Positions 1 to 64,000 of a DNA stretch of 64,000 bases are shown one piece after another. Within the stretch, counting starts at the first letter, position 1. Each line of letters begins with the position of its first letter. A model generated the notes under the pieces. It ran no database searches, was not told the origin of the DNA, and saw only the letters and a program-made list of their open reading frames with translations. Both the position numbers and the translations under genes were made by a program. The stretch comes from Asterias amurensis (taxonomy: Eukaryota > Echinodermata > Asteroidea > Forcipulatida > Asteriidae): contig NC_092657.1 in assembly GCF_032118995.1 (NCBI RefSeq), positions 6,278,391 to 6,342,390 of the forward strand. Direction: 5' to 3'.

Positions 1-447
1 ACAATTGCCTCCATGCCCCATGGTCATTGCATTGGTGCCCTTGAAATGGTACAGTAGAGGTTTACAATTTCCTCATACAGTTCCCTTTACAAACGAGAAA
101 ATGCCTTGGTACCCTTGCCCTTACGAAAATCAAATAATCCCAAGGGGAAAAACGAAAATATTTACTCAGAGTTTGACCTGCGACCTCCAAACTAACAAGC
201 TGCTTCCACCAACTGAGTGTTTGAGCCCTTTGTTGGCGGTCTTCTCTTTTTTTGCCAACATCTCTGTGTGAATTTGAAACCATCTTTGATTACAGAAACT
301 TGTTTAAACAAAAGTTTTCCCTGATTTCAAAATGAAAATGCTGCCAGGGTTGAGATTAATGTGACTGGTATTTTAGAATATCGTTTGGTCAACAGACCAT
401 GCACATTTTGGAGAATGTGCTGCTCAAGTACATGTACATAACTCCTT

Positions 448-593
448 AGACCTTATCGCAAGTTCTCGGTTCACGTATTAGGTGTGGTATGAGGTGCATG
501 CTGGTCCAGCTAACGATCAAGTTAGTATAGTTAGACCAGCATGCACCTAATTCAACAGTTAGCGCTTGCGCAACGAGCCTTGGCGAAAAGGTC
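448..593. repeat. Hairpin MITE, AGACCTTATCGC family, diverged copy
   Basis: The ends read AGACCTTATCGC and GCGAAAAGGTCT as inverted repeats. An internal inverted pair (GGTGCATGCTGGTC / GACCAGCATGCACC) brackets a short loop. The same family recurs at 15785-16035 and 56512-56810. No coding capacity. Confidence 0.6.
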
Positions 594-937
594 TTTGCGA
601 TTTTATTCTCGTTGTTTGGGAACACACATGTTTTCAGAAATCTCTTACTAATAACCAGTTTCATTTTGAAAAACGTTATAGGTTGAGGCAGAGGCCACAA
701 CGCGATCAATTTGCATAGCAAACCAAGTTAACTGTCCTCTGTACATTGTGCATGTAATGAGCAGGAGTGCGGCAGACGCTATACGGAAAGCTAGAAGTGA
801 AGGTACATTAAGGAGGGTTGCTCCTTTAAGTTGCTCTTTGTACAAGTGATGACCGTAGGAGGTGTTTTTTCTTTGTCAGAAAGAGAATACAGTTAAAGCA
901 ATAATTGTTAGTTCACCAGAGTGATATTAATTATTGT

Positions 938-1240
938 TGTGTGACTTGGCTGAGCGGTAAAAAGCACTTGATTCAAGCTCTTGCGTTTTTGAAAACCTTG
1001 ATCCAATTTCATAGAGCTGCTAAGCACAAAAATTTGCTTAGCTTGAAATTTCTTCCTTGATAAAAACATAGTTACCACCAAAATTTCCATTTGATGCATA
1101 TTTCTTGTACTGGTATTTAGCTGTTGTTTGCTTATCCGGAAAGTCACGTGGAAATTTGGTTGGAAATCCTGTTTTTATGAAGGCCAAAATTTCATGCTAA
1201 GCAAATTTGTGTGCTTAGCAGCTCTATGATATTGGGCCCA
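938..1240 (+). mobile_element. tRNA-headed SINE fragment interrupted by hairpin MITE
   Basis: Positions 938-1000 carry an A-box-like GGCTGAGCGG and a tRNA-like stretch. From about 1001 to 1240 lies a hairpin element whose arms are CAATTTCATAGAGCTGCT and its complement near 1220-1235. Related hairpins are at 3714-3960 and 7259-7487; the last is also inside a tRNA-headed SINE. Confidence 0.6.
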
Positions 1241-1737
1241 GGTCTCTCAGGCCTGCAAGTTATAGTGATAAGTTCACTTATGAGGCTTCCTTTTTCATGA
1301 TAACCAATTACTGATAATAATACTTAATACAAAAAATGCCTAGGAAGCTGTTCTCTTTGATGACAAAAAACGCCAACAATTGTCTCACTTGTACAAACTG
1401 ACAACTTTTTATTCTCTAACCTAATTATAAACTAACTTGTAGCATTTTTATTCCGTCTGATCCATCAATCATTATGACGTTACCATGAACACCAGGTGGA
1501 GAAGGAGGCGGTCAACCGTTCAATTTGCATAGCTTCCCAAGCCCAATGTCCCTTGTATATTACCAAGGTCATGAGTAAGGGGTCAGCAGAGGTCATCTCT
1601 AAGGCTAGGGGAGAGGGTAAACAATAAACCGCTTAGTGGCGTGTCAGTTGGAATGATACATGTTGCATGACAACAATGTGATAAAGTAAACAGTATGACT
1701 GTTATTTTAGCCCTTCACCCGTCCTTAACTTTGTGAG

Positions 1738-2640
1738 CCCACCCTTATCTCCGTATCTAACCCCATTTCCACCCTTATCTGAGCCCATTTCCACCCTTAT
1801 CTGAGCCCATTTCCACCCTTATCTGAGCCCATTTCCACCCTTATCCGAGCCCATTTCCACCCTTATCTGAGCCCATTTCCACCCTTATCTGAGCCCATTT
1901 CCACCCTTATCTGAGCCCATTTCCACCCTTATCTGAGCCCATTTCCACCCTTATCTGAGCCCATTTCCACCCTTATCTAACCCCACTTCCACCCTTATCT
2001 AACCCCATTTCCACCCTTATCTGAGCCCATTTCCACCCTTATCTAACCCCATTTCCACCCTTAACTGAGCCCATTTCCACCCTTATCTGAGCCCATTTCC
2101 ACCCTTATCTGAGCCCATTTCCACCCTTATCTGAGCCCATTTCCACCCTTATCTGAGCCCATTTCCACCCTTATCTGAGCTCATTTCCACCCTTATCTGA
2201 GCTCATTTCCACCCTTATCTGAGCCCATTTCCACCCTATCTGAGCCCATTTCCACCCTTATCTGAGCCCATTTCCACCCTTATCTGAGCCCATTTCCACC
2301 CTTATCTGAGCCCATTTCCACCCTTATCTGAGCCCATTTCCACCCTTATCTGAGCCCATTTCCACCCTTATCTGAGCCCATTTCCACCCTTATCTGAGCC
2401 CATTTCCACCCTTATCTGAGCCCATTTCCACCCTTATCTGAGCCCATTTCCACCCTTATCTGAGCCTATTCCACCCTTATCTACAATGTAACCCCATTTC
2501 CACCCTCATCTAACCCCATTTCCACCCATACATGTATCTGAGCCCATTTCCACCCTTTTCTTACCCCATTTCCACCATTATCTAAGCCCATTTGTATGCT
2601 TATCTGACCCAATGTCCACCCTTCTCTGACTTGTTTTCAA
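1738..2640. repeat. 22-bp minisatellite (GAGCCCATTTCCACCCTTATCT)n
   Basis: About 40 tandem copies of a 22-bp unit whose core is CCATTTCCACCCTTATCT. Central copies are nearly identical and the outer copies are diverged (ATCTAACCCC variants), as expected for an array homogenised from the middle. It is strand-asymmetric, pyrimidine-rich on + and purine-rich on -. It probably lies in an upstream intron of the CRMP gene. Confidence 0.95.
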
Positions 2641-3176
2641 CCCTGCCCTAACCCTGTTTTCTAGACTTCTCTTCCCACTTGACCCCTATCCGATCCAGCC
2701 CCTCTTTCCTACATGTACCTGACTCCTTCATGAATTATTTCCCCACCAATTCAATGCCCTATATCTGTAACGTATGTCCCCACCCTGCCCTGACCAACAC
2801 GTACATGTTGTATATGACCTAATTTCTCATTCTTATTTGATTTGATATAAATGTACATGTACCTGGTAAAACGACCGATCCATTAGGTTCCGCCCATGGT
2901 GAACGTGTGAGCAAGAACATGTGAGCCACTCAATTGCCATTCTGCACAACTCTGCCGCACGTGCCAAGCATACGTGCACGCATATCAGACTTTATTTGTC
3001 AAACTTTTGGTTACGCAATGGGTTGTGATGGGTCACCACGCAATGGGGCGGAGCTTAATGGATTGGTCTGTTGTTCAAAAATAGGCGATGTCATATTAAT
3101 GAATACATAAATTACAATGTTATTGTTGCTGTTTTCTTCTCAGTTGTTTCATTTATTATATTTTGTTTTCATTTAA

Positions 3177-3554
3177 AGACAGTGGACACTATTGGCAATT
3201 GTCAAAGACCAGTCTGCTCACTTGGTGTATCTCAACATATGCGTACAATTACAAACCTGTGAAAATTTGAGCTCGATTGGTCGTCGGAGATGCAAGATAA
3301 CTATGAAAGAAATAACACCCTTGTCACACAAAGTTGTGTGCGTTCAGATGCTTGATTTCGGGACCTCAAATTCTAAACTTGAGGTCTCGAAATCAAACTC
3401 ATGGAAAATCACTTCTTTCTCGAGGACTACGTCACTTCAGAGGGGGCCGTTTATCACAATGTTTTATACCATCAACCTCTCCCCATTACTTGTTACCAAG
3501 TAAGGTTTTATGCTAATAATTGTTTTGAGTAACTACCAAAAGTGTCCACTGCCT
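3177..3554 (+). mobile_element. MITE, TTAA-flanked AGGCAGTGGACAC family, copy 1
   Basis: A TTAA lies on each side. Terminal inverted repeats begin AGACAGTGGACACTATTGG on the left and match the complement of the right end (AGTGTCCACTGCCT). About 380 bp, no coding capacity. This is the reference copy for the 16 copies listed in this window. Confidence 0.85.
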
Positions 3555-3713
3555 TTAAGGAGATGTAGCATGATCATAAAGACATTTTGTTTTGTTAATT
3601 TGAAACATATTGGATAACGCAAAAAAAATTACATTGAATTTAATAAGTTGTAGAAAAACTTGTTTGATTTCTATAAATGGTAGGGCTCATAGTACCCATG
3701 GCCTCCTTTGCCC

Positions 3714-3960
3714 TGGACCCAATTTCATAGAGCTGCTTAAGCACAAATTATTGCTTAAGCAAAAAAATTCTTGCCTAGTAAAAATCAGATTACCGGCCAA
3801 GACTCCGCTCAATTTTTATGCTTAGTCAAAAAACAGCTAAATACCAGTCACAAGCAATGTATTTGGCATGACATTTTGGCCAGTAACATGTGTAAAATAA
3901 GCGAGCTATTTTCGTGCTTAAGCAATTTTTTTGCTTAAGCAGCTCTATGAAATTGGCCCC
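3714..3960. mobile_element. Hairpin MITE, CAATTTCATAGAGCTGC family
   Basis: Long imperfect palindrome. The left arm CAATTTCATAGAGCTGCTTA is mirrored at 3930-3955. The interior is rich in TTGCTTAAGC motifs. Non-coding. Confidence 0.75.
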
Positions 3961-4079
3961 TGGTCTTGGCCTTGGTGCGCTTCAAAGTTTCCTGTAGACT
4001 TTTAAGATTTTCCTATGAAAGTTCCTTTCGCAAAATGAGCGTACTTGCTAAAATCTTGACATGGTTATTTTGTTTGCAG

Positions 4080-11252
<7,173 letters not shown>

Positions 11253-11383
11253 AGGATCAAGTCATAAGCAGCAAGAGTCTGTTCCTTATAATGCTATTTT
11301 AATATTCACCAGCTAGCGCGTCGGTTTCTCACTTTTAGCTAGTCACAGTTTTACAATTTTCTCAGCGCATACTGATCAAAATG

Positions 11384-11520
11384 GCGAGTTGAAACCTACG
11401 GTTCTTTTCAGAACCACCCCATCTCATTTAGAGATAGTCATTACATGGTGTTACCGCAAACCTTTCCATATTGTATATCCACCATGCCATGTTTCAAATC
11501 CGACTTGTTTTGCAATCTGT
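11384..11520 (+). mobile_element. Penelope-like element 3' fragment (tentative)
   Basis: Shares GGTTCTTTTCAGAACCACCC, CATGGTGTTACCGCAAAC and CCATGCCATGTTTCAAATCC with the region at 59142-59800, which encodes a GIY-YIG-like segment. Another piece of the same end is at 41215-41295. Short and non-coding. Confidence 0.5.
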
Positions 11521-11762
11521 CGTATATCGAAGGAAGACTGGTTGGGAGTCGGGGTTCCAGACAACTCCTTTGAAACCATTGTTTGCAATCTGCACATGGA
11601 GAACTCCACTTGTTTTGTGACGCAAAAAGTGTAGGCGAGGCATTGCTGCTTAAACCTCTTGAACTTGGGTTTCTTTTGTGTGTTTTTTTTCTTGCTTTAT
11701 TGGGGGTTGGGATGGGGTTTAAAAAAAACAAATCTAAAACAAATTTAGAACACGTATCTTGT

Positions 11763-12085
11763 GGGGTGTCATGGCTGAGCGGTTAAGAGCATCGGATTCA
11801 AGCTCTGGTGTTTGACCAGCAGAGTGTTGGTTTGAATCCCGGTCGTGACACTTGCTAGGTAAAATTGGGGAGGTAGTGCTTTCTGCTCTACCGGCCAGGC
11901 TTCGGACTGATGATACCCAAGCCTACAATGTACATCCGTATGGACTGTAAAAGGGGTAACCCTGTTTCAGCCCTAGGAGTAGATGGCAACAGCCTCTGGA
12001 CAAAAAAACAATTGTAGCCCACACCTTGTGGCCTTCAGGCCTTGTGTGTCTGGTTAGGTGCATAAAACAAATATTTAAAAAAATT
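11763..12085 (+). mobile_element. Full-length tRNA-derived SINE
   Basis: Head GTGTCATGGCTGAGCGGTTA (A box) and GGTTTGAATCCCGGTCGTGA (B box), followed by a family-specific body GGGGAGGTAGTGCTTTCTGC to GTGTCTGGTTAGG. The headless copy at 6477-6710 defines the body. Class II tRNA-like head. Confidence 0.8.
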
Positions 12086-13404
12086 CTTACATCGTAGTGA
12101 GGTGGCGTATAGCTCTGTATGCTTTTGGTTCTTTAATTACTGAATTTAATTCAGTGAGCTTCATTTCCTGACTGGCCAGACTTTGTTAAACTCGGTGCTT
12201 TGGTATGCATTAGCATAGTCACTGGAAGCCGCAGTCAAAGTCTTAACGGTATTCAATCAAATCATACAGAGCATTAGAACAAAATAAAAATGGATTAAGG
12301 AAAATAATATAAATTTATGAAAGGCACTTCCGCTTTTATATTCTTCAAATTTTTATTGATCACGATGTTTTATTAGTCCTTAGGAGTCATATGGTATCAC
12401 TGGTAGACTTTTAGACAATCATGGCTACTTAAGGCTTTAAATTTGAGGATGAAAACTATAACAGGTAGACCTACATGTGATAAATGGCTCTGTGGTTTAC
12501 AAAATCACAGATGCCAAATTATTCCTCTCTTTTTTTTTTTCGAAATAAGTTGCTTTTTCTGTAAATAATTGTTTTCTTTAAAATATATGCATTTTTTTAA
12601 TCCTTTTTGTTTTGTTATGTTCTTGCTGCGTTGAAATATTGAATATGAATTTGCGAGTTGATTAGAAATCGATACTTGGAAACCATAGATGAAACAACAA
12701 GCGCAGCATATTCATTCACTTCAAAATGACACTTCTTTTTGAAAATGTAGAAAATACAGCACAATTAAACTTGCATTTGACTCTGAATTTCAAAATGACA
12801 AGTTGAATCATCTTTAAAATGTTTAAAAAACATTTAGCATTATGGAAAATAACTGATGCAAGAATGTACTTCCATTTCTTGTGAGGCAACGAACGCATTT
12901 GAATGCGCACAGTGTGGGGCATTTTCCACTCAGTCTCAGGCTCCAAACTTTGACTCTGGTGTCTGAGGCAAATCTGTCCCTGCAGACTCTGTCCCCGATA
13001 GGGAAAATCAATATAATGGGGAGTAGGTTGATTCAAAAGAGGGTGCTGTTTAAAGAAATCTGTATACAATTCGCCGTATGTGGGACAGAATCCCCTGCTG
13101 CCACAGCTTAACTATGGCTTAGCTCCGGCTAAGCTCTGGGTTAGGTCCTTCATTAATTGAGTTGTGTGCATTTGTTACAGTTCATCCAGTGCCCAGCTTA
13201 ATGGAGCCCGTCTGAGCCGGAGAACAATAAGCTTATGTTAAACAATTACCCCAAAGAGGCCATTGGTTCCAATTTACTCGTAATCATCTTGGTACAAACT
13301 CCATAGATACAAAGTGATTCCGGGTGCCTTTTATCAAACACAAATGATGCATGCCTTGTGTGCAATTGTAAAGATTGGACAATACTGCCGTTGCGTCATA
13401 ATTA

Positions 13405-13622
13405 ATAGACCCTTCCCATGAAATATGTAAATTGCACATAGCGCGTGCGCACTAACGTTTTGGTTGGCAAAATGAGGGAAAATCGCACTGTTTTGTACAC
13501 GGCTAATGGGTGCGTGACGCACACGCGATTGCGCGTAGTGCACAACTCTATGGTGTTTGCCAACCAACAGGGTCTGTACGCATGCGTGAATGTAATTAGC
13601 ATATTTCATGGGAAGGGTCCAT
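13405..13622. mobile_element. MITE with TAGACCCTTCCCATGAAATATG ends
   Basis: The left end ATAGACCCTTCCCATGAAAT is repeated inverted at 13601-13622. The interior is GC-rich (GCGCGTGCGCACTAACG). A second, 5'-truncated copy is at 60385-60494. Confidence 0.8.
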
Positions 13623-15164
13623 TGCTTACTTGTTTTGGCTGCACTAAATAGTGGTCCTTTACACACACTGTAGTTAACGCATGGCTCACGCTGTAGCTAG
13701 CACATGGCTAATTAACATATTGGTGTTTACTCTTGATTGTAGCCTATTGTTCAAACTTGACCTCAATTTTGTTTCCACCGGTACTTAATAATTGTACATT
13801 GTATAATGCGGGTTATCATTTCGCCATTTAATATAATCTTTTACTTCCGAGTGGTAGTCTTGTCTGAAAGATTGGGGTACAGTGTCCCACAGGTAGATCA
13901 AGTGGCTACATGGAATTAGGTAATACTACGGAAGCCCATTTGTGCCATGATTTGTGTATTTTGGTTGATGAGGGTTTGGGTAATTTCTTAGATAGTCATA
14001 CTATATGATGGCTACTTATGCAATATCCAGCCACAACTTCAAACTACAAATTTTAACCTGTAACAATTGGGATCCCGCCAAATACAACGACCAAATGGTT
14101 CTTATGGTGTGGCCATCTTGATTTTCTCCTTTTTAAATTAACTCAATGTAACCAAACCGAGGGTGGAAGGAAATCAGAGTATGGTTCCTTTTTGTACAAT
14201 GAATATCAGCTCCTACATGTAGGTACAAAGAACTTGACCAAGATTATGGCAGCATGATTAAGATCCATCTGTGAAAGGACCTTATGCATTGATGTCACCT
14301 TAGAAGCAAAGCGATGAAGACAACAAAAAGTAAAACACCATCTATGAGGGCGCCCTACTTGAATGATGTTATATGCATAAGTCTATCTGTGGTGCCAAAT
14401 GTGTCCGTTATCCCACCGTATGATAACAATATCCAGAGTCCAAAAGTGCAAACTTAAAAAGAGAGCTGTAAATTTAATTGACAGCATTTTGTTTTATATG
14501 AGCTTAGTGATAAGCCTGTATCAATTTGGCAATAATTATTTTAAACATTTTAGTAAAACAACGCAATTGTGCAAAGAGTGTACTTGGGTTGTGTTAACTT
14601 GTACTTAGCCATGGGAGCAGAATGGTACTTCAAACGCTTTCAGAGTCCTGGGCTCGACTTTTTTGTTTTTATTTTTCTTACAGTGTGTTTGTTAAGTTTA
14701 TTGAAAACAAATCATGAACCACAGTGCACCTTTCCGAGTTATTGGTTTTTAGTCGAGATCATTCCTAAAAAAAGGCATAACAGAAAGGGGACCGAGCATC
14801 TTTTTTTGAAAACAAGAAGTATTTCTACTATAAAACAAGTTGTTGATTTTATTAAGTGCTCATGACTTAAAACATGCATTGGAAGTGTTTATTGAACGCT
14901 GCCAGGAGACACTGTTTGTAAAATGCATTATGAAGGTGGCCTTAAAACTATGTGCGCCGTGATAGGGAAGTGAGCTTTTTAACTTTGTGATTTGGTAACC
15001 AAAATGTACAGGTCCTTAATCCTGCATTTAGTTTTCTTACTCAATAATGATCACAAATGAAATCCATGCAGCATTTTGTGGGTTATTGTTTATATTGCTT
15101 CATACTCCAACAATGTGTCAAGAAATTTCATGTCCCAACTCATGTTTGCGGAGACTCGTTGGCG

Positions 15165-15250
15165 TAATGCGATCTGACTGGACATGCGTCTATGACGTCA
15201 TATTGTTTGCTAAATAGTGTCTGCAGTTAGCGTGCGTCGTATCATGTTAG
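15165..15250 (+). repeat. Dispersed repeat shared with 48790-48910
   Basis: Both contain GCGTCTATGACGTCA, then ATTGTTT and TTGCTAAATAGTGTC, then GTTAGCGTGC. Class unknown; no TIRs recognised. Confidence 0.55.
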
Positions 15251-15345
15251 GCAAGTGTTTTATTCCGGCAACCTTTCACTTGAGAAACTGTATACCAATG
15301 ACTTTCCTGTTGGTAAGCTCAAGGTTGGCTTCAACAAACTACTAA

Positions 15346-15466
15346 TGGGCGCTAGGTGGCAGCAGACTTACTAGGTAAATTTCCGTTGTTTACGTAGTGC
15401 TGAGCGTGTGCACATGACCGAGAACAATGGATTTTACCTGGTAAGTCTGCTGCCACCAAGCGTCCC
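15346..15466. mobile_element. Short foldback element, GGTGGCAGCAGACT ends
   Basis: The left end GCTAGGTGGCAGCAGACTTA is mirrored at the right end (TAAGTCTGCTGCCACCAAGC). About 120 bp. Relatives are at 17383-17402 (fragment) and 44255-44870 (several copies). Confidence 0.75.
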
Positions 15467-15784
15467 TAAAAAACTCACATTATATTAATATATAGGGTTA
15501 CGGACCTGTACTTCTTGTTACCCGTGACGTTTGTAATTATTTCATTGTCATTTGTGATGAGATCAGATATTGTGATATTGCAGGGGTGTGTCCTTTAGTG
15601 TGTGTTATAATATCCATATCAATGTCGTAGAGTATAAGCTATGTGTGGGAAACTATATAAAAAAAAATCAAGCATGCTTTACGTGACCAATAATCGGTCG
15701 ACAGCATATCAAGATTAGAACCACATGTATATTGTAATTGCATTTTCCTGATGTTCCGTTTCCAGTCTTCTCATTGGCTTGCCA

Positions 15785-16035
15785 TAGACCTTTTCGCAAA
15801 TACCATTGCGCAAGCGCAGACTGTTGAATGAGGTGCATTGTGGGATAGATATGGATCAAGTTTGGACACCAGCTAGACCACAATAGACCTTATCGCAAAT
15901 ACCAATGCGCAAGCGCAGACTGTTGAATGAGGTGCATTGTGGGATAGATATGCATCAAATTTTGCTACCAGCTAGACCACAATGCACCTAATTCCAAGCT
16001 TTACGCGCGCGCCCCAGTATGTGCGAAATTGTCTA
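15785..16035 (+). mobile_element. Partial tandem of AGACCTTATCGC MITE
   Basis: A truncated copy (15785-15882) is followed head-to-tail by a complete copy (15885-16035) ending GCGAAATTGTCTA. Both carry CAATGCGCAAGCGCAGACTG. The complete monomer is about 150 bp and matches each arm of the palindrome at 56512-56810. Confidence 0.75.
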
Positions 16036-16892
16036 TGTGGAGACTTAGGTGACACACACGCCCTCTGTGCTCTTTACTAATAGGAGGATGGTGTAGGGCG
16101 CCACCTATTGGAACCAATAAGTGCAGTGGATCTGGAATTTAATTGCATTGTCAAACAAAACTTGATGCGCTTTGCAATATGTACGGATTTGAAGTTAAAA
16201 TACAAAACAAATATAAGTGGGGTTGTATCAGTGCAAAAGTTGCTGTAAATAGCTGGGGTTATTAAAAAGAAAGAGCTGGGCTACAAAACACAGATAAACT
16301 GTTTCCCTAAGAACGAGAAAATGAGAATTTTGACTGACTCTAAAACTCATGCAGTATCTTGTATAACATCGTTATCCAAATTATGTTACTCACATGATAT
16401 TGGTTTATGAAACAGTAAGGTGATTGTAGGAGTGTAATTTTTGATCTGTTAAAAAAATGTTCATCTGCAAGAATTGCCTTTTCCTCTCATTTCCATTCCC
16501 TAACATTAAACCTGTATAAATGAAGAATAATGCATGCAATGTTTGTACCTATGTCCCATCAATGTATGGCCAAAATGTGATGGCTGTCAACAAACAATTC
16601 CAGCTTTTAGTGTTTTGTGTGTGCATGATTACCGTATTATGAAGTGTATTGTCTACATTTCTATTTGTTGTAATGTTTGGTTATGTGGTAATCATCCGTG
16701 TATTGATAAGCTGTAAACCTGTGGCACAGAATGGCGTGAGCGGAACTTACTTTGTCTTTGTAATGTAAAATTGATACATCTGTTGTTAAGAAATCAAATA
16801 AAAGAAAATCGTCTGCCAGTTAATATGAAAAGTAACCTGTCTTAATCAGTGTGTTGTTTTATTTTGTGTTTAGCAATAACAGTGTTCTTTAA

Positions 16893-17277
16893 AGGCAGTG
16901 GACACTATTGGTAATGGTAATTACTCAAAACAATTATTGGCATAAATCCTTTCTTGGTGACGAGTAATGGGGAGAGGTTGATGGTATAAAACATTGTGAG
17001 AAACGGCTCCCTCTGAAGTGCCATAGTTTTCGATTAAGAAGTAATTTTCCACGAATTTGATTTCGAGACCTCAGATTTAGAACTTGAGGTCTCGAAATCA
17101 ACCAACTAAACGCAAACAACTTCGTTTGAAAAGGGTTATTTTTCTGTCATTATTATCTTGCAACTTCGATGACCAACTGAGCTCAAATTTTCACAGGTTT
17201 GTTATTAATATGCATATGTTGAGATACACCGACTGTGAAGGCTAGTCTTTGACAATTACCAATGGTGTCCACTGCCT
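16893..17277 (-). mobile_element. MITE, AGGCAGTGGACAC family, copy 4
   Basis: TTAA at both borders. Ends AGGCAGTGGACACTATTGG and CAATGGTGTCCACTGCCT. The interior is inverted relative to copies 1-3. Confidence 0.85.
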
Positions 17278-17403
17278 TTAAAAAATAAGTAAACACGGCC
17301 CCAAGTAACTTTACAAACCAGCACAGATGTTTAACTTTTTGCTCTTTTATCTGGACACTATTGGTAATGGGAGACTTTGAGGCGCTAGGTGGCAGCAGAC
17401 TGA

Positions 17404-17628
17404 TTTAAAATTGTTCATTCTAGGGTATAAAATTAGACTAGTAGCGGCCCAATGGTAGAGCTCCGGACTCTATACCAAATGGTCAGGGTTCGAATCCCGA
17501 TCTTTGTTCTTTTTCTGCGCTTGAGAACAATGGTTTACGCGGTGCCCTATGGCAGAGGAAAATCCTTGCTCTGCACTTCATACATAATTTGCGAGTGGAA
17601 GACATAATTATCATACGTTTTGATTTAA
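17404..17628 (+). repeat. tRNA-like repeat unit left of the 5.7-kb transposon
   Basis: One long-type unit: TTTAAAATTGTTCATTCTAG, an A-box-like GTGG-type GCGGCCCAATGG, the B box GGTTCGAATCCC at 17488, a downstream tail, then GATTTAA, where the transposon starts. The array resumes at 23362 with the sequence expected to follow GATTTAA. This unit and the array on the right were therefore contiguous before insertion. Confidence 0.8.
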
Positions 17629-17837
17629 AGGCCGTGAAAAATGATAGCTTTGAGGGACGGAAACACATATACTTTATAAAACAAGCCCTACTGATTCCAA
17701 ATAAAATATTACTTTACCATTATCTGTGTATTTGACCTTGAAAAAGAAGCGACAACCCTAGCACTCGCATGACCCCCCTCTGCCCCCAAAACGTAAAAGT
17801 GGGACATTGAGATAATGATATGCACGTGACCCCAAAA

Positions 17838-17852
17838 ACGTCATAAAGGAGA
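17838..17852 (+). promoter_or_regulatory. Left copy of shared 15-bp subterminal motif
   Basis: ACGTCATAAAGGAGA, 169 bp before the THAP-gene ATG. The exact complement is at 23151-23165, about 100 bp before the other gene's ATG. It is CRE-like (CGTCA). Likely a promoter element or transposase-binding site; inference only. Confidence 0.55.
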
Positions 17853-18020
17853 TCGAGTCACGTGACGCGGAAGTACACTAGGAGCTTCAACGTGTGTGTG
17901 TATGCTTTGTTTTCGCCGTAGCGATGCGAGCTTCACAATTTTATCCTCTGGTTGTATCCCAGTTTAGTATAATTTAATCTTCGATTTGTGTATCTAAAGT
18001 TCAGTGCCGACACTATCAAA

Positions 18021-20224
18021 ATGCCCAAATCGTGTGTTGTAGGCGGGTGCACACGTAATATACTGAAAAATCCCGAAGTATTTTGGTTGTTGTTTCCCCA
18101 AGATAGTGCACTACCAGCGAGCATGAGTTCGTTTCGTCAACAACACACGTTCCGACTTCACACTACATGTAGGTAGTTCATCTTTTGTCTGCTCGGCTCA
18201 CTTCACCGATGATTGTATTGACGAAACAGTTAAGAACAAGCGAAGTCTTGGCTTGCCATTTCGGTTCAGACTTAAAGTTGGGTATGTCCCAAGCATCAAA
18301 GGACCACCAGTATCGGTCATGCATCAACGTCCGACACCGAGTACTTCGACGGGAATTCCTTCGACGTCCGCCGATGTGCAGACTCAGTCGGATGAGCCCG
18401 GCCCTAGCACAAGCACCGCAGAGAAGACATGGAGTACAGATCCTCGTAAGCGCTCTGGGGGAGCATACCTCAAAAGGGAAAGAGCAAGGTATGTACAAAC
18501 CACCGATTTCGTTTGTCCAATTATTCATAATCATGGTCATTGGGGAAAGTTTCAATGCGGTTGTAAATTTAACAGTAATTAATACAAAAATTTATCTGAA
18601 AATTTTTTCTATTTTTTTTTAAGTCAATGCCATGCCATGGACTTCATTCAGCTTGAAGTAATTGAATTTTAAAACTGTTCTCTCATGAACCAGCAGACAC
18701 TGTATTTGTCACTAAAGGTTTGTACACCTTTTGTTGAATATTTTTCAGGGTCGGCTTCTGCCAAGAAAGTTGCAGCCATTCTGGACAGCACGTGGACAAG
18801 AAAGGATGTGAAAATGTTGTCGCCATCCATGCAGACATCCTCGGTGGAAGGCTTCCACTCGGTTATTAACCAGTACGCGCCTAAGATGTTTTCATTTTCG
18901 TATGAGGACATGTTATGCAGGTGAGCAAATTTGGTCTACATACTAGGTTTAACCATATACTTTAGAGGGTGGTTGCGGGGGGGGGGGGGGGGGGGGGGGG
19001 GTTGAGGTGCACTGCAGATCTCCCAAGGCTATCTGTAGTGTATGCCTTAGAAGCTGTGGGATGGGGAATTGACTAGAAAGAATAACTATGGGCCTGACCC
19101 CCCTAACTAATTTATGGGACCTGCCCTTGATTTTTGCAATTTTTCAAAGAGTAGATCATAATTGGGTGAAACTCTTAGGTTGGATGATTAAGGTGTAAAA
19201 ACAAAATGTACATGTACAGTGCATTAGTATTTTGTGCATTCCACTAGCTTTCATTTAAAGGTTCGGCCAAGGTTTTGGCAGTACATACTGCAACACCATG
19301 CATTTTATCATACAAGTACATCCTTGTTTATTTCAGAATATACCTTGCTGCGCTTCATTTCAACGAGAACACCAACAGGGCACAGGCCATGGACAGGGAG
19401 GGCAATCCAGCATTCAGCATTCGCTATCCAAGGGCCAAGCAGACCACGGGGGGATATACTGTCAGGAAGGTGCTCATAAAGGCCACTCACAGTAAGTGCA
19501 TGGTTGTGTGCAAGTACATACATATGCTGGCACAAGAGGTGTTCTTGTCCTGATTAATAATTTCTTTGCAAACAAACTTCAACTGATCTAAGTAATTTTT
19601 ACTTTTTATTTGGGGCACAGTACAAAGACTAAATTTCTGTAAGATACAGTTGATGTTCAAGTCTCCTTTTTTTACAGTTTATTTCAAATGAACAACTTCT
19701 TTGTTTTGGGGGCACCCCCTTATTTTTGTGTATAAAATTTTCCTTGTTTCACAATTTGCGCCTAGTTTTTCACCCTTCACATTCCTCTAGCAATATTTTG
19801 CATGCATCAAAGTTAACCAATTGATTAGGCAAATCCACATGAAGTTTTATGTGCACTTTGTGGGTTGTGTCCTTATAATTGATTTTATTACATTATAGAT
19901 TTCAGCAAGAGGATCATGGAAAAGGTTCTGTTACTCTGCGCAGCTGGGGCAGACACCAGAGCCAAGTACCCGGAGCTGAAGGCAAATCCTGGATATCTAA
20001 CAGCAAAGGTAACTCGCCCTGACAAAACACAGGCTGTGAAAGAATTTGTGTCAAGGTTTGGTAAAGCGGTGGAGCCTGTAGGAAGACCAGAGGGGACTGA
20101 AGGTGTGGTTGTTCCAGCAAGTATGGCAACAAAGAAGAAGAAGAAGAGCAAGCATGCTGACAAAAGGCATACTGAGGGCCAACAAGAGGGAGAACCTTCA
20201 TCCAGAAAGAAACGCAAGAAGTAA
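18021..20224 (+). pseudogene. THAP-domain Kolobok-like transposase, internally deleted
   Basis: The first exon (18021-18488) encodes the start of a THAP zinc finger, MPKSCVVGGCTRN with the FP motif. In another frame it gives FVCSAHFTDD (the C-x2-H half) and then a Ser/Thr/Pro-rich linker, ending at a clean donor AAG/GTATGT. The two THAP halves are out of frame by one base near 18165. Later exons 18749-18920, 19337-19491 and 19899-20224 splice in phase and encode SSVEGFHSVINQYAPKM, YLAALHFNENTNRAQA and a Lys-rich tail (KKKKKSK, KKRKK) with stop TAA. The SVE glutamate may be the last residue of the DDE triad (inference). Only 260 bp separate exon 1 from 18749 and the phases do not match, so the central catalytic region is absent. 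DNA-binding and nuclear localisation would be expected of an intact relative. Confidence 0.75.
18979..19001. repeat. Poly-G run
   Basis: Uninterrupted G tract of more than 20 bases within an intron of the transposase gene. Length may be unreliable in sequencing. Confidence 0.9.
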
Positions 20225-21647
20225 ACGCCAAGTTGCCGCTAGCACATTCTTTGTGATTTTGTTAAAGTTGTGTGTAAACCAACAGGGTACATTGAAAACT
20301 TGTGGATAAGGACTGTTGCAACTAACACAAAATTGGAAGTTTTTTGGTTTTAATACCTTTGATAAATTCTTGTGAAACATTACAGTAGATACTGGCAAGG
20401 CATGTACCGACCTACAAAATTGCCACAAAAAATATCAACTTGGAATGCTGCGTTTGCCTGGTTTAAATAAGCTAAATGTTTACGTGCACAATCTTTATTA
20501 TACTGTTGCCCACTTCTGAACAAAACACAAGAATTCGTCAAATGTGGTCAGTTTCATATTTCTAAAAAGAAACACATTAAGATGTTCTGTGTGAAACACT
20601 CAACTGTCAAAGAAACACAAAGAGAACTGGATATTTGGGACCCAAGAATTTACTCTTTGTAAGCAGGACTTCCTTGTTAAGGTGATTTTTAATGACTCGA
20701 CCAACCTGTTGTACTAAAAATAAAAAAACCACAAGATTTAATAAATCGCAGTGCCAATTTTGAACTAAGTGAAAGATTTTTTTTGAAATTTTATTTTGCC
20801 CATGAAATTGGTGTGTCTGCATTCCACTGCTCAGTGGGAAGATGTAGTTTAGTTTGTTACAGGTAATACAGTGAAGATGCCTCTGACAGTGATTTTATCA
20901 AAATTCTCAAGATAAAAAAAAACATGCTTCCAAAACAAAGGTTCATGAATGCAACCTGTGCCTTGGGGTATTGAAAAAGTCGAAATGGCATCTCACACCC
21001 TTTTTCCTCAAACAAAAATTTTGGATTATCGTCAGTCATAATATTTTCTCAATTTGTCAGTGTAGGGACCCATTTGCTGCAGTATATATGGGTGGGTGGG
21101 TGGGGATGACGACACAACAGAGCATAATCTTTTGATATTCATTATGCATTCATTTCAGCATGCATTTATTGTTACTTGGTTTGCACACTAGAATACTATT
21201 CGACTGAACTCAACCAATATAACTAGCCATGGCTACCACTACATTTTTAAATAAAAATGCAACAACATATTTTTTAAATTTGACATCGTGGTGAGCTTGA
21301 ATTTTAACAAACACATGTACTTGTGCCGTATAATTGTACATTTTTTTTATTGTAAAGTACAAATTCTGTTTTATTTTTCCTACTCATCCATGAGTGCATC
21401 ACACAAATGAATTTAACATGGCATTCCCTCAAATATATTTAGTCCAAAACTTTGAATGTAAAATATTTTGTGTAAAAAAATAATAAAAAAATGCAAAGGC
21501 CTCTTTTGTTAACTTTACAAAAACGCTTGACCGTTCAAACTCATTTTTGAAAGACTATCATCATATTTACATTGTAAAGTGTATATTTACTCCTAAACCA
21601 TGTAAAAGTGTTACTGATATCCAGTTATGTGTTACTATATTGTAAAT
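20225..21647. other. Non-coding spacer between convergent transposon genes
   Basis: AT-rich, no coding region or repeat family recognised. It presumably holds the two 3' UTRs and polyadenylation sites. AATAAA-type signals exist on both strands but cannot be ranked. Confidence 0.5.
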
Positions 21648-23051
21648 CTACATGTCATCAAGGTCAGGAAATCTAAACCCTTCATAGTTGCCTCCTTCAT
21701 CGGGGAAAGTCGTTCTGGTTATCCCCATTATGCATGCTGGGAGGGGCACTCTGTTGTGTCTTCCAAGGTAACCATAACACCACCTGATCACCTGCCGATA
21801 AGACACATGTCTGTACTTTCTGTGAAATAAAAAATAATACCGTTCTGTTTTACAATCAACAAACTGTATATCATTTGTCCATTTGTTACGTTGAATTGAC
21901 CAGTGTTCTAGCCAGTATCAGTGTTACCAGGATAAGTGGGATTGACGAAATGGGCTCAAACAAGGAATATTGGGCTTATCAAGAGAGTCGTCTTTACTTT
22001 GGGGGTGGGAAAAGTGTCCTGATACATGTTCATGTATGTCACGTTTCTCATAAAATAGATTATCTGAATATAATAACCAGGTTGTGTGTTTCTATTTCGG
22101 TTCAAAAATCTTACAGAAAAAAAAGTTGAAATTTAAAAACATTGGATATTAACTCTTACCGTGGAAGGTCACCTTCAACAGCTCTAGCCCCTTACTGTTG
22201 TCGGTACGCATAGTACGCTGTCTCTAGTGTTCCGGGGTTCAGACATGTAGCCGAAGACCAGGGATGGTCTGTAAAACAACTGAAACTCTCAGTGTCGACT
22301 CCAGTATGAACGATTTTCTCCTGTATGGCTGCAATCTCTTTACAGCAAATGCAGTTGTGAACGAACTCCATCACCACACATTTACCACAGGAACACCTTC
22401 AATTCAAAAAGCAAGACAATTAAATAGTCAGACATTTTTTAGAGAACTGTGGCATGGAATTTAACTCAACATTCATGTACACAACTGAATTTCACTTGGT
22501 TGACATCATGACAAATTAGACACTAACAGTTACAGAAAACTACTCACAAACAAAGCTGTCTTTGCATTGTATGATGTAATCATGTATGATTGTGTAGATA
22601 TAGACGAGCGAGTATAAAGGCCTATGATTTTATGAGCCAAATGACCAGGTATACACACATGGGTACGTGTTTTGCCCTCATCAATATCAGCAAAAGCCTA
22701 CATACACAGGCTATGTAAAATCAGTGAACTATACTATGTCAATTATTCAGAAATTAAAATTACCAGTCGGTATTGTTCAATCGCTCGTTGTTGGCAGCTT
22801 GGTCATTCCCATCTTGTTCTTCATCGGGGTCGGCGTCATCAGCAGCAGCAGCGTCACCTTGCTGTTGGCGTGGTCTTGCCAGTGGCTCGAATCTATATGG
22901 TTCAGCCCCACGAACCACATCCTCATCGTCTGGCTCAACGTCATCGCTGTCTCCCGATCCCCCTGATATACTTTCAGATCCTTCACTGAAACCATCAGAA
23001 TCTACACTGATTTCTTCCCAAAATTCGTCCGGAGTTTTCAGAGTCTGACAT
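21648..23051 (-). CDS. P2X7 C-terminal (ballast) domain protein, three exons
   Basis: Exons on -: 23051-22764, 22396-22196, 21819-21648 (stop TAG), with good GT-AG sites and matching phases. Exon 1 encodes an acidic Ser/Asp/Glu-rich N-terminus and VVRGAEPYRFEPLARP. Exon 2 encodes WCSCGKCVVMEF, then NCICCKEI and CLNPGTLETAYYAYRQQ. Exon 3 encodes YRHVSYRQVIRWCYGYLG, RVPLPACIMGI and FPDEGGNYEGFRFP. The order WCxCGxC, CC, YRH-AYR-like, LPxC, FP-EG-Y-GF matches the zinc-binding, GTP-binding cytosolic ballast domain at the end of vertebrate P2X7. No channel or membrane segment is present. The ATG at 23051 (MSDSENSG) is one base out of frame with the long frame that starts about 10 codons later, so this is either a frameshift or an unseen 5' exon. 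Predicted length is about 219 residues. Confidence 0.88.
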
Positions 23052-23150
23052 GTTTACTTCGTGGAGGAAAGAATCGGCGGACAATACACGCACATTACAT
23101 GTGGGGCTTGCGTAGCGTGCGTGAGTTGTATGGGTACCAGACTTAGTCAG

Positions 23151-23165
23151 TCTCCTTTATGACGT
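23151..23165 (-). promoter_or_regulatory. Right copy of shared 15-bp subterminal motif
   Basis: On -, ACGTCATAAAGGAGA, here within TGACGTCA, a full CRE palindrome. Identical to 17838-17852 on +. It lies upstream of the ballast-domain gene. Confidence 0.55.
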
Positions 23166-23361
23166 CACAGCCATTGCGCAACAACCAATCGTGACCTCTG
23201 CATTTTCAGAATCGCGACGCGCGGGCTTTTTAAAAAATCCTTGTTTTAATCTTTTTACAATTTCGAGAAATTATCTTTGTATACTTATATATTGTGTTTG
23301 ATACATCAGCAACTAGATTTTGAAAGTGGATTGAATGGAAACTTCTCATTTTCCACGCACT

Positions 23362-23915
23362 TTAAAATTGTTCATCCTAGGGTATAACATTTAACTCAAT
23401 TCTACACCCAATGGTACGTGGTTCAAAGTCCGAGTGTTCTTTTACTACGTTTTGGTTTAAAGTTGTTTATTCTTAGATATAAAATTTAACTCGAACGCAA
23501 ACGAAGTAAGAGTAGTAGTGGCCCGATGGAAGGGCTCCCGACTCTACACCCAATGGTACGGGGTTCAAACCCCGAGTGTTCTTTTACTACGTTTTGGTTT
23601 AAAGTTGTTTATTCTTAGATATAAAATTAAACTCGAACGCAAATTGAGTAAGAGGAGACGTTGCCCAATGGAAGGGCTCCAGACTCTACACCCAATGGTA
23701 CGGGGTTCGAACCCGGGTGTTCTTTTACTACGTTTTAACTAAAGGTTTTTCATGCGAAGGTTAAAAAATAAACTCGAACGAAATTTAAGTAAGGGGAGAC
23801 GTGGCCCAATGGAAGGGCTCCGGACTCTACACCCTATGGTACAGGGTCCGATTCCTTGTCTGTGTTTTTTTTCTGCGCTTGAGAGCAAGGGTTTACGCGA
23901 AGCCCTATGGCAGAG
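23362..23915 (+). repeat. tRNA-like tandem array, first block (4 units)
   Basis: Units of about 145 bp, each with an A-box-like GTGGCCCAATGGAAGG or variant, a B-box-like sequence (near 23410, 23560, 23703, 23845) and a following TTTT. Unit spacers read ACGTTTTGGTTTAAAGTTGT. This continues the unit cut by the transposon. Confidence 0.85.
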
Positions 23916-25168
23916 GAAAATCCTGCTCCTCGACCTCATTTACACCTATGTATGAAATTTCAGGCGATTTGGAAGACAACAATTTCGGCCGATTTTTGAA
24001 AAAACGACAAAAGTGACGTTTTTTCACCCTCGGAAATGTTTTCTCTCCGAATTGCCTCAAAATTTTACCAAAGAAAGTTCGTCATGTGTTAAAGGCAGTC
24101 TCCAAGTTACAGGTTGCTGGAACAATAGGATGGGTCTCAAATATTCATTTTAGACTTGATTTTAAACCGTCGTACTATCCGAAATAAGGCATTATCTCAA
24201 AAAGTAGCCATCGCAGACGACTAAAACCAAGATTTTCCTGCTCCTCGCCCCCAATTACACCTAGGTATGAAATTTCAGGCGATTTGAAAGACAACAATTT
24301 CGGCCGATTTTTGAAAAAACGACAAGGGGGTAAGCTTGACGTTTTTTCACCCTCGGAAATGTTTTCTATCCGAATTGCCTCAAAATTTAACCAAAGGAAG
24401 TTCGTTATGTGTAAAAGACAGTCTCCAAGTTGCAGGTTGCTGGAACAATAGGATGGGTCTCAAATATTCATTTTAGTCTTGATTTTAAACCGTCGTACTA
24501 TCCGAAATAAGGCATTATCTCAAAAAGTAGACATCATAGACGACTAAAACCAAGATTTTCCTGCTCCTCGCCCCCAATTACACCTGGGTATGAAATTTCA
24601 GGCGATTTGGAAGACAACAATTTCGGCCGATTTTTGAAAAAACGACAAGCTTGCCGTTTTTTCAACCTCGAAAACTTTTTCTCTCCGAATCGCCTCAAAA
24701 TTTAACCAAAGGAAGTTCTTCATGTGTTAAATACAGTCTCCAAGTTACAGAATGCTGGAACAATAGGATTGGTCTAAATTAATCATTATAATCTTGATCT
24801 TAAACCGTCTTTATATCCGAATTAAGTCATTATCTCAAAAAGTAGCCATCGTAGACGACTAAAACCAAGATTTTCCTGCTCCTTGACCTCAATTACACCT
24901 ATATATCAAATTTCCGGCGATTTGGAAAACACAAATTTCGGCCGATTTTTTAAAAAACGACAAGGGGGTAGGTAAGCTTGCCGTTTTTTCTACCTCGAAA
25001 ACTTTTTCTCTCCGATATGCCTCAAAGTTTAACCAAAGGAAGCTCTTCATGTGTATAAGACAGTCTCCAAGTTACAGAATGCTGGAACAATAAGATGGGT
25101 CTCAAATGTTCAGTTTAATCTTGATTTTTAACCGTCGTTATATCCGAATTAAGGCATTATCAGTCTGG
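23916..25168 (+). repeat. 318-bp satellite, four tandem units
   Basis: Unit starts CCTGCTCCTCG at 23922, 24237, 24560 and CCTGCTCCTTG at 24875, spaced 315-323 bp. Conserved blocks are TTTCGGCCGATTTTTGAAAA, CAGTCTCCAAGTT and GGCATTATCTCAAAAAGTAG. No ORF is conserved. Diverged units recur at 29460-29830. Confidence 0.9.
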
Positions 25169-26225
25169 TACCCTATAGTTGGTCTTATACCAATGCTTCG
25201 TACTCAGCAATTTGCCGCGTACACATGTATTCAAAATGGTCTCCAAGCATGCAGTTGACACTGGCTGTCTCCGTGGACGATTTAGAGCATTTTAGATGTG
25301 GTTGTTATCTGCAGTGAACTGTTCAGGCAAGACTAATGTATATTCGTTTATTCTGATTCAAAAGTACGTCTTGCATCCCTCTCAAGTACACCGTAACAGC
25401 AATTGTTTGTGATTTCTATGTCTGTTTGGCATGGTAGCCATACACTACGTTTAGCCAATGCATGCTCTCGTTGGTAGGTCTACTCATAGGTCTACTCTAT
25501 GGTCAATTGTTCACAACACAGTGTGCGATGGTGCGTTTTCGCTCCGGATAGTTCTCTGTTATTCAGTATAGGTTTTTGTTTTCCTGATGATCATCCAGGA
25601 ATTTCTTATTGTATCTAATTATTAAACTGCAGACGTTTGTACAATTTTTTTTCGAAATGTATACTTAGAATTGGCCTCAACTGTGGCACGGTGAATAATG
25701 GTAAGTTCACAACATTGTCAACATTTGTATTATTTACACATGCACATACACGTTTTAATTCTTGCAATGATTTAAATAAAATTTAGCATACAATTTGCAA
25801 GTGTAAATTTCCTGTATTTTGTCGTTACTTGATTTTAAGAGCATGCAGTTAATTATGTGAAAGTTAAACAAATAAATTTAAAAAATCAAAACAAATCCGT
25901 GCCGTGTCTTTTCTAAATTTAAATTACTTAGATTATCAATAATTTAATACATGTAAATATTTATGGTTTGTTTGCCACATAACGCCCCCCCCCCCTGTTT
26001 GGATATGCCCCCCCCCCCCATTCGCCCGATTTACCCCGCTTCTAGAGACTTATTTAATCGCTGATATTTTCTCAGTTAAATAGGCTCGGTTTACTCCCGT
26101 GCATTTTATTTATCCCAAACACCGTCGAATTTGTGCATGCTTCAATTCTGTTGTACTCAGTCACAAACATTACATTCATACTTCACGGTGTCTTGTACCA
26201 ACATGGGTTACTATGGCCTGTGGAA
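25169..26225. other. Gene-free interval
   Basis: Unique-looking AT-rich DNA with C-runs at 25984-26020. I see no gene or known repeat. Confidence 0.5.
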
Positions 26226-28160
26226 GTCATGCGCTATTTATACGTTTTGATTTAAAGTTGTTCGTTCTAAGGTTTATAATTAAACTCGAACCCATTGTTA
26301 GTAAGAAGAGCGGTGGTCCAGTGGATGAGCTCCGGATTCTAAACGCAAAGGTACTGGGTTCGAGCCCCGTTGTGTGTCTTTTTCTACGCTTACAAATATT
26401 ATTGGTTGTCGCAGTACCCTATGTCACAGGGAATTCCTTGCTTTACCTGGTAAATAATTTGCGAGTGGAAGGCATAATATAAAAAGTTTTGATTTAAAAT
26501 TGTTCATCCTAGGGTATAAAATTAAACTCGAACGCAATTGATGTAAGACTAGTAGTGGCCCAATGGTAGAGCTCCGGACTCTACACCCAATGGTACGGGG
26601 TTCAAATCCCGGTCTGTGTTCCTTTAGTACGCTTGAGAACATTGGTTTGCGCGTTATCTTATGGCATAGGGAAATCCTTGCTTTACACTTAATAAATAAT
26701 TTGCGAGTGGAAGGCATAATTAAAATAAGTTTTGATTTAAAATTGTTCTTTATAGGGTATAACATTAAACTCGAACGCAACCGAAGTAAGATGAGTAGTG
26801 GCCCAATGGAAGGGTTCCCGACTCTACACCCTATGGTACGGGGTTCAAATCCCGAGTGTTCTTTTACTACGTTTTGGTTTAAAGTTTTTCATACGAAGGT
26901 TTAAAAATAAACTCGAACGCAATTTAAGTAAGAGTAGTAGTGGCCCGATGGAAGGGCTCCGGACTCTACACCCTAAGGTACGGGGTTCTAATCCCGAGTG
27001 TTCTTTTACTACGTTTTTCTGGTTTAAAGTTTTTCATACGAAGGTTTAAAATTAAGCTCGAACGCAATTTAAGTAAGAGGAGACGTGGCCCAATGGAAGG
27101 GCTCCGGACTCTACACCCAATGGCAGAGGGTTGAAATCCTGCTTTACACTTAATAAATAATTGCAAGTGGAAGGCATAATTAAAATAAGTTTTGATTTAA
27201 AATTGTTCACTCTAGGGTATAACAATAAACTCGAACGCAATTGATCTAAGGTAGTAGTGGCCCAGTGGAAGGGCTCCCGACTCTACACCAAATGGTACGG
27301 GGTTCGAATCCCCGTCCGTGTTCTTTTAGCACGCTTGAGAACATTGCTTTACGCGGTATCCTATGGCATAGGGAAATCCTTGCTTTACACTTGATAAATA
27401 ATTTGCGAGTGGGAGGCATAACTAAAATAAGTTTTGATTTAAAATTGTTAATTCTAGGGTATAACAATAAACTCGAACGCAATTAAAGCAAGAGGAGACG
27501 TGGCCCAGTGGAAGGGCTCCCGACTCTACACCCAATGGTGCGGGGTTCGAATCCCGGTCTGTGTTCTTTTACTGCCTTTTAATTTAAAGTTGTTCATACG
27601 AAGGTTTAAAATTAAACTCAAACGCAATTTATATAAGAGGAGACGTGGCCCAGTGGAAGGGCTCCCGACTCTACACCCAATGGTACGGGATTCGAATCCC
27701 GGTCTGTGTTCTTTTACTGCCTTTTAATTTAAAGTTGTTCATACGAAGGTTTAAAATTAAACTCAAACGCAATTAAAGTAAGAGGAGACGTGGCCCAGTG
27801 GAAGGGCTCCCGACTCTACACCCAATGGTACGGGGTTCGAATCCCGGTCTGTGTTCTTTTACTGCCTTTTGATTTAAAGTTGTTCATACGAAGGTTTAAA
27901 ATTAAACTCAAACGTAATTTAAGTAAGAGGAGACGTGGCCCAAATGGAAGGGCTCCGGACTCCACACCCAAAGGTACGGGGTTCGAATCCTGGGTGTTCT
28001 TTTACAAAGTTTTGATTTGAAGTTGTCCATACGAAGGTTTAAAATTAAACTCGAACGCACTTTAGTAAGAAGGACCAGTGGCCCAGTGGAAGGGCTCTGG
28101 TCTGAGGACCGGAAGGTCCCGGGATCGAAACCCGCTACAGAAAAGTTCCAGACGTTTTAA
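26226..28160 (+). repeat. tRNA-like tandem array, main block (about 11 units)
   Basis: B boxes near 26357, 26597, 26839, 26982, 27127, 27299, 27541, 27686, 27831, 27977 and 28118. Spacing is either about 145 bp or about 242 bp; the longer unit adds a tail containing ACGCTTGAGAACATTGG and AATAATTTGCGAGTGG. The best copies read TGGCCCAGTGG (A box), then 43 bp later GGTTCGAATCC (B box), then TTTT about 25 bp on, the layout of a type-2 Pol III gene. The T arm pairs in some copies (CGGGG/CCCCG) but the acceptor stem does not, so these are tRNA-derived units, not tRNA genes. Confidence 0.88.
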
Positions 28161-28224
28161 AAATATTTTTTTTAATGAAACAAATTAAATTTATATAAAA
28201 AAGAGCATAGGTTCGTTTTAAGTT

Positions 28225-28410
28225 TTAAGTTTAAAGTTTCTTTCCTCAGCGAGTGCTAGCGGTGAGTGCCACTGCGCGGTGGGTGCCGCTGTCTGGTGAG
28301 TCGAGACTTTCGGCCGGCAACCACGCTGTCACCACCGGGGTCCGAACCGGGGACCCTTCGCTACGGGAGCCGACACCCACCTACGACACCCACTTGGGTC
28401 CCCCCCAAAA
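28225..28410 (-). repeat. GC-rich tRNA-like sequence (tentative)
   Basis: On - it has GTCCCCGGTTCGGACCCCGG, resembling a T arm/B box, inside a GC-rich island that contrasts with its AT-rich flanks. No convincing cloverleaf. Confidence 0.3.
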
Positions 28411-28469
28411 TCATTCGCATTTTAGACCTGATAAACCTTCGGTCCATACTTTACATAGAAATCTATGGC

Positions 28470-28650
28470 ATGGGATTTCAATGCTTTATACTTAGTATAT
28501 AATTTGCGAGTTGAATACTTTTCATAGGATACTATGGTATGGGAATATCAATGCTTTATACTTAGTATATAATTTGCGAGTTGAATACTTTTCATAGGAT
28601 ACTATGGTATGGGAATATCAATGCTTTATACTTAGTACGTTAATGCTTCT
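28470..28650 (+). repeat. 76-bp direct repeat, about 2.3 copies
   Basis: ATGCTTTATACTTAGTATAT begins each copy at about 28480, 28551 and 28621 and is followed by AATTTGCGAGTTGAATAC. It derives from the tail of the long-type tRNA-like unit (AATTTGCGAGTGG). Confidence 0.85.
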
Positions 28651-29459
28651 TACTTTATACTTGGTATATAATTTGCAAGTGGAAAACTTAACACATGATG
28701 CCATGGCATAGTAAAATCAGTGCTTTATACTTGACGAGTGAAAAGCACATGCTGTTGACATGGTACATCCAATCTATAGGAAACATAGGCATATGGACGG
28801 CTCATTGGTTCGGACTTAGAAAATATTTGAGTGAAAACTACAGTACACGCTGTAAGTATGGACCATTTACTGAGGAAACATAGTCATATGGGGAACTCTT
28901 TAGTTCGGACTTGGAACATTTTTGAGTTGAGTGAAGGCACACGCTGTATATAAGTATATACAATTAGTTTAATTGGGAAACAGGGCTCGCATGTTACTAT
29001 GGCATACGAAAATCCTTGCTTTATACTTAGTTAATAATCTGCGAGTTGAAGGCATACGCTTTACTTTAGGAGTAGGAATGGGCAGACGGGAGTATTTGGT
29101 TGTGACTTAAAACATAAAAGGCACACACTGTAAGTATGGCACAATAGTTTACCGGGAAACATATAGGAATACCGGCAGGGACTCTTTTGTTCGAACTTAG
29201 AAAATAATTGAGTTGAAGACACACGCTGTGGGGAAACGGTGAATTAATGGTCTGACATTTGACGGCAATTGGGGATGTCGCTGGGAAGGGTGGCGGGGTT
29301 TGGGGGAGGGTGGCGGGGGAGGGTAGCGGGGTTTGGGGTTGGGTGGCGAGTTCAGTATAGGCTATCTGGGATCAACAGCACGGCGGGGATAACAGCGTTG
29401 ATTTCCACCAGTGTTCTTGTTTTAATGTGTACATAATTTGAGACACCGTTATATCCACA
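28651..29459. other. Degenerate array tail, gene-free
   Basis: Scattered relics of the same tail (TTTGCGAGT, ATGCTATGGCAT-like, AGGCACACGCTGT motifs) plus a G-rich patch at 29280-29350. No gene. Confidence 0.5.
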
Positions 29460-29830
29460 TTTGTCTGCTCCTCGCCCACCGTTTACACTTCTGCATGAAA
29501 TTACAGGCGATTTTCAAAATTAAAAAAACAATTGGCGGCCGATTTTCCGTTATTAATAAAATAAAGTTCTTCATGTGTAAAAGACGGTCTCCAAAATACA
29601 GATTGCTGGAAAAAGTGGGTCTCAAATATTAATTTTAATCTTAATTCTAAGGCACCGTTGTAAAGAAAACATTGCAATGTCTTAAAAGGTTGACAAGGTT
29701 AGAAGACTCAAACCAAGATGTTTCTGCTCCTCACCCTCCAAATACACCACTGCATGAAACTTCAGGCGATTTGGGAAAAAAACGAAAAATAAATGTCGGT
29801 TGATTTTAGAGAAAAAAAACCGGCCCTTTT
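29460..29830 (+). repeat. Diverged 318-bp satellite units
   Basis: TCTGCTCCTCGCCCACC and TTCTGCTCCTCACCCTCC mark two decayed units. CATGAAATTACAGGCGATTT and GTCTCAAATATTAATTTTAA match 23916-25168. Confidence 0.75.
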
Positions 29831-31076
29831 TATACCAACTATAAACATTTATTTATAGAGGATGAGGATGGTGACACAATATTTATATTTCACACAAATT
29901 TTGTAGAGAAATAACCGTTCCCGATCGTGATAAAGTTGTAAACATTTAGACTTTCAAAAGGTAAGAAAATTTGCCTCAAACTTTGTATTGTTTGTAATAT
30001 TTGTTTCAGATTGGTGTCAGGTTCATTTCATTTTCTGAAAATCTAAAATCAAATAAAGTCCAATAGGGGTATAGTCATAATGTGTTAGGGTCACCGCTAC
30101 AACATTAATCCATCATTTTTGTTGTAAACGCTGGCGCATTTTAGCGCAAGCCCATCTTTTGGAGGCAGGTCCAGACTCCATTTTATCATTTTGAGTTTTC
30201 CATTTTCTGTTCTACTATTTTCTGGTCAAGTCGCCGTCAACACAACCACTACGCAGATGGCAGGTTTTGATTAGTCTTTTACAGGAAGCGATGTACATAA
30301 TACATATGAACGCAACCTCTTCACCAGGATGTGTCGAGCGGTTGTAACAACATGGTTTAAAATTATGTAAACTATGGGGACGAGGTTGATATTTACGGTA
30401 ACGATCATTAACGTCTTGGGCTAAGACTATTCCATATGCAGGAAAGCGCCCTCTGTTGTCCATCTTGTGCAAGTTAAGTGAAAAGCAAAATGTCGGCCGA
30501 CGGCTTTGCTGATTGAGGTACGTTTTTTCGCGAGGGAAAAACTCAATAATTATAGAACTGAAATGTAACCTCAAAGTTATGAAAATTCTCTGTAGCAAAT
30601 ATTTTCAGTTCTCTGCCTCTTTTGTGGATTTTAAATTAATATTGAAGGAGTAAACGGCAAGTTGACAGCACCAAGCGAATTGACGGCAGGTTGACGGCAA
30701 GTATTACAGCCCCTCCATTTTGAACTGCGTGTTAGCGATTACGCCATGGTTACGTAATAAAACTTTAAAATTATATTTTGTTGTTGGTCCCACAGAACAT
30801 CCACAATGGAGAAAAAGTAATTAAACTTGAAGCACATCGTCAATTAAAAGGACACAAAACAAAAAATTACTCAAAAGTGACATCAGATTTTATTACACTC
30901 ATTGACTCATGTTTAAAATGTATTTAATTATTTATTTTGAAACTTATCCTGCAGGAATGGATCGACCAATTTTGTTGTCAAGTGCTTTGTCCCTGGGGCA
31001 GGTTTTAACAAATGTTGAAGTTAATAATTTAGAATCACATGAGGACACCCCCCCCCCCAAAAAAAAAAAAAAAAAA

Positions 31077-31119
<43 letters not shown>

Positions 31120-32340
31120 AACAAAATAAAAAATAAAAACAAAATAAACGAGCATAACTTTGTGAATAATGAACCTATGGCAGTATTTGTTTTACTATCA
31201 ACTTACATATAGGACAAGCTTTCCATCGATACCAATGTTGATTATTCAAATATATGACAGACACTCTCCCCCCAAAAAGCAACGTTTAAACGAGCATAAC
31301 TTTGTGAATAATGAACCTCTATGTCAATAATTTTTTACCATCAAATTACTCATGGGACAAGCTTTCCATTGACACCAATTTTGTGTGGGTGTTCTGGAAA
31401 AACCTCAAAAGTGCCGGACTTCCTATTTACAAAACGAGTGATTTGTTTGTACATGTAAACAAAATCTTACATTTCAGAAAAATGTATAGCATAAACACAA
31501 TGATCACACAATGATCTAATGTTTTTGAGATACAACTATCCATGAAGTAGAAATATAATTTGACAACACAGAAAAGTCAATTGTTTGGTCTGAATGACGG
31601 CAAGTTGCCATTGACGATGCAATGACCTATGCTCTAACGTTCAGCTACTTCCGGATTGCCGTTGTTTATGTTGAGCATGAAGGTGGCATAGAAATGCGAC
31701 AAAATTACCCGTTTTATGACAAACTAGGGTGTTTACATGTCTGCCACGAGGTCTATTTCTATTCTTCATTATGAACTTAAACAAACTACATGATAAAGCT
31801 TACCCATAGAGACATTAAATCACATCAAACCATCGTAAGTATATCCACGGTATTGACAACTTCTCAAACGTTGCTGGTGGCTATTTTGAATCTCGTGTCA
31901 CGGCATCAGCCGTCGAGTACCCAGACCTCTACTGTGCGTTTATATGGTGTTAAGCGGTAGTTGGGTACCTTCCGTTTGCTTTGGCTGGTTCCAATCACCG
32001 GTGCCTGTCCAAGACCACAGGGGTACGCAACTGGCTCCCGCAAGTTCTCGCGGAATGATTCGAAATGCGAGAATCGAAGACTGGAATCATTAAGAGTGAT
32101 AAATAAACGTTGTTATTGTGATAAAAGGTGGTATTAAACCAAGTAACTGAAATAATTTAGCGCAACGATGACAGAACTAAGGTATATGAGGGGTCTATTT
32201 TTTTGTAATAGTTTATTTATTATTTGCAGGAATAAGTAAGTTGTATAAACATTATTATTTCATTGTTGAAGTTTTCTCACCCAATTTGAATATGCGTCAC
32301 AAACAAAAACTAAGGATAAGGCATTAGCTATAATACTTTT
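29831..32340. other. Gene-free interval with short duplications
   Basis: No supportable gene. CGAGCATAACTTTGTGAATA occurs at 31149 and 31292, each followed by ATGAACCT. An A-rich (AAAT)n run spans 31056-31125. Several TTGACGGCAAGT-type motifs lie at 30658-30705 and 31597-31612, possibly ends of an unrecognised element. Confidence 0.5.
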
Positions 32341-32580
32341 TAATATAAAATTTAGTTGTTCATTCTCAGGTATAAATTTGAAACTCAAACGCAAATGAAG
32401 TAAGAGGAGTAGTGGCCCAGTGGACGGGCTCCAGACTCTACACCCAAAGGTACGGGGTTCGAATCATGGTTGTTCTTTTACTACATTTTGATTTAAAGTT
32501 GTTTATTCTCAGGATATAAATTTGAAACTCGAACGCAAATGAAGTAAGAGGAGTAGTGGCCCAGTGATAAATAAACGGGT
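32341..32580 (+). repeat. Isolated tRNA-like array units (1.5 copies)
   Basis: AGTGGCCCAGTGGACGGGCT at 32411 and GGGGTTCGAATCATGG at 32454 define one unit. A second is cut off after GTGGCCCAGTG near 32570. It lies 4 kb from the main array. Confidence 0.8.
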
Positions 32581-33054
32581 TTTTTTTGTTACAAAAGGTG
32601 GTATTAAACCAAGTAGCTTTACCTCTTGTAAAGGTGTAGGGGTCTATTTTTGTAAGTGTCCGTTCACCAAACTCTTCCTAAACTTAAAATTGTTCTTAAG
32701 ATTTTAGGATGAATCCACGCCCTGCACTGTAGCATGTAAGCATTAAGATTAATCCTAAGTTAGGATAGTTTTTTTTTACTCGTCCTAACTCGAGAAAGCA
32801 TTTATCTTAGCGTTTCGTGAAATCGACGGCAGTGCCTCAATTTTGTGCAAAAACTGTCACAACACTTTCTCGAAACAACCACCGACCGATTGCAGAGACG
32901 CTAAAGCTGTGAGTTCCCACGAGCAGCGAGATAAGGTTTGGGCTCTATACGTGCAGAAAACGATAAAAGGCTGTCAATCTTTGTCACTCGTCACTTGCAG
33001 ACTGACTTGGCCTGACTTCTGCAGAGGGAGAATATTTGGAACTCTCGTCTTAAA

Positions 33055-33437
33055 GACAGTGGGCACTATTGGTAATTACTCAAAATAATTTTAGCATAAA
33101 ACCTTACTGGGTAACGAGTAATGGGGGAGATTGATAATAGGTGCGTTCGTTTAGCTTCCCTGGGTCTACCCCGGTGTGTGACGGTTTTCTTTTCCAGGAC
33201 GAACGTGGGTAATTATCTGCACACATTCGTCCTGGAAAAAAAACCGCCACACACCGGGGCTGACCCAGGGAAGCTAAACGAACGCACCCATACAACATTG
33301 TGATAAATGGCTTCCTCTGAAGTGACGTAGTTTTCGAGAAAGCAGTAATTTTCCACGATTTGATTTGGAGACCTCAGAATTAGATTTCCAGGTCTCGAAA
33401 TCAAGCAACTGAAAACACTAAAGCAACAAATTTCGAT
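33055..33437 (-). mobile_element. MITE, AGGCAGTGGACAC family, copy 5, with nested element
   Basis: TTAA at 33051-33054, left end AGACAGTGGGCACTATTGG. The right end is eroded. A second MITE (33140-33289) sits inside it, so this copy is the older one. Confidence 0.75.
33140..33289. mobile_element. Nested palindromic MITE, GGTGCGTTCG ends, 3-bp TSD
   Basis: Ends GGTGCGTTCGTTTAGCTTCC and the inverse CGAACGCACCC, with ATA on both sides. The arms nearly pair along the whole element (CCAGGACGAACGTG / CACATTCGTCCTGG). A larger relative with an ACT duplication is at 54728-55161. Confidence 0.8.
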
Positions 33438-34057
33438 GCAAATGTGTGTCCGTCTCCCCAAAAAAATTACCCACAGGATAATAATAGTGTATGTCCATGG
33501 ATGACGTCTTTTGCTTCATGTAATGGTCATTTTTTCAACTTGGTTGCGGTTTTTCTTTTTTAGAAATCTCGACTTTTGCCACCAAATCGGAAGCAAAAGT
33601 CCAAACCAATCGGAGGCAACGGGGGTCAGCATACATTATGAAATATGAACACTTCCTTTTAGGAAACAAAGCTCGTCAACCTTGGATTCGTTTTTAAAAC
33701 GCTTTTTGGAAAGTCCGCGCTTTGATTGGTTGATCGTTCAGCACTCAACACACGTTCTGAATAATGCTTCAAAAACCGCAAACAAGTTGAAAGAGGCCCT
33801 CGTGGCTTTGCCACTCGACATGCGCGAGTGGTCTCTTATCAAACAACACGATAACCTATATCAAGAATAATATGCCTATGCATCAATCTGATAATATAAA
33901 TACTGTCAGAATGTCAATCGTTGATTTTCCTTAAAAATAAAATAAAAATGACAGTGTTCGGCACCGCTGAAGACTTAACTCATTCACTTAGCATTTAGTC
34001 GTCCAGCAGAGAGGGTGTCAGTATTAACTGTGCAAACTAGAACTCCCCTAGAACACC

Positions 34058-35808
34058 ATGCAGGTTTCGTTGGTAGTTTTCACTGTGCTCTTTTCGGTTG
34101 CTGTCGTTGCCGCATGGCCCGAACCAGCCCCAAAGTGCCCTAAGAATTGGTCGATGTTCAATGGTACGAGTTGTTTACAACTCTTCAAGATGAAGGAACC
34201 TTGGCATGAAGCAAGGTAAGATCGAGCGTAAAAGTAACATTTTTAGTTGAATACATACTACGTAGATTTTGTAATAAAGCCAATCATTAAAAGCAGTGGA
34301 CACTATTGGTAATTACTCAAATTAATTATTAGCATAAAACCTTTCTTGGTGACGAGTAATGGGGAGAGGTTGATGGTATTAAACATTGTGAGAAACGGCT
34401 CCCTCTTAAAGTGCCATAGTTTTCGAGAAAGAAGTAATTTTCCACGAATTTGATTCCGAGACCTCAGAGGTAGAACTTGAGGTCTCGAAATCAACCATCT
34501 AAACGCACAAAACTTCGTGTGACAAGGGTTATTTTTCTTTCATTATTATCTCGCAAATTCGATGACCGATTGAGCTCAAATTTTCACACGGTTTGTTATT
34601 TTATGCATATGTTAAGATACACCAACTGTGAAGGCTAGTCTTTGACAATTACCAATAGTGTACACTGTCTTTAACCAACTAATTCATAATCGAAACATAA
34701 TAAATGATATTATCTTATGGTACAAGGGTCATCTTTTCCCTTGCATAGTATTAGTACACATGGAAGCGTTGAATGTTCGCGATTTTGTTTAGTTATTGCC
34801 AAAATTCCTTAGCTTTTATTATTATGTCCATGCAGGAACAATATTTCACAATACACATCCTGAGAAGCATCACTGCAGTAACGCTTCTTATTTAGATGTT
34901 ATACATTTGTTTTCTTCACATAACCACTGCAGAAGGGAAGAGTTTCTCAGAATGCTTTACACCATCGGAAGATGCTGCATAAAGGCTTCTAACAAAATAG
35001 TTTGTGTTGCCCAGAGTTTAAAGAGTGGTTACTAGACGTATTATTACCTCTAAACGCAAGAAGACTAAAAACCTTATAGTGTTGTAGCACTATGTCCGCC
35101 ATATCGCAGAAAAAGGCTTATGGCGTGCCGTGGCCGATCGGTCAAGAACATTTTGACTTAAAGACAGTGGACACTATTGGTAATTGCCAAAGACCAGTCT
35201 TCTCATTTGGTGTATTTACCCCAGGTCCACACCGGTTACGAACCAGAGAGGGGGCTGTTCACCCCATGCCCACGCTGGTTATAAACGAGAGAGGGGGCTG
35301 TTCACCCCATGCCCACGCTGGTTATAAACGAGAAAGGGGGCTTTTCACCCATGCCCAGGCTGGTTATAAACAAATTTTGAACATAAAAATGCCAGTTTGA
35401 AGTTTATTGAAGTTTATTGATGTTCAAATACAAATTGTTATGTATGTTTTTAATTTAATTTTTAGGAGGCAATGCAAGTTCAACCAGGCTGATGCCGATC
35501 TTGTTGTCGTCAACACAGAAGAAAAAAAGTCGTACGTCCACACCATGGTCCACGCCAAACCTCCCCTTTTCAGCTGCGGCATAACAGGTATATCAGAGTA
35601 CTGGATAGGCGGCCACGATTCCCACAAGGAGGGAAGGTTCGAGTGGCTCGACACCTTCCATGTGCTCGACTATACCAACTGGGACAGTTGGGAGCCTAAC
35701 AACAGCTGGGGAGAAGACTGTATTGAGATGCAGTACAAAGACGGCAAGTGGAATGACGAAGATTGCGATAATAAGCGTTGTTTCGTGTGCGAGAAACCGG
35801 CTAATTAG
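34058..35808 (+). CDS. Secreted C-type lectin, two exons
   Basis: Exons 34058-34215 and 35466-35808 (stop TAG) join through a donor AAG/GTAAG and acceptor TTTTTAG/G to give 166 residues. Residues 1-19 form a signal peptide (MQVSLVVFTVLFSVAVVAA). One C-type lectin domain follows: CPKNW start, WHEAR, YWIGG, the WEPNN loop, WNDEDC and terminal CFVCEKP. EPN plus WND are the calcium/sugar-site-2 residues of mannose-type lectins, so calcium-dependent mannose-like binding in the coelomic fluid or other secretions is likely. The domain fills the protein. TATAAATA near 33895 could be its promoter. The intron holds a TTAA MITE (34291-34670), a truncated copy (35162-35217) and a 47-bp tandem repeat. Confidence 0.95.
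34291..34670 (-). mobile_element. MITE, AGGCAGTGGACAC family, copy 6
   Basis: TTAA at 34287-34290 and 34671-34674. Ends AAGCAGTGGACACTATTGG and CAATAGTGTACACTGTCT. In the lectin intron. Confidence 0.85.
35120..35217 (+). mobile_element. SINE-head fragment and truncated TTAA MITE (copy 7)
   Basis: CGTGGCCGATCGGTCAAGAA resembles the class II tRNA-like head. TTAA then AGACAGTGGACACTATTGG starts at 35162, and the MITE breaks off where the 47-bp repeats begin. Confidence 0.6.
35220..35371 (+). repeat. 47-bp tandem repeat, about 3.3 copies
   Basis: Unit core CCCATGCCCACGCTGGTTAT followed by AAACGAGAGAGGGGGCTGTTC. It ends about 95 bp before lectin exon 2. Confidence 0.9.
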
Positions 35809-36138
35809 AGTTATACGACCGAAAGTTTACATAGACGACAACCTATTATTGCAAGAACAGTCTGACCAAAAGATAGCACGACACCATGATATAATTATCC
35901 ATGGTACCCCAAACACAAAAACATTATTTTGAGAATCATAATTAAGCCATTTTGAAATGTGGTGTAGGGCCTACACATTGCGATGACACTATTTGGTTCG
36001 GACCCACTCAACTCTGTTTTACATACCATCTATGGACATTCCTTTGTTCTGTACACTTAAAGTCACCTGGAAATATATTTATTTATTTTTTTGTTTTTTT
36101 GTTTTTTTTTAACACTAGAGTATATTATGGTTCTGAAC

Positions 36139-36144
36139 AATAAA
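36139..36144 (+). terminator. Polyadenylation signal of the two-exon lectin
   Basis: AATAAA 331 bp after the lectin stop codon, the first canonical signal downstream. Gives a 3' UTR of about 350 bases. Confidence 0.6.
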
Positions 36145-36229
36145 CTAATTTTTTGAGTAACTGTTTTTAACGATTTATATGTTTAAAAAATTAATAAAGT
36201 TGTGGGGGGGGGGGCTCCGCCTACCCCTT

Positions 36230-36740
36230 TTGTGACGTCAATCGAGGCAGACTTTGCCTCGATTGAACATCGAACACACGTACTTGCAAGTACATTCAAG
36301 TCCTAGTCGTGAGTTTGTACGTTTCGAAAGGTTTTTTTCTTGCATTTTCTCGGCAATGTCGACCAGGTGTATTGCTGCTGGACGCAGCAAAACAACTAAA
36401 GATGGGGTCAGTTTGCAAGTCTTTCCCAGCGCTGTGCAGCATACACTTCGAGCCGTCGTGCTTCGAGAATCCGGAATACACTACACATTTTGACAAAAAA
36501 AGAGAAGTTATTTTCTAAAACATGACGCCATCCCAACAATTATTCCAGCTAGTGGGGAAGTCAAAGAAGGATACACGAAAAACGTAACGAACATAAAGGA
36601 GCATTTGCCTAACGTAACAAAAAATCAGGTATTATTTCAACTTTGAGGGCATGTTTTTAGCTTGCGCCAAGCGTCACTATCTTGTGTTGGCACTGCATGC
36701 GATTCATCGCGCCTCGATTGACGTCACGAACAGCGCCCTC
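36230..36740 (+). mobile_element. Internally deleted THAP-type DNA transposon
   Basis: Inverted ends TGACGTCAATCGAGGC (36233-36248) and GCCTCGATTGACGTCA (36711-36726). Inside, MSTRCIAAGRSKTTKDG with VFP (from 36356) and, in another frame, CSIHFEPSCFEN look like the two halves of a THAP zinc finger. The expected spacing is missing and the second cysteine is replaced by Arg. THAP fingers are used by P-element, Kolobok and related transposases. This copy is a non-autonomous relic; its exact superfamily is undecided. Confidence 0.65.
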
Positions 36741-36745
36741 TTGGG

Positions 36746-37264
36746 TCGGGCTTATTTTCAAATTTGTAAATAACATCGAAACTAATTTGTTTAAACCTTA
36801 GTTAATTGTTTCTTCATATTCCACTCATCAAAACACATATTTTAGTGACAAAAGCTTTATTTTGACAAAATACCACTTCCAGGTGACTGTAAGGAAAATC
36901 CTATGTTTCATCACTGTAAAAACTCTGCGTGGACGTTGTGTTATGTCCACATGAATGTTTTAAACCCGTTTCCGGGTCAAACAGACCCAGAAATAGGTCT
37001 GGCCCCATGGGACCCAATTTCGGGTCAATTTTGACCCGTTTTTTTTTTTTTTTAGAGTGTACTGGTCGAGTGGTTCCTCATCTATAACAAATTATATAAG
37101 TTAGTTAATGATAAAGTGCAATCGTGATTAAACTGATTTACTTTGCATTGCTAAACCACGATGTTGTGTTTTGCATTGAATTTGTTTCGTATTTGTCAGT
37201 TTATTACGATCTCGTTACGTCACAACGTGTCCATCTGTAATAAAGATATTGGTCATCAATTACC
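36746..37264. other. Gene-free interval with GGGTCAA inverted motifs
   Basis: TTTCGGGTCAATTTTGACCC near 37018 and related ACCCGTTTCCGGGTCAAAC near 36964 are short palindromic repeats. Otherwise AT-rich with no gene. Confidence 0.5.
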
Positions 37265-37268
37265 TTAA

Positions 37269-37632
37269 AGCCATTGGACACTTTCGGTAAACAGTAATTG
37301 CCCAAGGCCCACACTTCGTGTATCACAACTTCTATATAAAATAACAAACCTGTGAAAAATTAGGCTTAATTGGTCATCGGAGTCGGGAGAAAATAACAGG
37401 AAAAAACATCCTTGTTTCCGCACGTTTCGCCGTGTCATGACATGTGTTTAAAATAAATCCATAATGCTCGATATCGAGAATTGATATTTATTGTTTAATG
37501 TTTTCTCAAAAAGTAAAGCATTTCATGGAATAATATTTCAAGGGAAGTCTTTCACCATTACCTTCTGTAAACCCTGTAAGTTATTTATAAATCTGTAATA
37601 ATTTGTTTCTGTTCCGAAAGTGCCCAATGGCT
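37269..37632. mobile_element. TTAA MITE, AGCCATTGGACACTTTCGG subfamily
   Basis: TTAA at 37265-37268 and 37633-37636. Ends AGCCATTGGACACTTTCGG and CCGAAAGTGCCCAATGGCT. Related to the AGGCAGTGGACAC family but with a distinct interior. Confidence 0.85.
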
Positions 37633-37636
37633 TTAA

Positions 37637-37937
37637 AGAAACTGGACACTATTGGTAATTACAAAACATAATCGTATGATAAGAAGTTACTTGGTAACGA
37701 GCATTTTGAGTGATGTCAGAAGTATTAAACATTGTGAGAAACACCTCCCTTTGAAGTAACGTAGTTTTCGGGAAAGAGGTAAATTCTCATTCAAAACATT
37801 AAAAATACTTCAGCTGAAGCCAAGATTACCAAGTATAAAGCCCAAATTTTCACAAATTTGTTATTTCATGCATGTGTTGAGATAATACTGTGCAAATACT
37901 GGTCTTTGATTTTTTTTTATCAAACGTGTACAGTGCT
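37637..37937 (-). mobile_element. MITE, AGGCAGTGGACAC family, copy 8, abutting the previous
   Basis: Starts AGAAACTGGACACTATTGG directly after the TTAA that ends the preceding element, so one TTAA serves both. The right end is eroded. Confidence 0.75.
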
Positions 37938-39130
37938 TTGAAGTGGTCCATACGTTCTACTCCAACCCCGCAGCAAAAAAAATAAATAAATAAATAAATA
38001 GTAGGACCGTTGCTTTTGTTGACGAATGCTGAATTAATTGCCAAATATATTTTATTAAAATACTTCTAGGTACCTGTGAAAGTTACATATGAATACAATG
38101 TCTATTCAACGGGACAACTTCAGACGAAAAACATTTTAATTAATTTTAATTATGAACAAAATGGAAACACAAAATAAATTACTAATGCAGTTTCAAATTA
38201 TTGCATTTATTACATTCGATTATTTTAATTGACATCAGTGTACTAGTTGAAATTAATGCGATACCCATATTCTAAGACAATATTTGCCAGTGACGGGCAA
38301 TTATATTTAAACAAATTATATCAAATTATTATATTAAAAAATCATTTATTATCTGATTATATTATCGTATTTGCCAATTACTATAGTTTTGATTGAGAAA
38401 ATTACATACAGATTCACGGCATAGTGTTAAGAATGAACATTTTAGGGGAAACTTTACGAAGCAAAATGTGATTTTATTACAACGATACAAATCACAAGGG
38501 GGATGTTATAACTGTTGTGAAACTATAAGCCGTGTCCTCGATTATAATTTACGTCACATGGCTGTCTTCGCAGCAAATAATTATTTCGCAGCAGTTGACG
38601 TCATATTTCCAGGCTATGACAAATAAATATACCATTAAAGTGGCATGCCGGTCTCCTAGGAAAATGCTGTCCCGGAGACCCTGTTCCTATAGGTAATTAA
38701 CATTGGCTGGAGGGCGCTGTCGGAGGAAGTTGGTAGACAGTTCGCTGTTTGGGTGGTGGTGTTGGTGTTGGTGATGGGGGGGGGGGGGGGGTATTCAGAC
38801 ATACCGCCACACCGTACTACTTTGTTTCTAATGTATATACAGTCCGTGTAACAACATATCCATTGTGTAAGACCAGTGTCCGTCTTTATCCGTAAAGAAA
38901 GGGGCCAGTTGATGAAACCATCCGCTAAATGTACCGTCAATAGAGGGCGCCCTTCTCTGTGACACCACGTGCAAATTAATGGTCTAAAGAATTTGTACTT
39001 ATTGTGTCCTACTATATCCCCAGGTGTTCCACTATTTGGTCGCTTATATGGTCTTGTGTTGTTGACGTCGAAGTCCTGAACAATATAATGTTCAAAATTA
39101 TGTTCAAAATGTAGCTCTTGGGGGCGAGCT
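37938..39130. other. Gene-free interval
   Basis: (AAAT)n at 37979-38000, poly-G at 38777-38792, otherwise AT-rich DNA. It separates the tails of the lectin genes; no coding region seen. Confidence 0.5.
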
Positions 39131-39619
39131 CTAATCAGAGGTCACTGCGCACACAAAACACCTTTTCCTGCCGCAGTCTTCGTCGTTCCATTGTGCATCC
39201 TCGTACCCCATCTCAGTGCAGTCTTCTCTGAACGCATTGTTGGGTTCGAATCTTGCCCAGTTGGTGTACCCAGCAGTTGTTCCATCCACCCACTTGAACT
39301 CCCCCTCCAGCTCTCTATCGTTTAGTCCAATCCAGTATTTCTTACCGCAACCGATGACGATTCCGGCATGTACCAAGGTGTGGACGTAGATAAGTTCATC
39401 TGCAGTTTTCAGCATGACGAGATCTGCATTGGCGCTTTCAAAGGCACACTGGAGTCTAGCCTGGTCCCATGTTTCCTCCTTTCTGATGAAATTGTAGCAG
39501 GTGCTGTTTTTCTCGATCCAGTTAGTGGCACCCGCAGGACATCTGCATTCTACCTGGGGTAGGGCGACAACTAAACAGGCTAGTGCGAAAACACCAAGGT
39601 ACCGTAATACAACGCTCAT
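39131..39619 (-). CDS. Secreted C-type lectin, single exon
   Basis: 162 residues, uninterrupted. N-terminal signal peptide (to about residue 22, after LVVALPQVECR), then one C-type lectin domain: CPAGATNWIEK, TCYNF, TWDQARLQC, YWIGLNDRE, FEPNN, WNDEDC, CFVC. EPN and WND again predict a calcium-dependent, mannose-type site. Similar in size and layout to the lectin at 34058-35808 and oriented tail-to-tail with it. The position equivalent to that gene's intron (after QAR) is uninterrupted here, so this copy lost the intron or came from a spliced transcript. The reading frame and promoter look intact. Confidence 0.95.
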   Translation of the reverse strand: MSVVLRYLGVFALACLVVALPQVECRCPAGATNWIEKNSTCYNFIRKEETWDQARLQCAFESANADLVMLKTADELIYVHTLVHAGIVIGCGKKYWIGLNDRELEGEFKWVDGTTAGYTNWARFEPNNAFREDCTEMGYEDAQWNDEDCGRKRCFVCAVTSD

Positions 39620-39701
39620 GTTGGGATTGTCCGAATAGCCGTGCTGTTACAGTGGTAACATTAATTCCTGTAATGAGTTGTGCCTCAATATCCATCTTGT
39701 C

Positions 39702-39709
39702 TTATATAC
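39702..39709 (-). promoter_or_regulatory. TATA box of the single-exon lectin
   Basis: On -, GGGTATATAAGACAAG lies about 85 bp upstream of the ATG at 39619, the right place for transcription to start about 55 bp before the ATG. Confidence 0.6.
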
Positions 39710-40028
39710 CCAGATTAAATCTAATCCCAAGTTAAAACAAGGCTTAATATCAAAATTACTTAGTATCATTACACACTGTGTCTTTATTGAGCGAAAATTT
39801 GTATTACATATTTGTTTATTAAAAAACAATATTCATGATTAATCTGACAGAGATAGGCAACATTACATCGCTTTGGGAATATTTTAAGTCTCCCCATCTG
39901 TCATGACTTAAGTTTTCAATAACCATATTGATGGCATTAAGAATAATATAAACTTTATGGTGCTTCGTAGTTTTTGAAACATTCAGATATTATACAATTT
40001 TGGTGGACAAAACCAAGGGTACCTTTAA

Positions 40029-40386
40029 AGGATTTTGGTACTTTTTCAAAATGTCCATAGATTTACATTAAACTAACAGGGTTTGAAGATAATGATAGTG
40101 AAAAGCTTCCCTTCAAATCTTACTTACTGAGGTGCTGTAGTTTTTGAGAAATGAGTAAAACAATGTCATGAAAATCCGTTTGTAAATGATTAAAATAATT
40201 TTCATCTCATGAGACAAAAATTATTTTCATGACATTGTTTTACTCATTTCCCCAAAACTACAGCACCTCAGCAAGTAGTATTTTCAGGGCAGCTCTTTAC
40301 TATCATTATCTTCAAACTGTGTAAGTTTAGTGGAAATCTGTGGACATTGTGTTTAAGTTTTGTCCTACAAAAGTTACATAGACCCT
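40029..40386. mobile_element. Palindromic TTAA MITE, AGGGTCTGGTACTTTTTG family
   Basis: TTAA at both borders. The two halves are near-inverted copies (AGGTGCTGTAGTTTTTGAGA versus its complement). Partial relatives at 6771, 52385-52564 and 57540-57743. Confidence 0.85.
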
Positions 40387-43303
40387 TTAATACAATTGAA
40401 CTTATTAGTCAATGAGCATGCAAGCCTGAAGAAACATTAACATAAAAGTGTTTGCCATGGTGAATCAAAAACACATGGGCTATAACTAGTATTCTTCCAC
40501 GATTTTGGCGAGTTTGTGTTTGCACTACCAACCGTATTTCACGGAACCTGAGGCTTAATGTCCCATCCGAAGGACACTTTAGTAAACTATTTGCATCACT
40601 GCTCACTCGCGGGCTCAAGACTCTACATTTAGGTTTAGATATGGGTGTAAAAGATTTGTGGTGTAGAATCCCGAGTCCGGAGTTTTCCCTTTGTTACATC
40701 TGTCCCTGTGGAATGGATAAGTGGGATGCAAAAAAAAAAAAAGGAAAATGTTACTCAGGTTTACAAAGTGTTATACCCTACTCAGACGTACTGTAAAACC
40801 GGCCCGTGGCCAAACCTCACTGTACGCATATTTAGCCATTACAAACTTCTCTGATTACGTCTAAATTTGAATTAATACATTGTACTGATTTTTGCTATTT
40901 ACTTAGGCCTAGGGGGACCGCGGACCATATCCAACTGTTTTGGACCATTTGTGAAAGTTGTGCCCCTCACTAAACAACCAGACGGACTTTTAGGGAAGGG
41001 TACACCAGGTAGGAGGGTTGACAGTTATTATATATACTGATCCGGGAAAATGGGGGGGGGGGGGGGAGGGAGGGTGGGTACATTTTCCCCCTTTGCTAAC
41101 CTACAAACCACTTGCTGTATCACTGACCCCCGTATCCCCTCTCCACCTTGAGCCTGCCAGAAACGCGAATGATTTGAATCATGCGCCCTCTTTGTTCACA
41201 GTGGTGCAAATAGTCACTACTATACATGGTGTTACCGCAAACTTTTCCATATCGTATTTGCATCATGCAAAGTTTCAAATCCTACTTAGGCCTACCATTG
41301 TTTAACCCCACAGCGAATGTGTGGGACTCGGACAAAGAAGCTAGTGACTTTAAAATACTGCTCACCTGGACAATCTCTGACACATTTCTTGCGAGTTAGG
41401 TCCATGGCTCAGTGACCACAGATTCGGCAAACACTGACGACCGTACGGTGTAGGCGAGCTGAAAAGCCACGTTCGCAAAGCATTATGAAAACGGTTCAGT
41501 GCATTCAGGATTTCAATACCAGTGATCTATTCATGGTCTGAGGTTCAAGAATGCACAACCAGTGTACACAAAAAGTCCCTTTGTACGCCATCTAAACGCA
41601 TTTAAATTAAGATTACCCCAAAGTAAACATGGCACCGAAAAAGGTAAACGAAAATGCAATGTGCAAATTGTGTACATTATTTTATACAATGAGTCGACGA
41701 TAAACTGGCATGTTGACTTTATTATTACTTTAAGGGGGTTCCTTCCTACATTTGACTATAGCTCCCTTTAATACGTTTACGGTGGTTACTCGGCAGACTC
41801 CTAAAGGGAGGACCCGATGTATACAAAAGGCCGCAATTTATTTGACCCGGCTGACATGGAATAATTTTAAATGGATGAAAAGGCAATGAAATACGAAAAG
41901 GAATGATGGTATCTACTACCAGCTCTGAAGAAAAACTTTTCCGTGTGCCCCCTATGTTAATACTCCCTGATGTGTACCAGTATGAACCATTCTGCTCTAA
42001 AACCGCACTGCTGTGCCATAGGGCATGTTCTACAATAGAGCAAAGAGACACACCAAAGCGGTACCGAAGATCCTTCTTCGTAAAGCAACCCCTCGCCTGT
42101 TCCAGCAAACTTAAGGCTGTAACACGGCGGAAATACCCCGAATAAAACATGTTCACCTTTTCGGGGTTATACCCTTAGTCACTTTACTTCATGATTAATT
42201 GTATACTTCACCCGAAATCCCTTCAGAATATTGCGCTCAATGAAGCCTCTGTGTGTTTCTGATCCTCCAACCGGAGACGAACCAGTTCACGTCCAGCTGC
42301 GGCAAGCCAGAAACGCGAAAGATTTGAATCATGCGCCCTCTTTGTTCACAGTGGTGCAAATAGTTATGGTAAAGCATCTTGCCCAAGAACGCAAGTGCCG
42401 CTAAGTCTAAATCAGGTCATTTTATGAAGCAACTGTATTCATTTCGGCTGCAACCTATCTAGTCTGGTTCCCTCACAAAAGATTCCTTGACGTTTCATGT
42501 TAAAAATCTTAGGACAGGTATCACCCACGGTCAAAAATAGAGCATGACGCAACTTGTCAGGCTCGGGGGGGGGGGGGGGTCATCTCCAGGGAAACCATGT
42601 CTGCACCTTATATCGGTGATAACGGACCCTAAATTCGACAGAGCCTAGTCGGAGATTTCTGGGTATGGTAACCAGACTACAACCTATCCCCAATCTTCAA
42701 ATCAAAATAATTATATGAAATATATCCAATATATACAAACATAATTCTATTTTGTTCTAACATGGGTATGTTTTGGGGATAATCTTAATTGCATTGTGTC
42801 TTGATTGATGAAGTCATTTCATATCAACTAAAACATGTTAAACGTGTTAGAAAAATCGTACCAATTCGTAACCAACTCCACTGACTTTCAAATCATCTAA
42901 ATCCACCCCAAGACAATCAAGAAGTAACACCCACCGACTAGAACTTCAGCGGACTCAGTTTTCATTTGCAAAGTAACAATATAATAACTTTATGAATACG
43001 TTATTGAGCAAAAATAAAACAAACATTAACATAAAACTGTAAGGCGTGATATATTTTCTTCCACGGTAAAAAACAAAACAAAACAACAACAACTACTGGT
43101 ATCCCGCCCGGTGCCCGGGTGTGCTGGCCCAGCTTCAAGCTGTTCCCCGTTGGCCCATTGTTTTCGAGTCCACAACCATGGCTCCCCTCAAACAATAGAC
43201 ACAACCTTAAGCTGGGAGTAATCCCAAGAGTCAACTGTCCATGAGCTATCGCCCATTATACTCCTCTTGGAGTATGGTCAGGGAGATGGTGAGCTATTTA
43301 CTA
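40387..43303. other. Gene-free interval
   Basis: No supportable gene. A 60-bp direct repeat (CCAGAAACGCGAA, ATTTGAATCATGCGCCCTCT) occurs at 41155-41215 and 42302-42363. A Penelope-like 3' fragment (CATGGTGTTACCGCAAAC) is at 41225. Poly-G runs at 41050 and 42566. A 136-codon open frame on - at 41746-42156 has no recognisable domain. Confidence 0.5.
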
Positions 43304-43505
43304 GGGTGTTTTCGTTTACGACGACGGATGGTTCTGCGACGGTAATGATGACATTTGGCGTCATCTGCGCATGCGTCGGCTTTGAGGACGGTCGTCCCTC
43401 AATTTCTACGACAGTACTTGGTATGAATCTTCGTTGTGCTGAAAACGACGACGGTTGGCTGAAAAACCGTCGCAGAACCACCCGTCGTCGAAAACGAAAA
43501 CTCCC
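43304..43505. mobile_element. MITE with 5-bp TACTA duplication
   Basis: 202 bp. Ends GGGTGTTTTCGTTTACGACG and the inverse CGTCGTCGAAAACGAAAACTCCC, each flanked by TACTA. Only this copy is seen in the window. Confidence 0.8.
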
Positions 43506-43761
43506 TACTAACAGCTCCAGACCGGACAGGAAACGGGTCTGGAAAAATGTACTGGGTGGAATTAATATAAAAGTGGACAGTGAGTACCAGGAAGGCTTAT
43601 CGGAGGGGGGGGGGATTTTTTATTTTTATTTGTTTTTTTACCGTGGAAGAAATTATTTCAAGCCTAAAAAGTTCACACTTTGTGAAATGACTTTATTTAG
43701 TTACCTTTTTATTGACATTGCAAAATATTCAACTGAAGTGCAGTGTACTAACATAATAGAC

Positions 43762-43925
43762 CCTTTTCATGCTTTCACCATCTTGGTCATGTTCCCTGTT
43801 TTAATAACAGTAATGAATGCTAACGTCCATTGCGCAAACATGGCACCAGACTATTATTTCGTCCAGCCTCAGTTTGGTTACAATGAGTTGGAATCAAGAT
43901 GGCCACACCGTGATAATGGTATATA
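43762..43925 (+). repeat. Dispersed repeat, second copy of 8085-8245
   Basis: Same CATCTTGGTCATGTTCCCTG to GATGGCCACACCGTGAT order as the earlier copy. Unclassified. Confidence 0.6.
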
Positions 43926-44028
43926 ACTACAATTCGAAAATAAACGAAGTAATTAGAAAACCTGGAAGAAAAGTCAAATTTAAAAAGTTCAGCGTTGTGT
44001 TGTGTTGTTTGACCAGCAGTCCAGAGTC

Positions 44029-47000
44029 TTAGTCTTGTTTCAAGTTTTGCGGCACAACCATGAGGGTTCTTTGCAGCAACACCGTAGTCGAATCTGTATA
44101 AACATAAATGCAGATGATCAGAACAAATATTTACATAGCTAGCAATTGACGATAAGGTTTATCTATTGTGAAGTAGTCTAAAAGGAGAGTAAACAAATGA
44201 ATGTGCCATTATATATTCAAGGTCAGGTGAAAACTATATTTTTTGGCGTAATCACCAGTTAGTGGACTTTGGACTCTTGGTGGCAGCAGAAATAGGTTTG
44301 GCATTTCATTTTGTTGAAATTTGACTTACAAATTTGAAATTTTTCACTGGCTTTGGTTACATGGGTAAATTTTTAGAAATGAGAATCGTTTGTATCCGAT
44401 ACAAGTAACAATTGTTTTACATTTTGCTTGTTTATTGTGATTTATTTTATGAGTGTATTGTTTCTACAGTTGAGTATTCAAAAATACAAGTTCTTTTCAA
44501 TAAAGGCCGTCCATACTTTTCCCAACTGGTTGACAAAAACCTGCAGCAGACACATCGCAAAAGATCTTTGCCAGGTAATTTCAAGTGGTGACGTAAACAG
44601 TTTTAATCATCCGCACATTTCCAAAGAACGGATAGATTGACCAGAATGGTCTGCTGCCACCTATCGTTTCTCAACATGCACTGTATACCCCCACGTGACT
44701 TAGGCCTCTTGTATTGGCCGCTATGCAAAACTCGCAGTTGTAACATCGCAAAAGGTTTATTCTTTGTGACTTTCAGTGATGAGGTAGTTTGGAGCATGCG
44801 CACATTTCCGATAAACGGTTTGATTGACATGGTTGGTCTGCTGCCACCAAGCGTTTATCCACGACCCATTAGAGTAGCCCGCATGAAATGATTGACTATT
44901 ACCGATGAAGTTTAACATCCATGCTGGCTTATTTTCCCAGTAGATACCGATGAAGTAAATTGGGATACCACTCAGTGATATAGCAAAGCCAATCAGGGTA
45001 TCGACGGGTTGACCAATGGCTCCAAACACCACTAGGAACACACAGACAAACACGAACAGCACGGGTAGAATCCATGGTATCTGCAGTGTACAGAACATAA
45101 AGGAAATAATTGTTATTGTGCTCTCGGTCATTCATTGTATCTGTAGTATACAGAAAATATAGGAAATGTTGTACTCTAAGTCATCTATTGTATTTGTGTG
45201 TACAGAACAGATAGGAATTGTTTTACCCTCAGTCATCCTAGAGTATACATAACATAATTTAGTAAATAGTGTACTCTCGATCATCTATTGTATATGTAGT
45301 GTACAGAACATGGATTGTTTTACCCTCAGCGATCCATTGTATCTATAGTATATAGAACATAATATGGTAAACATTGCACCCTCGGTCACCCATTACATAT
45401 GTAGTATACAGAACATATAAGACGTATTGCACTCTCTGTCATCCCATTGTATTTGTAGTGTTCAGAACAGATCGGACGTATTGTACCCTTTGGTCTTCCA
45501 TTGTGTTTGTAGTATACAGAACATATAGGACGTATTTGCACTCTATGTCATCCCATTGTATTTGTAGTGTTCAGAACAGATCGGACGTATTGTACCCTTC
45601 GGTCTTCCACTGTGTTTGTAGTATACAGAACATATAGGACGTATTGCACTCTATGTCATCCCATTGTATTTGTAGTGTTCAGAACAGATCGGACGTATTG
45701 TACCCTTTGCTTCCATTGTGTTTGTAGTATACAGAACATATAGGACGTATTTGCACTCTATGTCATCCCATTGTATTTGTAGTGTTCAGAACAGATCGGA
45801 CGTATTGTACCCTTTGCTTCCATTGTGTTTGTAGTATACAGAACATATAGGACGTATTTGCACTCTATGTCATCCCATTGTATTTGTAGTGTTCAGAACA
45901 GATGTAGGATTCAGAACATATAGGAATTATTACACTCTCGGTCACCCTCCCCATGTACCCTCGGTCATCCAATATGTTTTTAGTGACAGAACACATAATA
46001 ATTATTGCACCCTCGGTCATTCATTGTATTTGTAGTATACAGAACAGATAGGAATGATTGCATTCTCGGTCGTACATCGTATAATTATGTAGTGTACAAA
46101 ACAGATATGAACTATTGTACTCTCGGTCATCCATTGTATATGTAGTGTACAGAACAGATAGGAATTATTGTATTCTCGGTCGTACATTGTATATGCAGTA
46201 TACAGAACAGATAGGAATTATTGTACTCTCGGTCATCCATTGTATTTGTAGTATACAGAACATAGAGTAATTTGTTATTGCGCTCTCGATCATCCATTGT
46301 AAAACATGTATAATATATAGTATACAAAACATAATAGTGTATACTGTATTCTCTTCCATATATATTATGTGAAGTATACAGAACAAATTATTAATTATTG
46401 TACTCTTGGTCATTTATTGTATTTGTAGGGTACACACATGTTCTTATGCCCTCCGATTAAAAGCAAGCCTATCTCTGGAACGCCTTTATATCAATCACAC
46501 TCATTCCCTCATTGTTGTGGAAAGACGGTGTTCTGGGAGCACGGCAAAGTGCAGAGTCGGAGGCACTCGTTGGAGAGGTGGCTCGTAGGGGCCGGCGGCG
46601 CTCCGTTCCGCACGAGCGTTACGTGAAAACCCGGTCCGTTATTAAAGTACGACCGAGGGGTCTACGGGGCTCTCGCCCGGCTGCAGTGGGAGCCCGGCAC
46701 GGGGCCCGAGTTGGTGGAAAGACGGTGTCCTGGGAGCACGGTAAAGTGCAGAGTCGGAGGCACTCGTTGGAGAGGTGGCTCGTGGGGGCCAGCGGCGCTC
46801 CGTTCCCCACGAGCGTTACGTGAAGACCCGGTCCGTTATTAAAGTACGACCGAGGGGGTCTGCGGGGCTCTCGCCCAGCTGCAGTGGGGGCCCGGCACGG
46901 ACCCGAGTTGGTGGAAAGACGGTGTTCTGGGAGCACGGCAAAGTGCAGAGTCGGAGGCACTCGTTGGAGAGGTGGCTCGTGGGGGCCAGCGGTGCTCCGT

Positions 47001-50000
47001 TCCCCACGAGCGTTTCGTGAAAACCCGGTCCGTTATTAAAGTACGACCTAGGGGGTCTGCGGGGCTCTCGCCCGGCTGCAGTGGGGGCCCGGCACGGGCC
47101 CCGAGTTGGTGGAAAGACGGTGTTTTTGGGAGCACGGCAAAGTGCAGAGTCGGAGGCACTCGTTGGAGAGGTGGCTCGTGGGGGCCAGCGGCGCTCCGTT
47201 CCCCACGAGCGTTACGTGAAGACCCGGTCCGTTATAAAAGTACGACCGAGGGGGTCTGCGGGGCTCTCGCCCGGCTGCAGCAATCGTACTCATTCCCTCA
47301 TTGTTGTACAGGTAAATAAGAAACGGACATTAGTTTTGTTCAAGATTTTTCTTGTTTTTAAAACAGTAGCTCCCATCTAATGATGTCGTTTTTTGTTTTG
47401 TTTTGTTTTTAATTTCGACTCACCCGCCCTTGTTAGTCAATGCATGTATATAAACCTCCTTAATGCTAAAGGTCTCCTCTACTTTTGAGCTGGGATTAAA
47501 TTACTTTTCAGGCATCCTTTGCTTAATTACCAGAAATAGTGCAATAATAATATATGATATATATTTTGTTCCATGTTAATGCGTGTTCGTGGTCCCCTTA
47601 CTACGTTTATTATTATACAAAACTCTTGCAAGTTCCCTGAAAGGTGTCTTAAACTTGTTTATTAAATATTGGAAGACTCAACCAAACACCCCTTTTAAAA
47701 CGGAGACTCCCACCATGAATGTTGTCCAAGCAAGCCGATCAAGTGGTACTATCACTGCAAGGTACCTCCGTGTATGAGGAAAATTAAAAAGTGCTGAACT
47801 GTTGACAAAGTGGTAAATTGAACCTTACGTGCTTGCACGACTATCTACATAGGATTATACGTGTCAACATTGAATGAATAATCTCGTTTATGACCCTGCG
47901 ATTATAAAGTAATCTGATAATTTGTTCGAGATAAGCGTGCTGTGAAAGTTGCAGCAGGTCCCAACTTTCGACTTTTGAAGGTAATTTACACAACGCTGGC
48001 GTGTAGTATCGAGTTTATGGAAGGGTGTCACATAGTATAGCAAACGAAATGTTTAAGACTGAACATGGGGCAAAACCGGCGTTAAATTACTCAAGGCATA
48101 TTTCTTGACTATTAGTTCAAGACTGTTATACGACTCTCTTGTTATGTATGCATGACGTCACAATTTTAACCCAAAACGAGGCCGTTTGCGCAGCCACTGC
48201 CACTAGGATTGAGTGGCTAGTACTGATAATACAATAAGCGATTATAAATGCGTAAAAAGGTATTTTTAAATAAGGGCCTTTGAATTCATTATACAGACTG
48301 TTCTTCCGTAGTTGCTGATTTTGAATCGGTTAAAACGGTTTGAGAATCCCTAACAACGGATTGAGAATGCGTAATAATGAAATTTAAATCCGTAATAACG
48401 GATTGCTAATGAATTATAACGAGTTGTGAACCCGTAATAACGGATTGTGATTGCGTTATTTTGATTTTTAGATTCATATTAATTACGGATTGTCAATGCA
48501 TTATAACGGGTTTTGAATCCGTAACAACGGAATGTAAATGCGTAAAGATGTTTTTTTTTATCCTTAATAACGTATGGTCAATGCATTAACAACAAGTTGT
48601 GAATTTAGATACGTTATCACGTATTGCCAATGCATTATAACGAGTTGTGAATCCGTCGTAATGTACTGTGGATCAATTACAACGGAGTGTGAACCTATTA
48701 TAACGGAAAATGAATTTGTTATAGCCGATTGTGCATCCGTAATAACGAATGTTTCTTAGACGCTTACCGATGTCATGACAAAAACTGTCCGCTGGCAATA
48801 AGTGTCCGCTCATTAGCATATTGCGTTCTGATTGGTCAAGCGTCTATGACGTCACATTGTTTACGGAAGCTTGCTAAATAGTGTCCGCGGTTAGCGTGCA
48901 TCATCATTGCGTGCCTCGCTTCATTTTTAACATTTTAGTCTTTCATTTTTGTAACGCTTTTCTGCTTGTATTTGATTATAAATATTCGTATATTTATCAT
49001 TTAGCACTTTCATTCGTATTTTGTTAGCCTGGACTTTTTAAATACTTAAGTAAAATACGAATCTTGACAAAGTTCGTGTATTTTGTAACTTGACTTGTAT
49101 GCTTGAAAGCATTCTTGATTGTATTTTATTATAAATAATTCGTAACATTTAGCACAATCCGTACTTGTTAAAGTATTCTGTGTGTATAGGAAATGATAGG
49201 TTTGATCATGAAAGTAAAGTAGTTTGCTTGTTTATGTTATGTCCCCAAAGTTTGTGTCTTTGGAATGGGTTACATTTTTGTGTTTTTACTGTTTGAATTT
49301 CATAGTTTTGTGAAAATATCACGTTATGCAAACAGTAATATTATTATGATAATAATGAACCAATCTTATAAAGCGCATATCACAATCACAGAGAAGTACC
49401 TATGCACTTTTAGATGCAAAACAAAAGAGAAGTAAACAAAAGAGATGTGAAGTAATTACAAGCAAAATTTAGAGTCAATAAGATTTAGGATAAATGTCAA
49501 TGTTTAGCGAGGACGCACAGATCTTGGTATCGAAGATATTGTGCAGTGTCATTGTCTTTCCAAAATGGCCGCCACCTGGTCATGCAATACTCTATGACGT
49601 AAGATACTTTACCTTTATTGGTCTGTCCAGGTCTGGCTCACTCCATCTCATATACAGCATTCCCGATATGGAGATACCAATACTGGTCCACGTCACGAAA
49701 CTAAAGTAGTTCAGTAGCTGGCCAATATCACTGACGAATAGATACATCAACGACACTAAACACTAACGGGGAAAAAAAAAACAAATTAAATTATTTATGT
49801 TTCTTATGATAATACTATCACGTGGTTCTGTATTATAACGCATTTTACAATAACCGTATCATAATAACTACATAACTACATATTGACCACCGACCAGTGA
49901 CGCAGTGACGCATTCACTCGAACGACTCATTTGGAAGTCTATAGTCAACCTTCCGCCTTTTCGCTATACTGTCACTGGTTCACCAGTAAATTAACCATGG

Positions 50001-53000
50001 GCTCGAGGTTGGTTTCAAATGGTCGACCACAGTAGTCAACCAATGGTCGACCAGCTTGGGTTCAACCTTTTGTTATAAAGCCATGGTGCAAAAGGCCTAC
50101 TCGAAGTTGCTACATGATTGTGACAAACGTCGAACTCATCGTCGTTTACGACGGGATAGCCCAATACAGATAGAGATGAAGTAAATTGATAGCAATACTT
50201 GGGACTCAGATATTAAAGGCAGTGGACACTAATGGTAATTACTCAAAATAATTATAAGCGTAAAACCTTTCTTGGTGACGAGTAATGGGGAGAGGTTGAT
50301 GGTATAAAACATTGTGAGAAACGGCTCCCTCTGAAGTGCCATAGTTTTCGACAAAGAAGTAATTGTCCACAAATTTGATTTCGAGACCTCAAGTTTAGAA
50401 CTATCATTGCACTATCATTAAGGCATACCGTGAACATGAGTGCTGGGAGGGGCGTCCTCTGCTCTACGTGGATCATTCCCAACATCTGAGGTAAATTCTC
50501 GTCTCGAGCACCAGAAAAATTTAGCCTGAGATAGATTAACGAGAACATTAAAGCCATGTTAGTTATTAGAGGCAGGTATCGGCAACTCAATACGCCTCCG
50601 TTAATATCTATGCATGACGTCATTATTCTTACCCCAGGGGTGGATTTCACAAAGAGTTAGGACTAGTCTTATCTCGAGTTAGGACCAGTTACTCGTCCTA
50701 ACTTAGGACCATCCATGCAATTTGTATATCTCCTGGGACTAGTCCTAAGTTAGGACTAGTCCTAACTCTTTGTGAAATCGACCCCAGAAGAGACTATAGG
50801 CGCACGTCCGCCACCACACTTGCAGTGGCTACGCATAATACGCCTCACGCATGACGTCATAATTCTTACCCAAAATGAGGCTATGGGCGCACGTTCCCCA
50901 TCACTTGCAGTGGCTGCGCCCTTCGCCTCGTTTTGAGTTAGCATTGTGACGTACCTCATGCATAAATATTAAGAAATGCGTATGTCATAGTTTTGGGTTA
51001 GGACTGTGACGTAATGCATTAAGAGAGGCGTATTGGAGACTTCTGGACATTACCTTTGTCGCGGTTCTGCGCGTGCACAGACCTTCTTGAGCACTACTGA
51101 GCATTGTGTGCAAACGCTCAAAGCTGCAAAAAAAGACTATTATGTCTGCTGCCGCCAGCGTCTCAAAAGTCTCTCATTAATGCAATTAATACACGTTCAG
51201 GGTGTCATGGGTGCTTGTTGGTAAAGACTCACACCACTGGGGACCCCGGTTCGATTGCTGGTGTGGCAGGAGAGTCTGTCCCCCAGAGATTATGTCACCC
51301 AATCATTTGACGAACTGTGTGCAAACCACTGCTGATAGCGCCCTCTGTTGAATCCTCTCCTCCACCCCATGTTAAAGGGACACGTTGCCTTGGATCGGTC
51401 GAGTTGGTCCATGAAAAGCGTTTGAAACTGTTTGTTATGAAATTAATATGGTTAGAAAGATGTTTTAAAGTAGATCACAATGATCAACACAAACCTCGAA
51501 TTGCCTCGAAATTGCGTGGTTTTCCTTGCGAACAAATACGGTCGGTCATTTTATGGAGTCAAAAACCGTGTTAGTTCACGACCTGTATGGAAAACCGTGC
51601 AACTTCGAGGCATATTTGTGCGGATCGTTATGATGTACTTTTAAAACATATTTCTAACCATATGCATTTATAACAAACTGTCATCAGGTGAACAACTTAC
51701 CCGATCCAGACAACGTGTCCCTTTATAACTCTCCATATGAGGGACATAATATCTGGCGGACTGAATTCCCTGGGACACTGGCAGAGGCCACTTTGTAAGT
51801 AATGATAATAGTCATATTAATATCGAAGTCTTATAAAGCGCACGTATCTACCAAACAAGGTACTCAAGGTGCTGAGTATATACAAACTTTCAGAAAGATA
51901 GGTAATTGCAGTGATGAGTTTTGAGACCCAATTATTTAGCACCTTATAAGGGTTTACAAGGTGCTACGGCGCATACAGCAGCCACAGCCAGGAACACCGG
52001 GGCGAACCCCTTCTCTTTTTGTTAATTGTACCGGGTTCTTTTGCATGCGTTACACAACACATGGGACCAACGGCTTTACGTCCCATCCGAAGGACGAAGC
52101 AATGGTTAAGTGGCTTGCTTTTAAAAGGACACAAGTGTCACGACTGGGGATTAGAACCCACACTCTGCTGATCAGAAACACCAGAGTTTGAATTCGGTGC
52201 TCTTAACCACTCGGCCACGACACTTCCACAAGTAGGGTTGTGTGTTTGTTATCTCTTATACCATCAGGGTATTTCTTTAGGCATCACACTTTCAATTCTA
52301 GTGTGTGCTCCATGGTCACATATTGGTCGGTCTGGCTTACTGCCATAACTCTTGACTACGTGCACATGCTAAACTAATGTTCGTCTCACTAAAGACAAAC
52401 ATTATTTTCGTGACTTGTTTACTCGTTTCTCAAAAACTACAGCACCTCAGCATAAATATTATTTTGATGTGAAGCTTTCAACCATCGTTATCTTCAAACC
52501 GTGTACGTTTAATGTAAATCTGTGGACATTGTGTTTCGTGTCATATAAATTGTATCCAAACCTTTTAAAGGAACACGTTGCCTTGGATCGGACGAGTTGG
52601 TCTATAAAAAGCGTTTGTAACCGTTTGTTTTATAAAATGCATATGGTTGGAAAGATGTTTTAAAAGTACAATGATCCACACAAACTTTCCTCGAAATTGC
52701 GTGGTTTTCCATTTTACTGTGCGAACTAACACGGTCGGCCTTTTATGGGAGTCAACAATTTGACTCCCATAAATGGCCGACCGTGTTAGTCGACGAGGTA
52801 AAAGGAAAACCGTGTAATTTTGAGGCATGTTTGTGTGGATAATTGTATTCTACTTTTACAACCTCTTTCTAACCGTATGCATTTTATAACAAACGGTTAC
52901 AGACGTTTTTCAAAGACCAACTCGACCGATCCAAGGCAACGTGTTCCTTTAAAACGAGTAAAATGTTACCTTGAGCTTGCCAAAAGTAGGCCGTTTACGC

Positions 53001-56000
53001 CTCCAAAGGTTGACATAGCGACCGATATGGGAATAATAACCGACGCAACACCCAGTGTCTTCTCACCGAATGCCTGTTGATAAAGTTGTGAAAGGTTCAT
53101 AAACAAGAACGACCCCTTGGACAAGGGGCCCTGTCTTCATCTGCAAGAATAAAGACTCTGCTAGTTAGGTCCATGGATTCCATTGGATATAATGTTATCA
53201 TTGGATAAACGTGCACAGTGACATTAGCTTTCCATAGATGCCCAAACAGTACACTCCTATCACGTCTGCCATAGAATTTGATTCTCTATGTGAAATGAAT
53301 GTAGGTCAAAGGTGGATATACACGAAGCTTCGAAGTGTGACGTCAGATCTTCATACATTTAACCACCTTTAGCTCTTGGAGATGAGCAGGGCGGTTTTGC
53401 GGGCGGTAAACGCACATTTTGTAATTTGCAGATTGTGGCCTCGTGTCATGGCCTGGTCAGTCGCACTATACGAGCAAGGTATTTAATCATAATTGCTTCA
53501 CTCCATATAGGAATATAAATGAATAACAAGACCCGAGCGTTACTTTAAATACAGTGGACACTATTGGTAATCACTCAAAAGAATTATTAGCATAAAACCT
53601 TACTTTGTGTTGAGTAATGATAAGAGGTTAATGGTATAAAACAGTGTGAGAAAGTGACATGGTTTTCGAGAAAGAAGTAATTTTCCACGAATTATGATTT
53701 CGAGACCTCAGATTTAGAACTTGAGGTCTCGAAATCAACCATCTAAACGCACACAGCTTCGTGTGACAAGGGTGTTTTTTCTTTCATTATTATCTCGCAA
53801 CTTCGACAACTAGTTGAGCTCAAAATTTCACAGGTTTGTTATTTTATGCATATGTTGAGGTACACCAAGTGAGAAGACTGGTCTTTTACTAGTCTTTAAA
53901 AGGCATGAATTCTGTCTAAAGGGAGTAAAAATATTCCCAGTCGTTACTTGCCAATGAAACTTGATAGAAACACTGCCTGGTGAGCCATATTGGTATTAAA
54001 AAAACATGAAGCCTTATTGGTACACTTATATTTTTGGATAGACAATCGAACAAAATACCCCAACACATCTGACGAGCAAAAAGTAAATAATCATAAACAG
54101 TTTCAATGTATTGTTGTTGATAGCTGTTTTTGAAATCTCTCAAGTCTGTACGACCACCACTGTTCCATTGGACGAAGTGCTTAAAAACAACAATTACAGA
54201 GGGAGTGTAAGCGGGGACATAAACAAAAACAAAACCCCAAAACAAAATCATTTAAGAAAATTACACCTAATTCGTCTTGTTTACAAATAATTGATTGTTT
54301 TGTTATTTCATGAATATTATTATTTGATTATTACTTATTATTGTTTGTTTTTATTCATGGTTATAATGATTATTATATATAATTATTAAATCTACAAATT
54401 TATCAAAACATTTGTGTATGCATATTTTCAGATCTCATTTTGGGAGGGGAATGGGGAGGGTTCAGGAAGGGAGCCTCCGACCCCGCTACCAACCCTACCC
54501 CCACTGTGATGGGAAGGGACATAAAGCCGTTGGTCCTGTGTGTTGTGTAATGCATGTGAAATAACCCAGTGCAATTAACGAAAAAGAGAAGGGGTTCGCC
54601 CCGGTGTTCCTGGATGTGGCTGATGTATGTTAGTTAGTATATACACTAAGCACATCGAGTACCTTGTAATGTAGATACCTGCGCTATTAGGACTTTGATC
54701 ATTATGGCTGTAGTTCTACGGTTGACTGGGTGCATTCGTTTTACTTCCCGGGGTCGACCCCGATGTGTCGTAGTTTATTTTTTTTTTTCCAGGACGAACG
54801 TGGGCACACAATTACCCACCGTTCGTCCTGGAAAAGTCGCCTATTTTGTTTTCCAGTACGAACGTGTGCAAATGTTTACCCACGCTCCACCTGGAAACAA
54901 CCAGAAGCATCATCACGCGAGCCTTCTCGTCGTGACGTTAGTGCACCTCGGGTCAGCCCCAAGTGACCCTATCCACAAGTGGGGCTCTTGGGGCTGGCCC
55001 GAGGTGCACTGACGTCACCACGGGAAGGCTCACGTGGTGACGTGTCTGGGGTTTTCTCCAGGTTCGAGGACGAACGTGGGGTAATTGTGTGCCCACGTTC
55101 GTTCTGGAAAAAAAAATACGCCACATCGGGGTCGACCCAGGGAAGCTAAACGAACGCACCCACTGTGACTTACCAGTGCCACTGCATCTGAGATGAGCAT
55201 CTCCTGTGGACTTAGAACAGCTAGGTAGCTGATGTTAGCTAAGACGTAGATAATGGTCACAACGGGCAAGCCGATCAAGATGGCAAGAGGCAAGTTCCTT
55301 GACAATAGAGGGCGAAAGGTTAACATTTGAGATGAGAAGGCCATTAATAAGTTGCACGTATGGTCTCAATAAACAGAACAGTGTATTGTTTATAACTGCT
55401 TTGTCCTAGTCTGGAAGCATAAACACGATTCAAGATTTTAACAAATTGCTACATTTGTGATTTCAAGTCAAATGAATGTGGGAGCCAGAGCTTGCAAGCA
55501 TTTTTGTTTTAAATCTACATATTTTCGAAATAATTCTAAACGATACTTAGACCCGCTCATATTTCTATGAAAACAGTATGTAGACACTTATTAAAACATT
55601 GGACACTATAGGCAATTGTCAAAGACCAGTCTTCTCACTTGGTGTATCTCAACATATGCATAAAATAACAAACCTTTTGAAATTGGAGCTCAATTGGTCA
55701 TCGAAGTTGCGAGAGAATAGTGGAAGAAAAAACGCCCTTGTCGCACAAGTTGTGTGCTTTTAAATGCTTGATTTCGTGACCTCAAAATCAAATGTTGATA
55801 TCTCGAAATCAAATTCAAATATTTAAGTAAGAAATTACTTCTTTCTCAAAAACTACGTTACTTCAGAGGGAGCCGTTACTCACAATGTTTTATACTATCA
55901 ACAGCTCTCCAGTGCTTGTTAACAAGTAAAGTTTTTACGATAGCAAGTATTTTGAGTGATCACCAATAGTGTCAAGTGCCTTCAATGTGACTTAACATTG

Positions 56001-58800
56001 CGTGATTGTGTACGGACTGACACATCAGAAATCTCATTCGGCGCAGTTAATTAAAAGTGCTGTCCACACGACATTATAAATTTAACTGGGGTCCATTGCT
56101 TAGTTCCAGCATGGTTGTAAAATGCAGCAATATATAACATTATTTTGTAAGGACAGTAAAAATAATATTGTACAAACATGCTACACTTTACCCTTGCTAA
56201 AGTGCTCTCGTGTGAAAGGGTTTTCCGCCCTTTTGAGGGGACAAATTATCTTGTGGTCAGAGTCTCCTGCCGCGAGGGTGTCACGTTATACTTACCTGAT
56301 TGGGTTCTGGAGTTCCTCCGTCAAGAAGTTCAGAAAGTTCCTGCCAAACGAACATAACCTTTCTAATTTAGAAAATTAATGCAGTTGGACTAATATTTAT
56401 GAGTCTCATTTAAGGACAGTGGACACTATTGGTAATTGTCAAAGAAAAATGAGTTTTGTAGTTGTATGTTCACGGTTCAAGCCAAGAGAGGGCGCTGTTA
56501 CCGCGGGCACTATAGACCTTATCGCAAATACCAATGCGCAAGCGCAGACTGTTGAATGAGGTGCATTGTGGGATATATATGAATCAAATTTGTAATCAGC
56601 TAGACCACAATGCACCTAATTCCAAGCTTTACGCGCGCGCCCCAGTATTTGCGAAAAGGTCTATCTTTTCGCAAATACTGGGGAGGGCGCGTAAAGCTTG
56701 GAATTAGGTGCATTGTGGTCTAGCTAATTACAAATTTGATTCATATATATCCCACAATGCACCTCATTCAACAGTCTGCGCTTGCGCATTGGTATTTGCG
56801 ATAAGGTCTATTTGCAAAGACTAGTGCCCGCTCTGGTACTGTTCCCGCAAAACACGCGCGCGCGCTCACTAGCCTATATTAGTTCATCCCACGTGACCGT
56901 GTTTAGGCCAACACTGAAATAAGAACATTTTTCTTCACAGTTGGTGTATCTCAACATTGTATGCCTACAATAACAAACTTGTGAACATTTTAGGTCAATC
57001 GGTCGTCGAAGTTGCAAGATAATAATAAGGGAATCAATGTGTGGTGAAGAGGTTCTCAATTTTACCGAGACGAAGTCGAGGTAAATCAAGAACCAGGCCT
57101 CGGCGGGTTTAAACCACTAGTTGAAACCGATTCAACACACTTTGATTCCCATTTATATATACCTTTTCGGTCAAAAAACATCAACACTTTTTGGTCAAAA
57201 AGTAAAATAAATGCAACAAATATAATTGTTCAATGATTTCTTTCAACACAACACCCTTCTAGCTATGAAATGGTAAGGCCCTCGGGTAAACAACTCCTTA
57301 TAAGGGATTGCTGTGCGCGTCGCGCGTATCGCGTGATGTGGCACAACTGTCCCGGCCGTTGCTCTCGACCAAGGAATGAAGAAACTGTCTTATCACAGTA
57401 CAGGTGCAAGCTCGCGTGTCACGCCCGTGTTTCAACACTTTTTACCGTTCACAAACAAAGGTTTATACACACCCACGTGACGTGCTCCCCACCAATAGGA
57501 ATAGCGAAACTGTCTGAGGTATTTATGAATGAAAGATAAAACGATGTCATGAAAATACATTTTTACATGCTGAGGTGAGACGGAAATTATTGCCATGACA
57601 TTGTTTTACTCATTTCTCATAAACTACAGCACCTCAGCAAATAATATTTTCAGGGAAGCTTTCTACTATCATTATCTTACAACTATGTTCAGTGTAAATC
57701 TGTGGACATTGTGTTTTCTGTCCTACAAAAAGTACACAGACCCTTAAATAGGCTGTCACTGTTGATTTGGGTTATTCGTTAGCACTGGGATAAATCAGTC
57801 ATGTTTAGTACCGGGGACCTATTCCAAGGACCCGAGTGTCTCGACCGGGATTTGAGAAACACCGGACTTGAGTCCAATGGAATCAACCGCTGGAACACGA
57901 CACGCCAGTAGTAAGGGAGCCCCCAGCTACTTTACTAACAAAATGCTTGATTGCCAAACAAGATGAATAAAGTACAGTTGATGTTATTCGGTAAGAGTAA
58001 GCCTGAGTTGAAGGGGTTGGTGGTGGGGTTCGGGGAGTTGGGGGGGGGGGGGTATTTAATCTTACCATCCACCGTACGCAAAAAGTCCGCCGTACATTGC
58101 CTGGGCCATACCGGAGGCTGACATCGAAAGTCCGGGTACAGTGTTGAAGCTGTTCTCAAAACTGCTCGTAGTACCTGTAATCACATATCCCTCACTTTAA
58201 CTCAGAAAGCAGAGATCGGTAGTTTATGATTGGCTGGTTAATGTTTTACCCTATTTGTGAGCACACAGCAAACAGCAACAAACAACAATCACGCAAACAA
58301 GCTAGTGAGCAAGCAACCTCTGGCAGAATAGCGGGCAAACGTTCAAACAAGCATACAGTCAAGCAAGTGCAATCGATCAACCACGCAAGCAAGCAAATAA
58401 TTTTTATGTAGCAGGCAAGCAAGCAAGCAAGCAAAGAAACAGACAAGCAAGCAATCAAGCAAGCAAGCAAGCATTCCCAAGCAAGCAAAGAAACAGGCAA
58501 TCAAACAAGCAATCAAACAAGCAAGCAAGCAAGCAAGCAATCAAGCAAGCAAGCAAGCAATCAAGCAAGCATTCAAGCAAGCGAAGAAACAGACAAGCAA
58601 GCAATCAAGCAAGCAAGCAAGCATTCCCAAGCAAGCAAAGAAACAGGCAATCAAACAAGCAATCAAACAAGCAATCAAACAAGCAAGCAAGCAAGCAAGC
58701 AAACAAGCAAGCAAGTAACGAAACAGGCAAGCAGCAAGCAAGCAAGCCAAGCAAGCAAGCAAGCAAGCCCAGCAAGCAAGCAAGCAAGCAAGCAAGTAAT

Positions 58801-58831
<31 letters not shown>

Positions 58832-61800
58832 AGAATTAGGCAATCAATCAAGCAAGCAAGCAATCAATCAAGCAAGCAAAGCAAACAAGCAAGCAAGCAG
58901 GCAAGCAAGCAAATACACAGGCAAGCGGTCCAGCGAGCAAGCAATCAAGCGAGCAAGCAATCAAGCAAGCAAAGCAAGCAAGCAAAAAGCAAGCAAGCAA
59001 AAAGCAAGTATGCAAGCAAAGAAACAGGCATGCAAGCAAGCATAAATCAATCAAGCAAGCAATCAATCAAGCAAGCAAACAAGCAAGCAAGCAGACCAAA
59101 TAAACAAAACAAAATTCAAACCAATGTTAAACAAGAAGAAGGGTATAGAAGAGTTTGTGGTAACACCATGTAATAACAATCTCTAAATGAGTTGGGGTGG
59201 TTCTGAAAAGAACCGTTGGATTAACTCGACGTTTCGATCAGTATGCTCTGATCGTCTTCTGGAGAATGCTGGACTCTGATGCTGCATGCTGCTTAAGTAC
59301 TGGGCGGCGGATCAGCGGTGATGCACGAATAAAATCGTTAAATCCGCCATCGTAAAGCATTCCCACATCACTGACCACCGAGTGAACTGGGATACAGCTG
59401 AAATCATCGCTCCCATCCAGGCGTGGCACCCTAGACGCATCAGAGAGGCCATCGAGATCCACAAGCATGACACTGTACCCCAAGACATCGGCTCCCCCTC
59501 CTCCTGACCAATGGATCTTCTATATCCACGGTCACCCCCAACCATTAGACTGCTTTGGGTCTTATATACCCTCAGTCACCTAGGCCCAACACCCTCACTA
59601 TCCCCTGTGCTTGTTCCTACTGACACGGTTCAGTGAGCACACACCCCCACACACCACCCAAGGCTCCACAACAGGTTTCACCACGCATCATCGAGTTCAC
59701 TTCCCACCTATATTTCCCGCCTTCGTGCATCACCGCTGATCCGCAAACTCTTCTATATCTTATTTCCACTATGCAAAGTTTCAAATTCTACTTAAGAAGA
59801 AGGGTCTTACCTTTGGCAAGTTCTATCGTTCCCATGATGATAATGAGGATTAGTGCCAGAACCTTCCCCAGAGTGAAGACGTCTTGGACTCGTGTGGCCC
59901 ATCGAACACTGATTCCATTAATGAGAGTCAACGTTACTATGGAAACAGGAATGCAATACCAATTAAAACTGTATTATGATTTCATTGCTAAAGTTTGAAT
60001 ATAAATATTCACGATGATTGCGACTGTATTATTTTTGGGACATCTTTTTTTCTTCTTTTCACAATGAGATCGTTTTGTCAAAGTCTCTGCTAAACTGCAC
60101 CAACAAGCAGTACATAAGTTATATGACCCCACACTCATGAAGAAATTGTACATTTTCCAGGCCAAGAAATATGACCACGTCTCTCCACTTATCCGTGAAC
60201 TTTATTGGCTCTGAATTTCAAAACGCATCCAGTTCAAACTTCTCACAATTGTTTTTAAATGTATCACCGACACAGATGCTCCGCTATATCTCAAAGAACT
60301 CATTAATTCGTATGTTCCAACTAGAGAAGGACTGTGATCTGCCAAAGATAACAGAGTTTTGATCATCCCCCATTCTCGCACATCTATGTTTTGTACACGG
60401 CTATCGGGTGCGATTGCGCGTCTGCTTAGTGCACAACTAACAGGGTCTGTACGCATGCGTGGATGTAATTAGCATATTTCATGGGAAGGGTCCATTACTT
60501 AACACTACGCGGTATGTTTGTAATTCCATCTGTTTATACAAAATACCGTCACAACAAGAGTGATGAAAGGTAGTGGACACTATTGGTAATTACTCAAAAT
60601 AATTATGGAAATACTGGTACTTGACAATTACAAATAGTGTCCAGCTTCTTTAACTATTTATACCACTCTAGGAATCTACAACAAGCCTTGAAAATCGTAT
60701 AAACTCCCTGACGTTATATCGATGAGCAAAAGGGCAAGTATTAACTACACCATCCAAAATTGTTTCAAAAATAGGTATTGCAAAATAAAAGTTGGACCTG
60801 AACACCCCACCCTCATAGAATTGTTGTGAACGGCGCTATTATAGCGACATTCGGATATTTACCGGATAGGTGAGTCGCACCGCTCTGAAGCCTGGGGGTT
60901 TGGAGGAGCTAGCTCTAGCAGACAGGTTGGTTTCAGGAATACGACTGGCGTGGCCAGGGCTTGCGTGGTGCTTAGTGCACGCCCCAGTCACGCCTGACTG
61001 GTTTATTGCATAACCTGAGTGGTGCAATCGCACATTACAACAGAATAGTCCTTTCTAAGAGACCAAAGAGTTCGACTCCCTCAGTCATCATTAACACTTT
61101 GAACTAAATGTGTAATTTTGTGGTATATTTTAATGGCCGTTCGGCTCAGAGAAACAGTTCTAGAGAAGTTTTTCACCATGACTAAATACTAAAGTAGTAA
61201 TATGCAAAGCATTTAACTCGTGAGCTGAATATGACCAACCTCAGGTTCATAATGGTTGTATTTAGCATTGCACCATATGTGACGTTTTTAATTTACTTTG
61301 AATTATCAACCAGTTTTCATCAGGTACAACCATGTGGGTCCACAGCAACTTTATATTATGAAGCACATCAGCATACGGGATGATTCGTTCACCTCTGTAA
61401 TCGGTTTGTTTTTTGTTTTTTTTGAGAAAAGTTAGTAATGGGAAAATTAACAGATGACTACTGATAATGGTTCGCTGATATAAGTTTTTTTTTTTTTCAT
61501 ATCTCAATTGATGTAAAATTACAAGGCTTGTTATCACTGTGTACAATATATTAATTAATACATTTAGTAGACCTACATTAACACTTGACCTCGACACTGC
61601 CCGTGTTTTTTTTTTTTTTTTTGCCTACTAGTCTGTGTTAAAGGTATTGGACGCTATTGGTAATTACTCAAAATAATTATTAGAAGAAAAACTTACTTGG
61701 TCATAAGCAATGGAGAACTGTCGATAGTTCAAAACATTGTGAGAAACGGCTCCCTCTGAAGTAGTTTTTTATTTGGAGACCTCAGAGTGTGATTTTGAGG

Positions 61801-63957
61801 TCCCGAAACCAAGCATCTGAAAGCACATAACTCCGTGTGAAAATGTTACTTTTTTCATCCACTATTCTCTCGCAGCTTCGACGACCAATTGAGTTCAAAT
61901 GTTCACAGGTGTGTTATTATATGTATAACGTACAAATACTTGTCTTTGACAAGTGCCAAATGTGTTCAGTGTCTTTAACTGGTTGCTGTATGTAGATCGA
62001 ATGAGTTTCAATATTTTAGTTTTAATGACACTGGACACTATTGGTAATTGTCAAAGACTAGTCTTCTCAATTGGTATATCTGAACTTTGAGCTCAATTGG
62101 TCGTCAAAGTTGCGAGATAATAAAGAAAAAACACCCTTGTCACACGAAGTTGTGTGCTTTCAGGTGCTTAATTTCGAGACCTCAAGTTCTAACTCTGAGG
62201 TCTCGAAATCAAATTCGTGGAAAATTGCTTCTTTCTCGAAAACAACGTCACTTCAGAGGGAGCCGTTTCTCACAATGGTTTATACTATCAACCTCCATAA
62301 TACTCGTTACCAACTAAGGTTTGATGCCAAACTCCAGAGTGAAGATATTTGATGCTGGGCTATGTAACGGTACTTTTTGTTGAGCAAAAATACGTTCAAA
62401 TCAATCGTTTGTGTAGATATCCTACGACATAAACACAGCGTATACCTTTTGGTTATTGTCAAAAACCAGTAACTCCAAGTGGTATTATTATTCCAACATC
62501 TGTATAAAAACACAGACCTCTGAAAATTTGACCCAACGGGTATTGAGACTGCAATAAACACTTATAAACAATAAAACAAAACACTGTTGCATGCAAATAA
62601 TGTGTGTCCTCATGCCTGAAACCTTCCTCGATTTTGTGTTGAAAACTCACCTCTTCTACACTACATTTGTTAACGGGGGTGATGGTTTCTAACAATGGTC
62701 ATAATATTAACAGCTCTCCTTTGCTCTAATCTAATAACCTTTGTAATGATACATTTTCGTGGTAATATTTTTTTTTTTTGACACTGAGCAGTCGTCAACT
62801 GGTTTCTGATTTGTTCAGTGGCTTTGTGGTCCTCTGCCTCGCCTACCACTTCCACCCTAATCATTGATCTCTTATTTTATTTCATCCCCTTATGGCATTT
62901 TTAATATGGATTAGTTAAGAAACATTTTCACTCATGCACTTTTTCTAAGTGCCTTTTCGAAACCGAGGCCTCGGTTCGGGCTCACGCTTGGGCACCGTCA
63001 GGTATTCTGGAAAATTGTTCAGTTCGGAACTTTAAGTATTTATTTAATCCAACCGTTTTTGAGTAGCAAATACAACTGCTATTCTATATGTTCATTAATT
63101 ATTGTGTTTGGTACGGTATAAACAAAAGCAAAAAAAAAAAAATCACTTTAAAAAAGTTAATGTCGAATAAATAGTCTAAAAAAAGACATGGCGGTTATGT
63201 TGTCAACTTGTAAAGCATCGGCAGCCGATTTCACGAAACACGATAACTAATCCTATTGTGTCCAAACGTATAATGATACGGAACTTAAGACGTCCTAAGT
63301 CATATAGGATTAATCCTAAGTTAGGATGAGTTTGGTGAAATCCACGGCTGTTCGTTTAGGGTAAATAGTTGAAAAACACCCGTACAGTTGTTATGTTTGA
63401 CACGCTAACTTACCCATGCAGAACGCGGCAAGCATGCCGCGGAGCTCAGCTGGTGGTGGACATTCCTTCTCGGTAAAGAAGGGCAGCGAGACGTAGTCAG
63501 CAAAGGTGAGGGAGACAATGGCCTGCTGACACGGCAGCGATACCATCATGGTCACCCACAGGTACATAAACCCCGGGACAGCACCGAAGGCCATCTTGAT
63601 GTACGTAAAATCACCGCCGGACTTCTTGATGCTCGTGCCGAGCTCGGCGTAGCAGAGCGCCCCTGCCAGGGAAAGCAACCCGCAGGCGGCCCAGACAATG
63701 ACTGAAATGCCCGTGGAGCCGCTGTTGGAGAGAACAGTGACAGGGGAAATGAAGATACCTGACCCGATGATAGAGCCGACGATGATGGTAATACCGTTCA
63801 ACAGGGTGATTGTCTTCTCCAGTTTAACCCCTTCACTCGAGCCACCATTCTCACTCGACATTCTCCTACCATCGACAGATTTATTTGTTGCTGGACTGAA
63901 ATCCACATCATCATCTCCCACATCAGCGTCTTGAAGCCCTGATAGATCCATCATCAT
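44029..63957 (-). CDS. SLC7-family amino-acid transporter (LAT/y+LAT type), ten exons
   Basis: Complete gene, 513 residues. Exons on -: 63957-63414, 59936-59811, 58174-58066, 56340-56296, 55297-55174, 53073-52970, 50525-50429, 49762-49613, 45080-44903, 44093-44029 (stop TAA). All junctions are GT-AG and in phase. Landmarks are [14 protein letters not shown] (substrate-binding TM1 break), [76 protein letters not shown], and C-terminal [11 protein letters not shown]. This is the twelve-helix light chain of heterodimeric amino-acid transporters, which pairs by disulphide with an SLC3 heavy chain at the plasma membrane. TM and tail wording is closest to y+LAT/LAT types, but the paralogue and substrate cannot be fixed by eye. 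The N-terminal tail (about 47 residues) is acidic and Ser-rich. Introns are repeat-rich. Confidence 0.96.
44255..44870. mobile_element. Cluster of GGTGGCAGCAGACT foldback copies
   Basis: CTTGGTGGCAGCAGA at 44277, TGGTCTGCTGCCACCTATCG at 44648 and TGGTCTGCTGCCACCAAGCG at 44832, with CATCGCAAAAG motifs duplicated between them (44553, 44742). It lies in SLC7 intron 9 and ends about 33 bp from the exon-9 donor. Confidence 0.65.
45081..46435. repeat. About 50-bp minisatellite beginning at SLC7 exon 9 splice site
   Basis: Some 25 units containing TGTAGTRTACAGAACATATAG and CTCGGTCATCCATTGTAT; two successive variants form a 100-bp higher-order repeat at 45415-45900. The unit next to exon 9 is the natural 3' splice site itself (on -, TGTTCTGTACACTGCAG/ATACC). 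Confidence 0.9.
46517..47283 (+). repeat. GC-rich 197-bp satellite, four units
   Basis: Starts GGAAAGACGGTG at 46519, 46716, 46913, 47111 (period 197-198). Units are over 95 percent alike and strongly GC-rich against AT-rich flanks. The period is not a multiple of three, so the open frames are not a protein. ACTCATTCCCTCATTGTTGT flanks both ends (46498 and 47288). Within SLC7 intron 8. Confidence 0.92.
48315..48760. repeat. Degenerate minisatellite, AACGGATTGTGAATNCGT
   Basis: Irregular repeats of CGTAATAACGGATTG and GCATTATAACGAGTTGTG, roughly 20 bp each in alternating pairs, in SLC7 intron 8. Confidence 0.8.
50217..50402 (-). mobile_element. MITE, AGGCAGTGGACAC family, copy 9, half element
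   Basis: TTAA at 50213-50216 and AGGCAGTGGACACTAATGG. It breaks off at about 50402, 27 bp from the SLC7 exon-7 donor. Confidence 0.75.
50588..51035. mobile_element. MITE with CAATACGCCTC ends, containing a nested hAT-like MITE
   Basis: Outer ends CAATACGCCTC and GAGGCGTATTG, with inner ATGCATGACGTCA copies. At 50635-50787 a second element with ends CAGGGGTGGATTTCAC and GTGAAATCGACCCCAG interrupts it. Inside that are TTAGGACTAGTCCTAA palindromes. CAGGGG-type ends suggest hAT for the inner one. Confidence 0.7.
51376..51722. mobile_element. TTAA MITE, AGGGACACGTTGCCTTGG family
   Basis: TTAA at left, TTAT at right. Ends AGGGACACGTTGCCTTGGAT and its inverse. Interior GTTTTCC and CCGTG arms pair. 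In SLC7 intron 6. Confidence 0.85.
51800..52237 (-). mobile_element. Long tRNA-derived SINE with TATAAAGCGC-type tail
   Basis: On -, the head GTGTCGTGGCCGAGTGGTTA and TGGGTTCTAATCCCCAG, then GACGTAAAGCCGTTGGTCCC, GGGGTTCGCCCCGGTGTTCC, and a tail with GTGCGCTTTATAAGACTTC. The tail resembles a LINE 3' end, as expected for LINE-mobilised SINEs. A headless copy lies at 54510-54700 (+). Confidence 0.75.
52385..52564 (+). mobile_element. Half copy of palindromic TTAA MITE (40029 family)
   Basis: TTCTCAAAAACTACAGCACC to the right end before TTAA at 52565-52568, which is also the left flank of the next element. Confidence 0.75.
52569..52948. mobile_element. TTAA MITE, AGGGACACGTTGCCTTGG family, palindromic copy
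   Basis: Ends AGGAACACGTTGCCTTGGAT and inverse, TTAA both sides. Central palindrome GACTCCCATAAATGGCCGAC. Ends 22 bp from the SLC7 exon-6 donor. Confidence 0.85.
53549..53895 (-). mobile_element. MITE, AGGCAGTGGACAC family, copy 10
   Basis: TTAA at 53545-53548 then ATACAGTGGACACTATTGG; the right end is eroded after GGTCTTTTAC. SLC7 intron 5. Confidence 0.75.
54510..54700 (+). mobile_element. Headless SINE copy of the 51800 family
   Basis: GGGACATAAAGCCGTTGGTC, GGGGTTCGCCCCGGTGTTCC and CATCGAGTACCTTG in the order seen at 51800-52237 on the other strand. Confidence 0.7.
54728..55161. mobile_element. Palindromic MITE, GGGTGCRTTCG ends, ACT duplication
   Basis: Ends GGGTGCATTCGTTTTACTTC and inverse CGAACGCACCC, flanked by ACT. 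An internal palindrome pairs GTGCACCTCGGGTCAGCCCC with its complement. Its right end lies 13 bp from the SLC7 exon-5 donor. Confidence 0.85.
55595..55980 (+). mobile_element. MITE, AGGCAGTGGACAC family, copy 11
   Basis: TTAA left, TTCA right. Ends AACATTGGACACTATAGG and CCAATAGTGTCAAGTGCC. SLC7 intron 4. Confidence 0.8.
56414..56445 (+). mobile_element. MITE, AGGCAGTGGACAC family, terminal fragment (copy 12)
   Basis: TTAA then GGACAGTGGACACTATTGG and TAATTGTCAAAGA; only the first 32 bp remain. Confidence 0.6.
56512..56810. repeat. Near-perfect 300-bp palindrome of AGACCTTATCGC MITE
   Basis: Two about 148-bp copies in head-to-head orientation with almost no spacer (turn at about 56661). Each arm matches the monomer at 15885-16035. 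Differences between arms are few (GCGCGCGCCCC versus the complement of GGGGAGGGCGC). SLC7 intron 3. Confidence 0.9.
57540..57743 (+). mobile_element. Half copy of palindromic TTAA MITE (40029 family)
   Basis: ACATTGTTTTACTCATTTCT, CTACAGCACCTCAGCAA and right end ACAGACCC before TTAA. SLC7 intron 3. Confidence 0.7.
58255..59098. repeat. (CAAG)n-rich tetranucleotide array
   Basis: About 840 bp of CAAGCAAG with CAAT, GAAAC and CATT variants, including duplicated 40-60-bp blocks (AAGAAACAGGCAATCAAAC). It reads as Leu-Ala-Cys repeats on - in several frames, a by-product of the tetramer. SLC7 intron 2, about 80 bp from exon 3. Confidence 0.95.
59142..59800. mobile_element. Penelope-like element fragments in opposite orientations
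   Basis: On +, 59337-59507 encodes [20 protein letters not shown] and [13 protein letters not shown], matching the end of the GIY-YIG endonuclease domain of Penelope-like retroelements. On -, 59142-59330 has AGAAGACGATCAGAGCATAC and CGAAACGTCGAGTTAATCC, typical of sequence just after such a domain. GATCAGCGGTGATGCA at 59311 is inverted at 59727. Broken and non-functional; SLC7 intron 2. Confidence 0.6.
60130..60400 (+). mobile_element. LINE reverse-transcriptase C-terminal fragment
   Basis: One frame reads [15 protein letters not shown], a stop, then [34 protein letters not shown] and IIPHSRTSM, the usual stretch after the RT domain in many animal LINEs (HITP-LHWLP-RI-FKIL-VFK). In-frame stops mark it as dead. 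SLC7 intron 1. Confidence 0.7.
60385..60494 (+). mobile_element. Truncated MITE of the 13405 family
   Basis: TTGTACACGGCTATCGGGTG, GTACGCATGCGTGGATGTAA and right end CATATTTCATGGGAAGGGTC match 13490-13622. Confidence 0.7.
60567..60649. mobile_element. Miniature AGGCAGTGGACAC copy (83 bp, copy 13)
   Basis: Ends AGGTAGTGGACACTATTGG and CAAATAGTGTCCAGCTTC before TTAA; nearly all of the interior is deleted. Confidence 0.7.
61642..61974 (-). mobile_element. MITE, AGGCAGTGGACAC family, copy 14
   Basis: TTAA at 61638-61641 and 61975-61978. Left end AGGTATTGGACGCTATTGG. SLC7 intron 1. Confidence 0.8.
62027..62325 (+). mobile_element. MITE, AGGCAGTGGACAC family, copy 15, right-truncated
   Basis: GACACTGGACACTATTGG and the usual interior (GAGGTCTCGAAATCAAATTC) to about 62325. 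A variant of this family at 37269 brings the total to 16. Confidence 0.75.
63222..63350. mobile_element. hAT-like MITE, CAGCCGATTTCAC ends
   Basis: Ends CAGCCGATTTCACGAAAC and GTGAAATCCACGGCTG, inner CCTAAGTTAGGA palindromes like 50635-50787. It lies 64 bp from the SLC7 exon-1 donor. Confidence 0.65.
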
Positions 63958-64000
63958 TTACCGACATAAGACATTCAAAAACCACTCATGTTTAACATCG

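Follow-up and report, generated by a model that had tools for sequence, protein, structure and literature searches.

A non-autonomous Kolobok-type transposon family carrying a P2X7 ballast-domain gene in the genome of the starfish Asterias amurensis

Borders and gene content of the element

The window, a 64,000-nucleotide stretch of Asterias amurensis DNA, harbors a discrete transposon of 5733 bp (17629-23361), which begins with AGGCCGTG... and finishes with ...CACGCACT, exhibits AG...CT ends and is flanked by TTAA on both sides. Between the ends lie a transposase gene remnant and, in convergent orientation, a gene with a ballast-domain sequence (KolX). The initial annotation had described exactly two convergent spliced genes; the convergent pair was recovered, with exon limits inferred from GT/AG sites and homology and with neither gene intact as modelled. 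The features are the following.

17625..17628, no strand: left TTAA target-site duplication (TTAA pair, sister unit, other copies)
17629..17648, plus: left terminal inverted repeat (AGGCCGTGAAAAATGATAGC), 14/20 versus the right end
17838..17852, plus: 15-bp motif ACGTCATAAAGGAGA, some 170 bp ahead of the transposase ATG, with a perfect inverted partner at 23151-23165
18021..18488, plus: THAP-domain exon of the transposase, with a frameshift and a TGA (18124-18126) where relatives have Trp
18749..18920, plus: transposase exon with QTSSVEGFHS (alignment to relatives)
19337..19491, plus: transposase C-terminal exon (splice sites, alignment to relatives)
19899..20224, plus: last transposase exon, with the stop codon (reading frame)
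21648..21819, minus: KolX exon 3, encoding the last part of the ballast domain (domain match, splice sites)
22160..22396, minus: KolX exon 2, with the ballast-domain cysteine cluster and, in the window copy, an in-frame TAA
22764..23051, minus: KolX exon 1, starting at the ATG and encoding the acidic N-terminal part, frameshifted in the window copy
23151..23165, minus: second occurrence of the 15-bp motif, some 100 bp ahead of the KolX ATG
23342..23361, minus: right terminal inverted repeat (end comparison, other copies)
23362..23365, no strand: right TTAA target-site duplication (TTAA pair, sister unit, other copies)
26730..26748, plus: unoccupied target (TTTTGATTTAAAATTGTTC) in the sister repeat unit (flank alignment)

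Over their first 20 positions the left and right ends share 14 bases, the count already given in the initial annotation. By itself this match is weak, since 14 or more matches were reached by 21 of the 28,745 TTAA pairs lying 1-10 kb apart in the window (that of the element counted), and it was therefore rejected as sole proof. Several of these 21 pairs stem from one repeated short-element family. What established the borders was a paralogous empty site together with the identical borders of other copies. When the two flanks were fused minus one TTAA and aligned to the sister tRNA-like repeat unit (26490-27034), the alignment ran through the junction, where TTTTGATTTAAAATTGTTC was identical without gaps, at 77% identity and 13% gaps overall. 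The proposed interruption of a repeat by the insertion was thereby borne out, and the flank is to be called merely tRNA-like, because ARAGORN detected no tRNA gene in the window.

Copies of the family and the state of its two genes

The search of the host genome for the paired ends yielded at least 13 more two-ended copies (14 with the window copy), of which 11 align over their full length and two carry internal deletions. The repeated sequence starts and stops at exactly the same bases in all 13, so that the possible objection of ends shared with no second copy was excluded. Pairwise identity within the family is 98.3-99.9% (gapped columns excluded), and BLAST identity to the window copy over the whole length is 96.6-99.4% in the 11 uninterrupted copies. 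TTAA borders both sides of 12 of the 13, the exception being L016 (TTAA/TTAT), which also differs by one base in the left 20 bases that are unchanged in the other 12. Within the window no second copy was found (best match E 0.007, low-complexity). The flanks differ among the 14 copies while the borders are identical, and remnants of both genes lie between the paired ends in every copy, with ACGTCATAAAGGAGA exact at both of its sites in 14/14. One copy, L013, lacks the last part of the transposase gene.

In the joined plus-strand exon, with X placed at the frameshift, the THAP domain (PF05485) was matched with E 7.7e-6. The remaining transposase exons had no Pfam match, and their positions come from alignments with P0020 and P0023; the block aligned with QTSSVEGFHS is taken here to bear the last catalytic E. 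These two features agree with the THAP/SVE-type remnant initially proposed, and the remnant also aligns to PF20700 proteins bearing DVWH or DLWH. The catalytic core is missing throughout the family: the interval 18489-18748 contains none of the exons that bear the first two D residues, and in no copy did a core match cover P0020 residues below 404. Both the frameshift and the TGA of the THAP exon are present in 14/14 copies, none of which retains an intact transposase, and the C-terminal exons exhibit 17 nonsynonymous versus 2 synonymous variant codons between copies. As the lesions are common to the 14 copies, the family was copied while already dead, and the transposase presumably came in trans.

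The second gene had been attributed to the cysteine-rich cytosolic domain of P2X7, and the joined minus-strand reading, with X placed at the stop, matched P2RX7_C (PF20478) with E 9.9e-14; this was its only Pfam match, and no P2X channel domain was found in it. By sequence, KolX resembles the inner tail (cytosolic ballast domain) of the human P2X7 receptor. It matches the solved P2X7 with E 1.1e-5 and is 95% identical to a "P2X purinoceptor 7-like" protein of Asterias rubens. Seven cysteines are invariant in 16/16 aligned sequences, in an alignment which took in 15 of 19 database hits.

As modelled, KolX is broken in 14/14 copies. In L009, L011 and L015 the sole lesion is a TAA inside GTAAG, which could serve as a splice donor in frame, 36 bases before the old donor and in unchanged phase, so that KolX need not be dead in these three copies. 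This, with the frame otherwise open in 3/14, is what speaks for a transposase-less element persisting because KolX works, the TAA having made a new donor and the protein aiding trans-mobilised copies. We consider this highly improbable, given that the other 11 copies have a frameshift, some other stop or an additional lesion, and that KolX varies between copies in its exons as in its introns (1.33% vs 1.42%). Variant codons in its exons 2 and 3 are nonsynonymous in 17 cases and synonymous in 8; this, like the counts in the transposase C-terminal exons, is what cargo under no constraint should exhibit. Only slightly less doubtful, and still very unlikely, is that the transposase-dead family still makes a shortened KolX through the stop-born donor, which would act on trans-mobilised elements without a transposase in cis.

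The same variability bears on a host origin of the locus, in which a THAP gene and a P2X7-like gene domesticated by the host would be neighbours flanked by unrelated repeats. Annotators do label close relatives "P2X purinoceptor 7-like", and Kojima and Bao 2022 (PMC9587614) regard zebrafish Nanor as a domesticated KolX. For the window locus, however, this arrangement is refuted by 14 copies with the same borders and different flanks; the empty site, the lesions in both genes and exons as variable as introns also count against it, leaving it a practically negligible probability.

Related families and other KolX places in the genome

Two further families with complete ends were found. Family 2, with copies at C10:8.83 Mb (8348 bp) and C18:12.84 Mb (8339 bp), combines TTAA, AGACC ends, a THAP domain, the blocks GGDGRCDS / TDRH..YFDVWH / IEGFHS and a convergent KolX; the D, D and DVWH blocks thus occur in the same genome as the window family. 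Its core exons were identified by tblastn with P0020 and gave no match in a piece-by-piece Pfam scan. Family 3, a single copy of 7974 bp at C7:11.59 Mb, follows the same plan of THAP, core and convergent KolX between TTAA-flanked inverted repeats, here of about 220 bp. Among the four possible comparisons of window-family and family 2 ends, one reached 13/17 and the others 11, 11 and 10. The motif ACGTCATAAAGGAGA was not found inside family 2 and 3 elements, allowing 3 mismatches, and no autonomous copy with the window family's own ends was found in the host genome.

Altogether, KolX lies inside a TIR pair at 17 of 30 places (14 of the window family, two of family 2 and one of family 3), and the expectation that ballast genes elsewhere would do so held to this extent. 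No core match was found within about 10 kb at 7 of the 16 KolX places outside the window family, two of which had no transposase match in 6-kb stretches; of the nine with a core match, six are convergent by position. Conversely, eight of the 13 core places outside the window family were examined, and KolX was not found in the stretch retrieved at three (C4:6.77, C6:20.99 and C11:4.86 Mb). At C2:22.82 Mb element ends were not found, the best of 2,040 TTAA pairs scoring 13/20 and not being AG-ended. At C10:14.09 Mb the right end matches family 2 and the body carries insertions; the left end and the THAP exon were not seen. Searches for KolX or core relatives in viral and genome contig collections gave pattern matches, none of them confirmed.

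Classification and relation to described elements

The definition of Kolobok given in PMC9587614 includes termini 5'-RR and YY-3', with which AG...CT agrees, and the TTAA target-site duplication is present in the window copy and in 12/13 other two-ended copies. A THAP DNA-binding domain, usual in Kolobok transposases according to the account in PMC6004289, is likewise present, though its frame is broken in 14/14 copies. The TTAA-bordered Kolobok-type transposon of the initial annotation is upheld by the empty site and the same borders in 13/13 other two-ended copies. The TTAA duplication would equally suit a piggyBac element, for a few families of which a protein resembling the C-terminus of KolX is reported (PMC9587614). 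This assignment is extremely improbable: the 5'-AG/CT-3' ends have the Kolobok form, only THAP and P2RX7_C rose above the Pfam cut-off with no piggyBac transposase in the exons scanned, the remnant aligns to PF20700 proteins with DVWH or DLWH, and the piggyBac KolX-like proteins are described in the same source as lacking most of the cysteines.

An element with a ballast-domain second gene had been thought undescribed, which does not hold. In the sections of Kojima and Bao 2022 (PMC9587614) devoted to it, the two-gene Kol0 (Kolobok0) lineage, represented by Kolobok-1_XT, comprises a transposase and KolX, which matches the P2X7 ballast domain; it shares TTAA, 5'-RR/YY-3' ends, two genes and the ballast-domain second gene with the window family. 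A KolX with ballast-domain sequence, convergent in families 2 and 3 too, is the feature that links the window family to Kol0, from which this family differs in having no catalytic core and both genes broken as modelled, and in its starfish host, the hosts named there being vertebrates, annelids, cnidarians and sponges. Because the DDD/E transposase of C/DxxH type is missing, only the E block being retained, it is filed as a non-autonomous derivative and not as a complete Kolobok: it is a new, non-autonomous family of the two-gene Kol0 kind.

We regard it as very probable that the element at 17629-23361 belongs to a young, non-autonomous, cut-and-paste family of Kolobok type, derived from a two-gene Kol0-like ancestor and mobilised in trans, with the core deleted and KolX as passive cargo. 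An intron-to-intron internal deletion would have removed the core exons, leaving a spliceable remnant from THAP to the C-terminus. As to the source of the transposase, our guess is a related autonomous Kolobok of the same genome, which would have recognised the ends, excised the element and reintegrated it at TTAA. In the parent element KolX was probably an accessory protein that binds zinc, and it would have gone along.

Among other described elements, the Xenopus XKol elements (6.8-13.9 kb, with THAP + H2CH + DDE transposases) resemble the window family in THAP, TTAA and AG ends; the XKol account names no second gene and contains neither "KolX" nor "second ORF", whereas the window family has KolX, and the full-length copies listed there retain a long transposase frame, unlike ours (PMC6004289, XKol sections). 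The T2 MITEs of Xenopus, treated in the same source, are also non-autonomous TTAA elements, with AGGRR ends, but short, whereas the window copy spans 5.7 kb with gene remnants. The C-terminal ballast or zinc-cysteine domain of P2X7 and Nanor-like genes, the same domain as KolX, was reported by Rump 2020 (PMC7016195) with members from sea urchin and acorn worm; its main text, where "transpos" occurs 0 times, treats these as host genes, whereas the window KolX is a transposon gene.

The presence of KolX inside TIR pairs in three families bears out the initial suggestion that "P2X7-like" genes of invertebrates can belong to transposons. It constitutes an independent, multi-copy echinoderm confirmation, resting on a single genome in which one family has 14 copies and two more families have complete ends, that such ballast-domain genes sit inside Kolobok elements, and the label "P2X purinoceptor 7-like" in invertebrate annotation can flag a transposon gene. 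The origin of P2X7 by fusion with KolX, proposed in the P2X7 passages of Kojima and Bao 2022 (PMC9587614), whereby the vertebrate tail was gained from such an element, fits the present data.

Borders and genomic copies of the window element

The window element lies between two copies of a TTAA target-site duplication, and we obtained the same agreement of its inverted ends, 14 of 20 positions, as the initial annotation had claimed.

17625-17628 and 23362-23365, TTAA target-site duplication flanking the element
17629-23361, window element, 5733 bp, starting AGGCCGTGAAAAATGATAGC and ending CTTCTCATTTTCCACGCACT

This end match alone is unconvincing, because 21 of the 28,745 TTAA pairs spaced 1-10 kb in the window, the element's own pair included, score 14/20 or higher. 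The borders are supported by alignment of the junction to a sister repeat unit, together with further genomic copies. The element's flanks belong to a tRNA-like repeat and, minus one TTAA, align to the sister unit at 26490-27034 with 77% identity and 13% gaps, the 19 bases spanning the junction (TTTTGATTTAAAATTGTTC) being identical in that unit. Repeated tRNA-like units were also observed at 23401-23847, in an array with a 142-bp unit, and at about 26237-28100; they contain stretches that we take to be A-box- and B-box-like, and no tRNA gene was predicted in them by ARAGORN.

The host genome (491.5 Mb in 23 contigs, with the window at C10:6278391-6342390) matched the left-end query at at least 18 places and the right-end query at at least 16, both ends being present at 14 places, window copy included. 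Inspection of 17 left-end places outside the window revealed four partial or diverged matches and 13 two-ended copies, which share the window element's pair of ends. Eleven of these 13 align full-length in one piece at 96.6-99.4% identity (gaps counted); L013 and L016 are internally deleted copies, the deletion in L013 removing the final portion of gene 1. TTAA was found at both sides in 12 of the 13 (L016 has TTAA/TTAT), and the flanking DNA is different in every copy of the family, which inserted at TTAA. Pairwise identity across the 14 copies is 98.3-99.9% (gaps excluded), a high level that points to recent multiplication of uncalibrated date. The family's right end was additionally seen at C8:11295166-11295371 (95%) and, partially, at C3:24234385, neither with a left end in the end searches.

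The motif ACGTCATAAAGGAGA, exact at both of its positions in all 14 copies, occurs upstream of each gene, in one case ~210 bp inside the left end and in the other, inverted, ~200 bp inside the right end. It may serve as a promoter element or bind the transposase.

Lesions in the transposase and KolX genes

The two-gene anatomy described in the initial annotation proved correct. Gene 1, the transposase remnant, comprises the following exons.

18021-18488, plus strand, THAP exon
18749-18920, plus strand, later exon matching the end of PF20700 transposases
19337-19491, plus strand, later exon, same match
19899-20224, plus strand, later exon, same match

The PF20700-matching exons contain the block QTSSVEGFHS, whose E, judging by the alignment and by what is known of the family, is presumably the last catalytic residue. 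The 18489-18748 interval lacks the exons that would carry the first two catalytic D residues, and when the relative P0020 was searched against the genome, no window-family copy matched before residue 404. Both a frameshift and a TGA at a Trp position of the relatives occur in the THAP exon of all 14 copies; the transposase is dead in every copy. A run of 25 G occupies 18977-19001, in the second intron of the remnant. In P0021 and P0022, THAP domains resembling that of the window are fused to other domains: SAP30 in the Diadema protein, pyrroline-5-carboxylate reductase in that of a moray eel. These fusions are possibly captured transposon exons or annotation errors.

The joined reading of the three minus-strand KolX exons (gene 2) matches the intracellular domain of P2X7 (PF20478, E 9.9e-14) and solved P2X7 structures (E 1.1e-5), with seven cysteines unvarying in all 16 sequences of an alignment of this reading with 15 of 19 database hits. 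Its nearest database protein is an Asterias rubens 'P2X purinoceptor 7-like' (95% identity), which makes an Asterias the probable host. The ballast domain suggests that KolX could act as a zinc-binding accessory protein; no published role for it was found in the literature searched. As modelled, none of the 14 copies has an intact KolX, and some carry more than one lesion: an exon 2 TAA is common to seven, an exon 1 stop to four (L017-L020), and frameshifts affect three (L013, L016 and L021). The exon 2 TAA, the sole lesion in L009, L011 and L015, lies within a GTAAG that precedes the usual donor by 36 bases and has the same phase, so that a shortened KolX product is conceivable in these three copies and may arise through the GTAAG donor.

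Variation between copies reaches 1.33% in KolX exons, 1.42% in KolX introns and 1.12% over the whole element, and the transposase C-terminal exons, at 0.73%, fall below KolX exons and whole element. Nonsynonymous versus synonymous variant codons number 17 to 2 in these C-terminal exons and 17 to 8 in KolX exons 2 and 3. The variation within the family bears no sign of constraint.

Relation to published Kolobok elements

Assignment to Kolobok, as initially guessed, is sound; a paper on Kolobok in Xenopus includes in its account THAP, DDE, TTAA and AG ends (PMC6004289). The initial annotation knew of no described element with a ballast-domain second gene, but Kojima and Bao (2022; PMC9587614) already describe Kol0 elements encoding two proteins, one of them KolX, and thus the window element is not new in kind. 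The same paper likens KolX to P2X7 residues 476-595 and derives P2X7 from a P2X4-like gene that fused with KolX. The ballast domain had earlier been reported across animals by Rump (2020; PMC7016195), in the main text of which the word stem 'transpos' does not occur. Among the matches listed on P2X7 or the ballast domain and Kolobok, only PMC9587614 names Kolobok; those listed for starfish/Asterias literature hold no mention of it, which does not imply absence.

Other KolX elements in the genome and proposed mobilisation in trans

A search with the transposase core produced 58 matches, hand-grouped to 13 places outside the window family. Among the eight examined, no convergent KolX was found within the examined stretch at three (C4, C6 and C11), and five have one downstream of the core.

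C10:8.83 Mb, family 2
C18:12.84 Mb, family 2
C10:14.09 Mb
C7:11.59 Mb, family 3
C2:22.82 Mb

The two family 2 copies are 99.2% identical over 8.3 kb and are bounded exactly at TTAA, with AGACC ends matching at 13/20. Exons of the C10:8.83 Mb copy carry the blocks GGDGRCDS, TDRH...YFDVWH and IEGFHS; the family matches Pfam THAP (E 9.5e-15) and P2RX7_C (E 7.6e-10), and its core exons gave no Pfam match when scanned singly. Family 3, with one copy, is 7974 bp long and TTAA-flanked, with near-identical inverted repeats of ~220 bp and a weak THAP match (31%). ACGTCATAAAGGAGA is absent inside the elements of both families, up to three mismatches allowed.

A related Kolobok transposase would mobilise the window family in trans. 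Family 2 is the nearest candidate source by its ends, which match those of the window family at 13/17 (best of four comparisons, the others giving 11, 11 and 10), and by its C-terminal transposase exons (61% and 53% against the window's).

Searching the genome with Patiria KolX gave 64 matches, hand-grouped to 30 places, of which 14 belong to the window family and 16 do not. A core match lies within about 10 kb at nine of these 16, convergent by position in six; at two of the remaining seven no transposase match was found in the 6-kb stretches viewed. The suggestion that ballast genes are transposon genes is supported at 17 of the 30 places, those shown to lie inside a TTAA-flanked repeat pair, and is not established for all ballast genes of the genome. 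KolX exons at C21:9883111 belong to a diverged window-family relative (81% DNA identity over 327 bases), and the KolX exon at C8:11183241 is more distant and free of stops; both, with no transposase match in the 6 kb viewed around them, could be either old copies or host genes.

The window also holds short elements of ~378-389 bp with AGRCAGTGGACACTATTGGT ends, mostly in TTAA context, including the following.

3177-3554, short element
9649-10037, short element
10712-11090, short element
16893-17277, short element
34291-34670, short element

There are 23 matches to the AGRCAGTGGACACTATTGGT end (at most four mismatches), 19 of them with TTAA outside, and these elements form a MITE family with Kolobok-like ends.
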